Assembly: GCA_009192285.1 (NCBI GenBank)
Contig: CM018604.1
Location: 3,348,001-3,412,000 of the forward strand
Length of the DNA stretch: 64,000 nt
Direction: 5' to 3'
From: Morchella semilibera
Lineage: Eukaryota > Ascomycota > Pezizomycetes > Pezizales > Morchellaceae
Shown: one piece after another, positions 1 to 64,000 of the stretch
Layout of the letters: each line of letters opens with the position of its first letter
How positions within the stretch are numbered: position 1 is the first letter of the stretch
Translations under genes and position numbers: made by a program
Notes under the pieces: generated by a model
What the model was told of the DNA's origin: nothing
The model's database searches: none
Seen by the model: only the letters and a program-made list of their open reading frames with translations

Positions 1-657
1 CGACGCTAGGGAGGATTAACTCCTATTCCTGGTGGCATGAAAGAGAGTTATTACTAGGTCTGATTTCCCTTGTAGCTAGTATTTCTAGCCTTTACACGTC
101 TCATGCTTACCCCATTAACAGGCCGGATATCACAAACACATACCTGTTTACGCATTTTGTACTGGCGGTGGCCCCGGATTGAGTAGGAAATAAAAGGATG
201 GTGTGTTTCGATGTTTGCGTGTAATGAAGTATAGCCAGGTCAGTCTGTCACATATTTCTGAGATATTATTTCGTTGTAGTGAGGCTTGGAGATAAGGTTG
301 GTACAAACTGACAAGCGGGCGATCAGGGTAAGTTTAAATTAAGTAGTTAGATGGTGGGGCTTGCACTCTCTGGGTCACCCATCTTCACCTGAATCTTATC
401 CGCTCCCACTTTAAGTCACCTTACAAGCCACGTCGGTCAATATCTTGACATAAGGAACAAATCCTCGAAATAAGTAACCCACGGGGAACCCTGACCAAAT
501 AGGCAGAAAGGTCACCAACCAGTTAGAATTGTCCTGCAGCAGACAGCACCACCACTTCCGTTACCTCAACCGTACGCTCCTGACATCTACGCGTCGCCAA
601 ACCACATCACAACCCCCCCCCCCCCCACCGTCCCTACCACCATTTAAGCAGTACATC
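1..657. other. Upstream intergenic region of the first gene
   Basis: No gene is supported here. The last 50 bases before the ATG at 658 are pyrimidine-rich and hold a run of about 14 C (613-626), which fits a fungal promoter or 5' leader. Short open frames opposite this stretch come from the low-complexity C run. Confidence 0.5.
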
Positions 658-1774
658 ATGCCGCCCGCTACTCTGATAAGACAGGTAACCCGCAACAAGG
701 CGTTCATCCCATACCCCATCGAGATCACCCGCCTCGGTAAAGCCTTCACCAATGTCACCGATGAAATTGCCGCCGTCGTCCAGTCAAACTCAGATATCCG
801 TCACAAATACCACATATCCGTTCTCAAGCGCGACCTCTTTAACAGGATGCTCATTGATATCAACTCCAAGCATCAAGCCTCAGGTGCCAATCTGTTCTCT
901 GGGGATGCGGGTGAAGATATCGAGTACGCCCTCTTCTATCGCCGTAAGCACCAGGAGGAGGTCGAACAGCGCCACGCCGTCACTGAGCAGCTGGACAAGG
1001 AGTTCAGGGAGAGTATTGACAAGAGGCAGGGCATCGTTTATGACCTCGTTGGCTTCAACTTCCAAGCGACTCAGGTGGATATACTGATGAGGGCAGCCGC
1101 AGATGACGATGATACTATAAGGGGGATGATGGCCGATATGGACGGAGTAGATTTGAGTGGGGGGCCTTTGAGGTGTGGGCTAGACTCCTCTCGCCCCGAT
1201 GACCCCATCCCGCCATATACCAGACAGCAGCGCAATGCATTCGCGAAAGGACTGGAGGGCATGCAGGCGCAGACCATGCGTTGGTTTGCACTCCTGAAGA
1301 GTAGGGGCTACCAGGGAAATGGTGGCATTATCCAATTCATGGCGGTCCTCTTGGGGAAAGATAAGAAGGACTTTGAGATCGTGAACATGGGCGGTGAACA
1401 AAAGAGTCATGAGGAGGCAATAGAGGTCGAATACTCGATGGAGAGACTCATCGATATCTACGTCATGTTGGAGAAGGAGGAAGTGAAGCTGTGGAGGGTC
1501 TCGTGCAGGTATTACAAGCAGGAGGGTGACGATGTGGACCCGAAGAACCATGTTCGGCCGCTTGACTGGAAATCCCTAATCAATGTTAAGGATATGGTAG
1601 GTGTCTAGAGAAATATCTACAAGAGTAAGCAGATTAAACGCACGAAAATGTCCGTACATTACTAACGGTCTTTAGGTTGCTCGCGCTTTGTACATTGTTG
1701 CCCGGAAGCTTCAGCTACAGAATCATTCTTACCCACAATCTGTATCCCCTCCAAAAAAGTCAGCTGCGTTTTAA
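658..1774 (+). CDS. Hypothetical protein, 345 aa, two exons
   Basis: I do not recognise the family. Exon 1 is 658-1596 and exon 2 is 1676-1774. The intron (1597-1675, 79 nt) has a GTAGGT donor, a TACTAAC branch site and a TTTAG acceptor. Splicing replaces an early stop with 32 further codons (VARALYIVARKLQLQ...), and the joined length is a multiple of three. The start is the first ATG (MPPATLIRQV); the frame is open further upstream but without ATG. The protein is charged and mostly helical in character: an acidic/basic stretch at about 95-130, a DDDD patch near residue 146, and a motif GNGGIIQFMAVLLGKDKKDF around 220-240. No signal peptide, membrane segment or zinc motif is visible. The neighbours downstream are also spliced orphans on the same strand. 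Confidence 0.75.
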
Positions 1775-2769
1775 AAAATCACAAGTTACATAGTAAAAAG
1801 ATAAACTTTGAATTCTCGTGATCAAACTATCGCTTCTAATGCCATCTTTGAGTGATTTCTGGCGGGTGTTGGTTAGCTCTTTTTTGTTCCTGTGAGAGGA
1901 TCTTGCTTGATTATTTATGCCAGAAACTGGGGGGAGACTTCGACATGGGTTATATAGATGCTGGGCATGGCAGGAATGGCAGCGCCATAAGCGGGGGATG
2001 GGCCAATCAGTAATAGGATCTAATGGACCTAGTATTGAAAATAAGCAGATTAGTTAATAGAACGTACTATGCTGTAGAGACCCCAAACTGCCTTAAACGT
2101 AGAAGTCTAAACAAACAGAGTTCTATATTGAACTGCAAACAACTGGCTGCCTCTGCATACTTGGATAGCGGGAGATGATTTATTTAATTGTCATGGAGTT
2201 TGCTTTTCTAAGAAAAGCTTTGAGGCACTATACATGTAGGATACAAGTCTGGTGCGGAATCAAGGGCAACCAACTTTCTTAATTCCTCAAGGAGAGAAAG
2301 GGTCACAACAAGAGGCCGAAGGGAGAGAAAGCAGCGAAACCACCGTGGTGCACCATTCAGGACACAGTAAACTTTGATCGGAGCACTCCCTACGACAAGG
2401 GAGAGATGTATGAACATCTAACCTTCGTCTTTTGCCCACAATTTTGACCCTTCATTCTACACTGCAAACACACCCTTGGGAACCCCGAGAGAGTCAACGC
2501 AAAGTTTAGCTCAAATGTTAGGGTATGAGGAAAGCCTGCGATTAATACATCATTCTACCTCTACACTTCCTATGTGTGGATGGGTTGATGGGAACGAGCG
2601 AGAGCCGAAGAGACTCTACTGGAGGTGGCCGCCAAGCGTTTCATATCATAGCGTTCATGGGCCGTCCTCCCTATAGTTCACAGGCACCTCGAGATTCCCA
2701 CTCCTTTACTCACACACTGATTCCCCTTCTACCAACAACTACCAACAGAGCCAGACTCTACAACCTAAG
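1775..2769. other. Intergenic region
   Basis: AT-rich at first, then mixed composition. Small open frames on both strands (for example 2208-2417 minus) have no splice structure or domain support, so I see no gene. The bases just before 2770 are CA-rich and probably the 5' leader of the next gene. Confidence 0.4.
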
Positions 2770-3934
2770 ATGCACCAGCAGCGTCCCCCCGTCACTGCGG
2801 CCAGCGTAGCCCCTGCGTACTCATCACCCCAGGATGCCCCAAAGAGCGCCAACCCTACCCCCACCCATAGAGCATCTGGGGACCCAATAATCAAACGCGA
2901 CCCCGAGGCCCTCTATCTATCACCCTCTTGGCTTAAGCTCATGATCCTTGATATACATGGCGGCAATAAACCCTTGCGATGGCCAACTGAGCGGCGTATC
3001 CTATCGTCGCTGAACCATATTCTAAGAACTATTGGGTACGAGGCATTCACGCATTCTATCAATCTACTAGGGCACGATGTCCCGCACTTGGTATGTTCCT
3101 CATCTACCCATCTCTTGGAATGTTCACTAATTCTAATCCGTCAGATCACTGCGAGTGGGAACTGCAGAGGATTCTGGATTGATATACGGTCGATGGTGGA
3201 GGCTGGTGTACGTCTACCGCTAATCTTCCTCCCTCAAAAGCTACCACTAATATTAGCAGGGTTGGAATCTCCGTATGGTCTTATCGGACGGAGATACCAT
3301 CTTCCTCGGGTTAGAGCAAGTAGTGCGTTCCCTTCCATTGCCTCCCCCCCCCCCCCCTGACGCCCCTTTCACCTTTTTGGGGGTTGCTGCTAACCTGTGC
3401 TCGTAGCAAATAACAAAAGGGGCCGCAACAAGAATGGCCTCCGGCGATTCAATCATGGTCAGCTATCAGGTCCCCAGTGCTGTCGACCTGATCCGTCGCA
3501 TGCCAAAGAAGCTACACCCGCGTGTCCGCCAACTGAAACGAGTCATTAGTAGGCCTATACATGCAAAAGTCAAATGGCATGGTAAAATAATCAACACACT
3601 TGACCCCGCCTCATGGGCTGACACGACTTATCTCGGGATGGCTATCGACCCCTCATTTCGGGGTATTCAGGCGCAGCGTAACAAGGCGAAGGCAAAGGCG
3701 AAGGAATATCTCAGGATCTCGAGAAAGATATTGGGACTGAAGATAGACAGGTACGAGGATTGGGGGAGATCGCATCCACTTCACCCGACGTTGAGCAAAT
3801 GCATTGTTAAGTACCGCATTATGGAGCACCAGATGCAGCTTATGGATTGCGAGGAACAGCCTACACCGGGACAAGAGCCACCTGGAGGAGTAAAAGAGGA
3901 ACCGCTGGTCCTTGATGACTGCCGTGGGTGTTGA
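2770..3934 (+). CDS. Hypothetical protein, 323 aa, four exons
   Basis: No family recognised. My exons are 2770-3090, 3145-3207, 3260-3319 and 3407-3934. Introns of 54, 52 and 87 nt have GTATGT, GTACGT and GTAGTG donors, CTAAT/CTAAC branch sites and CAG, CAG and TAG acceptors. All junctions are in phase and the total is 324 codons. The N-terminal 45 residues are Pro/Ser/Ala-rich and probably disordered. A more globular middle follows (PSWLKLMILDIHGG, then FWIDIRSMVEAGGWNLRMVL). The C-terminal half is basic, with an Ala/Lys run (NKAKAKAKEYL). The tail is Pro/Glu-rich and ends DDCRGC. The third intron contains a C-run of about 15. A reading without the first splice is possible because that intron is 54 nt and has no stop, but its borders are canonical. 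Confidence 0.75.
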
Positions 3935-5589
3935 GAAGCAACAGGTGGCCCTCGTATGTTGGGATTGGTGCTTGAGCGATAGGCATTGGAAGGCGGCACC
4001 TACCAGGAGTATTTAATTTTTGTTTTGTATTATTTGTACCATACATGGATGGTTGAGAAAGGGGTGTAAGAATCCAATGACCTTTGCCTTTCGGAGGTCG
4101 TGTATACCTTGATATTTGATTACCGGTACATGCCACTCGCTCTCCCTCAGCTCGGACATTTTGAATAGGTACTTCATCTACACCTCGTATGCGGTACAAC
4201 CTAAGTGAGACTAAGCTATACAACCGCTACTCACCAACTACCTGTCACTTGAAATCGTTGCAATCAAAGATAGGTGCTGCTCCAGCACAGTTAACCATTG
4301 TGTCTAGGACTATGTCCGGTATACATATATGCTACGGCTGTATATATGTAAGTAGATGAGATACCTCTCCTGTACCAAATACTGATTGGGGAGGTGGTTC
4401 GGAAATTGGTGTTAGCAGGCAAGGATTGCATGCCTACTCTCCTTCTACCGCAATCGAACTTTGTTGGTTTGCGGTGGTCCCTAGGGGGGTGTTTTCTTTG
4501 GTGCGATTTTAATCACTTCTGGGATCAGACTTCCTTACCACAAATGAGAAACAAGGGGAGCCTTTGGGGCAGAGTGCTAGATATGGATCGGCAGGTTAAT
4601 TTGCTCCGGTATTCTACCTCCGCAACCCTCGAGGTTTTTATTGCTGCCTTATTTATCAACCTCACTTAGTTAACCCTAACTTTGACTCTAGCCGCGAAGA
4701 ACTTCGACAGTGAGCAGGGAAAATGGGAAAAAAATTGGTGAATGAGAAATTCTCTGGTAAAAGATACTCACGCCCTGCACCTGCAGTGTTCGACATAAAT
4801 GTGTTTGTCTACAATCTTAGTCTATCCTTGTGCGGCAATGTTTAAAAAAACGTGGTAAACCATGACTGTAAAGAACGCATTTACCAACCCGCAGGTTGCT
4901 TTTGAACATGTGCATGTTTTGGATTTGAGTAGCCCTGATTATACGTAACTCTAAAGCCCTTGTGGACAGATTGTCTTTAAAAAAGTTTCAAATGAGGCGA
5001 ATTGTTCTTCCACAGGTCGTTGATTAAGTTGAGCTGTTGCACCTAATTTTGATACATGACACCAGCATTCGCCATTTCACTTTCTGTATAATGTATCCTC
5101 TAGTTCGATAACGTGTGACAGTGTGCCGGAGGGGGCCTTTGATATGAATCTAGAACAATATTCCCATCACTAGGACTGATTTATTAATGAAGCTGTGCTC
5201 TACGAGGACTTGCGTTTGATAACTCAAGGCCCAACACTCATCGTCACACCATCAACAGGATCCTGCCCCATAATATTTGGAGGTGAGTACATGTAGTTGA
5301 CCTCTGAAAACCTGAATATTGAGAGATCTAATCGCCATGATTCAAAACATACCGCACTATCTACTGTAGTCCATGCTCTCGTTATTAACGTGGGTGAGAA
5401 AATAGGTGCTCCAGGTATCCAAGCTACAATGGGGATGCATGAGGCTGCCTTTGCAGTTATCTCAACGTTCCATCTGCTCTTCTAGCAACCGCGTACCCAA
5501 ACCCGAGCCCCCAAACCCGTGTCTCGCTCTCTTCCCACCACATGTCCCCCGATCTTCAACAACTCAAGTATCTACCAATACCCATTATC
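3935..5589. other. Intergenic region
   Basis: Low coding signal. Open frames at 4394-4669 (plus) and 3861-4223 (minus) have no splice sites or motifs that make a gene model. The last 130 bases (5470-5589) are pyrimidine- and CA-rich and lead into the next start. Confidence 0.4.
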
Positions 5590-7265
5590 ATGTCTGACCC
5601 TCGCTTTTCTGCTCATCTCAACGAAATGCCAGCCAGCATGAATGCGCGAGGTATGAATCCAGGGCCTCAAATACCCCATCCGCTGGCCCAGCAGTATAGC
5701 TAATATTCCCACAGAATTCTGGGATCGGAATGTAGCCTACAAGAGCCAACCTAGTATGGAGCCTAAAACATCTCTAAGCGAGGACCCAGAGACTGCAGAG
5801 GACGAGAACACGACGATAAACGGTACCGTAGTTTCTGGCTTGGGGCCCCGATACAGTCCATGACTAACAGGCGTGTAGTGACTTTGAACACTACCCAAAT
5901 TCAACCAACCCATCCGTTGGAGACTATACATGAAGGACAGAACTGCAAGGTTTCGTTCACCCTGGAAGGCCCAAGGAAAAAGAGAAAGGGACACTCAAGA
6001 AATAATGGTATGTTCATGATCGTCTGGCCCTTCCTCGATCTGCTATTGACTTTACTTAGTAACCTGGGATCCGCTCCTCGAGGGCAAGGCAAATCCATCA
6101 GATGCCGACTTCCCGCTAACGGGATCCTCCTACACTATTATCTCGCCCTCCTCACCGGAGGGAGACGGCCAAAGCTGTAATACTCCAAGCCTAACCACAT
6201 ATCGAGAGGTTGAAATGAGGCTCGATAATGAGTGTAGGGTGCACGAGGACTTTTCCTTCGACATGCAGGAATGCAATCAGAATATGACCGATGAAATCCA
6301 GATCCTACATCAAGAGGTCGTTGAAAGTGAAGGCTCACCAATATCAGGGGGGGAGGGATCTAATACCGACTCTGATCCAATCAGCTTAGAATTTTACTAC
6401 TACAATGTAGAAGAACCTGAGTACCGCGTTGCTCCGATATGCGACGAGCAGCTCTTGGACTGCTTTCGATTTATTGCGGACCACATGGGAACCGGGATCT
6501 TCATGTATTGCATAGCTCAAGGCGACGGGAGGTTCGAGAAACTAGTATGTAGCCAACCCCGAATGCTAAAGGCCGGGTATTAATAACGCTCGTTCAGACA
6601 CAAGGTCACTTCGGTTGTGGGAAGATTTGGATGCACATTAAACGACACCTGGAAGAAGAGGTCAGTGGTCTATGCACTCGTATCTCCCGCCGCTAACAGC
6701 CCTCCTGCCCACAGCGCTGGTCAATACGGCACGTTGACTTCAACGGCATGGAATGTTGGATTGGGCTGCTCTACTCGGTAACCTACCCTCCCCCCCATCC
6801 CCCGCGACACCAATCAACACACCAATATTGATTTGTTCATTCACTTAGAGAAGGAGAGAGTCGCGTAAATATGTCAAATACGCCCCTCGCGACCGCTTTC
6901 TTCGGGAGCGTTTCTATGTTGAACACGATATCCTCTTGAGTCATACAGTGAAATGGAAAAACATCAAGGAAGCTACAGAACCAGAGTTTCAACGTGACGA
7001 TGTACGATTCTTCGCCGATAAGCAAACTCAGACAATCAATGGAGTCACAGTTGAGGTTGGCGAGTTGAAGTTCAGGATGTTTAATTCTGAGGTAGAGGAT
7101 CCAGCTGGCCATTTGGATAACGGCCGGTTTCTGTTAGGTAAAAATATTCGGAAGATCAAAAACAAAAGGTATCTTCCAGATGATGCTCGCAGAAAGATTT
7201 GTCTGGAGGAGGAGAGGTTTTTCATGGTTGAGGAGCGCATGTCCGATCCCAATCTAATCTTTTGA
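5590..7265 (+). CDS. Hypothetical protein, 441 aa, seven exons
   Basis: The function is not recognised, but the gene model is strong. Exons: 5590-5650, 5715-5821, 5878-6007, 6060-6544, 6598-6660, 6715-6777, 6849-7265. All six introns are 52-71 nt, start with GT, end with AG, and most have a CTAAT/CTAAC/CTGAC-like branch site. The exons sum to exactly 442 codons with no internal stop. Start: MSDPRFSAHLNEMPASMNAR. The first third is acidic and Ser/Thr-rich (SEDPETAEDEN), then basic (GPRKKRKG). The middle is acidic and Ser-rich, followed by a Tyr-rich patch (LEFYYYNVEEPEYR). The C-terminal 140 residues are compact and charged (VKYAPRDRFLRERFYVEHDI; VKWKNIKEATEPEFQRDDVR). There are no cysteine clusters, signal peptide or membrane helices. 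KKRKG could act in nuclear import. Confidence 0.8.
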
Positions 7266-9124
7266 GTGATAAAGGGTATTAGGGATCCCAAGAAGGGGGC
7301 TAATATGGTAATACGTGTGATCGGGATGGTAGATTTTGCGACTTTGGTCATCTTTTGGTTGTATGCTGAATATAAGTACACGTCGGTTTATAAGACATGT
7401 ATCAATATAGCGGCTAGGTCCAAGGCAATGCTCCCTATAACGACGATTCAATTCTTATGTAATGAATTTCTCTCCTGATTTATGCATGGTCTTTTGGGGG
7501 TTCTTGCCGTTCACTAAGCCACCCATTACACATGATTCCCCTCTGTACTTATTCTCCACAATCTTCTCCCTCCCCACTAGTGTAGGAACGATACATTGAC
7601 CGAATGATTTAGATGGATAGTAATTCCCGGGGGGGGTTGATTAATCTTGTTTTTTGTATCTTGTTAAAGCATATCTCATGTCTCTTTCCTTTAAATCTAT
7701 CTGGAATGGGGAATGCCATGTCTTTGCTCAATAGCTACACAGGAGATTCAGAAAAACTAATATTGGGGGGAAGAAGCATGTGCAAACCCTCTTGAGGGAT
7801 CCTGGGTAGTGAAGGAGAGTGAAATGGGGATTCATGGTATCATACCTGTGAGGACGGGGATGGGTGTCAAAATAGGCCATGCCTACCCAGCACCTCAGCC
7901 ATGCGGCAGGCGGCTCCGGGGACCTTCGGAGTTCTATATTGATCAAAACCGCCTAAATAGGTTTAAGTCCAGGCCAGCGACAAAAAAGTCGCTATTACTT
8001 GAGAAATCTGATGACTTCGGGGTATATGAGCATAACATAAATAAATAAGTTTGTTGGGGGTGTTGGGGGGGTGTCAGGCACAAATATATAGGTGCTAGAA
8101 TTGCAAATCAACTAGAACAGGCTTGGAGTAGGTTCTTTGCTCTAGGTCCCAGTAGAGGTACCGTTGTGGAAAGGATAGGCAAGTTTATTGAAACAGGAAA
8201 ATGACAATAATATGCTTACTTTCAGATAGTGTTCCCCATGAGCCAATTCGGGGCGGGCCTAGGGCCATAGGTTTTTCTAGTCTTGTCTCATGGGGGTAGC
8301 GCCCCCAAATGATCGCATGGGTTGAGGGATTCTCTAGAGGTATTAGAAGGCCATGCCGCTGGCTGGGAAGGGCTTAAAAGCCAGCAACGATCTGTAGTTC
8401 AGAATTAGTCAATATCATAAATCGAGAGCCCGCGGCTAGGGATGATTCAGGTAATATATCTATAGCCATGACAAACTTTGGCGGGCTCGAGACAGTTGTT
8501 AGCACAATTGACGGAGTCTAGAGCAGGCTCGTCTCATGTGTTCCTCAGTCCCATGCGCCCATGCCCCCTGCCCCGAGCCAACCTTGTGAGCCGGTTCAAG
8601 AAGTGTGGAAACATTCCGTGGATTTAAATTTGAGGCAATAGAGGGTCACAGGCTGCGGGATACATACACCTGACAGGCTCCACACGATTTACTCCTTGCT
8701 TTAACCGTCACTTTCGTGAATTCGGCCACCCACACCCACTATGGCAGGCTGCCATTTTAGTATTGTAGTGTTCCCGGAATCCGGGCTTCTGCGGAGGGTC
8801 TGGTATGATAGTCGCATATAGAGTGCCTCAGTCAATATTAATCAGTCTACTGGAAAGCATGGCGGGCTAATTATATCTTCTGAAAAGGGTGTCTTCTAAA
8901 TGCCATCGTAAGTTACACTCCACACGTGAGCTACGGGTCTCTCACTCACCCCGCAACAGCCTGCATTCATTGCACACGCCCCATCACCCACACACCACGA
9001 CAGAGAGGGATCGACTAGGTACTCCTTGCCCTATGACCAGCAACCATCAGCATCACAGCCCAGCAAACTCTTTCAGTTTGAAGTAAGTTCGACAAAGCAG
9101 CACATTGCTACTAGTTTGTTCCTA
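7266..9124. other. Intergenic region
   Basis: No gene model is supported. Small frames at 7266-7478 and 7809-8048 follow directly after the previous stop but lack motifs or matching splice sites. The 3' part (8900-9100) is CA-rich and probably contains the 5' leader of the gene at 9125, including a good GTAAGT donor at 9083 that may mark a leader intron. Confidence 0.4.
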
Positions 9125-11268
9125 ATGCATCACCCCAACCTGAAATCTGATTTTCCGGTGTCGCCCACATTAGGTGGGCAGGCCGGTTTCCTGATGGACT
9201 TCATCAATATGCCATCACCTCCACAATCAGAGGCACCACAAGCCACAGCCCTTGAGGAATCTCACATTACCTCGCGAGATGCTCCCGACGTACTGGAACC
9301 CGGGATCGAAGGGGCCGCTAATTCACCAACCCTTGTCACCCAGCCTGAGGGCATGAGTGGGATCCCACCACTTGTTAAACTTGCACAGGGCGTTATATTG
9401 GCTGAAAGAGCTAGTATATTTGGTTCTTCTGTTGTCCGAGGGCGGGGCAGTGTTGAATCGTTGCGGAAGCGTCTCGCTCAGCCACCATCCCTTGACTGTC
9501 TACCGGAGGACGGGGCGCATACCAATAGTCTTGAAATCGAGATTATAGAAATGAGTGGGGACAACGGCAAGGGAAAATATTGGCCAACCGAAATGGTCAT
9601 TCCTGAGCTCTTCAGCATTATTGAGGTCTTGGATAAGGAAGAGATACGGGATGTCGCTACCAGATTAAATGACGGGTGCGGCCAAATGGTATGCCTTGAC
9701 TACACTCTGCCACCCCACGCCAATAACCCTTGCGCAAAGCTAATTGCTGGTGAGGATAACAGGAAGAGCCGACTGCGGAGATATCAAATGTCGAGAAAAT
9801 AAAGACCGTTGTCAGAAAAAGGGTATATTACTACATAGAGCAATCTGTACTCTCCCGTTATGGTAAGCTAATTCTGCCTCTAGGGATTTGAGATTACAGG
9901 GTTTATCCAAAGCGAAAAAGACAATAAAATTCAACTGTCTCTTCTCAAGAGGGTAAGCCACCTTTCTAGTGCAGTTGACTAACCTGTCCATCACTAACGC
10001 ATCACATATATCTGATCAGGAATCCTTCGGGGTCCTGAAATCAATTCCATCATCGCCCCCCCACCCTCCTGCGCTGAGCGGTGACGTTTTGCCCCCTTCA
10101 AAACCGCCCCCATCTGGCGTTCCCACTGCCACCATCATACCAGGAAAGGGGCTGTTCGGCCCAAGGATACGCAATAGCGTCACAATGTCAAACCTCCGTG
10201 CCGCTGCCCGCGATAACAACGTCTCTACTCCTTTGTACCCTTCTCTCAAAAGGACTTTGCGTGCTTCTGCTAGCAACGGAACCCTTCTGGAGGCACAGAC
10301 CACTCCACGTACAGTCCAGCCATCACCTGCCGTTTCCAAAACATCCAAAGGGCTCTCCCCGCGCAAGGATACCAAACCCATGATGCGTAAAACTCCGGCA
10401 CCTAACGTGGGCTCTCCTTCTAGGAACAATCACAACAACAAACTTACAAAGGAAAATCTCCTTCTCCAGGAGCAATTAGGGGCTTTGGATATCAATAAAC
10501 ACCGTGAGGATATTGATATCCAACGTACCAAGGCGCTCGATAGAACGCTAAAGGTGGGGAGAGACCTGTTGAGGAAGGTTGACAAGGACAATGCCGAGTT
10601 TCGTGCACAACTGGCCGGAAGGCCCCCTACAGCGGGTGTCGCGGGACCTAAAGAAACCAAAAAAAAACAAGAACCCCGATCGGGGTACCCCCCAGCCCAT
10701 GGAAGAAAATGTTTCCGAGTATGTGGAAGAGGGGGTCCCTAAAGGCTTTTTCCGCGCCAGTTCAGTAGCCGTTCCCAAGTCCCAAGCAATGAGGACTTCT
10801 GCTGGCGACGGCTCTCGTGCCGGACCGACTTCTCGCAGGAAGCTGTTGACCAGCTATGAGAGGGATCACCGAGCACCTCTTGAGCGTAGTCACAGAGTTT
10901 ATCCTCCAAGCGACCCTCGTTCACTTTATTCATCCCCTGAGAGACAGGATCCCGTCGGCCGCCCGAACCTACGTCCGGCTTCTAGTATGGCCAATATGCG
11001 TGCAGGAAGTAGAGAGGCGGCCAGGGGGCCGACTGGTCACTCTTCTACTCAGCCTGGCCTTACCCGTTACCGGAGTTTCCCCACCTTGCATGCAGCAGCA
11101 AACCCGGTTGCTTCAAAGGAAGGCGGGCTTTGTACTACCACCGAGACCGCTCGCAAAAACGGTGTCCTTTCTAGGCCGAACACATCGCAGAGCAACAAGC
11201 AGAAGCATCCACCGATTGTCGCAAAGAAACCCGCTGGGAGCTTCGGGAGGGAAATGAAGTGGTCCTAG
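9125..11268 (+). CDS. Hypothetical Ser/Pro/Arg-rich protein with coiled coil, about 655 aa
   Basis: No family recognised. Exons I can join: 9125-9688, 9763-9862, 9900-9952, then 10020 onward. Introns are 74, 37 and 67 nt; the 37-nt one (9863-9899) is needed to avoid a stop and keeps phase. The second and third exons encode a helical block (VEKIKTVVRKRVYYYIEQ, then GFIQSEKDNKIQLSLLKR). Exon 4 starts with Pro-rich disorder, then a coiled-coil-like stretch (10440-10620: LTKENLLLQEQLGALDINK to RDLLRKVDKDNAEFRAQL). After a run of nine A (10659-10667) the reading frame must shift by one base to continue into an Arg/Ser/Pro-rich tail ending at 11268. That tail has clear coding character (basic, Ser-rich, no stops), so the break is either an indel in the A run or a shift during expression. 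The start could instead lie at 9033 with a leader intron. Confidence 0.65.
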
Positions 11269-14200
11269 TAGACGGGTCGTTTCCCTGCTATGCCCAGAAT
11301 GGAATAATGAGCAAAAACGATGTCAACTCCCTTTTTTCATGTCATATTTGCAGGGGAAGGTTTCAGAGACAAGGGTCAAGATTTCATGTTGAAAGCTGCT
11401 GTATGAGGTGTCTTTCTAAGGAAGATATATAATACTCCTTTTTAACCTTGCAATAAAAAAATCTTATTTGCTCTACGTAGCCATCGCACCCGTTGGGTGG
11501 TAACTTAAAACTCATACCCTGTCCCAATCATCTAACACAAGATATTCTCTGGATTTTCTAAACGAGTTCAAACCCCAAGCTATAAAGAGAAAATTCAGGT
11601 GTTTCATAGTGGGCGTTCGCAGCATCAAGGTTTATAAACCAGACTCAGACTACATACTTAGTTTTTTCTTGCAATATGGCGTACAGAAAATGTACCAGAA
11701 ATAGGGCTGTCTTGCAGGACTTAATACTGCTGCTTGTAAGATAATTTGCTGAAGGCAAAGTAGTACCCATAGAAATGAAAAATTAGATATATAACAGTGG
11801 TATCATCTGCGCGCCAGGCAGTGATATTATGCCCGTGACATAAATTCGCATTCATTCTGAATGGAATTCATATAAATGGAGGTCCTATTTACTTTGGTTC
11901 GGTTTCTGTCTTTCTGTTAATTTCTTGTAATGGACCCGTTCCACAATTCTCCGCGACTGGGCAGGCAAGTGAATAGAACACAGAGGTATTCCTTTCCTCT
12001 ATGACACCTGGTCCGGTTCTTGCTGGCCTCTATCTTGTAGAGGAACAAGAGAACTCTTCTATAATATACGGGAACCTAGTACGCAACAGTTTTGTCTTAA
12101 CGAAATTAGGGTTTACCCATCTTTTCCTTCCCAGAGAGCCTCCGAGCTAAGATAAGAGTTGTTTCTTAGACGATGAAAATACTTCCTTGCAGATTAAATA
12201 CGGCTTTGTCTGAAACCTCGCACGCGGATACACCGGCTACCCCATCCCTGATTCGCTTTACTTTGTTTTGCTTTGTTCTGCGTTGCTTTCCTTTGTGTTT
12301 CTTTTCCCTGTTTCTTTTATTATTTCTTTACCGTTGCTCCTTGTTTATTTTGGGGAAGGGGGCTTTGTCCTCCATACCTCTGGAATGCAGAAATAATAAT
12401 TTGAGATTGTGCCCGAGGTTGCATGTGTGTATGACGTATGGATTTAAAAATGATATGTATCCCCTTCTGATGTTGGTCCTGAGTGTTGAGGCCAAAGCAA
12501 TTTCTTCCCAAGCTTGTACTGTACCCCCAGTACATCGTTCTAAAGCACCAATAGCAAGTAGAATTTGGCGGCGCGATGTGGTATCATATATTAGGTCATA
12601 TACCATCACTTGGCCCTCTCGCTTCTTTATTTGACGCTTTGGAGGAAGGAATATGTTCTTGGGGACAGAGTTAATCTCCTGACAGCGGGGCTTTGACATC
12701 CCTTATATACAAAAAACCAGAAGCACCAAGGCACTGGACTGAACTCGTCGGTGGCCGTATCACCTCATATTGCTGCTACATCTCTAGGGAGCAGCAGACA
12801 TAAACAGCCGTCTCATACGCATGCCACGGAATTACAGGACTCTTCATTGGAGAGGTAGACGTCAGATTCTCCATTGGCGTGGTCGGAATGACGCATAAGC
12901 AGCCCAGTCATTCATATTACCTTTCATTTCGGTGGAGTCGTTTCAACCTGATGACGCGACATACTTCTTTCATATCCGGAGGCGACAGTAGGTACTTACT
13001 TCTCAAGTTAGTAAAGAGCGTGTTCGCTATCTGCCTAGCCATGAAGGAGGAAATTGTGACCTGGAGCCAAAACGGCCGCCATGGGATTGAGCATCTCGAC
13101 CAAGGATGGGGCGTGGTGGAGCCTCTCAGCCCGTGGGTGAATCTGTGTGTGTTTTATCTGCCGAGGAAATGACTATTCGGATCTGCTACCGATCTAATTT
13201 CTTTGCCCGAGGCCGTTACCCGGAAAGTCGAGCTTGGTACTCGTTTCGTCTAGGTGACTCATGTGGGGGTTTGTATCGAATTCTGACGTGACAATGTGGT
13301 GGTCTTTACAAGCTTTGGTAAGATTATGCTTCACACAAAACCGCGATAGAGGCTCTATAGTCATCCACTCTGACGCTCTCTCTAGGTCTGTTCCGCGCGG
13401 TGGTGAACTCAGCCTTCGTTGCTTAGCGCCACGGCCTTCCTCTGGCATTGGCTGGTAGACGGCCACCCTAAATTATAACGAGGGACTCTCATATACACCT
13501 TCCGCAGCCGTAATACCCCGTCGCAAACCGCCATACCTGCGTCATATCACAGCCCGCACTGTCTCGGCTCTAATATTCTTCACGCTCCCCGGGGAAGTTA
13601 AGCCTTTGCATTTCGGCCTGACTGTCTACATGCCAGTAGATGAAACTATCATTAGTCAGGATCACACACCGTCACTCGCTCTTCAGGTCGTTAGTCATCT
13701 TCATGAGGCATCACTCGCGCGCAGCTAGGTCGCCGCGGCGTAGCTTGTTTTTTTTTTTTTTTTTTTTTGGTTTAGTCAACGCCCATGCGCCAATATCGTC
13801 ATTATAACTTAACTCGCACTAAGCTATAGGTCGTAGCTCCTTTTTGAAGGCTCCTTGTCCGCGGGGTCGTACAGTTTTCCCCCCAGCTGCGATGCCGCCA
13901 CTTCTCCCAGCACAGAAATATGACATAGCCAGCGACAGAAAAAGCTCCACAGGTTCTAGCTGGACCCCCTATGCCCCCTTGTGTCAAGTGCAACGGTGGT
14001 AGGCACAATTCCTATACCTCTCCTTGCTTATTCCGAGTCTTTCTACTCGCTTGGACGGGGGTGTGGTGCGCGTGTCACAGCGGAGCGTCAAACGCGGATA
14101 CATCTCCATTTTTTCTTAGCCCATCAGCTCTCGAAGCTTCTTCACGGCCCATCACTCGCTAGTGTGAGATTAGTCATCGTCACGAAACATCACTCGCGGG

Positions 14201-15063
14201 TCGGGTAACATTGCGATGCAACCACCCCTCGGACAGTGGGTAGGAGACTAGACTAAATTACAATCAACAGTACACAGTTATGACATAGTTATGAGGGCCG
14301 GGATTTTGTTACTATCTTTTTTCTTCTTGTGTCGTATAGACTGCGTTTGGTGTCTCCGCGGGTTTGTATATTATTGCGTGATGACGGTGATTTTCTTGCG
14401 GAGGAGATCGAGCAGGTTGTTCTCGCCCCTTCATGGTGTGGAGCCCAAGAAATGCCATCCCCTCGGAGATCCCCCATACCCCCCTCCCCCCACACGCGCC
14501 TTCAGGCTCTGCCCGCACGAAAGTGGTACCCAATCCTATTGTAAACTCGGTTGCGGGGAAACATGCTCTGAGAGAAAGCTCATTCGTTTGAAACATTGTT
14601 TTGTAGATGTATTATTGTATGAAGAAACAAGGAGGAAGCACATCATGGGGTATTTGTTAAAACCGCGATATTTATTAGTTGTTGCGTCTGTCCAAACAGA
14701 GCATAAGGTGTATCCCATCTTGAGCACCCGGCTTGTTTGAAGCTTTATAAATTCATATGATGTGAAGAGACCTTATCTCTCCCCAACTTGTTTGCCCACT
14801 TCTAAGAGTTGCATATTTTAGGAGCAATCAAAACATTGAAAATTATCGTTTCCTTGCCATCTATACAATTGGTCCTAGCAAATACATGTAAATATATAAA
14901 CAAACCCGCCTAAGCGGCCTTATACACAGCCCAATCAAACATCCACACACGGCTGGCCAGGTCGGCAATAAATGATTCGAAGAATCCCTATACCCTGACG
15001 ACCGCTATAAACTTAACACCGCAATCACTCCACCCGAGGCTATCGAAAGGGGTTATACACACC
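11269..15063. other. Gene-poor intergenic region
   Basis: I see no supportable gene. Several frames of 60-150 codons exist (12173-12634 plus, 14291-14740 plus) but are hydrophobic or low-complexity readings of T-rich DNA. A run of about 22 T lies at 13747-13768. A related stretch of about 50 bp, with two CACTCGC motifs around a TTAGTCATC core, occurs at about 13670-13730 and 14150-14205. Confidence 0.45.
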
Positions 15064-15723
15064 TCAACCATCCACCAAGAATCTCTCAATCCTCATCCTA
15101 CTCCTGACACTCTCCACATCGTGCATCACCCCTGTGATCACGTCCCTGCTCGCCCCGCCTGCTCCGGCTCCAATAGTCTCCCCGCTACCAGCCATACCCA
15201 CCGGCCTTCCAATCTCCTCGCTGCCCGCTCCAGAAACGTTTCCTTCGTTATCTGGCCAGCCCCTATGAAGACTCAGCATGATAGCCGCCGTATACTCCAT
15301 CTCCAATCTCTCCCTCTGATCCATCTTCGGCCACATCCTGCCGCCCGCCGGACAATGGCGGTCGGAGTCGGCGGCCATGGGCCCGTGTTCCTCGGGCGGC
15401 GGGTGAGGTGCGTCGAGCTGTGCGCCACCATGAGGGGCTGGGGCTTGCGCGGGAGGTACAGCCGCCGGCGAGGTGAAGACGGGGGGTATGGGTGTTACGA
15501 GGAAAGGTGCAGCCGGAGTGACAGTTTCGTGGCCGGAGCGAGACGATGTGGGTGATGGGTTGAGAAGGCGTTCGATACAACACCGGTGTGTTCTGGTGGT
15601 GTTGGCAGAGCGTGAAGGAGGGGAAGGGTTGTTGACGACGCTCCGTAACTTGGAGGGGGCCATCAGAAGGGGGCGGAGGCGGGTGGGGCGTTGACGACGG
15701 GGTGGACGTTTTCTGCTTGGCAT
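15064..15723 (-). CDS. Hypothetical Pro/Arg-rich protein, 219 aa
   Basis: A single open frame from ATG at 15723 to the stop at 15064. The N-terminus is strongly basic (MPSRKRPPRRQRPTRLRP), like a nuclear or nucleolar targeting segment. A Pro/Ala/Ser-rich disordered middle contains PIPPVFTSPAAVPPAQAPAP. The C-terminal third is Gly/Ser-rich with a short helix-like segment (MDQRERLEMEYTAAIML). No catalytic or zinc motif is visible. The gene lies on the same strand as, and about 0.5 kb downstream of, the repeat protein at 16233-18802. The opposite strand also has open frames, because GC-rich proline codons read open both ways, so the call rests on composition and a clean ATG. It could be non-coding. 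Confidence 0.5.
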   Translation of the reverse strand: MPSRKRPPRRQRPTRLRPLLMAPSKLRSVVNNPSPPSRSANTTRTHRCCIERLLNPSPTSSRSGHETVTPAAPFLVTPIPPVFTSPAAVPPAQAPAPHGGAQLDAPHPPPEEHGPMAADSDRHCPAGGRMWPKMDQRERLEMEYTAAIMLSLHRGWPDNEGNVSGAGSEEIGRPVGMAGSGETIGAGAGGASRDVITGVMHDVESVRSRMRIERFLVDG

Positions 15724-16232
15724 TGTTGGAGGTTTTTGGTTGTTTTGGTAGTAATATCGAGTGAGGTGTTGTGGGATTTTTTTGTAAATGATTCTTTTGA
15801 GGATTGGGAGTTTAGGGTGTGAATGTTGGATTGGTGGAATGTGTTATAAAGCTGTTCTGTTCGCATGAATATGTGAGAACGCCTTACTCAATCGGAATAT
15901 TTTTATTAGGCCACAACTCAACAGCCGAACTTCTTCGCCCCCACCGCAAAAAACAACCAAACGGAGAAAGCAAAGCAAGTAGACTAAGCCCCTGCTCTAG
16001 CCTTTAGGCACTAAGACAGAAGAAAGGACCGGATTCCTAACACCAAGTCCCCCCACGAAGAGATCCCGATATATAACCTAAAGAATCACAGAAACAAGTA
16101 TAAACCACACAAAGACGGAAAAAGAAAGAATGAAAAGAGATAGAAGGTTTAATATTCATACAGACAGCAGTTCCCAAAACCAATACTGAAATAAAATATT
16201 TGCAACTCCTTCAATACCTGCCTAAATTGCAG
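15724..16232. other. Intergenic region between two minus-strand genes
   Basis: AT-rich, 509 bases, with no coding signal. It must hold the 3' end of the repeat-protein gene and the promoter of the gene at 15723. I see no distinctive element. Confidence 0.4.
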
Positions 16233-18802
16233 CTACGTAGCCACACACATTCCGCCGTTCATGCGCTCCTCATTATCTCTCTCCATTTCTTCGTCGACCC
16301 AACTCTCATCGTAGCTAGTTGGACCGAGAGCGGAGAGGCCTTCACAAAGTTCTTCGTAATCGTTGTCGCGCACGCCATCAGACGACTCCGTTCCAATAAT
16401 AAGCCATGATCCACCATTGCCTTTCCACATCTCAGCGTGACGCTCATCTGCGCCCTTTTCAGACCCTCCGATATCCTCCGCCTCTCTATCTCTCAGTGTG
16501 ACGAACGAAGCAGCAAAGAAGGCCGCCTGCTGCGCGGCATACTTAACAATTGATTTTTGATCGTCCACCGCAGGCTCACATTGGACACTTTCTTTAACGT
16601 GAGTGCTTGCCACTTCTCTCTCCCCATCTTCCGTCTGTCCCATTAGTGTAACAGCGAAGGCAGCGGCCTCTTCGGCGGCACGCTTGACTACGGCCTTTTG
16701 ATCATCATCTGCGGATTCACCTTGATAAACACCCACAACCCCGATGGTTGTGGTTTCTCCCTCCTCACTCTCCGCACCCCCAATTAATGTAACAGCAAAA
16801 GCAGCGGCCTCTTCAGCAGCAAATCTAATCAGAGCCCTTTGGTCCTCCTTGATGCACCCACCACCACAACGCTCCACATCATGGATTTCTTCGTCTCCCT
16901 CGGCGGTTTCCTGGGCAGGAAGGGATTCAGTTGAGTTCAGAAGAGCTTGCGTTTCAGCTTCTACTGACACATCCACAATCGGATCCTTTTCGTCGTCGCC
17001 TCCACACGCCTGAAACAAAGCAGCAAGCCCCGCGGCCTCTTCGGCAGCACACTTGATAGTGGCTCTCTGCACGTCCTCCGCCGCTGTTCTCTCGTACCCA
17101 TACTCTGCCATTCCCTCAGCAGCAAACATCGCAGCCCCCTCAGCAATTAGGCGGAGAACTGTCCCCTGGGCGCCATTGATGAGACCCCAGTCTAACCTCT
17201 CTTTTGCCTCTTGGATTGCTTTTGCTGCGGTGCTCACAGCCTGGTTAAAGGCGGTGCGTACCCGGTGAGTCTGCACCTTGTCATCGATAACTGCTCTCCG
17301 CATATCCTCCGCCAGCATGTCCTCGTACCCATCTACCACCATGGTCTCAGCAGCAAACATCGCAGCGCCCTCGGCAGCCAGACGGAGAACTACCATCTGG
17401 GCGTCCTCCATGAGACCTCCTCCATTGAATGCCTCGTTTCCCTCAGTAATTGTTTCGTCATCGGCCTCGGCAGGCTCATTGGAACCGGTCCGTATTACAT
17501 GGGCCGGCACTTCGCCGCCGATATCGTCTACACCACTCAGCCTGGCGGCGAAAAGGGCACTTTCTTCGGTGGCTTGTCGGGTCAGGGACATTTGCGCTTT
17601 GTCCATGGTCTGGTCTCTTGCTGCCGCCCCGGCTTTGTCTTCAGAGCGGTGGTTGTCGGTTGTGTTGATGCTTTTGTTGATGTTGATATCTTTATCCTTG
17701 TTATCATCACTGTTCGCACCTCTTTCCCCTTCGGATATTTGGGTAGCGGTGAATAGGGCGGCTTGTTTGGCGGCTAGCTTGATGATTTCTTTTTGCTTAT
17801 GAATGTTACATTGCTCCTGATCTTTTTTGTTCATAAGAGTAGTGCTGGTAGGGCACTCGGCCTTCTCCCTGGCCGGGGTGGAGGCGGGTATATGTATTTC
17901 TTGCTCGGCGAGTGTAACTTGGTAGACTTTACCAGTATTGTGTGTGCTGAAGCCGGTCTCATTTGTGGCAGTGTTAGAGCTGTGTATGAATTTCTCTGAA
18001 GGAGTCACACGCTCGTCTTTGTCCTCCTCTCGTATATTGCACTGAACTCCTTCCTTTTTTGCACGATAGGGAGGTTCTTCTATGTCGTTCGGCATAGCAG
18101 GCTCACTATCGCCTCCAATATCCACACTCACATCCTCCTCCCCTGCTCCCCCTGCTCCCCCATCCCCCACCCCCCACGGCATCCCATATGCCTCCACCAT
18201 CTCCAGATCACCCCTTATCACGCTCTCCACCCTCCAAATGAGCGCCTTGAGCTCCCTAACATGCATGGTGATCTCGACGAACGTCCCCGTCATATCGTCG
18301 ATATCCGGGCAATGATCCGGCAGCATGCGGAGCCCCAGGTTGATATTCTCCCATATCTGCTCGTCGGTGAGGTGCGGGATCGATTTTAGGGCGCGCAGCG
18401 TCAACTCGCGGTCGATGGTCAGCGCCTCGATGCGTTCGCGGGATTGGTTGATGAGCGCCAGCTGGTAGTCGATTGGAGGTCTGGGGTGGCTGTGCGGGTC
18501 GTGGGACCAGGTGATCACTCTGTAGGATGTGTTAGTGTCTTCTGGTGGTGGGTGGGGGGGGTGGGGGGGAGGTACTTGTCGAAGTAGGGGTTGGTGTAGA
18601 GGGTGTTGGTTTTTAGAAGATGTAGCATGCGGGCTTTCATGTCGGCTTCTGAGGCGTCTAGGGTGCTTTCTGGGGATGCAGGGCCGCTGTTGGACGTGCA
18701 TTGCTGTTGATGCGTGGACATGGCGAGGGGGTTGTAGATGTTTTTTGGAGGCTTTGCGGTAGTGTGGAGTTGGTGGGGCGTGGTGTAGGCCTTACGGTTC
18801 AT
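16233..18802 (-). CDS. Ala-rich tandem helical repeat protein, 837 aa, two exons
   Basis: Exon 1 is 18802-18576 and exon 2 is 18519-16233. The 56-nt intron has a GTACCT donor, an ACTAAC branch site and a TACAG acceptor; the joined frame is 838 codons. A later in-frame ATG at 18721 (MSTHQQQ) is an alternative start. The N-terminal 180 residues look globular and helical (YQLALINQSRERIEALTIDR; then LTDEQIWENINLGLRMLPD). After an acidic, Pro-poor linker come about eight degenerate copies of a repeat of about 23 residues with core R-x-AAEEAA-x-FA. Examples: ALIRFAAEEAAAFAVTLIGG, AVVKRAAEEAAAFAVTLMGQ, MVVLRLAAEGAAMFAAETM. Units are separated by acidic linkers of 15-60 residues. No signal peptide or membrane segment is clear. 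I know no named repeat of this kind; the pattern predicts short amphipathic helices that could bind one another. Function unknown. Confidence 0.8.
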
Positions 18803-21800
18803 TCAGTTACCCTTTGTTGTTGCGCACAGGAAAGGATTGTGGGCGAATTAAGGATAACGAAACTTAGGAGTGCGAGACCTGCCAGGGGCTGGTTGAGGCT
18901 CTATTGTTTGGGGCGTGAGGTACATAATGTCTTTGTACTTGCTTCACTTGGGAACATCTGCGACAAAGCGGTTTAGGCTCGTTCTCGCATTATCGAGAAG
19001 GTTCGGTGGGGATGCTTGGCAGGGCTGCTTGGGGGGTCTTTTATTTGTTTTATTTGTTTTACGCTTGGCGGCGTGGGATTTTTGGCTTCTTGCTTATGGT
19101 AAAGTCATGGTCGACGTTGCTGTGTGCTGTGGCTCGTGCGGTTTACTTTGCTTTGGGGGGAGCATTTTGTGGTGCGTGGAAGGGTAACTACAATGGGAGA
19201 AGGAAGGTTGGTTTATTCACTCGCTGTAGTAGTGTGGTGTGAGAGGGGGGGGAGGTACATGAATGCACATGTATACAGGCCAATAAGACAAACGAAACAG
19301 GGGAATTCCAATCTCCACTCTCGCACAAGAGAAAAAAGCAGTACTATAGACTGCGGGAAAGTTCTTTCACCTTCACCATTCATTTACTCTGGGACCCATA
19401 ACCCTGCTGCTTCCAGCCTCAGGCTGGATGAGCGCTGTGTGCTGAACAGAAACGCGGGCAGCCATGCCCCCCAATCTACCACGGCGTGAGATACACACCC
19501 CAGGTTTGTAGTTGATTCTTACCATTGCTCTTTTTTTCTCTGCCACTTACCATGTGATATGGGAACATCTGTGGGTCATTGTTTACGACGTGTTCTGTCA
19601 AGTACACATATGTATAATAGCATCGTGCGGAGCAGAGACCGCTGATGAAAATGGTCTAACAAAACACAAAATTGCTACCTTAACCGCCATGACTCAGGTG
19701 GCGCTTTATTTCGTTGGAGGAGAGTATACTGCAAGAGAAGCAACAAAGAGAGAGTATTCTTCGTTTAGAACTAAGGGGGGTTCGCTCTTCGCAATATTGG
19801 GGTTTAGTGACAGCTGAGCTAGCCCCGGTGGGACAACGGTTTCTGGAATAGGTTTGGTGTGGTGGATCGTCCAGGAACAACCCGCAATTGGAGGTCCATT
19901 ACCGGAGAAGGGAAAGCTTATGAAGGAACTGCTGCTTGGTGGGGTGGGTAATGTTTGGTTTTAGTTTTCTTTTCGGGCGGGGTGGGTGGGGGGGGGTTGC
20001 CTCTAAGTCGTGGTACAATAATACCCCGCTAAGGAAAATCAGTTTCGATAGTTGAACAAAACGTTACGACTTTTTTTTTCGAGGTACCCAACAGTGAATA
20101 TATCATTCATGTTACTGCTGGCTACATGTACTTCTCCTGTCTTGGTGTGTTGTTTTGCGCTTTGCTTTGCACTTGGATCCAACAGCAACTCAACTTCTTT
20201 GTTTTTTCCCCATCTGTAACTGCAGCTGGTTTTCTTGCGGATTTGGATGGGAAACTGTAACCCCATGCTACCCATAGTCGTTTTGATCTGTATAGCCCCC
20301 TCACGTACTGTAGCTGCAAGTGCAGCATCCCATTTCCCCGCTATTTGGGATGCACAGAGATCAGGACGTAACACCGTATCCAGGCAGCGCACGCAAACCC
20401 AACCTAAACTAAGCCGCAGCTAGATATTTCATGTACCAAAACTTACATGTACCTACATGTAGCTAAGTTCTGTTCTACGCTTCCTGGTGAACAGCAAGCA
20501 TGTTGGAGCTAGGGAAATCTATCACAACCACATAAAACATTTTTCTTTCTTTTCACCCTTGGGATTCCCGCCGCAACCTTTAATATAATACAGCAGGGGT
20601 GGCGGAATACCGCTTTATAGACACCGGCATTAAAAAAACTGCCGCACCCCTACTGCAATAACGAAGTCACAACACCAGAATTTTGTTTTTTTTGTTTATT
20701 TCATTAATTGTACCTAGCCGTTAGGCTATGACGGTATCGCACTCCCCAGAACTACCCCGCCAGCCCCTGGCCACGCCCAACAAAGGGTATTCAGCAGGCT
20801 CACAAAACAAACACTACAACGAAAGAAAAGAAAGAAAAAAGAAAAAGAAAACATTTTCCCAAGCGTCGTCAACACTAGCTAGCTAGGTGCGCTCACTGGT
20901 TCGAGCTCCATCATTCGCCGGGCAAGCCCCCAAAAGAAAACTCTCACTAGAATTATTTGACAATGATGTGACTAGATCCACCAGAACCCTGTCTCTAAGT
21001 ACATGTAGCTATTCTTTCAACCAGTAGACAACCATTTATGCTGAGGCGAGTCAGGCCATCACTTAAATGACCCTATGATCAATGAACCATCGACAGACTC
21101 CAGCGCTCCACATCCTCAATGAACTTCAGCACTTCACACCATCCTCAAGCAAAATCCCCGGAAATGAGGTATTTGCGGCGGTTTTAAATAGAATATCGCA
21201 AATATGCTCGTTTTAGAGTGTTTAGAATAGATTTAGATATAAGATGTGCGTTAGTAATACTAGATAGAAATGAACATTATTAGTGATAGGCTGCTAGATT
21301 TATCTCAATCAGTATTGGTATGATTGGAGCACTAATGCGGTATTCCTATGGCATGCTTCTCTACGCAGTAATATCATAGTTTAGCTTACATGCCCCCAGA
21401 GAGGGGTTCTGGTCGTAGTGGACTAGATTTAGTATATACTATCCGTAAACACAACGAAACAGAGCAGAGGTTAGGATACAAGGTCCCCTATAGCCTACAG
21501 GAAGTCCGTCACACATTGAGCACCTTCCCAGGTCCCCGTTCCCACCGTACCTCCCCCCACCACGGGGAATCACTTAGCGGGAACTATCCACTCGATAGAC
21601 TCCATGTATTACCTCTCACTCCTCTTATCTTTATTTACTAATGACACATTACCTCCTTTCCCACTAGCAACCTTACTATAGTCACCTATTACTCATGTTG
21701 TTTGAATACAGACGTTTTGCCTTTCCACCTGACATCTCAGATATCTAAGCACCTTACCCCTCCCTCCAGAGCCACAGCACAAAATACCTATGATGCAGAA

Positions 21801-21989
21801 AGGACTTATGTTTTGGAGCTGGGTCACAGATTGAAAAGTGCTTGAACTTGAGAGGTGTTATCTAGAAGAAACCTTGACAATTCTTTGATTCGTCTAAGGT
21901 GATGCATATAAAAATGAAATAAAGGTACATATGGAGATATATCACATCAGGTATTATCACCAGTTGTGACCCCTCGGGTCCATCCACTT
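18803..21989. other. Gene-poor intergenic region with repeats
   Basis: No supported gene. Upstream of 18802 the sequence is G/T-rich with open frames that look like chance. Around 20430-20465 several ACATGTA palindromes cluster. A small inverted repeat (GCAGGGGTGGCGG against a near complement) lies at about 20592-20665. A LINE 3' end follows at about 20684. Confidence 0.4.
20684..20880 (-). mobile_element. LINE 3'-terminal fragment
   Basis: The plus strand shows the reversed tail and 3' UTR of the LINE family found throughout the window: a T run, GTTTAY, CATTAATTG, then CC-AGGCTATGAC. The element therefore points to the minus strand. Only the 3' UTR and an A/G-rich strip remain, with no coding motif, so it is strongly 5'-truncated. 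The inner border is approximate. Confidence 0.6.
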
Positions 21990-23500
21990 TTACTGCGGAG
22001 GACATTCTTCCCTCATCTCCCCGCGCTCGGTTATAACTACTTCTTCGCCGCCTGGAGGTGAGCAAGCTCCGCCCTTGATCATGGCCCTTTCGGCAATTAG
22101 TATCCGACTGCCAGATGTTGGTGAATTTGTTTCCTCTGTCATCTCCCCACTGTCGGCTATGACTACTGCACTACCACCTGGGGGTATAAGGGCCTCGCCT
22201 CCAATTATGAGGCTCTCGACCCTTAACGCTTGACCCTCAACTGTGTGTGAAAGAGCCTCCCCCTCGACCAATTTAGCTTCAGCTGTGGGCTGCTTACAAT
22301 GGACTGTAGAAGGGTGTGCCTTTGCTGTAATCACCTCGATACTGGGCATGAATCCCGCATTCCTAGTTATAGACGTAAGAGCGCTTTTGGCCCCGGCTCC
22401 CCCGAAAGGAGATGTTGATGGTTGAACCGTGTCTGTATCCTGTTCGTGAGGAGTGGTAGGTAACATACCGGTGGGAGCTGAATCTGCATCCGATGACCTT
22501 TCACCATAGATAACGGGTGCATAACGGGCGGGACCCGCCACAGGTATCGGCTTTGCAATATAGGCTGCCGGTGAAAAGATAGGAGGTGGTGGTGGACTGG
22601 CAACGGGTCCATAACTATCGTTTACCCTGATACCAATTCCACCTCTGAGTACTCTACCAGCAGCCTTCGAAGCCGCACTAGCACTTAGTCCCTCCTCCTT
22701 CATCCGATGTTCCAAAAGCTCACTTAGCCTCGCCACGACTCTCGCCTTCTGCTGCTCCAACTGGGCCATATTATACCAATTCCTTGTCAGATGTTGTCTG
22801 TGAGTGTCGGCAATAGTCTCCATTTCTGCCACCCAAAGACGGTGTACTCTACTCTCGATGAGAAGGCCGACGCGGACGCCCCTTTCCATGCACGCCTTCG
22901 CAGTCTTTGGTTCCATATCCTTATAATAACCGTCACCCAATCTCTTATTCTCAACCAGCTCAAAGGCGGCAAGCAGGTTGGGCATGTTTTCCCGGTATTT
23001 GATTTCACGGCGTCTGATCTCGCTGTATACGTCATTTAGACTCGAGGTCCGACTCGTGACAAACTACAAGGATGTTAGTGGATTCAGATACAGCATCAGT
23101 TTGGGGGGGGGGGGGGCGAGGACCTCATGACATGTTTCGAACTGTGTGTATATACGGAGAAGCTATTTATGATTAGCCTCAACACGTGTCATCATAGGGA
23201 ATGCAAATACCTCCTTCTCCGCTTCATTCATCGCATCTATCGTCCTTTGCGTGTAAATTAGGTGATCTGCTTGCCTGAGAGCTCATTAAAAGACAGTGTC
23301 AGTAATCGCTACCTGAATACTGGGGCAGGTATAGCATATACTGGGATGCTCACATGGTGTGTGTGGGTGGAGTTTGGGGTGGGTTGGAAAACATCTGCTA
23401 GATTACGTTCCATATCACCCACGACTGCTGTTAAATAGACATGCCAAGCTTTAGCACCGAGTACGTGTCGCAAAAAAAGTGGCCACAATACCTTGGACCC
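21990..23500 (-). CDS. Hypothetical protein with C-terminal tandem duplication (5' end unresolved)
   Basis: No family recognised. The last exon, 23063-21990, reads FVTSRTSSLNDVYSEIRRRE, then YRENMPNLLAAFELVENK, and on to the stop. It joins in phase to 23274-23211 (QADHLIYTQRTIDAMNEAEKE) across a 147-nt intron. That exon joins to an upstream exon ending at 23313 across a 38-nt intron with an ACTGAC branch site. The upstream exon holds a plausible stretch (GDMERNLADVFQP), but I could not fix the start. The N-terminal half is helical and charged, and the middle is Pro/Ala-rich (VASPPPPPIFSPAAYIAKP). The C-terminus carries two copies, 126 bp apart, of a segment with PPGG, VVI and GEM-x-EE. An ATG at 22985 (MPNLLAAF) would give a 331-aa short form. 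Confidence 0.65.
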
Positions 23501-24530
23501 ATCTCTAGAGCATCTAGAATATGTGTAATGCATACACGTACTTAAGCACATATATGTATATACAAGTATCCATCCACCTTTCAAGAATGATTCTGTTTTA
23601 GCTAGGATCCCAACACCCCCAGTCTTAACCAAAAGCCAACCGTGACATCGTAGCTTCTTTATCGAAAAGCATCACACAGCTGTCCTTTATTCACTCTGGC
23701 TGCCTGCATGAAGCCAGCCCCAAGACCCCACGCAAAACGTGGTTATTGGATTTCATGTTATACCGGTGAAGTGAATGTGTTTAAAACCCCAACATCCCGT
23801 CAGACCTGCAACTCTTTGGTGAGATACAGTTATTGTCCAAGGTCATACCCGACAAATAAAAACATTTGCTCTAAAGTAGGCACGGGCGTGGGCAGTCTCT
23901 CGCGTACAATTAATGAATTGAAAAGAAAATGAAGCAATATCTCAAGAAGAGTACATGTAATTAGGTCGGTAGAAGGATATATGTAGCACGGGACGCTGCA
24001 TCCACTGGCTGGTACCACCTGTCGTTCAGTATCCTTTGGCTAGGAACAATGTTGGAGGATAGATATCCCATCAGCACTATACGTGTAGCAGGGGCTACGC
24101 ACATAACCTCCTTGCGAGAAGAGTTGATATTCAGTCCTTCTACCCAACTATTGGGGCTCGGCAGATATTATACAATTATTATTGTAGTACTTTTATTTGT
24201 TGAATGAATTTATAACAACGCATGTCCCCCCCCCCCCCCCCCATTGACTCCATTCACAATCTCAAATCGCTCTCCGAAAACGGTGGGACCTGTTTTACTG
24301 CATCATGAACAACAACCTATGCACAACCGATTCGAACCATGAGAAGCCTTTGGACCAACCCAATATCTAGATGGAGCTGTGGCAGGAAGCACTGGAAGCC
24401 CGATACGTGGAGTTGCGCCCCCGCTTTGCGCCGGGGAGAGCCAATTGATAAGTGCCAATGGAGTGTATGTTCCCCGGGTTGAAGATTCCGAGACCAAAGT
24501 TGGATGGTCCATATCAGGTAGTAGACTTGA
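23501..24530. other. Intergenic region
   Basis: No convincing gene. It contains a run of about 17 C at 24226-24242. A GATTCGAACC string near 24328 recalls a tRNA B box, but no A box or cloverleaf accompanies it. Confidence 0.4.
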
Positions 24531-24534
24531 TTTG

Positions 24535-25316
24535 TTCGCTGAGATAAAAGCGCTATGATATTACGATACATCTCGAGAGTATTCGCTGCTGGTACAGTGA
24601 GTCAAGAACGATATGGTAGTATTTAGGTAATAGTAGGTGAGATAAAGATTTTATCTGTATTACTAATATCATGGATATCATGAGATAGGAACTTAGCACC
24701 CAATTAGCTCTTCATTTGCTTTTTCCAACATAGATTATGTAATTCATGAATTAGAAAAACGATGAAAGAGGGGGGAGAGATCTATATTTATGCTCCGGGG
24801 CACTTCTTGGAACATGGGGGTGGGCCATTGCCATAGTCTTAGGGCTGCATGCAATAAATGAAGTAAATAAAAAAAAAAAAACCTCTTGGAACATAAGGTA
24901 TCACTCGATCACGGTATCATATATTGCGATTTTTTTTTTGTTTACATCATTAATTGCATCCAGCCCGAAGGCTATGACAATATCACATTACCCCTGAACT
25001 TCCTGCCCTTCCGCCACCATCTTCAACAAACGAAAGGAACAAAGGAAAACATTCATAACTCATAACCATACAAAACTCTCAACGTCGCCATCTCCTCTTC
25101 CCTCCCTTCACTTCCCTAGCCCTCCCCATCTCATCCCTTGTTTCCTCTCCTCCGCCGCCTCCTCTGCTTCTTTTCCCCCTTCGCTTCTCTCATATATTGT
25201 GATTGGTACGATAAAGAGTCTGCAAACTATCGTGTAATTCGATAACCACCTGAGCACATAGCAGTGGGTACGATATAGCATTAAAACTATACCGACGCAT
25301 ACTACTGAGAACCCTG
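24535..25316 (+). mobile_element. hAT-like MITE, copy 1, carrying a LINE fragment
   Basis: The left part aligns base by base with the copies at 51.7 and 56.9 kb: a GCTGGTACAGTG block, then a CATGGATATCATGAGATAGG block. The right end is ACTACTGAGAACCCTG at 25316, the shared terminal inverted repeat. The left terminus is degenerate, so the start is approximate. A 259-bp LINE piece sits inside at 24931-25189. Non-coding, with no transposase. Confidence 0.75.
24931..25189 (-). mobile_element. LINE 3' fragment inside MITE copy 1
   Basis: T run (tail), GTTTACATCATTAATTG and AGGCTATGACAATATCAC mark the LINE 3' end in minus orientation. The insert is flanked by 14-bp direct repeats: TCATATATTGCGAT (24917-24930) and TCATATATTGTGAT (25190-25203). 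These are a target-site duplication with one substitution. The body is pyrimidine-rich 3' sequence without a retained coding motif. Confidence 0.8.
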
Positions 25317-26427
25317 GAAGGCGCAGGTTGGGAGCTTTTTCATTATTGGGTCCAAATTCGCTGCGTTCGTCTGACCAATATCCTCCTCTGAGAAGCTTGA
25401 TACACCCAGGTGCAGAAGAGCTTAGAGTAGATAGAGATATGCATTTTTCTTTTAGAGAATTCTCCTTACTTCGCTGGTTTCTTTAAGAGCGTTTTTTCAT
25501 TATATAGCACACCAGCTCACCCACCCTCGCGGGATGGGACCATACGGTGTTTGGCGAGATAGAAGGCGGCCTGTACTACTACGCTAGTTAGAGCGCCTCC
25601 AGCTGTCCTGGTCTGGCCCTTATGAGCGCGAAGGCCTAGGCAAAAGCTTGGGCCATCTCTCTAAAATACACTTCCTTCCCCAGTACCCTCCTCCACACCC
25701 ACCATTCACTCCATGCAGAGGCCTCTACAACACTGAAGACTTGAGCTACAAGTTTACGCAAATTTGAATGGTTGTCAAATGTGAAATTCCTCACAGTGAG
25801 AATCCGTGTAGAAGCTTCCAGATCCGTATTTCTCACGATGGGATGTGACCAACGAGCGAGTCCCAATGTAGAAGGCGAGTTGTCTATGGGGGACTCGGGC
25901 GTAGGCTCCGAGGTCGACACCTGGTGGATGCTGTTCAGTAGATAGTATAAAGCTGGGGCATTTACATGATGGGATTTTAAATCAAATTATAGTGTAAGAG
26001 TAAACATTCCAACTACAGGACCTTGATGGGTAGTAAGATTTGGCGTACTGCCACCCCATGGAATAGTCTCCTTAAGTGATTTCGCATTGTTAAGATGCTC
26101 GATCCAATGATGAAACAAAGGGATCATGTTACGGTTCATGGGCTATGGGAAGAGGCGCGCACGACTAAATTGAAGGAACAGGATAACAATAACACCTAGC
26201 GTTGCAGAACAAAAGTGGTTCATTGTTAAAAGGTATTTACAAACATGACCCCAAAATTGCCCAAGAAAGACCAACTTGAAATGAAACAAAACTATAAAGG
26301 TAACCCATACCAGAACCCAAACACCCCGCAAGCAGCGGCTAAAAATAATAAAAGGATGAGGAAAAACTAAGAATAAGTTTGAATATGAGAAGGAGCGTCC
26401 AAAGGACCACCCCAACTCGATGCAGAG
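25317..26427. other. Intergenic region
   Basis: A minus-strand open frame at 25636-25920 (MSTSEPTPESPIDNSPSTLG, then WSHPIVRNTDLEASTRIL) has fairly normal composition and could be a small gene or an exon, but I find no partner exon. Another hydrophobic frame lies at 26143-26415. Neither is strong enough to call. Confidence 0.35.
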
Positions 26428-28812
26428 CTAGCTCGGGGGACTTGAGCGTGATACCGGCTTGCTCAATTTAGAAGCAGACCTGAGAGCCCCAGCGCTGTAC
26501 CTACTATTCGTGCTAGCACGACCTTCTGCGGTAACAACGACTTGGGGTAGGGCTTTCCCTTGACTAGGAACATACCGTGGGATGGTGGTACGGCTAGGGA
26601 TTCGAGTTGCGGTAGTTATGTGAGTAGGTGAGGGGGGAATGGAGGATTTTGATGGAAGTTTTGACTGTTTTTGTTGTCCTTGCTTAGGCAATATTGAAGC
26701 CTTCTCGCGTGGATAAACCTTCTTGTTGGATGAGTCACCGGTATCTGAAACCTTAGACAGCTTTGGTGTCTGGGGTAGCGCAGTAAACTTTGTCTCAACT
26801 AAAAACTTGCACTCCCCGACAGCGATTATTCTCTGAAAACCAAAGGAACTCTTTGATGCGAGGTTTTGAGATTGATGTTTATCGGTTTTGATGATTGGAA
26901 GAGGCACTCTCGAGCCATTTGCAATCCCCGCCGTCACACAAGGTATTTTTGCAGCGAGTTTCTCCTCAGAGATGGTTAAATCTTCAAGCACATCGGGATC
27001 ACTTGAAAACGAAACAAAGCTCTCCGAGGGGGTATCGGTGAGGCCAGGAGTAGACTCCACAGCGGATGAGTAGCCACTATCGTAGGGTAGATCGGGGTTA
27101 CCCTTGTTTGAAGGTGTGACGGGTGTTGAAGTGCCTGTGTGTGCTGGGGCTGATGTTTTGGAAGGCTGAGTCGACCTATTGCCTAGTGTGGATGAGGGCC
27201 TCTTCTCATCGAATACGAGCACTCTAGCAACGCCATCATCTTTTGGGGTGACGCCTGTATGATTGACACTGCTATCATAGGAGAACACAGAGTCATGGCT
27301 CAGGAGGGACATGGTGTCAGGCGAGAGGTTGGACATGAGAGGCGAGGGGACCCCAGGAGTCTCCGAAAGGACGCCTGAAGTCTTGATTTCGGATGCAGGA
27401 GGGGTATAGTTGGTGGATTCGTTAGCTTCATTGGGTTGCTCCATTGGCGGAAGCGAAACTTTAGAACTTGATGGACCATTGGTGCTGGAAGTTTCTGACT
27501 TTGGCGGATCTCCGTGTGTTGAAAGCTTAACACGACGAGACAATCCCTTATAGAAAGCCTCTCTGTCTGGAAACGGAGTAGGTGTAGAGTTGATAGGAGA
27601 AGAGGATGCCTTGTATACAGGGCGAGTTGTGGGAGATGCCTATTCAAATGTTAGAGTTATGCGTTATGAATTGTTATAAGGAAAGAGATGACCATACAGA
27701 TGGGAAAGCATGAAGATGTAGGACGCCTTCGAACATCATGCCATATCGAAATGCCAGTTTCTGGATCAACTAGTTAGAAAAGATAGATGAATGAAAAAAA
27801 AAAGGATGTCTCACATTCTCGAGGAGGATTTCCTCAATGGGGGTCTTAGCGGATCTATGATTATACTACCATGTGTTAGTTTGGTTTGAGAGAGAATGAG
27901 CACAACTTACAATAGAGTCTTTTTCCTTCGTTAGCTCAGTAATAATGCCCTTCAATTTAATAAAAGACAATCCTCTCAAATGTTGCATAATTTCTTCTTT
28001 AACCTTGGCACAGTGGGCGAAGGGAGCGGATTCACCACTCATGTTTTGGACAACAACCTCGACCTCTGGGATCTTGTGGGGGGGAACAGGCTTAGCACTA
28101 TCGCAAGCGGGGAGTGCAGACTTTGTTGTAGTTGGAGTTTCAGTTCCATTAGGTGCAGTGGCTAGGACATTTTCTAACGGCATTGCGGGCTTGGTGGTAG
28201 ACAGAGCAGCAGGCGATACATGCCTAGAGTCGCTGGCAGAGGATTTGGAAACTCCTTTAGGAGATGAGCGGCGGCGGGCCTCTCCAGACTAAGGTACATT
28301 CAATTAGTAACCACTATTTGAACTCATGCCTAATTTAGAAAACTTACGGAAGGCTTGCACGGGATGGTTAAGATGGAGTCGACCAAAGTAGGTTCGCCCA
28401 TTGTATAGCCCTATTGAAGTCTAGTCAGTTCATAGTTCACAGGAGAAAGATTGGCACGTTTACGTACGAGTTTCTTGATGATTGCTTCAATCGGTACAAG
28501 AGGTGACCCCTCAGCCAAGACCTGGGATGTTTTAGTATAAGGTTACTGTACTGATGGGGTAGGGCTGGGGGTAGGAGTAACCATTTTGAACTCATATCTC
28601 TTTACAGCATTGTAAATCTTTCTCCAGACAAAAGAGGTCTTGCTCGCGGCAAGCTGTTCCAACTCTTGGTTCACTTGATCAATTGCCCGAATCTCTGCAG
28701 GGCTGCTAGAGGGCGGGGAGGAAACAGCTTTGATTGGCTTATTTCCACTTGTCTCAATGGCTACGGGCCTCGCGCTGGAGGATACCTTACTCTTATACAC
28801 TGTTTGAGTCAT
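26428..28812 (-). CDS. Ser/Pro/Thr-rich hypothetical protein, about 679 aa, seven exons
   Basis: Exons (minus): 28812-28582, 28521-28468, 28410-28348, 28288-27911, 27844-27815, 27769-27698, 27639-26428. All junctions are phase 0 and the sum is 680 codons. Most introns are 57-70 nt with GTACGT, GTAAGT, GTGAGA or GTATGG donors. The weakest point is the acceptor of the 30-nt fifth exon (AAG rather than TAG). Folded-looking parts are at the N-terminus (AEIRAIDQVNQELEQLAASK, then VWRKIYNAVKRYEFKM), a middle helix (GLSFIKLKGIITELTKEKD) and exon 6 (LIQKLAFRYGMMFEGVL). The last 400 residues are low-complexity Ser/Pro/Thr/Lys-rich with many SP/TP sites, as in disordered phosphoproteins. One compact island is FGFQRIIAVGECKFLVETKF. 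Function unknown. Confidence 0.75.
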
Positions 28813-31464
28813 TTTGCAAATTAGGATTCGAAGTTTGTTGGTGCTTGAAGGTGAAGTATTAGCCCTGTTTGCGGATAAGGAAGGGTAGGATGTGTATCTT
28901 ACATTGGATATTAAGGGGAGTCTTGATACCTTAGTGACTGATAGATTGGATGCTGGCGGCGGGTTTGAAGCTACTGATGGCGTTCTTACTGTTGCTGTTG
29001 ATGCGTTGGTGTTGGCGTTGTTGGCGTTGTTGGCGTTGTTGGCGTTGGTGTTGCGTTTGTCGTTGATGGTGTTGATGGATGGTTGAGAAAAGAAAAAGGA
29101 GACACCAGAGAACGGGAAAAGCAGACTGTTGTGGGCTGGGTGTGGCTATGTGTGTGTGTGCGCTGCAGGGGGGGGGGGGGGAGCGGGACTGCTATTCTTC
29201 TCCTGCTTGGGGGACTTCCACCAGAAAGTTAGCCCTAAACCTAAATTCACCCCACTACCCTTAGCTGTATACATTTGTACATGTATGCATTTACTTAAGA
29301 ACACGCTGTGGCATGCGCACCCTCCTGCAATTTCATAGATACATGTATACATACACGTACATGTATACATGCACCTATGCTCGCCCTCCTCAAGCTACAT
29401 GTGAACAAGCACAGACTACATGTACATGCACACGTAGTCTCAAGAACCAAGCCATTCCTCACCGCCCAAAGTCACTGGCTTGGCCAGGCAAAGTGAGACA
29501 GTTCCGTTCCTGCACGCCCTCAAATCACACCTCCAACATCCATCCTCATATCACCATCCGCTGGGTCCATCCCTAAGGTAATGCATGTCTAATTGCCTAC
29601 GCGCCTACAGTCCACACTCCCCCAGATAAGCCCTTACATTTCATACTCACATGTATGTATTTCAAGTGGTGGTGCCTGTAAAGTGACTGTTTGATGGGTA
29701 ACCTTTAACGCCAATATCTAAATGTATGGAGAGGTCTCAATTATTCCCACTGGTATCATGTATACACCCGGATAAGCTAACGGTAGTACATTTATGGCGG
29801 CCTTCGCCCTCCCCCCCCCCCCCCTTTCCTCCACTCCTCCCCCAATTCCCACTCCGCCAGTTAGACCCATTGCCCTGCAGGACTGTGATATATACGTGTT
29901 TCGGGCTACTATGATACCTGGCTGCGGCCAGGGTAGTGCGTATGGGAGACATGTATACACTAAATACATGTACTTATATCTTTCCTTAAATCCCAGGCGA
30001 CCTCTCTAAATAATTACTTAACTACTTGCAGCAAGAATGGTTTTCGGCCAAGTTTATGTGAGATAACACTGTTGCAACCCAGAAGTGGTGGCAGAAACTC
30101 ACTCTTGCAGCAGGTACATGTACCCAGTGGTCCCTAAAAGTGATGCAACGGCTTGGGATTACACTATTAGGTGAGGCTTAGTAAACTCACAAGCACCTTG
30201 ATTTCTTCCGTTTATATATGATGGATGAATTCCTTATCCTCTGTTTACCCTCTATACTATATACTGCTGCTCCACCAGGGTTACAATTGGTCGCATGTGG
30301 TGCCAATCGTGAGTGGTAGATCAGGTCGCTGCATCACTTTCCGGTACCACTATGTAGGAACACAAAACAAAGAAAAAACAAATACGGTCTCGGAAATGAG
30401 TGTAACCTTGGGGCTACGGTACTGAGTAAATACCGTTTTGAACCATCATCTTAAGAAGAATACCATATCGATACCGTATCAATACCGTGTTCATGCAAAA
30501 TCACTAGCGTAATGACTGGAATACAGCAGTGAACTTCTGCCCATTTCCGGTACTCTAAGCACTTTGACATTCTCTACTACTCGCCAAAAACAAAGTCTAC
30601 TATTATTTCTTGTGTGGTTGCCAGCAAACCATGAACAGACCTTTTTTTCGGCAAGTAGGAGCACCTAGGTCACCGGATATCACTCGCTCCAGGCTACATT
30701 TTCCCTGGGGATTTTACTTTTTTTGCTTTGCTGTGGCGGCTTTCCTGAGCCGCCCACAACATCGTTGCATCTACATGTGATCCCAAGCAGGACACTAGCT
30801 TTTAGAAGGGATTAGAAAGCCGATACAGATTTTATAAAAGCAGTAGTGACCACGACTGTCCGTGGCCAAATCAAAAGTATATAGGTCCTGCGGGGTGGGG
30901 CCTAGGTCTGCTTTTTACAATATTCTTTCTATGGGAACCTGCTGCATGTGTCAACCAAAGTGCATAAACTGCATATGTGGTATCCACCATAAATCCGAGC
31001 ATCAAAAGGGAACTAGGGCCCCTTAGAGCAGCCCCTCCGCTACTCCACCCACACCCTAGGTGTTCTTACTTCAGAGATGCACCCCTAATGATATGGCCCC
31101 GCCGCGCAAAAGCATACATCGGCCGCCGCAAACGCTGAAAAGGTGCAGCATGGGCGGTAAACGGCGCTGGGTAAGCTGGGAAGTTTATACAGTTTTAACA
31201 ATATAAATTTCCCCCACATGAACTTCTACCATTGGTAAATGGCCCTCTCCTCCGGGTGTAGTACACCAGATGAACGTTAAGCTGTAGGGCCATTTCATGA
31301 TGCCACATATACTATAACTATCCCCCTATCAGCACAATTGAGTAATCCATTCGCTTTCTCATACCGTGCTCACCTAAATCAAGTAGCAGATTCCCATAGA
31401 TTCGACAGTCATTCGTCACGCCGTGCTCTCCCCCGCTTCCTGTCCCCACCTCGATCATCCAACA
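28813..31464. other. Intergenic region rich in simple repeats and TACATGTA palindromes
   Basis: No gene supported. A GTTGTTGGC-type 9-bp array lies at about 29005-29065 and a run of about 13 G near 29168. Many ACATGTAC/TACATGTA palindromes occur between 29275 and 29420, again near 29950-29970, and at 30115. A run of about 13 C lies near 29812. Confidence 0.5.
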
Positions 31465-31976
31465 ATGGCCTACTCACCTATCGCCCGAGCCACCTTCAAA
31501 AAGCTGATACCCAGCGCCCACGACGATGCCAAAAGCCCGGAACCCGTTGAAACAAGAAACCCGGACAGCAAACCATCACGGTATACCCTCTGCACCGCGG
31601 GTGTGATAGAGTCACTGACCATCCCTCATCTAGTCACGAAAAGACCGGGCTGTCGGCGCATTTGCATTGCTACGAGCAGGTCATTCAAACTTTGGATACA
31701 GCAAATGATGGTCTCCAGGAGCTAATTACCAATATCAAGCAAACAATCCCTCGCACCGAAGTCCGCTCAGATGGTAGGAAGAGAAGGAAGATCTCTCCTG
31801 GAATATCGGGAGGGGAAATGCCGCCGGATGGTCCCTCCGGGCTAGGAAAATTGGGGATTGAGGAGATTGATATGTTGACACAGAAATTTCACAAAGTCAT
31901 GAGGGGTACGATAGATGTCATTGTAGGTATTGCCTGGGAAGCTCTTGAGAGGGACAGGGAGGGTGCTCTGGAGTAG
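31465..31976 (+). CDS. Small hypothetical helical protein, 152 aa, two exons
   Basis: Exons are 31465-31580 and 31634-31976. The 53-nt intron has a GTATAC donor, a CACTGAC branch site and an ATCTAG acceptor. The join gives 153 codons and replaces an otherwise unrelated frame. The N-terminus is basic and hydrophilic (MAYSPIARATFKKLIPSAHD). Then come a helix (YEQVIQTLDTANDGLQELIT), a basic patch (GRKRRK) and a C-terminal helix (IEEIDMLTQKFHKVMRGTID). No cysteine cluster or signal peptide is visible. No family recognised; the size and two helices would suit a small adaptor or nuclear protein, which is only a guess. Confidence 0.7.
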
Positions 31977-34281
31977 GATATGTATAAACTCTGTTTGGGA
32001 ACCGCCTATGATGCTTCAAGACCTTTCCCTTACTTTTTATTGTTTAGAGTAAATCCCCATAACATAGAAAGCACAAGGGGTGGGAGTAACAAATAATGGC
32101 GATTACCTAGAGTAGCTGCGGGCTATTCTCCGTGTGCGACCAAAAATGTGAACTTCTAACGGCATGCTTTGTCAATGCTCCCGGGGCGGGTCACTCTAGC
32201 TACATACTTGCTCTACCTTAATACAAACTTTTCGCTCGCAAGACATCAAATGGGGTTAAACCGTATGACTAAATGATTAAGATAAACGCTACTCCCACAA
32301 CAAACTTTGCATAGACTGGTAGCGAACTGGTAATAGGCTTCATGGTCACTAGTATACTGCAACGAAAAAAGGTCCTTGCTTGTTTCAAGGTAGGAAGTGA
32401 TTTAACTAGGGAACATCAATAGTAGAGTTCCAAAATTGAACTACTTCGCACCCACTGCTACAATTCTTTTTCAATAGCGTACTTCAACGGTTGGGGATAT
32501 GGGTCTCAATGAGCCAGGCGGGATTAGCTGTTTGTACTCAAGTCCTTAGTTCCACGCCCGAAATCCTTTGCCACGCCTAATATCTAGCTGGCCCTAATAG
32601 TGGTCCCGGTCTCCGACCAACCTCGTAGATAATAATGTGCGCCGTTGAGTCTTCCGGTCCAATAAGTGCTTCAAAAGACCCACAATACTCTACCTGCCGA
32701 GCCTGGGGGTTCGTCGGTAGCTACATTGCCACTTTTCCATGGACGTAGGTAGCAGCCAGATATTCAACTTCAGGTTGCTCAGCAACCAGTGGGAAACATA
32801 TGTGTTTCTATGCAGCCAGATTGCCGACGAGTAGAAAACTACTCACCAACCCCCGCCGCAAATTCTTATGGTATAATCGTTGGGGTGACGTAATTTCGAA
32901 TGTCCCTCATTTTCTGTGTACCTGTAATCCGAATTAGCAGAGATACCTTGGAACCATTGAAAGACCATATTTCTGTAGGACGTAAGAGAAGGCGACTCCA
33001 ACCCCCGACACCCAATCCAGCATTAGTCCAAATTACCCACCCCTATCTCTAGGCGGGGAGGGCATATTCACCACAGAGCCGCGAAGCTATTTTCATGGAG
33101 GGAAGGAGCTGAGCATAATTTCTGCCCCTCTCGGAGGCGCTTGGAGTTCGTGAGTGCTCGGTGAGGTTGGAATAAGCATTTGCCACATGGCACGTCTTGG
33201 CATGAGTGCATCTGCCCTACGTGGCAACGGAAATGCTCTCGCTTAACACCTAGCTTCCTTACTCGGGGGTAGGGGAAAAAACCAGAAAATGCGATAGGGT
33301 TATTTGTATGGCAGGGCTCCGCCACTCCATACAAATCCTTGTATAATTCCTATACGCGAGTATGGGTCTGAAACGTGGACCCAAGCCGATGCGCGGTCCT
33401 GTGCCTGGAAGGGCAACAAGAAGGTTGACAGGTTGTCCAATGGCGTATGGGTACTTGGGGATACGGTTGCGCGTTAATAACTGATGAATCGTGACCTATA
33501 ATATCGAGAAGATACATAATATGATAGAAAGCTTTTCCTCGTTGAATGATACACCTTTCTTCGGCTATCCAGCTATGACTATTGGTAGCGTCGATCAATA
33601 GAACGCGGAAAACATTGACAGGGACTAGTCTATTTATTAGATGGGTGATTTTCAATAAGAGTCGGTCAGCGCAGGATACAAATTTAGATAGGTAATGCAG
33701 GTAGATCTGGGAGCTAGAAAGGAGGTGTCTGAGATTGTGAGAAAATTTATATCAAGAATAAGGAGACGAAGGGTATCGCTCAGAGCATTTGGGTCAGGGA
33801 GTGAGGGGGTGGTGGTACAGCCCCACTAGGAGGAAAAAGATTGGCAAAAATATCAAAGAGGAGCCAAGGCAATTAAGGTCTAGCAACTTACAAGCCCATC
33901 AGAGAAAAACGATTTTACCACCCATGCCAAACCACCTCTTTATTTACACAGATACATGCATTTATGTATTCTAGAGAACTGAACCTCAGGGCCGCCTCAG
34001 GGGTAAAGAGGGAAAAGAACACGTAGGAATCACCCAACAGTATACAGTGTCCCATTCCTTACATGTATCTCCCCCCCCCCCCCCGCTGGTCAGGATACCT
34101 TTATCGATAGGTGGCCGAGCCTAGAGATAAAGTTCGCTCTAGACCATATAACATGCGTTCAACTAACCATCAACGAAAACCATCAACAAGCAAGCCTTAC
34201 CAGCGTTTGTCAAACACGCTCAATCTCCCCCCCCCCCCAGCCCCAGCGAGCCCCAAATAATCCCCTCAATAGGCTATAGAA
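31977..34281. other. Intergenic region
   Basis: Two adjacent minus-strand frames (33068-33334 with CHVGQMHSCQDVPCGKC; 33350-33655 with a stretch IDATNSHSWIAEERCIIQRG) have near-normal composition. I could not splice them into a model. A perfect 10-bp inverted repeat (ATTTGTATGG/CCATACAAAT, 33303-33337) lies between them. C runs occur near 34071 and 34228 just before the next gene. Confidence 0.35.
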
Positions 34282-35275
34282 ATGGAAGAAAATCAAGCCC
34301 CTGAAAACAACCCACCAAACCCACAGGCCGATCCCCTACCCCCTAAAAAGCTGGCCTTATCATGCATACGCCACCTCCGTGCAACCTGTCGACGCTACCG
34401 CAGCGTCCTCGACAAGATCCACACGGACTACTACCTCTGCGCCGAGCCAACACCACCCTCTCGAGAGGACCTGCAATGGCTAGCGAATGCGCAGCTACGC
34501 CTATGGGATATTACAATCAGCACGATACTCTTCTCCTCATCCTCACAGATGCATAAGTCCAAGGCGTTTATCAAGGCCGTTGGTCGTGCCAGCGCCCTAC
34601 AGACCTTGATTCAGCGGTTGATCTGCGGCCCGCCCGAGATGAAGGATGGCACGAGAGACTGGGAAGTGAAGAATCCGGCCAAGGCATGGCTGGAGGTGTA
34701 TGGTGAGCTCCCGGACAAGAAGGAGGAGGACCGCTGGTGGGTTGAGAGTTTAGCGGTGGTACATGTCAGGGAGGAGTATAAACAAAAGCTTCGAGTCCTG
34801 AAAGAGAAGCTCGAGAGGGAGAGATCAGCACATGTGAAAACAAAGAAACGGGCGTTGCAGGGGGAGCTCAAATACCTGGAGACGATCGCAGAGAGGTACA
34901 GGGAGATTGCAAGATTGAGAGATAGATATGAGTATGACCATGAGCACGATGAAACCGAGGAGAGCCGCACGGATAGTGACTCATTGGTACATCGCCCCTT
35001 ACGTTCTGTTCTGTTTATATCAGCTAATGCTGATTTTATGATAGTCTGTTGAAGAGGAAAATGTGGAAGAGAATGCTACAAGCGGGCTAGGATTACCGAG
35101 GGGCACCAAGAGAAGACTGGAGGATGAAACCCTACCTTGTGCTGCGGAGTTTGCTCAGGCACGCCAGATCCCAGTTCCTGAATGGAGGCGCCTCCTGTCA
35201 CCGTCGAGGGACGAGTTATATATAATAATTAATTGGTTGACCAGGAGGAGTAGAGAGGAAGCGCAAGCGCAATAG
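34282..35275 (+). CDS. Hypothetical coiled-coil protein, 311 aa, two exons
   Basis: Exons are 34282-34986 and 35045-35275. The 58-nt intron has a GTACAT donor, a GCTAAT branch site and an ATAG acceptor. The join is in phase and gives 312 codons. Start MEENQAPENN follows a pyrimidine-rich leader. Residues about 25-60 are helical and basic (SCIRHLRATCRRYRSVLDKI). A middle block holds GRASALQTLIQRLI. Residues about 165-220 form a strongly charged heptad-like coiled coil (YKQKLRVLKEKLERERSAH; YLETIAERYREIARLRDRYE). The C-terminal part is acidic, then basic (LPRGTKRRLEDE), with a final segment PVPEWRRLLSPSRDELYIII. Likely intracellular; no enzymatic motif. Function unknown. Confidence 0.75.
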
Positions 35276-35705
35276 GCACGAAGTAGGACCTTGCTTCATC
35301 AACCTGATCGACTACTCCGCGCCTCCGGGGGGGGGGGGCTGGTTAAGGGGTGATCAGAGTGGGGGAGTTTACATGATCCGCTCCTCCTGTATTTGTAGTT
35401 ACTAGATGGTGTAAAGGGAAAGAAAGATCCGTCACACCCAGCCTTCACAGGGTGTAATTGTTCTTGACATATGACAAAGTGCATGGTTCATAGGTTGTAC
35501 CATTGGGGGCTATACTCAGTGATGTCTTATGCTTTGTCCTTTTGTAGGGAATATTTATTCTCAGGCCTTATTGCTACTAAAATGAGGTGTTATAACTCAA
35601 ATACCGTTGCGCATATCAACTCTACATCTTCTAACACAACCTCTAAGCCTAATGTCTGTTGTGCTTATAACATTGAAACATCCCACACAGACGGTGATAC
35701 CGGTA
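35276..35705. other. Short intergenic region
   Basis: A run of G (about 35329-35338) and mixed sequence lead into the MITE copy that starts near 35706. No gene seen. Confidence 0.4.
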
Positions 35706-36010
35706 CAAGGCTTCTTAATAGTAATCTAGTATTATGATGCTTATCGATAATATCTACTAGTGGTCAAGGACGATATGATGATCCTTGGGTAATAGTAGAT
35801 AGGATATTGGCTTTCATCTGTATCGATAATATCATAGCATGCCGTCAAAACTTTACGCCCAATTAGGTTTTAATTTGCCTTTCCAACCTAGCTTTATGCA
35901 ATCAATGAACGAACTAAAAACAAGGAAAGAGGGGGGAAAACCTATATTTTTGCACCGGAACACTTTCAGGGACATATGATATCACTCGATCACAACGGCA
36001 TCATACACTG

Positions 36011-36457
36011 TCACGAGCACTGCGGTTGGGACGTCAGCTGCCAGCGATCTCAAACCGTCCCAAATGTTTGGTCCTTTGTCAGTGCCAGTGAACATAATAG
36101 CGTGTCCCACCATGATAGTTTTGTGAGTACTTAGGAACGGAGAGATTTCTTGGTATTTTGATATCAACGAGTATACATGATCCTATATTCCTCCTTTATT
36201 CTCCTTCATCTTCTTCATAGGCAGAAAAAATGCTCTTAAATACCTGAGCCACTGCGCACATCTCCATTCTATTTTTACAAACTCCAATGAAAAAAAAAAT
36301 GAAAAAAAAAAAAATGAAAAAAAAAAAATGAAAAAAGGAAAAAATCAACGACTCTCCCAAAATCCCCACTTTCAATACTTTGTCAGCGTCAGCAACACCC
36401 TGTTCTCAGAAAAAAAAGTGTCAGGACGAAATCTTGTCCCAACCACAGTGCTCGTGA
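36011..36457. mobile_element. Nested TIR element (MITE) inside MITE copy 2
   Basis: 22-bp terminal inverted repeats, 36011-36032 and 36436-36457, match at 21 of 22 positions (TCACGAGCACTG, then YGGTTGGGAC). The 447-bp body is non-coding, apart from a short minus frame at 35982-36167, and contains A-rich strings with ATG every 13-14 bases (36290-36345). It may be a Tc1/mariner- or pogo-type derivative; the superfamily is not proven. Confidence 0.7.
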
Positions 36458-36470
36458 TAGTATTATGGTT

Positions 36471-36527
36471 TTTTTCTTTTGTTTACTTCATCAATTACAT
36501 CCAGCCCTTAGGATATGGTAATGAATT
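36471..36527 (-). mobile_element. 57-bp LINE tail inside MITE copy 2
   Basis: TTTTTCTTTTGTTTACTTCA followed by CAATTACATCCAGCCC is the LINE 3' end. It is flanked by exact 10-bp direct repeats TATTATGGTT (36461-36470 and 36528-36537), a target-site duplication. Confidence 0.75.
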
Positions 36528-36645
36528 TATTATGGTTGGTACATTAGGGAACCTGCAAAATATTATGCAGTTCGATAACCACCTGAGCCATAGCAGTCGG
36601 TACGAAGCATAAAAACCATACCAATACATACTATTGAGAACCATG

Positions 36646-37565
36646 CCGGGTACACAGCGAAGCACGCAATGACCCGGGAGGAATGGTGGAACGTTACCTC
36701 TGCACCAGCTGTTCCAGAGGAAGCGGAACTTTCTCACCACTTGATAATGAGAACAACAAAAAACCAGTGCCAACGATTTAGGGTAGTTCTGTATTTTATA
36801 CCTATCCTTATCCATTCAGTTCGTTGCAGGTCATTTTTATTCAGTTCTGTCCAGTCAAGTGTTGACAAAATACTTACTAAAGGACCAGTTACAACTACGC
36901 TACTGAAGACCCTACCTCCCCGGAGGGAACAATGAGGGGAATCTGCAGCCCGCAGGCTATACTCTATTGCTAGGTCATTTTGGAAACCGGGAAATAAAGG
37001 ATTTATCGCTCAACACGTATTCTCCTAGGTAGCAAGCGGAAGGTGAGGGAAAGCTGGGGGGTAAAGAGGACAGTGGTGGAAAGAACCCTAAGTTAAACAA
37101 AGGGGAAAAAAAAATTGGCCAGGCGCTAGCTATAGCTTTACCATTCACGCGCCACTCGCAGCCAGCGCTACAATGCGGAGCCAAACTCCTGTAGATACGA
37201 TACGAGGTGAGGCATTAGCGGTTAGCTACGGCCTTGATGTTGTGGTGTGACCTTTCCCAATTTTACCCGCCGTTGTTGGTGCTTGGCCAGAAAAATATGA
37301 GGAATCTTGGCAGCTTGAATGTGGTTAGTGAGACCTGGCCCACACAGCCGCAAGCTGTCAGTTGAACTACAAGAGAGGGTCCTCATACACAGCTTCTAAG
37401 TGCTGTTGGATATGAAATATGTACCAGGTACCCAACGCTTTTGTTAATGTGGGCCCGGAACAATAACACGCACTACCGAATAGGAGGGCTTCTCCTAGGC
37501 TATAGGTCTTGGATCCATTTTTCGCTATCTATTCGAGAGGAGCAAAGCAACCAACAAGCTAGTAG
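36646..37565. other. Intergenic region
   Basis: Mixed sequence without a supported gene. Frames such as 36975-37184 (minus) are short and unsupported. Confidence 0.35.
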
Positions 37566-37569
37566 GTAG

Positions 37570-38300
37570 ACCTCGGATCTCGGTGATGGTCCCTATATCT
37601 CGATAGAAGTCTCTGGTGGTACAGTGAGCAAAGTATACTATGATCACTTCAGGTACCATATTATATCCCGCCTATATAAATAATCTTAACAATATATCTT
37701 GGTACATGGATCAATAGTTAGTTCGCCCCTTTTGAATTCTTCGGGCTACAGCTAGATCTACCCCTCTGAGACTTTCCGCATCATGGGATATCACTCATTT
37801 CCACTGGGTATCGTAGTTTTGTGTGATTCACTGACCACTTGCAGGCTCTCATCTGTAGATATACCGCACTCCCCCCCCCCCCAGCACGCCTCCCCATCCA
37901 CCGCCATCTTCAACAAAGAAAGTGGGGATCGCAGTAACCGGAAACAAAGACCTGTCACTCCCCACACAACAACCCGAAAACGAAAGGCCAATCTCCCCCC
38001 CAGGGCTCCCGTTCAACTAGCATAATAATTTATAGAGGGTGGCATATCTAAATATTTCGATTTCCGCTCCACCCCATCACCTTCTAACATCCAGTCCTTT
38101 CTCCTCCCCCTCCTCGTTGCCTCTCCTCATTCTTCGTGCCGTTACTTCCGCCGTGCTTTCCGCGTTTCTAGTGCCGCTTGAACTAGCCAGTACATTGAGA
38201 AGTCTCCAGAACATCATGTGGTCCGATAGTATTCAACTTATATGACCGTTTGTGCGATATATATCTCATGAGGACGAATCCTAAGGTACTGAGACACTGG
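37570..38300 (+). mobile_element. hAT-like MITE, copy 3, degraded, with LINE insert
   Basis: CTGGTGGTACAGTGAGCAAA at 37609 and GATATCACTC near 37788 match the family's left half. GAGAAGTCTCCAGAACATCA and GGTCCGATAG near 38200 match its right half. The middle (about 37815-38180) holds LINE-like 3' sequence (CGCCATCTTCAACAAA and pyrimidine-rich body), giving the same arrangement as copy 1. Ends are eroded and approximate. Confidence 0.5.
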
Positions 38301-38813
38301 CTCACGGGTCTATCCGGCACTACTCTACTTGTTGAAGATGCAAGGATTTTGTTTCTTACCACAAGTAATAGAAATCATAAAGAATGAGCAAAGCAGAGAG
38401 AGTCCACGCTGCGCAGGGGTGCCGACGGTAGAGAACCGGTTGCAATAGAAACCGCTTGTTCTATCCGTTGCAGCATCGAATGGAATCGAGATACAGATAG
38501 AACAGCCTCTTTTGCCTACGGGAGGCCCTCCATTCACTACAATGCGTCAACTTCAAAGATGCATGGAGATGGCAGTGTAGCCTCCTTTGAATCTGTGGAC
38601 AAAATACATTACATTCCGTATCATGCTGGTACTTTGAATAGAGCTCCATATTGAGCGTAGAAATAAAATACATGCTTCCTAGATTTTCAAGTATTTAAAG
38701 AATAGGTTAAGTTGCCAAACACTTCCTTATCCCCACAAAACGGATACTTCCACAACAAAATACTCCGGCAGCTATATACTTTACAGCTCTTCACACGACA
38801 AACAACTATCACA

Positions 38814-39465
38814 ATGCGCTCAGAAGTCTCAGCACTCATTGCTGCCGCCTCGGCCGGGTACGTCAACCCCACCCCCATCGAGCAGTGCAACTGCGAAGAC
38901 AGGCCCACCTGCAAGTGCGACCCGCACGAGAGTTTCATGTGGTTCCTTTTTCACCTCGCCAAGATGTTAGAACTCACTCATGAATCGGGCTTTACCAACT
39001 TCGAAACTTGGTGTTACGATGATGAAAGGTATCAGGCCTGATGGTCGCATATAGTCGCTGCCTTAGTGCACCCCAGCGTAGGAAGCCAGCGGTAGTAACG
39101 CTTTTGACGGTCGCTGACAAGCTCGGACGGCTTGGGAGGGCGGTAAACTCGTACCGCGAGAGCAAGGAGACGTTTGAGGCAGGTTTGCATTTTGGCCGGT
39201 ATGTTGAGCATCTGATATAAACAACGGTGGTATTATTTTTACTGACGGAGTATAGGAGGCTCTTGAGGAGCAATACCAGGGAATGCAGCGGACGCTTCGC
39301 ATCGTTGGTTGCGTTCTAGATGAAATCTTTGGACCTGGCGGTGGGCTGGCTGGTGCGGTGAGCATCGAGATAATTGAAGTCGGCCGGGAGGGCGAGGGTG
39401 ATAACAATGATGATCCCGGTCATATCTCTGTGGTGAAGGGAGTGAAGCCTTGGACCCCACTATAG
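38814..39465 (+). CDS. Small Cys-containing hypothetical protein, about 166 aa, three exons
   Basis: Exon 1 (38814-39028) starts MRSEVSALIAAASAGYVNPT and includes a Cys cluster CNCEDRPTCKCD. It joins in phase to an exon starting at 39067 (38-nt intron) or 39082 (53-nt intron), read as RRKPAVVTLLTVADKLGRLG. The last exon, 39256-39465, encodes EALEEQYQGMQRTLRIVGCV and ends HISVVKGVKPWTPL. The second intron is uncertain. A GTAAAC donor at 39143 keeps phase and gives 167 codons. A better-looking GTATGT at 39199 would break the frame. The cluster could bind a metal, but no known fold is matched. An upstream gene-free stretch of over 500 bases separates it from MITE copy 3. Confidence 0.6.
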
Positions 39466-42400
39466 GTGATGGTTTTTCTTTTTGCACCCAGTGGATGGCC
39501 CGGGTGCCCTTTGCTAGCTGGGATATTGTTAGGGTGGTTGATATTGTCATGTTGAGAGCTTGCTCTCCATTTGATTATTTTTAGCATTATAATTTTGCAG
39601 TCGATTAGAAAGACTCTTCTTTTTTGTGATCTAATCAATAAAATTGATCACTACATGGTTTCGTATTGTGCCTTACTCAACTACCTAGACCGCCCACATC
39701 ATTGATGCGATTGTAAAATTCTGAAATAGCATTTTTAACATATTAACTATCTCCGAGGCTCGCGCTAAGCTCGAGAAAGACCGCAAATCCGTGTTTCTGG
39801 GGATGGTCTTAGAACCCCTTGGAAGCAATAAGAGCAAAGTGGGATGGAGTAGAAATGCAATGTTTTTCTCTTTTTCTTGGCGTTGGAAGCTTCTAGTTTG
39901 GCCTGGTCGTCTCCCTGAACGCCAAGGCGCTGCAGACAAGTGAAAATAACATTACTTTCTCATCACGAGCCGGGTAACGCAACTCAGCTGGCCCACCCCA
40001 TGCAGCCCCCGGCCAAGCTACCGCCCCTACCGGGAAAGAAAGAAGAAACTGACTTTTACATTCAACTACCAACGAGCCCTACCACATCCTGCACCCCGCA
40101 CCCAATTTTCCTCCTGCCCCTCTCCTCTCCCAACTACTCTACCTCCGCCCCGCCAAAAACTTTACTGTCATATTTCCTTGTAATCGCGGACTTTTTTTTT
40201 CTTCTTAGCCAATCCATTTTACCAGGTACAGTTCTCCTACATGAACCTCAAGTACGTACAGACGATAATTGCGTGAAGTAAGTAACCTAGGACTGTGGGA
40301 TCTGTGGGGTCTGTGGAATCTGTGGCATCTGTGGCATCTGTGAGACTGTGGGACTGTGGGAACGTGGGAACATTGGCCTGTGAGCTACATATATTGTAGA
40401 TTGCTTCTAGTACCCTCGGCGTAGCTGGCTGCAAAAAATGAGGATGTGGGTTGGTGTCTGTGGGCTTTATCTTGGGGCTGCCTTTCGTCGACCTCTCTGG
40501 TTACGCTCCATCCATCAACAGTCTTCGTTTCGGAACACTGGACGTTGCAAAGCCAGAAGGGTCGAGGGAGTTAATAGGCATTGGACACTGGGGCTTGAAC
40601 GTGGATCTAATACATCCGTTGGTTTCTCTAGTTCGATCGCTGGTTTTTTCGATTTGGTTACCAAATAAACTCAGGCGGCCGAACTAGGGGGATTTAGGGA
40701 ATGACTATACGAGGCTACTGAGGGTTAGGTCTTCATTGTTTCTATCCATACAGGACGTTTGTAGGCTATAGGAGTGAGGTCGCTTAAGTTACTGGGCTAT
40801 ATATACTATCGACAAGAGAGATTATGGGATTAGGCGGGGGGAAATGGTGCCTCTTGGACAGACCGTTGGCCTATCATGTCTCCAGCCTCGGAAGCTACTG
40901 GGCAGTTCTAGGTGCTAGGTGCGCGAATACCTGGAGACATGATGGGTTAAGGGTACTATTTGGGTATACTGGTGGCAGAACGTGGTGTAAAAGCCACAGT
41001 ACAGCACCGGCATTCATATTAGCCAGAACGCAACATGGCCAAAAAATCAAGCGAGTGGGGAGGATGAGGATGACCTTAAGGGGTCTCTTCCTCTGCTAGT
41101 TCAAAATGTTGGTCTGTGGGGTTGGATAGTCGTGCGGCTTTCGTATCAGGGATGACCATTGAAGGTTGAGGGCTTACAGGGGGTTTATAGACAGGGCTGG
41201 GCTCCCCCGGTGGTGTGTTGGTATACAGATGTATCTTTCTGTGCATATTCAAATCATCTTGTTCAACGGGGCATGGGTGGGGTTTTAACATGTGGCACGA
41301 TACGCAAAGAGAAGCACCCCTCTATCCCTAGGGCGCGTATTCCAGCCCATGAGAGAGTCATTTGGGAGATCAGAAATGGTATCGAGTAGCTGCGACGGCG
41401 CGTAGAGCCTTCTAGAATGGGGAGAGTAACAGTCATATCTTCTCCAACCCGTTGTTTATTCCAGTGGTAGTGCAAAGAGTCAGCCTACTTTACCAACCAA
41501 CCAACCGAAGGGAACGGGAATTTTGAAATAGAGGTTCATGCAATCTTCATATCCCTTGCGTGCGCGAATGTTGCTCTGGGGGATGTAAATGAACGACTGA
41601 GGGAGGTGAACAAATCGGACCCGGGTGATGGTGGTCTATTCCGTTGGCCTGTCTGGTACCGAGCTGTCTTGCCAAGCAGCTTTGCGACTGGCTTGACAGG
41701 TCTGTACCAGAGTGATCAAGGGAGTTAGGAGTGAGCGGAGTAGAGCATGTCTATCTCTCCTACCAGCTGCGCTGAGGGGGTAGGCTTTTCGGAGAAATGT
41801 TTTGAGTTATGACGCCTGCTCCTATCGTTAGTCTGTTTGGCTGAGGCCTAACTACATGTGGGGTTTGGGAAATATTCCTATGGGTTTTGGCTAGATATAT
41901 CGTAGGGTAGGCTAGATATCATCCATGGGGGACTTAGTCATCCGTTGGTGTACGTGGTCTGGGGTCTCACACTGCGTTTATGTCCTGACATGATACGGTA
42001 GCGGCCTCAACTAGGCGCACTAAGGGAGTGAAAAGTTCTGGATTATCTACTGGCCACACGCTATGAAGATATAAGGCTTTTCAAAGTTTGCGTCTGTGAA
42101 CTGTGACCAGGCTGGATAGGGGGGCGGAACATTTGCAAGCTGTGGGATTCAGGGTTTGGTGTATCATTGGGAATTTCTGTTTAGTTCACTTGTCTAGTTA
42201 AGGGGGGCAGAGTCATACCTCCGGATGGATATTAGAACTCGCGTCCTATAAGGAAATACCTCAGGTCATGACTAAAAGAAAGTGGGTCGATGGGAATAGT
42301 GTTCCGGTACTAAACCGGTTCTTGGCTTATATGTTATATTCAACAGGTCAATATCATTCGCAGGTAGAAGCCTTCTGGATGATAGGCGTGGCGGGTTTGG

Positions 42401-43550
42401 TTGCTGAGGTATAGACAGGATTGGAAGCCAGACCTACTACTGAGATGGTGATTTATGGGATCATGGCATGCGTTTTGTTTAATTGTTTGGTACAGTTTGT
42501 CATTAGGTCCACATTACGGGTGCTTATGCCGCCTACAACGTGGGAGAACATAATCGACATTTATCAACCTCATGGTATTTATCTATTGGTAATGTAATCC
42601 GACCAGGCATAGGGATCGAGTCTGGGCATCCTTTATCACTAATAATCCAGGGACCAACGAACATGCCAATGGAGCGCGCGTTCATTTGAGAAAAATAAAG
42701 TTTGTGATTACAGATGCGTCGGTGTACCTGCACCTTCTCGCATGATTTCTATAATAGGCCCCTATCCTAGCTCGGGCCAGATCAAGAGCCCTGAGGAAGT
42801 TGAGATGACACGCGAACCGTTAATTCCACTGTCGAATATTTTGGACCTCTAGCAGGAGCCCGACCGTTGCTATCTTCGTTCAGCTCGGCTAGGTCATTCC
42901 AATCTTAGGATCCTCGTTTTGTTCAAGGCTGACCAAGGGAACCGAGGGAGCAGGCTCTTGGAGATCAGTATTAAATTGGTGTACTAGTTTCTCCGGATTA
43001 AGTGGGCGGAGTGGGGGTTTGTTAGGGATTCTCTTTTTCTTGGCATGTAAAGTATGGCGGGGTAGTATGGAGGGGTTTCGCTTCCTGATTACCTCTACTC
43101 TGAAAGACATGCCCATAGAGTATGACATTAGAATAATCTAGTACGTAAAATTATCCCCCCGTTAATCGATGTATGTCCTTGGAAGGGCGTTGGTCCGCTA
43201 TGCGGCGGCTGGGTAACAGTAGCAGCAGTCAGCATGGAACAGCGAGCTAACTATTCGTTGAGTTGTTCCGGCAGGAGTAGGTGTATACTTAATTTTTGAG
43301 GTTTTAAGCGGCCACTGCTACGTTCTCTTACCAGAGCTCTCAAGATGCTTATGGCTTTCCGAACAATATTCGTGTTTGTGGGTGGTTCCGCATTCCATGG
43401 GGACAGTCAGTTTGTGTTCTGTCATGGATGGACTATGCTCTACAAGGCGGCCTCGAGGGATGGGGACAAGGTATACTAACGCGAGGTTTGTGCCCTTCCG
43501 CTGCAACATCTGTTAGGCATGTGGATCACACGCTTATTTCCTTTGCACCA
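39466..43550. other. Gene-poor region
   Basis: No gene supported. A 10-bp minisatellite with unit close to CTGTGGNATC lies at about 40289-40370. Between 40.4 and 43.1 kb the sequence has open patches on both strands broken by stops; it may contain old, decayed coding DNA, but I recognise no domain. CCAA repeats lie near 41493. Confidence 0.4.
40289..40370. repeat. 10-bp minisatellite
   Basis: About eight tandem, partly degenerate units close to CTGTGGNATC, with the last units shortened to GACTGTGG and AACGTGG. Non-coding. Confidence 0.75.
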
Positions 43551-43935
43551 AGGTTTTCATAATTTGGGGGAATGACGGATGCGATGGATCTTGCTAACCG
43601 CTCGTTTGTTCTCCTTGCTAAGAAAGCAGGTTTAGGATGGCCCTCTCTAGAAAAAACTCCAATTCTATCTTTTCCACCAGGAAATTCAAGGGACAGACGA
43701 CAGATGTGATGCTCCCTCCCCCAACCGTTCCCCCCCCCCCCCCCCCAACAGCGGTAAAGAATTAGGTGAGTCCCTCCCAATAATGTTTCTCCACCAGGTG
43801 TCAAGGGAGGGATGGCGGATGTGATGGCACCCGAACCGTTCGTTTTCGTGGTGGAGAAGGCAGGGCTGGGATGAATGTCTCCTAATCCTATTATGTCCGC
43901 TAGGAAGTTCAAGGGACAGAATCTGGCGAGGCCAA
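43551..43935. repeat. Degenerate tandem repeat, period about 107-124 bp
   Basis: Recurring blocks begin near 43565, 43689, 43804 and 43911 with forms of AAGGGACAGACGACAGATGT, each followed by AACCGTT or AACCGCT and then a GAGAAGGCAGG-like segment. One unit carries a C17 run (43730-43746). Minus-strand frames across it show repeated peptides such as HPSPAF and HPKPAF, which reflects the DNA repeat rather than a proven gene. Confidence 0.6.
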
Positions 43936-44353
43936 GGGTTTACTGGCTCGCTCTGCCACCCCCCACCTAGCCCGCCATCTGCCTGTAGCCCCACCGATTA
44001 GAACTAACTATACCAGCTCATCCTTCCTAGTATCAACTTATAACTACACGCTAACCCTTGACATAGGTATCGCCGGTACCTGAAGGGGGTGAAGGTAATA
44101 CCTAAACATACAACGCGAACATCATCGCCCGACCCGAGCTTGTCATCTTCAAACAATGAAACTACCCTAGTTGATTAAAGACTAGCTAAACTGGCTCGTT
44201 GAACTTCTCGACCGTGGCTCTTTGAGGGGCGAAAGATCGAGGCGAGATAAGGTCTAGCTTCTAGCATCATACAGACAAGCGGACCAGCGATTCGACTCTG
44301 GTGGGGGGTCAGAATTCCGGAGCGCTTAGGGAGCGGCCTAGCAAAGGTTGAGG

Positions 44354-44798
44354 CAGGAGTGATGTTCTTCCTTTTTTTTGAACCCATTAATTGTATGTAG
44401 CCTTCTGGCTATGTTAGTATTATACTATATGTAGCCGGGTATTACCCTTTTTTCGCCGCCGCCTTGAAAAAAAAGAAAGACAAAACAAAACAATTTAACA
44501 TAGGAAATAATACTAAACAATTTAACCCCCATCTTACCCATTTGCGCTCTCTCTCCTGTCCCCCGTTTCTCCTTTCGTCTGCGTTCCTCTCATCGTTCCC
44601 ATATTTCGAAGCTTTATCTATTCCTTTCTCGGTCCATTGAAATTCCTCCAGCGTATCAAGGCCCCGGGCTTTTGCCCTACTTTCCGCGATGAGGGCGCAT
44701 TCCGTAGGATATGTTTCACGCTTTGGGTATTTCTTCCGCAGTCGCATGCTGCCGTCTCTTCTTTGCCGATTCGGTGCATCTATGACAGGAGTGATGTT
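44354..44798 (-). mobile_element. 5'-truncated LINE with target-site duplication
   Basis: Exact 13-bp direct repeats CAGGAGTGATGTT (44354-44366 and 44786-44798) bound a 419-bp insert. The T run at 44372-44379 is the tail of a minus-strand element, followed by the family 3' UTR (CATTAATTGTATGTAGCC). The retained end of the ORF reads MHRIGKEETAACDCG, then RNTQSVKHILRN. This is the conserved R-I-G-K...C-x-C-G...Q-x-V-x-H-x-L motif near the C-terminus of Tad/I-type LINE reverse transcriptase proteins. Truncation falls just upstream of this motif. Confidence 0.85.
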
Positions 44799-45580
44799 AG
44801 AATCTTCCTTACTTGGCTAAGAGATGTGAGCAGTCGCTCCAGACAGAGGGGTGGAGGCTCTGGTAAACTGTACGGGGGTATGTTTCCTCCTTGAGGCTTC
44901 TTCCCGTGGAATAGTTATGGAGTTGGTGTTTATGAAACGTTGAGCCATAGCATAAAAGCGGAAAAGCACCCAGATGTTTCCTCAAATGGTGTAGGGTTTT
45001 CTCGCGAACCTGTTAAACCTCGCATCATAGCTACATGGGTATCATACGGATTATATAACTGCATTCAGCAGCTCTTGAATGTCGGTCTTCCATCCCTTTA
45101 CCTAACCCCCCTAGTGGCCCTTGTCCCTCCGCTCTACCCTACCTACCAGATGTCCGGCAGATCAGGATCCTTCCTTCTGCATTCGAGATTCATAGCTGGC
45201 TCTGAATCAGGCTCACAGTTTGTTCATTGCACAGCCCACTGGGAAACCAGTTCAAGATGCCCGCGGCGCCTCGTGAACCCCCTACCAAGTTAGAAGCTGG
45301 GTAGGTATTGGAATACATCTTTGATGTATACGCAGGGTAAAGATAGACCTTCTCTCCATTCGTCTCAGGATGTAAAGTATTTATGTATAAAAAATCATGA
45401 TGTTCTGCAAAGGTCATAATTGTCCTGTCATGGTCTTTTTCCGTACAACCTGTGATGGTCCTTCAAACCCCACCAGTTCGTGCACCAATGAAATGTACCT
45501 CACACGTGAGACGGACGTTTGAGAAGGGCTGCTGCGCTGCGCTGCCACTGCCGCGTCACCACTGCCGACAACACGTGCCT
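44799..45580. other. Intergenic region
   Basis: No supported gene. The plus frame 44940-45293 is unsupported by splice sites or motif. Confidence 0.35.
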
Positions 45581-45584
45581 GCCA

Positions 45585-45885
45585 AGCTAGCGCCTCCAGT
45601 CGCGGTCAACACTGTCTCAACTGTGTTTGCTGTCACCGGGGGTTGGCTGAGTGGTATAGAGTTTACTCTCTGATCGCCACCACTCAGGTTCAACCCCCCC
45701 AGGACTCTAGCCGTAGCTCATGCCCAAGCCCTAGCCCTAGCCCAAGCCCAAGCCCAAGCCCAAGCCCAAGCCCAAGGACCCGGACCCAAGCCCAAGGACC
45801 CGGACCCAGACCCAAGCCCAAGGACCAAGGACCTCGTAGTTTAGGAAGCAGCACCCGGGTGGGGTGCGTAAGTCTTTTGTGCACT
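45585..45885 (+). mobile_element. tRNA-derived SINE, copy 1
   Basis: An A-box-like TGGCTGAGTGG (45644-45654) and a B-box-like GGTTCAACCCC (45688-45698) have tRNA spacing and define a pol III promoter. Upstream is a shared leader with CAACACTGTCTCAACTGTG. Downstream is a CCCAAG/CCCTAG hexamer array, then the shared 3' segment GCAGCACCCGGGTGGGGTGC and a T run. The same architecture recurs at 49.56 kb. The open frame across it (Ser-Pro repeats) is a by-product of the array. Confidence 0.8.
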
Positions 45886-46506
45886 TTTTTAATTTTCAAC
45901 CCAGGAAATAATCTTCTTACGCGCTTGTCTTCCTTGACCTTTTTGCTCATCTACGCTCTGTTGTATGCGGAGACGAGGTACGAAGCGGTTTAGGCGCAGG
46001 CCGGTAATGTTACTGTTACTGGATCATACCCGCAGAGTTGGGGAAATCTTGAATGCACAGGAGTTTACCTTGTATCCCTGCACATTGCGTAAAATCAGTA
46101 ACTCAGATGTTAATTCTAGCATACATTGAACTGTAAGCACCTCTAATCCGAAGAACGTAAATAAATTGCAGCACACGCTGTAACGTCGCAATAGATATAT
46201 GTAGTGTAAGCGAAACAGGGGAGATCGGCACAAAAACTGCCAGTACCTGCAAGCTACAGGTGGTAGGTATGGTACTTTGGACACGGCCCACAGTAGCCTC
46301 CGTTACGGTATCCTAGGTGCAACCGTGAGAGCACAGGTGTAAACAGCCCTTGGATGAGCACAGTGCTGATCTTTTCTTTGTTGCAAACGACGGCTGACCT
46401 TAAACTCTCTAATCTCACATGTCATGGACAAACAGATCGGGCAACCCGCGGCTCCCAAGCACATCATATCACTCGCTCCGTCCTCCCACCTACACGTACC
46501 CATTTC

Positions 46507-47847
46507 CTTTTTTTTCCCCCGTTTACACCACTAATTGTATCCAGCCCTAGGGCTATGACAATATCACACTACCCTAGGACAATCCTCCCTTCCCCCGCCA
46601 CCTACAAGAAAATCATAAAAGAAAAGTAAATAAAAGAAAATGAACACAAGCTGTATACTTTAGCGCCAGTTCGGATATTTGTATAAGTATGATTTTGAGC
46701 ACCAATACTGCGGTATAGTTCTAAAAAGACTTAATCCCGAAAAGACCATTAATTGAACCCAAAACAAAAGGGTGAAAAAGATGATGTTTGGTGCCAAATT
46801 TAGCATAATTAAGGGTCTTTTGGAAGAGAATCATATACGAAGGAAAAGAGTTGTCAAAAACTGTAAGCAAATCAGGGTTAGGGTTGGGACTCAGAGATAT
46901 CACGTCCTTCCTTCTACACCTCCATCTCCACACCTCCATCTCCACACCTCCATCTCCACACCTTCATTTCTACACCCCCCCATACTAATCATACATGAGC
47001 TAATCGGTGAATTAAGCAGTATCCTCAGTGAATCCAAGCAGCGAATCAAGCAGCGAATCAAGCAGCAAATCAAGCAGATATGGCAGGTAGGTACGGCGGG
47101 CAGGAATGGTAGGCAGGCAGGTAGGCAGGCAGACAGGTGAATATCGAAGACTTGTAGTATATAATCGGGAAGGAAATAAGAATTTGGTCTGTGAAATTTA
47201 CCTATGCAGAATAAGTGTGAATACTGGCCTACCTGCGCATCCATATTCTTCACCGAATAAAAATATATTAAAATCATCTACTAATATAAAGATTAATCAA
47301 AACATAAGTCAATAAGAGCCTATAGAAAAAAGAATATTAAAAATCAAAAAAAGCCCTATAATAGGAATATTAATTGCTTAATATAGGTTTATATTATTAT
47401 AGGAACTGGCGCTAATGTATACGGCTTCCTATCTTTTCTGTCTTCTTTGCTCCTTTACGCCTTCATTCCTTTGCTAATCCTCCCCACCCTCAATTCTGTT
47501 CTTTCTTCCTTTTCACTTCTTCTTCGTCCTCCCCACTCTTCCGTCTGCACCCCGTCCACTGTTCCTAAACCTCCAACGCTTCCTCGATTCCCTTCTCGGT
47601 CCATAGGAGCTGCTTAATCGTCTTGTCTTATGGTCTGCCGCTCTTCGTCTGCTGTCTATGGTCTGGCGGCACGAGCTGAGAATGTGTTCAACGTCTTGGT
47701 TCTCCGCCCCGCATTCACCTGCTGCTGTTGTCTTTTCCCTATCCGCTGCAGGTAGCCATTGCATTTAGTATGTCCAGTCCTCCCCCCCCCGAGATAAGAA
47801 CCTGGTTTTTCTGATAGGTACCTTGAATCGTACGTCATGTTACACGT
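46507..47847 (-). mobile_element. LINE fragment interrupted by a TIR element
   Basis: T run, GTTTACACCACTAATTG and AGGGCTATGACAATATCAC (46507-46575) give the 3' end. After the inserted element (46650-47425) the LINE body resumes at about 47426. The coding remnant reads RTGHTKCNGYLQRIGK in one frame and ECGAENQDVEHILSSC in the next. Together these show the RTGH...RIGK...CG...VEHxLxxC signature of LINE C-termini, with a frame change between. It abuts a second LINE 3' end at about 47848. Confidence 0.75.
46650..47425. mobile_element. 776-bp TIR element inserted in the LINE
   Basis: Terminal inverted repeats 46650-46672 and 47403-47425 match at 21 of 23 positions, with core TTAGCGCCAGTTC. The interior is AT-rich and non-coding, with two short tandem arrays: a 15-bp CCTCCATCTCCACA-type unit (about 46917-46970) and a 13-bp AATCAAGCAGCG-type unit (about 47040-47085). 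No transposase, so non-autonomous; superfamily not determined. Confidence 0.7.
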
Positions 47848-48260
47848 ACCTATTATTTGTTGATTCATTTATACTTCATACATTCATGCACCTCATAGGC
47901 TATGGGAACCACCCCTTTCCTTTCCTCTTTCCGAACTCCTCCCCTGCCTCCACCGCCACCTTCCGCAAAAAGCATACCAGAAACCACAAAGAAATCAACC
48001 GAACTCAAACTCAAACTCAAAAGCACTTTCACCTTTCTTTTCTGGCTTTCACCCTGTCTCTCTCCCGACGCACCCACTGTCTTTAGACCCATCATCCACC
48101 AGGAGTCACTCCTTTTCTAATCCTCCCCATCCGTACTGCCCCTCTCTCCGTTCCTCCTCTTCATCATCTTCCTCCTTCCCTACCCTCTTCTCTTCTTTTG
48201 GAACGCTTTCCAAACCTTTATAGCCTCCTCGATGCCCTCCTTGCCTCATAGGGGAGGTGC
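47848..48260 (-). mobile_element. Second LINE 3' fragment
   Basis: TTATTTGTTGATTCATTTAT followed by ATAGGCTATGGGA matches the LINE 3' end. The pyrimidine-rich body that follows (CACCGCCACCTTCCGC; later ACGCTTTCCAAACC and ATAGCCTCCTCGATG) parallels the 44.4- and 47.5-kb copies. No intact coding motif. The right border is approximate. Confidence 0.6.
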
Positions 48261-49555
48261 TATATCTTTAGCTCTGAGCTACACGTACCTCAGTCAACAG
48301 TTTTTGCAGGGGCACCCTCCATCAGATTGCTCGCTCTGTAAGCAGCCGGGTCCGCAGGCTGGATCCCCGAGGGTGTGATCTTAAGGGTGGATTTTCGTTT
48401 TTTTGTTTTAGGGCTGTTTTGGTAGTGGCCTGGTGGCGTTTTGTCGAAGGTCTCAACCCTCCCCCCTCAAAGGTTAGAAATGTTCTACCAAGGGCTGAGA
48501 GGCCCATCATGAAGTAGTGACGGGTTAGCCGCCAAACTAGCAATAACAAAGATTACAGCACATGTAGTAGCTTAATCTTATTTATGTTATTATACTGCTT
48601 ATCCCAAAGCTACCTACTTTTCTTCTCTTCTTACCCACTTTTTGAACCAAGGTTCGGAAAGGATCCCGGCTTATCTGCCAGAGGCATTCTTTTATGTATT
48701 TCAAGTTGAAAAACCAGATATTAATCCTTCGGAAGTCCCTTGAACTATTGAAGGGAGAAGCAGTAACGTTTCGTTTCTTGGACTTGCTAATTTTAGAAGC
48801 TTTCCAAGCAACTCTTTTGAAGCAATAATCAGCGAAGGAGAGCAATGGGGGATTCACAAAATTGGGAATTTTTCTTATCCGCACGGCTATTGAATGAAAG
48901 GAATCGAATGAGGGGATAATGTGGAGGTTGCAGACTCCCTCCCCCCATCGCCAGATCCAGCCTTCGAAAAATGAATCCTCTCTACCAAACTTAGCTAATA
49001 TCCAGAGGGTCCCCTGCTCCGCAATGGTGCGGCATCGCGGTAATGTCCTATCTTTATGCAGCTGAACCTTGGGAGTTAAGGGTACAGGTTGCCATGTGAG
49101 GGTAGTTACATTTACCTACTTAGTATGTGTTCACGGTCCTCCTGGTTCCGCTCGTAGAAGGTCACTCCTGGATTAATGGTAAGTACCTTATAGGGTATAC
49201 GTACCAATCCTTGGTCCCCGCCTACCCTAGTGGAGACTCAACTGTAGGGAGAGTATATTTTTGCAGTTCCCCAATCATATACTACAGGCTTGTTAGATCC
49301 ATGCACTCATATAGCCGTGGGCCATCAAATCCCTAAAGAATAGTCTCTAAGCCAGTCATAATAGACCGTCAAAATCCTTTTTCAGTTTGGTTGAGTCGTA
49401 GATGAAAAGTCATAAGTGAATTTTTTTATGCATGTATTCCTTGAGTAAAGTTCAAATTGAGACTTATTTTCCAGTTGGGCCCCTACAGCCGTGCAGTGCC
49501 TGCCAGGTGTGGTGCCCTAGAACGTCACGTGCGTCCCGTCACATCCCTGCCGCCA
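48261..49555. other. Intergenic region
   Basis: A minus frame at 48582-48884 is Lys/Ser-rich but has no partner exons. I call no gene. Confidence 0.35.
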
Positions 49556-49862
49556 AAAATACCAAGCTAGTGGCTCCAGCCGCGTTCAACACTGTCTCAA
49601 CTGTGATTTCTGTCACCGGGGGTTGGCTGAGTGGTATAGAGTTTACTCTCTGATCACCACCACTCAGGTTCAACCCCCCAAGGACTCATAGCCGTAGCTC
49701 ATGCCCAAGCCCTAGCCCTAGCCCAAGCCCAAGCCCAAGCCCGGACCCAAGCCCAAGCCCAAGGACCAGGACCCAAGCCCAAGGACCAGGACCCAAGCCC
49801 AAGGACCCTCGTAGTTTAGGAAGCAGCACCCGGGTGGGGTGCGTAAGTCTTTTGTTGAATTT
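49556..49862 (+). mobile_element. tRNA-derived SINE, copy 2
   Basis: A box 49624-49634 and B box 49668-49678 are identical in core to copy 1. The leader and the 3' GCAGCACCCGGGTGGGGTGC are shared. The internal CCCAAG array has a different structure, with CAAGGACCAGGACC inserts. Nearly identical promoter halves suggest recent relatedness. Confidence 0.8.
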
Positions 49863-51084
49863 TTTATTGATACCTCCGCCTTTTATTCTTATTATTTTTT
49901 TGTAGTATATCGACTGTAGTACAATGATTTGCCCACGTCCGCTCCCACAAGTAATCCAAACACACCATGTATTTTCCCCTTCTCCTCTCTCCCTCGCAAT
50001 TGAACGGATGAAGCCCCCAAATCCCCGGCATTGACAGTGCGCATTTGGTAAGGTAACATTCCCCCTCCCCCAAACTGAGGAATGCCGATAATGAGAAACA
50101 GGCGGTACATGTATTTACCACACAGTGCTAAAGATAGCTGAGAGAAGAATGCCGCCGATTTGCGAGGCTCATCCGTCCATTGGATAGGTGCATAGTCTAT
50201 AACTAGGTTCGCGTAAACCTAGGTCTCTTACTCGGGAGGTCGCAGAGGCTTGTGTCGAGGTGGGGTATGAAACGAGAGCAATTTCTAGACAAAGTCTTTT
50301 CAAAGAGGAAGATTGGGTTGAATTTTCTTGAACGTTGTTGTAACCGAGAGAAAGCAAAACATTTTTATACTTGAGATTGCCACTGTTTTTACCTCGATCA
50401 ATAACTCAACAACCCCAACGGTTACGGTTTTATTCACCCTTTCTTGTTGTTGCGGTATCTTCTGCTTGCGGGGGCTTTCCTCTCTCCACCCAGCCTGTAA
50501 AAAACCCCAAACCTACGCTGCCGGGTGATGTTCTGTTGTTAGCCTTGATTTTATCATAGTTTTATCACATAATTTATCCATTTTTGGTACATCCGATAGT
50601 GGGTACACAATGCATGCCATGGCACTCGACGCGAGAATCTGTGCCCATCACAGTAGGCGCCTCGTGGGTGTTTCTTCTCTATACCTTATAAACATGAGTG
50701 TTCAATACGTTAGCGTAGAGGTCTTTCTTGGGATTGATTGCTGTGGGTACGGCAGTCTTGCAAAGCAGAGGTCCAATCTATCTGGAAGGGTTGCCAATGG
50801 ATGGGCGGTTGGCCTTTCTTGTTCAGAAGCCTGCTGTGGGAAACGCTCAGCGGTGGGGCAGCTCCTTGGTACGGGCTCAGTCGTCGGTACAAAGTACCCA
50901 ACCAAGAATTCAGTAGTTTCAGCGGTGTACCTTGCTAGTATGGGTAGCGTAAAATCCCGCGCTCTGTGCGTTAGATTCGTGTTTTGGTGCACAAATAAGA
51001 CAAGTAAAAGTAAAAGTAACAGAACAGGTCATTGATACACATAGTTGTTATTGTACATCTCTCTACGGACCTGAAAATTCAAAA
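49863..51084. other. Intergenic region
   Basis: Frames on both strands at 50610-51035 are mutually overlapping and unsupported. No gene is called. Confidence 0.35.
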
Positions 51085-51245
51085 AAGGGTGCAAAAGGCT
51101 TATGCACCCCACCCGGGTGCAGCTTTCCTAGATTTTACGAGTGGGTTAGTCAGGGGGTTGAACCTGAGTGGTGGCGACCAGAGAGTAAACTCCATACCAC
51201 CCAGCCAACCCCCGATGATTCCAACTGTGGTTTAAGCGATCTTGA
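51085..51245 (-). mobile_element. tRNA-derived SINE, copy 3 (no hexamer array)
   Basis: In reverse orientation: A box TGGCTGGGTGG (51207-51197), B box GGTTCAACCCC (51164-51154) and the shared 3' part GCTGCACCCGGGTGGGGTGC, ending in CCTTTTGC. The B box and 3' part are separated by only about 30 bases, so the CCCAAG array is absent here. Confidence 0.75.
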
Positions 51246-51722
51246 ACGAGGCTGGGGATGTGTGCCGCTGGCCGTAGTGAGGCGGCGTCATCCACACAGA
51301 GCGACACCAGACGTAGAAACGGTAAGATGTATGTTATGTTAGTTTACCTCATGGGCAACAGCCGGTATGGCTCTGATGATACGATCATTGGATAAGACGA
51401 ATAGGATCTTGGTACCGTGTACCTGTGGTAACGTGTATTAATATATGTACGTAGAAGAGAATCGGAATTCTCTAGCGTTAACACAAAATGACCCTTTCAC
51501 ATAGCCCCCGCGTGCTGCCGAGCCTTTCTTATATGAATCCTTATAAAGAGTATATAGTTTTATTACTCAACCCTTGCTACCGCAATCCCTGAGGCAAACC
51601 AGCATACGTTTAGCATCAACAAGGACGCCATATACAACGAAACCATAAGGTTGCCGTAGGCTCCCTGTCTTTCATTCTCTTTCTTTGTGACCTCAAAATG
51701 TTATCCGACTGTAGCCCCTGTG
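51246..51722. other. Intergenic region
   Basis: No gene seen between SINE copy 3 and MITE copy 4. Confidence 0.35.
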
Positions 51723-51730
51723 GCTGGAGG

Positions 51731-52165
51731 CAGGGCTCTCAATGATAATCTGGCGTTGCGGTATGAATTTATAATATTCGCTGGTGGTACAGTGGGCAAA
51801 GTTCGATATAGTGATCTTCGGGTACTAGTAGGGGTTTATCCGTCTCGATAATGTCATGTATATTATGCCGCGGGAACCTGGTGCTCCATTTGCTTTCTCC
51901 AACCTTCTTTTGTGGGACAGTGGGCCAGGAAAGGGAGGGAAGGAGGAGAGACCCAGGTTTGCCCCGGGACACCTCCCGGAATATAGCTAATGATGTAGGC
52001 AAAAAGGAACTTCCGGGGCATAAGATATCACTCGACTGCCGTGTGGTATTATAGTCGGGATAAGGAGTGTCCAAAACAGCACGCAGCTCGATAATCATCT
52101 GTGCACATAGCAGTGGGTACGATATGGCACGAAAACGGTGCCGATATGTACTATTGAGAACCGTG
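51731..52165 (+). mobile_element. hAT-like MITE, copy 4 (LINE-free reference copy)
   Basis: The element starts CAGGGCTCTCAATG and ends TATTGAGAACCGTG. It is bounded by perfect 8-bp direct repeats GCTGGAGG (51723-51730 and 52166-52173). An 8-bp duplication and CAGGG termini are typical of the hAT superfamily. The 435-bp body is non-coding. It lacks the LINE piece found in the other copies at GTGGTATTATAG (about 52044-52055) and so shows the empty site. Confidence 0.85.
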
Positions 52166-52173
52166 GCTGGAGG

Positions 52174-53189
52174 TATATGCAAATTGACCTGCACCCATCT
52201 GAACCGTTGAACAATAATCTATTGTGTGGGTGTGCGTAGGTATAACTATTCCATACATACTAACTAGCCATATAGCTATACAATACAATTAGCAGTGATA
52301 TATCTATAGGGATTTAACGAGAACAAAGATTCAATGAAGGCAACAGCGTCAGGGGCGTCAGGCCAGCTCGCACTAGATACTGCACCGAAGGTTTGATTCC
52401 CTCTGGGCATGAGATCAGCTGCGTTAGTCCTACCACCTTTCCCCAAATAAGACGAGGGACCTGAAGTGTCCGACTATTCCAATATCTTGTTCGGTCTAGC
52501 CTGTGACCGAATCTGCACGTCTCACGAAGGCTTTTGAGAAGTCGATACCGCAGATTGAAGAAATAGGCGTCAATAAAGGTTCCCTGACCTTCTTGGACTA
52601 CTGAAGCATGATCGTTTCAGAGTTTTTCTATAACGTATGCAGGCGATCCTACTTCCTCCCCTCACTACGATGCATTAGTAAGAACCACAATAGAGGAAGA
52701 TGGTTAAAGGGACAGACATACATGCAATCACATTGCGTCTCGTTCAACCGATATCAACCCTCCTCAAATGTAACGACCGTACTATAACCGCCGATACTTC
52801 CATACTCAGAGTAGTCAACCATTCTCTCTTCCCTCCAAATGAGGGCGGTGAGGAGGGCAGATCGCTCAGAGCATCGAATACCCAACGCCATGCCTCGGTG
52901 CACCAGAGGTTTCTAAGGCTTTGGAGCTGTAGACCCCCACACCTTCGTACAACCAGAGGCTGTGCTAGTCTGTCAACTCGCTGAAGCTAGCATTCTAAAC
53001 AAAAATCTCATTAGTATTATAAACAAAACTTAAATGAGAAAAATTGGTTACTACTTACCACAGTACACAAATACGCAAATAAAATCTAAGCTCTCCCGCA
53101 ACAGCTTGTGAGAAAGATACAGAGTTGTGTTCCCTGATAGAAACCAAGGCTAGTCCCGCTCAGGGCAAATTTGTTCAACGGAACGGGCC
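52174..53189. other. Intergenic region or unassigned 3' exons
   Basis: On the minus strand, a frame of about 80 codons (about 52978-52740) without an ATG starts right after a good CTTCAG acceptor. It reads, in part, SLRNLWCTEAWRWVFDALSD. It may be an exon of the gene just upstream (53.2-53.9 kb) or decayed coding DNA. Confidence 0.3.
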
Positions 53190-53852
53190 TCACAGCTCTA
53201 GGCCTTGATATAGCGAGGAAAATAATGAAACCTCAACTATACTCCCTGTTCCCATGCTCAAGAAGAACGTTCGTAAGATTTTCAAAGAGGGCCTAAAAGA
53301 TACACTCTCTTGAAACATATGACGCGGATATGCAAATTTTACAAACCCTGTACCTGCCCCACTGCTGTGGTTGAAACATTTCTGCCTCAACTATAGTTGG
53401 TCTGGAACCGTGTGTTTATGGCTAGACGAATCATACACCTACCCACAGAGTGCAGTCATTAGCGAGTTGCTTCCCAATATCCTAGGCTGAGATACAGTGC
53501 ACTGAGGTTGGGCGACTCACGAGCACTGCCATATCGGAGTGCGTGGCGGGAGGTTGGGTTTCTGGCCTTCTGCGAGGTGGGGAGCGGGCGGGTTTGACTG
53601 ACGTTGCCTCGAGAGTGCGACAGCACACGAGGGAATTTTGTGCTGGAGTAGGCGGAAACCTAGAAGGGTTGAAGTAGATGAGGCAGAGCCGAAGAGTCGG
53701 TGCAGAGAGATGGCGGCATCTTTCAGCACAGACGGGTGAAAAGTGGTTGGTGGGTGGTGTAGAAAGGGTGTGAATAAAATTTCATTGCGAGCGGCGAAGA
53801 GGACGAAGCAGCCTGGTGTGAAAGCGATCAGCATTGGAACAAGTGGGGCCAT
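53190..53852 (-). CDS. Possible small spliced gene, 160 aa
   Basis: Candidate exons: 53852-53521, 53401-53354, 53292-53190, joined by a GTGAGT donor / TTCCAG acceptor and a GTACAG donor / TTTTAG acceptor. The sum is 161 codons in phase. The N-terminus is hydrophobic (MAPLVPMLIAFTPGCFVLF), like a membrane anchor or signal. Then come a Pro-rich segment and a hydrophobic C-terminus (RTFFLSMGTGSIVEVSLFSS). No family recognised. Branch sites are weak and parts of the opposite strand are also open, so this remains tentative. It may extend into the exon-like frame at 52.7-53.0 kb. Confidence 0.35.
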
Positions 53853-55388
53853 GATGCAAGTTTTGTCAGAGTGATCATACATTGTAGGCCTCTTGGTAGT
53901 TGGCTAGACGGGAATGGGGGTCTTTGCACTGTGGTAAAACTCACCAAGAAAGAAAGGGTGTGGGGTAGATGGAGAAAAGATGGTGTTCGAGGCGAAAAAC
54001 GTGAAAAAAGATGGGTTGTGGGTGGGGTGGTGGGCAAAGGTATTGGCAACTAGAATGAGCTGGATCGCGAAGAGGGGTCATTAGGAATAAACACAGCGGC
54101 TAGGATCTAGCCCAGTACAGGTACATGTACATCGACGCAGCTTAAAATGCACAGTGAAAGGTGCAGAGCGCAATAAAACAAGGCAGCCAGAATCCTCTGC
54201 GAGAAGTGAGTGGGGAAACGACTAGGATGTAGAATCCGCTAGTGATACAATGCTTGCACTTCCCCTCCACACCTTCCCTATTAGATCCACCCTTAATTAT
54301 GCGATCCCTCAGCAATGTTTCACGAGAACGGTACTTTGTAAGGGGGCCAGTCTTTGTAAGGGGGCCAGTGTACACCAGAATCGACCAACCATTAGGCCCC
54401 GCCGCCCGCCGGCCAAATGTCGCCCATAAAAGATTATTACATCGCTCGTAACTGACCTGAGTGAGTCGCCCTCAATGATGACTGATAGGCAACTGCTGGT
54501 AATCCGGATCTGCATATATGTAGCTACATTGCAAAAGTGTTCGTAATTCTTCCATTCCCATCTAGAATTGTCAGAGCCCAAGGAGAGACGTTGCCAATGA
54601 TCAATGATTTATTTTTGCTCTCCTAAATTGCAACATTAATGTTTAACTTTTGGTAGCAGGCGCAGGTACAGTGGGCTGTTGGGAGGATTGGATGGTCGAG
54701 GAGTCACCCCCCTTGGAAAGTTGGGGCCTTTGACGCTCAAGATGGGTCATGCTGTGCGGTGAGGTCGATAGGTCATAGTTGGAGCTACAAGACAGATGGG
54801 TGAGGTGGGGCCAGCAGGATGAGAGGTTGTACGCGCAACGGGACGTGTTTGTAGGTACTCTGAATATTTGATAAAAGGTTATGAAAGACCATGTGCCCAC
54901 CACTACTATAATATGAGTCTAAATATATTATGATCGTGGTACCCTTCTACGCGCAGCGTTATCAATGAAACCGGTTCTATATGCAGCCAGGATCCCTCAC
55001 ACAAAACACTACCACTCAGAGGAGACCATTAATATAAAAACACAACCAAATTAACCTGAGTAGACACTGACCTCGAACATTCTTTGTGTTAAGCTAGATA
55101 CCTTAGGAAGGTTCTTTACTACTACTAAATCATTTCTTATATGATCGGTTAGTTTTGGCCTCTTTTTAAAGGTTATGACTATTGGAAGCACTGGCTCCGT
55201 GGCTGGTAATCATGATGGACCTCATTCGTCCTTTATTTATATTTAGGTACAGGAGTGTCCAAAGTATGTCTTTCCATCATAATATCCCCTCCAGACCTAA
55301 AACACTGTTCCTAAGCCTGTATACTAACTACCCTGAACTACCTTATATTTCGTCCCATCATACACCAACACCGGAATCCAGACACCAT
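53853..55388. other. Intergenic region
   Basis: A 17-bp direct duplication (TTTGTAAGGGGGCCAGT, near 54337-54370) is present. A minus frame at 54643-54903 ends with a Gln/Ser/Pro-rich tail (DSSTIQSSQQPTVPAPATKS) and could be a terminal exon, but no upstream exon was found. A palindromic ACATGTAC cluster lies near 54120. Confidence 0.35.
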
Positions 55389-56342
55389 TTAATCCTCGAT
55401 GATATCGGTTCCATAATGACAATTAATCCCACGCTTCACACAAGCTGCACACCTCAGGCTGCTAAAGTTTTCGTCTCCGCCCCCTACCATAAACATACAC
55501 GGCCCACACCACCGACGCTTCGAGCTGTTGAGACAGCCAGTGCACAAGGGCAAAAATGGCTCCATCTCCGCAAGCTGGCCACAGATACTCAACATCCCCT
55601 CGCAGTACATTCCCTGCACCCAATTCAAACTGCAGCCAGTTGCCCTTTTTGCCTCTCTAAAGCCAGAATAGTCCCCTTGAAATTGCCCGACCCGCTTCGG
55701 GCGAAGGTGGGGCTGCTGCAGTAGGGATTCTGTCTGTCTGTCTGTATTAGCTTCTGGCTCCTCACTGCCCCTAGAGCAGCCACTGCCACCCTCCCCGGGT
55801 AAGGAACAAGGGGTTTGTGTACCGGCGTCAATTGCAGGCTTCGGATCCCCCACCACTTGACCAGGATCGCGGCCGGCTGGTAGAGTAGGGGTTGGAGGTT
55901 GCCTAGTCTTATTAGATCTGCCACTGCCGCCGGGCGGCTCCTCATCTTCTCCGTCGGATATGACCACCACCTCCTTGTTCTGTACGGGATGTGTTGGGCT
56001 GTTGTTTCTCGCAAGCCCTTTGTCGATAACCTCTGCTGGAGGCTTGCTTGGGCCCTCACACGGAGGTTCCTCCCTCTTGGAAAAACCAAGGAGGAATGCC
56101 AGATCTCTGGCGGTATGCTTCTTGTCTACAACGGCGCGGTATGAGGTAATCGACTGCTCGCGGATGGCTCGGACACCGGCTATATGGTCGGTAGGGAAGG
56201 TGAAAGCAAAGCCGCCAGTCTCGAGGGTAAAGAGGGAAGGCGCTGCGGGCCTCCTGATATCTATAGCTCTGGGATTGGTACCAGAACGATCATTGTCTGG
56301 GCGGGAAGTGACTAATGGACCGGCGGTGGTGAGTCTGTTCAT
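55389..56342 (-). CDS. Family member B: N-terminal block plus C-terminal six-Cys module, 317 aa
   Basis: The start is ATG at 56342 (MNRLTTAGPL); the frame is open somewhat further upstream without ATG. Residues about 40-88 (LETGGFAFTFP...IRE...SYRAV...TARDLAFLLGF) align without gaps to the products at 59.7 and 63.1 kb. The middle is disordered and Pro/Gly-rich with an acidic motif VVVISDGEDEEPPGG, which resembles a SUMO-interacting motif (hydrophobic run followed by Ser/Asp/Glu). The C-terminal 75 residues have Y-C-E-G-M, then C-x2-C-x8-C-x18-C-x2-C-x6-C, ending CHYGTDIIED. The spacing resembles a zinc cluster or the fungal DUF3716 type of Cys domain; both are comparisons from memory. Likely nuclear. 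Function unknown. Confidence 0.75.
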   Translation of the reverse strand: MNRLTTAGPLVTSRPDNDRSGTNPRAIDIRRPAAPSLFTLETGGFAFTFPTDHIAGVRAIREQSITSYRAVVDKKHTARDLAFLLGFSKREEPPCEGPSKPPAEVIDKGLARNNSPTHPVQNKEVVVISDGEDEEPPGGSGRSNKTRQPPTPTLPAGRDPGQVVGDPKPAIDAGTQTPCSLPGEGGSGCSRGSEEPEANTDRQTESLLQQPHLRPKRVGQFQGDYSGFREAKRATGCSLNWVQGMYCEGMLSICGQLAEMEPFLPLCTGCLNSSKRRWCGPCMFMVGGGDENFSSLRCAACVKRGINCHYGTDIIED

Positions 56343-56873
56343 GGCGAGGGAGCATGCGGCCACAGAGCAAGAGAATGGGGCGATTGTGTACCTTAGAAAG
56401 CGTGAGTTATGTTAGGGGGGTAATTGTGGGAATTATGGATCAATTTTAAACTTCTAGTGATGGAGATAGGATAATCTTAATATCACGCACCTATCCCCTC
56501 CTAAGACAGGTGAGAGAAACTAGGAAGGTTCCTAACAAGGCTAGGACCTTTTCGTTCTTGCGGCAGCTGCCGGTTTCTATGTTTATCGAATTATGAGATT
56601 TAATATTTTGTATCAAAACAGGATATTCTACAACCATTTAGTACGTTACAGATAGTTCCAATAATCCCACATACATTCATATGTAACTGCCTACTCCACT
56701 TTACAAAATGAACATTTTATTTCTTAATTTTTACTTTTGTTCCTTCCACGGCCTACGTACATATCATTGAGTATCCACATCATGGTCACCCCGGTCCGTG
56801 GCAACAAGAGAAAAACAAAGTAAAACGTCCACCACAGTGCAAAATGAAATGAAAAGTTCATTCGTGTAAATAT
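56343..56873. other. Promoter-side intergenic region of family member B
   Basis: AT-rich, 531 bases, with no gene. A GTGAGTTATG string just upstream of 56342 on the opposite strand is not needed for the model. Confidence 0.35.
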
Positions 56874-56881
56874 ACTAGTTG

Positions 56882-57329
56882 CAGGGTTCTCAATGCTAAT
56901 GCGGTGTTGTAATACATATCGATAAAACCCGCTGGTAGTACAGTGGTAGAGTACGATATGATGGTCTTTTAGTTAATAATAGGTAGGATATGGATTTTAT
57001 CTTTATCGATAATAGCATGAATATCATGGTAGGGAGCTTGGCGCCCAATTAAATCTTCATTTACCTTTACTAACCTCGATTTAAGCAGTTCATGAATCAT
57101 GAAGAGAAGGAAAAGAAAACTGGAACACTTCCAGGAACATAAGACATCACTCGTTTATAGTAATGATATATTATAGTTTTATTTATTTATCTATTACTTC
57201 ATAGATATATTATAGTTGGTATGATCAGGAGTCTTCAAAGTATCATGTAGTTCGATAACCACCGCAGTATATAACAGTGGGTACGATATGGCATGAAAGT
57301 CACCCTGATACGTACCATTGAGAACCCTG
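56882..57329 (+). mobile_element. hAT-like MITE, copy 5
   Basis: The element starts CAGGGTTCTCAATG at 56882 and ends CATTGAGAACCCTG at 57329, a perfect 14-bp terminal inverted repeat. Flanks ACTAGTTG (56874-56881) and ACTAGTTA (57330-57337) form an 8-bp target duplication with one difference. Inside, a 27-bp T-rich stub (57177-57203) is bounded by exact 12-bp repeats GATATATTATAG, a minimal LINE-tail insertion at the same site as in copies 1-3. Confidence 0.85.
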
Positions 57330-57337
57330 ACTAGTTA

Positions 57338-57821
57338 TGCTTTGAGGAAACAGGAAATTGATAGTAACTTGGCGCAGGTCATAGCCGTTGCGAGAGGCAA
57401 ACGGAACCTCACTGCCCCCACCGGTGGTACTCCGCCCTACATATGCACGTATTTTTTGTTTCTATCTGGAGCCGAATTTGGGAGATGAGCCCAGCACACA
57501 CTACGGTTAGATGTCCTCTTTTTATTACTCCCAACAAGAATACGTCACACGTGGAAATAGGGGACAAGAAATTGTGTCATTAGGATTCGGAGATGATATA
57601 AGTTTCATCTACTTTTACTCGTGGGGACAGTTAATTGCATCCTTATGAAACACAAGAGTGGAGCCTGTAAGACCAATGAGACCACCTTCCTACGCCCCCG
57701 ATGCGTCTTAGGTCTGGCATATCCTACAAAGCTGCAACCAAACAAAGCGAACAAAGGCCACCCCTTCCCCTTCTCCCCAACAACTGCAACAACCCCCATT
57801 AAGCTGCAACCCATGGCAGCT
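57338..57821. other. Intergenic region downstream of family member A
   Basis: Mixed sequence; it probably holds the 3' UTR of the minus-strand gene ending at 57822. No separate gene seen. Confidence 0.35.
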
Positions 57822-59660
57822 CTACCACTTTCTTTCTGTGCGGAGACTACACTTCAGCTTTGTCCCAATGCACCTCGCACATCTCACGGTGTTTGTATAA
57901 TTTTCATGGCCTCTTTTGAGCACCTTGCAGGCCGTTGTTTCACCCTTCTTGATGCACTCTGTGCAACGATCATCTCCCTCCCGAGTCTGGATTGCTGCAA
58001 ACTTGCCTCCGACCGTCACCAGGCCCTCCATGTACTTCTCTACGCCCGCAGTACGGCTCAGTCTTGTCTGCTCAAAGAGCTCCCCGAAGTTAGTGAAGTT
58101 GCCGAAGAACAAACCCTGCGGGTAGTTCCCATCTTCATTGCGTAGTTGCGAAATGTCGTTGATGATAGATTCGGAGAGGTTGGTAGCTCTTAACGCTGCA
58201 ACGGGACGTCTCGTACGCGAAGAGCGTCGCAGTTCTGGTGGTATCACCGGGAAGTCTTGATTGGCATCAGCGACATTGGAGAATGATGCCTGTGGGTGAT
58301 CGCCCTTTCCACTGCGCGGTGGCCACACGCCGGCGCCAGGGGAGTTCGACGAGGTATGTCTGAAGATACTAGGACGTCTGCTCCGTGATGAGCGTCGTAA
58401 TTCCGGTGGGATGAATGGAAGGTCTTCTTCATCTAGTTTTCTGTGTTTTGCTCCAGCATGGACAGGATTCGTAGTGCTGCGAGCGCTGACCCGTGCTCGC
58501 TTTGAGCGATGCCCCTCTGGTATTTGTGATGTGAGCCCAGTTACAGCGTCAGAATTCACCCATACGTTAGTTGCTGGTCCGGCCCGTGTTTTCCCTGCCG
58601 CTGGGAAGGCCCCATATACCCCTGGTCGCATTCTGCCCCCCTCCACCAGACCATCTGCCGCGTCCTTAGGTCTCGATTCCTCAGACCCCCTGGCAATAGT
58701 GGGGCCTGATACGATGCTGTAAGTAGAGTTTGTACGATCATTCTTCCCAGCACCTGATAAATGGGCATTGGAAGACATTGGTGCGGAGTCGCCCTTCTCT
58801 CTACTCCGAGAGTTGGTGGTGTCATGCCTCTTGGGGGTAACGAAGTTGGTAGAAGCGGCGGGGGCCTCTCTTTGGACCGCATCGTCCTTTCGTGCAAGCT
58901 CTTTAACTGGGATGCTGGTGGCTGGAGAGTCAGCATACACAGATCCCTTTCTACTGTACCCCGCACCTGCGATACCAACCGCGATACCAACCGCCGCAGC
59001 TGAGCTTCCCTGAACTTCGTTACAATCAGTCTCGGGGTATGGATGAGTGCGGTGCATGCGCTTCTCACCCGCCAGCCCAGTAAGAGGTTCGTTAGAACCA
59101 TGGCTCACTGCCCTAGCTCCCATTTGTGACCTCTCCATTTCTAAGACCGCTGTGTTGTCAACTGTTGCAGCCCCAAATATGATGGCCATGTCCCTCGGTG
59201 TGGAGGTGCCCGCGGCAACGGCACGGAACGCGGTGACCATGCGTGTGCGGATTGCGTGAAACCTCTCAGCGAGATTCCCAGGCGGGATTTGGAAGGTATG
59301 ACCGCCGACCGTGAGCAGTTCTGACCCAGCACTGCCAGCAGCTGGCGTAGGAGGGCTGGGAGGATTGTCATCGCCCAATGCTTCGGTTCCACTAAACACT
59401 CTATCGAAGGTGGTTGTGTCTCCACTAGGGGGTAGGTTGTCGCTTGGTGGGATGGGCAGCTCCCGTAGATGAGCTGCTCGCGCTGCCTCAGCTTGCTCAG
59501 CTCGTTTGACGCTCGCGAGCAGAGCATATCCGTAGTCGGGGGCGAAAGTGCTGACTGCGCGGAACCTGGGAACGGCGGTCATTGGAGTTCTGCAGCGTAT
59601 TGTGCTGGGGGGATTGGGTGTAGCGGAATTGTTAGGGGGATATGCCAGGTTGGGAGGCAT
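57822..59660 (-). CDS. Family member A: N-terminal block, basic repeats, C-terminal six-Cys module, 612 aa
   Basis: A single open frame from ATG at 59660 (MPPNLAYPPN) to 57822. Residues about 116-164 (TVGGHTFQIPP...AIR...AFRAV...TPRDMAIIFGA) match the block in members B and D without gaps. The long middle is hydrophilic, with basic nuclear-type signals (GHRSKRARVSAR). A duplicated motif IPPELRRSS(R)xRRP occurs twice, about 60 residues apart. The C-terminal module starts at KYMEGLVTVGGKFA and continues with C-x2-C-x8-C-x15-C-x2-C-x6-C, ending CSLRTERKW. I infer a nuclear protein that may bind nucleic acid or chromatin through the Cys module and Arg-rich repeats. The classical fungal zinc cluster has a shorter loop between its halves (5-12 residues), so identity with that family is not shown. 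No intron is needed. Confidence 0.8.
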   Translation of the reverse strand: MPPNLAYPPNNSATPNPPSTIRCRTPMTAVPRFRAVSTFAPDYGYALLASVKRAEQAEAARAAHLRELPIPPSDNLPPSGDTTTFDRVFSGTEALGDDNPPSPPTPAAGSAGSELLTVGGHTFQIPPGNLAERFHAIRTRMVTAFRAVAAGTSTPRDMAIIFGAATVDNTAVLEMERSQMGARAVSHGSNEPLTGLAGEKRMHRTHPYPETDCNEVQGSSAAAVGIAVGIAGAGYSRKGSVYADSPATSIPVKELARKDDAVQREAPAASTNFVTPKRHDTTNSRSREKGDSAPMSSNAHLSGAGKNDRTNSTYSIVSGPTIARGSEESRPKDAADGLVEGGRMRPGVYGAFPAAGKTRAGPATNVWVNSDAVTGLTSQIPEGHRSKRARVSARSTTNPVHAGAKHRKLDEEDLPFIPPELRRSSRSRRPSIFRHTSSNSPGAGVWPPRSGKGDHPQASFSNVADANQDFPVIPPELRRSSRTRRPVAALRATNLSESIINDISQLRNEDGNYPQGLFFGNFTNFGELFEQTRLSRTAGVEKYMEGLVTVGGKFAAIQTREGDDRCTECIKKGETTACKVLKRGHENYTNTVRCARCIGTKLKCSLRTERKW

Positions 59661-62299
59661 CGTGAGGGGAATAGCTTTCTAGGCAGTATGCGTTAGAATT
59701 CAGGTTATTGATAATGGTGAGGAGTATGGGTGTTCAGGTTGAGAAGGTCGGTGTCTGAGGTGTTGCCCCTCATTGGCGATCAAGGCCGGGTTAACTCGTT
59801 TCCCCACCCCACCATAAACCCCGGCCCTACCCCCCGACCAGGTCCTCAACCAACTCCAAGAGCAGCGGATCTATTTCTTGACTGTTCCCACAGGTTGCTA
59901 TCCAAACTTACTCGCACCCTACCCCACCGTGGGCGCCTCTTTGTACGGATCGTTTCTCAAATCAGGCGCTCTTCCCCCGGCATTTTTTTCTCCTCTGGAC
60001 GCGGGCAACTTCTTTTCCTTTAACCCCCCTGGGCTTCTGGCAAGGATATCTGCAATCCCACGGCAACTTCTTAGTTCCTGTCCCTTCTTTGCCTGGCCTT
60101 GCTCTGGCCTCGGCACACTTCCCGGTGTCCTTGTTGAACGCCCTGGCGTGGCATCATGGACCATCACTCGCTGACCTAGAACCCCAATTTCCAAAGTTTG
60201 ACAGTGTGGAATGCGAGACTAAACTAATTGACGAGCTACAGACAACCTTTACCTCCTAGCAGACAAGATACACCATGTCCTCATGGTAATAGCTCTCACG
60301 ACGTCTATACGGAAAATTCCCCTCGGCATAACCGTTGACCCCCAGGAATTATAATTACCATAATACAACACTGGTGTTATGGTCCAGTGGGAGGAGTACC
60401 ATACTATTGCGGGTTCAGAGGATGTGGGGCCGTCGGGGTATCTCATTTGGGCATACCGCGCGCTTTCAATGCCTGATGTGATGTGTCAAGCGCTCATTAT
60501 TCATGATGATCCCATAATCTATATTCTGTCCCTCCGTGGGGGTGGTTGCTCTACATGGAATTCAGACCAAAGTAATGTTAATGACTCTTAGAGACCCGTC
60601 AGTTAGTTTATAAACATGGTCATAAATATCTTTTTCCTCTTATTTCCCTAGCACCAGGTGAAGCTTGTTGGATATCATCTCTTACTGGCACTCGCCATCC
60701 AGAAGACCCCCTCCCAGACAACTCCACAACTAAATTCCCATTATTTCCGATACTCTGCTCGCCTGACGATTCTTCTGCTGTGTTTCCTGCTATACCTTGC
60801 GGTGCGCAATCTTCACTGGTGGTGCACAGGTGAGTGGTATCTCCCTCCGAGGGCGGGCCCTTGTAATAAGGCCTGCTAACGATGGATCGACGAACCAGGG
60901 GAACTATATGTGGGGGGTCTCACTCCATACCGCACCCTAAAAAAGGGCCGCTACGCGGGCTCCTGAACCACTATGTAGAGAAGTGCGACCAGGACCTTCT
61001 TTGCCACCACCCACAGTCAGTAAACTGTGCAGTGCAGTGTGGACCGTTCCCTTGTTCTTTCATTTGTTGAAGACGTTGGCGGAGGTTGCCAGCCCACTGA
61101 ATGCCCTTTACTGGGTGTGGCCAGGGTCTGGCGGGGTAGTTCTGTGGTTAGTGCGATGTTGCCATAGCTCAAGTGCTGGATGCAATCAATGATGTAAAAA
61201 AAGAATTCAAAAACCACCCACAGTCATAATACGTCACTCGAGGTCATGGGCAATCACTCGGGCGAGTGATGGATTATGATGTCTCCTTCTGGGACGTTCG
61301 TTGTTTTGTAGAACAAGATGGTTTTCAATTGAGTGGGGGTGGAGGCGCATGACTTGCTTTTGTTCAGGGAGCGTGTATTCAACGGTCGGGGACCGGCAGG
61401 ATTCGTTTCTGTTTTTTTTTTTTTTTTCGTTTTTTTTTTTCAGGTGGCTGGTGCTGGGGGCTTTTTGTGGGTGTCTGGTACGCGGTACATGCCTTTTTTT
61501 TTTCTTTTTGAGTGCCTTGCTTTTTCTTTCTTTCTTCCGTGGAGTACTCGTGCGGGGGGATTTTGTTTCCTCGGTCGCCTGGTTGCTTAAACATACCCAC
61601 GGCCGAAGAAAACAAGGAAATAAAGAGAAAGGGGAAAGTCGACCAAAACATGCTTGTTTATCATCCCCCCCCCCCCTGTCATGTCATGGTAAGATCATAC
61701 CTGCAGCATCCTCTTCCACCGCCGCCCCTACTAATGCTCTTCTAGGATTTGTGTGTGTCCCGGGTGGACCCCCGGGGTCAAGGATTGGAAGCATAGGTTT
61801 AGAGGGGTGGGTGGATGAGGTGTGTAGCGGGAAAAGATGCACGCAGGGCAATGAATTCCACTGGTTCATGGGATTCTGTAGCTACATGGGTTTCAGAGTT
61901 CAGATAGTTGAAGTTGTTACAGATGCTGGCTTGTCATACAGGGAGGTATAGGAGCAAACGGAACATATTGCGGCGGTTGATGGGACAATAAAAAAAGGGA
62001 GGTGATTACAGCCGCTGATGGAGGTAGAGTGGCGAGGAGCGGAAGATGCGTGGCACTAGATATAGCTTTTAGTCGACGTATATGTGGTCTAGACTCTTGA
62101 TAGAACTTTTTTTTATTTATTCCCAAGGTGAAAGAACGCTTTCAGCTACACAGACCAAACAACAAGGAAGAACTACACGGACCTACACAAATCTCAAAAT
62201 GTCAAAAAAATACATGATATCCGGTAGCCATGTAGTTCGTTCCGCAACTCAGACATGCCATCCCATGTCCGTGACAAAGCAGAAACCCCGCCGTCTAAC
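59661..62299. other. Intergenic region
   Basis: No gene supported. Frames near 60379-60591 and 60658-60879 are weak. T-rich strings at 61411-61505 produce artefactual hydrophobic/Phe-rich frames. An inverted repeat with CACTCG arms lies at 61225-61278. Confidence 0.4.
61225..61278. repeat. Inverted repeat with CACTCG/CGAGTG arms
   Basis: Arms CATAATACGTCACTCG (61225-61240) and CGAGTGATGGATTATG (61263-61278) pair with two mismatches. A tighter inner palindrome ATCACTCG-GG-CGAGTGAT lies at 61253-61270. Confidence 0.6.
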
Positions 62300-63148
62300 C
62301 TACTCGTCCTCCATATCATACTCCTCCCCCGAGAGACCGCTGTCGTACATATTCTCCGACGCAAAGTCGGGGGACGACGGCACCACCGAGTCGGCGTAGT
62401 GGAAGGCAGCGGGGTCGTCCTCGACCAGAGGTACCTTGTTGTAGTCGATGGGTGTAACCTTGTAGTTGATCCCGCGCGTCGCCGACTTCCTACCGTCGAC
62501 ATTACCAGGGGCTCTGTGCCCGCCGGTACTAGTGCGGCGGCGCTTCGTGGGGGGTGTGATGTCAGGGGCGGCCTCGAGTGGTTCGGCGGTCTTGGAGCTT
62601 ACAGCAGCGATAGGAGCTTTGTCGCTCTTCTGGGTGCGTGGGCGCTTCGAGCCTGTAAGCTTTGTGGTCTCGGCGGCGCGGTCCTTTGCTTTTGCCTTGC
62701 TGGGGATGGTGGTCTGCTCTGCCCTCGCGGTGGTCCAGGCCTCTGCACATGCCCCCGGGGGGGCCTCGGCGACAACTTCCTTGCCTTTGCTAGTGTCTGC
62801 AGGTAAAGCAACCTCCTCGCCAACCAGGGCTTGCGGTGCAGTAACAGCTGTATCTTTAGGCGGGTTCTGGTCAGGGATGACGGTGGGGGCTCCAAAGACG
62901 ATGGAGAAGTCGGCCGGAGTTGCAGCATTCAGGGTCATTGCGCGGAATGAGGCGAGTAGCTGTGCACGAATTGTGATGTATGCATCCGCGTAATCGGCTG
63001 GGATGGTGAGGATGGTGCCCTCGATCTCAATTGATACGGTGCGTTCTAGTCCTCCGGTGTTTGTATCGATGGTCCCGGCAACCACACGCTTAGAAGGATT
63101 GAGTTTGCCATCCCCGAGCGACCGGGCCGAGGAGCCTGCTGGAGGCAT
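62300..63148 (-). CDS. Family member D: N-terminal block only, 282 aa
   Basis: I choose ATG at 63148 (MPPAGSSARS), because it resembles member A's MPP start and the upstream extension to 63298 looks like leader. Residues about 38-88 (SIEIEGTILTIP...TIR...SFRAM...TPADFSIVFGA) are the shared block. The rest is Lys/Ala/Pro-rich disordered sequence with nuclear-type motifs (GSKRPRTQKSDK; PTKRRRTSTGG) and an acidic end (SGLSGEEYDMEDE). The C-terminal six-Cys module of A, B and E is absent, and no downstream splice to such a module is visible within 300 bases. It may be a natural short paralogue or have lost its tail. Likely nuclear; function unknown. Confidence 0.7.
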   Translation of the reverse strand: MPPAGSSARSLGDGKLNPSKRVVAGTIDTNTGGLERTVSIEIEGTILTIPADYADAYITIRAQLLASFRAMTLNAATPADFSIVFGAPTVIPDQNPPKDTAVTAPQALVGEEVALPADTSKGKEVVAEAPPGACAEAWTTARAEQTTIPSKAKAKDRAAETTKLTGSKRPRTQKSDKAPIAAVSSKTAEPLEAAPDITPPTKRRRTSTGGHRAPGNVDGRKSATRGINYKVTPIDYNKVPLVEDDPAAFHYADSVVPSSPDFASENMYDSGLSGEEYDMEDE

Positions 63149-63630
63149 TTGGAGGGACAAGATATGAAAGGTATAGATGGAGAGTTGCCGATGGTAGAGA
63201 TTTAGAAGCGTGGGGAGATGGGTTGAGAGATGAAGTTTGAATGGACGGTGGACGTGGTGGAAGATGTTGTTTGCGAGACCCCTCACGATGGAGGGCACGC
63301 ATTTGCCTGACGCCTAGGTAAGTTGAACAAAGAATTAATGCATGACGCAGGCGACGGAAGAGTCAAAATCAAACCCCTTTCAACAAACTATGGAAATATA
63401 TTTTACTCCTAAGGTTTTGAAACCTTCATGTACATATTGCTCGTGGGGGGGTTGAGCAATCCCGCAACCTACACGATAACACGGTTGGTGACCCACATGT
63501 CGATATCGCAGCTCAGGGATCAAATGTGAGAACTACTCTCAGACCCTATTATGAGTAGGAGCCAGGAGACAAAAGAGCACGGCAGCAAACCAATGTTCCA
63601 ACGGAGGTGACCCTCACCATGAAAACGTAT
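63149..63630. other. Intergenic region between family members E and D
   Basis: Holds the leader of member D (63149-63298) and the 3' end of member E. No further gene seen. Confidence 0.4.
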
Positions 63631-64000
63631 CTATACAAACCCACACAACAATCCCGGCCTAGCATAACAACGACTACACTTCCTGGCCAACAAAAGTGGG
63701 TCATCACAGGCAGAAAGAACTTTGCAGATGCTCCCAGTGTAGATGCACCGCTTGCAACTCTGTTCTCCCTTCAGAACCCTTGTATCGGCACGCTCTCCTC
63801 CGAGTGTTATCATTCCTTCAATATAGCTTCCAATCACCCATGAGGGTGGCATTTGGGTCATTCTAATAGCGGTGCGGATATCCTTATAGTCTCCCAGGAA
63901 TCCGTTCATCTTGGACCCGGCGTTCGATACCATCTGGTTGAGTTTGCTCCGTTCAAACCCTTTGCAGCCGTCATCAAACTTGCGTTTCCGGGATTCGATG
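63631..64000 (-). CDS. Family member E, C-terminal part (runs off the window)
   Basis: The frame is open from the window edge (64000) to the stop at 63631. It begins with a basic nuclear-type stretch (ESRKRKFDDG), followed by FERSKLNQMVSNAG, FLGDY and SYIEGMITLGGERA. Then comes the Cys module C-x2-C-x6-C-x15-C-x2-C-x7-C ending at CGFV. The FLGDY / Y-x-E-G-M-x-T-x-G-G positions match members A and B. The N-terminal block lies beyond the window, so the start is unknown. Confidence 0.7.
   Translation of the reverse strand, partial: IESRKRKFDDGCKGFERSKLNQMVSNAGSKMNGFLGDYKDIRTAIRMTQMPPSWVIGSYIEGMITLGGERADTRVLKGEQSCKRCIYTGSICKVLSACDDPLLLARKCSRCYARPGLLCGFV

Follow-up and report, generated by a model that had tools for sequence, protein, structure and literature searches.

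The window analysed here, a 64,000-nucleotide stretch of Morchella semilibera DNA (C2:3348001-3412000), contains towards its end four neighbouring minus-strand genes, A, B, D and E (Table 1). The original prediction that these genes are related is borne out, as the open reading frames are present and homology in both of their conserved blocks, an N-terminal block (N-block) and a C-terminal module with six Cys residues (C module), is supported by held-out profiles and by shuffles. The longest open frame between positions 55301 and 64000 is that of B, which spans 618 codons, compared with at most 285 codons in 200 base shuffles.

Table 1. Features of the gene cluster, given as positions in the window
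Feature	Position	Strand	Description
Gene A	55389..56363	-	ORF, 324 codons; N-block and C-terminal six-Cys module
N-block of A	56076..56222	-	alignment; 42.7 bits held out
Six-Cys module of A, C-terminal	55389..55685	-	46.1 bits held out; 28.3 with Cys masked
Gene B	57822..59660	-	ORF, 612 codons; long linker between N-block and C-terminal module
N-block of B	59163..59312	-	alignment; 52.3 bits held out
IPPELRRSSR[ST]RRP copy 1, linker of B, basic	58371..58412	-	
IPPELRRSSR[ST]RRP copy 2, linker of B, basic	58203..58244	-	
Six-Cys module of B, C-terminal	57822..58112	-	C-x2-C-x8-C-x15-C-x2-C-x6-C
Gene D	62300..63298	-	ORF, 332 codons; N-block only, acidic C-terminus
N-block of D	62882..63028	-	alignment; 28.9 bits held out, weakest
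Gene E, C-terminal part	63631..64000	-	six-Cys module 63631-63912; frame continues beyond window

For D, no six-Cys module was found in its own frame, and none was seen below it, either on visual inspection of all three minus-strand frames to position 60200 or by profile in that part of the window. The frame of E, together with its N-block, runs past the window end to the equivalent of about position 64512; the N-block is located at C2:3412117-3412323, ~120-320 bases past the window end and within one 293-codon frame. E is a complete two-block protein, and the N-block is thus not limited to A, B and D as had been described. Basic, nuclear-localisation-like stretches are found in B, D and E and, by eye, in three relatives introduced below (F, H and I), in agreement with the Arg/Lys-rich segments reported earlier. 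A has a single short basic stretch, which lies within its Cys module.

Relatives and conserved blocks

Searches of the genome (56.76 Mb, 23 contigs) identified relatives that fall into two groups. Group I, whose members carry the N-block, comprises A, B, D and E on C2, together with an intact two-block gene on C1 (F, C1:4915707), a gene in which N-block and C module lie in different frames (G, C1:4919836-4920502), and a gene with the N-block only (I, C1:4933085-4933939), in which, as in D, no C module was found. Two decayed copies are also present on C1, one with both blocks in different frames (C1:4829977) and one with internal stops that was recognised via its C module (C1:4859396). Group II consists of genes with the C module that lack the N-block, namely H (on C12, with an identical copy on C13), J (C2:4473078), K (C11:288866) and L (C11:290439). 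The modules of the two groups match one another in profile-profile comparison (97% probability, E 4.4e-11), and in the C-module tree the groups split at 97/97 on very long branches. A partial match with an internal stop on C21/C22 (about 1.54 Mb) scored 19.6 bits with the group I profile.

The N-block is conserved among A, B, D and E, where all six pairs score above all 1000 shuffles. Members were then removed one at a time, a profile was built from the remainder, and 3,063 open frames (175,487 residues) drawn from the window and the fetched loci were searched; as these loci were picked on the basis of matching, they are not a random sample of the genome. All seven N-blocks were recovered in this held-out test, those of the window genes at the scores in Table 1 and at 63.0 bits for E, and those of the C1 members F, G and I at 35.7, 47.9 and 53.5 bits, while the best unrelated frame reached at most 10.4 bits and a decayed copy (L030) 13-16 bits. 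The conserved residues described for A, B and D stand (invariant G, P, IR, RA, T, D and G), but as B carries one extra residue the block is not wholly ungapped.

For the C module, all ten pairs among A, B, E, F and G score above all 1000 shuffles, and seven of the ten continue to do so when Cys is replaced by X, the exceptions being A-G, B-G and E-G (reached by 6, 4 and 1 of 1000 shuffles, respectively). Held-out profiles recovered all nine modules, at 34.4-60.7 bits with Cys (best other frame 6.4-8.7) and at 13.4-38.9 bits with Cys masked (best other frame 5.0-8.3); the best-other-frame scores were obtained after excluding beforehand all frames of three loci as possible relatives (L030, L036 and L037), as well as the members' own second readings. 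The weakest Cys-masked modules are those of G (E 0.005) and L (E 0.011). In the alignment of A, B and E, the invariant positions are F-x-G, T, Y-x-E-G, G, A and the six Cys, among them the shared F-x-G, Y-x-E-G and Cys pattern noted originally.

Of 15 pairs compared along their entire length, 13 scored above each of 300 shuffles, the exceptions being B-I (reached by 1 of 300) and D-F (5 of 300). A lack of similarity in a rigorous pairwise test was to have refuted the original prediction, and the pairwise results do not refute it. Single-protein searches across the whole genome gave a separate view. A matched F (E 1.3e-7), I, G and E, with D at 1.42; B matched E in two blocks (3.6e-5 and 4.5e-5) and D weakly (0.0085); and E and I matched each other at 2-3e-10. 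The weakest member is D, which as a query finds B at 0.0067 and E at 0.24.

A, B, D, E and their kin form one old, fast-changing gene family; we regard the copies as old because the C modules are only 18-27% identical to that of B. Since the locus is one of two clusters in the genome and more distant kin occur elsewhere, the expansion is not a purely local, tandem one. The module tree likewise places B outside A, E, F and G (85/90), with F and G joined (84/82); the N-block tree gave no resolution. When single B sequences were used to query viral and prokaryotic collections, 0 of 19 and 0 of 86 pattern stretches, respectively, encoded a relative. We found no description of this family in the literature on zinc clusters (AlcR and C-terminal clusters such as that of Ume6 included), lineage-specific expansion, cysteine-rich or tandem families of Pezizomycetes, and Morchella.

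Alternatively, the family could consist of old genes, orphan or derived from mobile elements, whose copies spread and degenerate while serving no function for their host. We consider this improbable: the two decayed C1 copies, one of them ~0.9 kb from a Tc1-like transposase frame, speak for it, but A, B, D, E, F and I have intact frames, the modules have diverged to the extent given above, and no direct or inverted repeats of at least 24 bases were found in window positions 54000-64000. It could also draw on a separate DUF3716 gene located ~0.6 kb from PIF1-like helicase frames, and on a PF12511 (DUF3716) gene described as strain-specific in Colletotrichum in an excerpt of PMC5225507.

The six-Cys module and known zinc clusters

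The impression of an undescribed family was sustained by Pfam, which gave nothing above cut-off for A, B, D, E or the nine modules; nor did scans of F, H, I, J, K and the L fragment, G having been scanned as a module only. The relevant cut-offs are 21 bits for Zn_clus (PF00172) and 22 bits for DUF3716 (PF12511). Sub-threshold Zn_clus matches were obtained in three of the nine modules (H, the best, at 16.4 bits, B at 9.9 and G at 9.3), and the remaining six had no match at E 10. Weak matches to alcohol dehydrogenase (E 0.034), beta-defensin, BUD31, DUF5351 and others were taken as chance. In the genome as a whole, 70 Zn_clus matches were reported, 61 of them above cut-off, and among 14 control genomes a single one had a match, below cut-off, which points almost certainly to a fungal host. 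None of the 70 lies at a family locus.

Classical Zn_clus domains are spaced C-x2-C-x6-C-x5-12-C-x2-C-x6-8-C. The family modules follow C-x2-C-x6-12-C, a loop of 15-16, and C-x2-C-x6-7-C, and thus resemble PF00172 in the number and order of their Cys and in most of the outer spacing, but differ in the loop (15-16 versus 5-12, the latter range being that of the original prediction) and in a first half that runs from x6 to x12. In A, two Cys residues compete for the third place, giving x8/x18 or x11/x15, and we prefer the x15 reading because other modules have x15. With the second candidate Cys used in A and K, the third-to-fourth Cys loop is 15 residues in eight of the nine modules and 16 in L. 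The earlier account of a long loop outside the 5-12 range was therefore correct, but not the range of 15-18 that it gave. Classical Zn_clus membership was rejected on both score, all nine modules falling below 21 bits, and spacing; the description of a C-terminal six-Cys module that is like a classical Zn2Cys6 cluster, yet outside its pattern, stands. A precedent for the C-terminal position is provided by Ume6, which has a C-terminal Zn2Cys6 cluster according to the title of a paper cited in PMC2447501.

When a profile of the nine modules was compared with 177,635 distinct PDB sequences, the only match under E 1 was the zinc-cluster domain of AlcR (E 8.8e-4). Structures of this DNA-binding domain, from Aspergillus nidulans, are 1f4s, 1f5e, 2alc and 3alc. 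In the alignment, AlcR is spaced C-x2-C-x6-C-x16-C-x2-C-x6-C, and by spacing alone all nine modules have an AlcR-type loop of about 16 (15 or 16). What matches is chiefly Cys, along with scattered positions, and the G/A/T part of the match lies at the very start of the solved construct, where a cloning tag is likely. The six Cys in register can explain most of the score, which makes the match better evidence for similar architecture than for shared ancestry. AlcR and the family share six Cys and the long loop, but the cluster is at the chain start in AlcR and C-terminal in the family, there appears to be little similarity outside the Cys framework, and the first half of the family cluster is often longer (x6-x12) and its basic residues less regular. 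Judged by its spacing, AlcR is a precedent for the long loop over which the original prediction had hesitated; it binds DNA as a monomer, as stated in a passage of PMC5559640.

In AlphaFold models built with three rows each, the Cys part of the C module is preceded by one short strand, a pair of helices and a pair of strands (mean pLDDT 62.1), and the N-block consists of a strand hairpin plus two helices, one long and the other short (mean pLDDT 63.7). Both models are weak and usable as hints only, and fold searches with them gave no match at E 0.001. The N-block profile had no good match in the PDB (best E 0.21).

These comparisons also bear on the possibility, which we judge rather unlikely, that the module, as a structural zinc fold, contacts other proteins and not DNA, so that the family would consist of chromatin or signalling adaptors. 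Basic residues are usual between the second and third Cys of classical clusters, and in the family modules they are irregular there, which speaks for such a fold, as does the conservation extending ahead of the cluster, which points to a composite domain of larger size. The sole solved relative found by profile, AlcR, is nevertheless a DNA-binding cluster.

DUF3716 and the N-terminal domain of group II

DUF3716 resembles the family in having two C-x2-C pairs near the C-terminus, but its loop spacing is unlike that of the family modules. PF12511 is given as a domain of unknown function in an excerpt of PMC5225507, and no paper in the library searched carries the name DUF3716. The genome has four DUF3716 matches above cut-off, all away from the family window. 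Within the family, matches were sub-threshold for B (9.2 bits, E 1.5 for the whole protein; 13.7 bits, E 0.063 for the module) and for the G module (9.6 bits, E 1.2), and the other seven modules had no match at E 10. Profile-profile comparison with the DUF3716 sequences of the genome, four rows of which two are incomplete, gave 10% probability over 18 columns for group I (P 0.003) and 0.4% for group II (P 0.16). The sub-threshold Pfam scores and this comparison, which is not significant, do not establish membership of the C module in DUF3716.

Group II has an N-terminal domain of its own, FQAGY. A search with K finds FQAGY in L (E 1.1e-6) and twice in the DUF3716 protein encoded at C2:2291354, at E 8.8e-6 and, for the second copy, at 0.05. 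Held-out profiles recovered the DUF3716 protein at 68.2 bits, K at 39.8 and H more weakly at 17.3 (E 5.5e-4), the best unrelated frame scoring 10.5; L, which was never in the profile, scored 40.7-43.6 bits with K included and 20.3 without it. The domain had been aligned by eye in J, but this assignment was dropped, as its held-out score of 8.5 bits is no better than those of unrelated frames. A relationship between FQAGY and the N-block was rejected (hhalign probability 1.2%). FQAGY precedes the six-Cys module in K and L, and probably also in H, and precedes DUF3716 in one protein; both kinds of Cys tail therefore share an N-terminal partner, through either common origin or domain exchange. 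This extends the original account.

The shared partner, together with the weak Pfam matches across the Cys pattern, gives some substance to the idea that the C module is a divergent DUF3716 branch and that the family acts as DUF3716 proteins do; with every match under the 22-bit cut-off, low profile-profile probabilities and a different loop spacing, we hold this to be unlikely.

Proposed function of the family

The family is best filed as a variant of the zinc-cluster kind, outside PF00172. As three of the window genes end in six Cys spaced like those of AlcR, they may be nuclear regulators that have not yet been catalogued. We infer that the family encodes nuclear proteins in which a C-terminal zinc-cluster-like module touches DNA or chromatin and an N-terminal block mediates pairing, a reading to which we assign a probability of about 0.5 on the sequence evidence. 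The homology of both blocks, the Cys spacing, the two genomic clusters and the layout are established: an N-block of ~49 residues is followed by a linker, with basic, nuclear-localisation-like stretches in most members, and by a C module of ~95 residues; the basic linker stretches fit nuclear proteins. The six Cys would most likely coordinate a pair of zinc ions and, as in AlcR, form a face that contacts DNA, with the conserved segment N-terminal to the cluster (Y-x-x-G, G-x-x-A) packed against it. Pairing, either between N-blocks or with a partner, would be the task of the N-block, and D and I, which carry this block only, would serve as partners or competitors of the full-length members.

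A broader version of this nuclear-regulator reading, which we advance only tentatively, is that of a new regulator class combining a C-terminal, AlcR-like long-loop zinc cluster, a helix-and-strand segment ahead of it and a new N-terminal pairing domain, with block-only paralogues in the same arrays as partners or inhibitors, and with a larger system in which Cys tails and N-terminal domains change partners. The exchange would follow from group II, where this cluster comes after a different N-terminal domain, one also found in a DUF3716 protein.

If the nuclear-regulator reading is right, PF00172 would detect only part of the fungal zinc-cluster regulators, and tallies of transcription factors in fungi would overlook a C-terminal, long-loop branch. 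The family would offer a handle on DUF3716, and its block-only members would represent a testable case of paralogue interference inside a gene array.

Reading frames of gene G

In gene G, a relative on C1 of the minus-strand family, the N-block lies in a different frame from the C-terminal six-Cys module (C module), and a candidate 46-base intron recognised by eye (GT...CTAAC...AG) would possibly join the two. As the F-x-G-N-F motif is itself in another frame than the remainder of the C module, G may be frame-shifted.

The FQAGY domain in group II

The N-terminal FQAGY domain is common to the DUF3716 protein (C2:2291354), in which it apparently occurs twice in tandem, and to K and L, six-Cys proteins of group II, which have the C module without the N-block. 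Within the same group, H gave a weak match, and the domain was not found in J.

Neighbouring frames and the assembly

Frames resembling PIF1 helicases, possibly a Helitron, lie approximately 0.6 kb from a DUF3716 gene. A Tc1-like transposase frame is located approximately 0.9 kb from the decayed family copy at C1:4829977. A double-psi beta-barrel-like frame is approximately 3 kb upstream of family member E, and its match (E 2.5e-5) is under the PF03330 cut-off. In window 478-35049, ten of the larger stop-to-stop frames outside the finding gave no Pfam match at E 0.01; domains split by introns may have been missed in these frames.

Coordinates of the features described
Feature	Location	Contig	Pfam
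G	L020:9100-9520	C1	
FQAGY domain, DUF3716 protein and group II proteins	L027:1381-2316, L055:1501-2331, L056		
PIF1-like helicase frames	L024:1-903	C14, ~563-564 kb	PF05970, PF21530
Tc1-like transposase frame	L030:2714-3280	C1, ~4.831 Mb	PF01498
Double-psi beta-barrel-like frame	L018:4076-4462		PF03330
Partial C module match, internal stop	1540488-1540670	C21	
Partial C module match, internal stop	1542175-1542357	C22	

The same sequences recur at almost equal positions on the paired contigs C9/C10, C12/C13 and C21/C22, which suggests that, for part of the genome, both haplotypes or nuclei are represented in the assembly.
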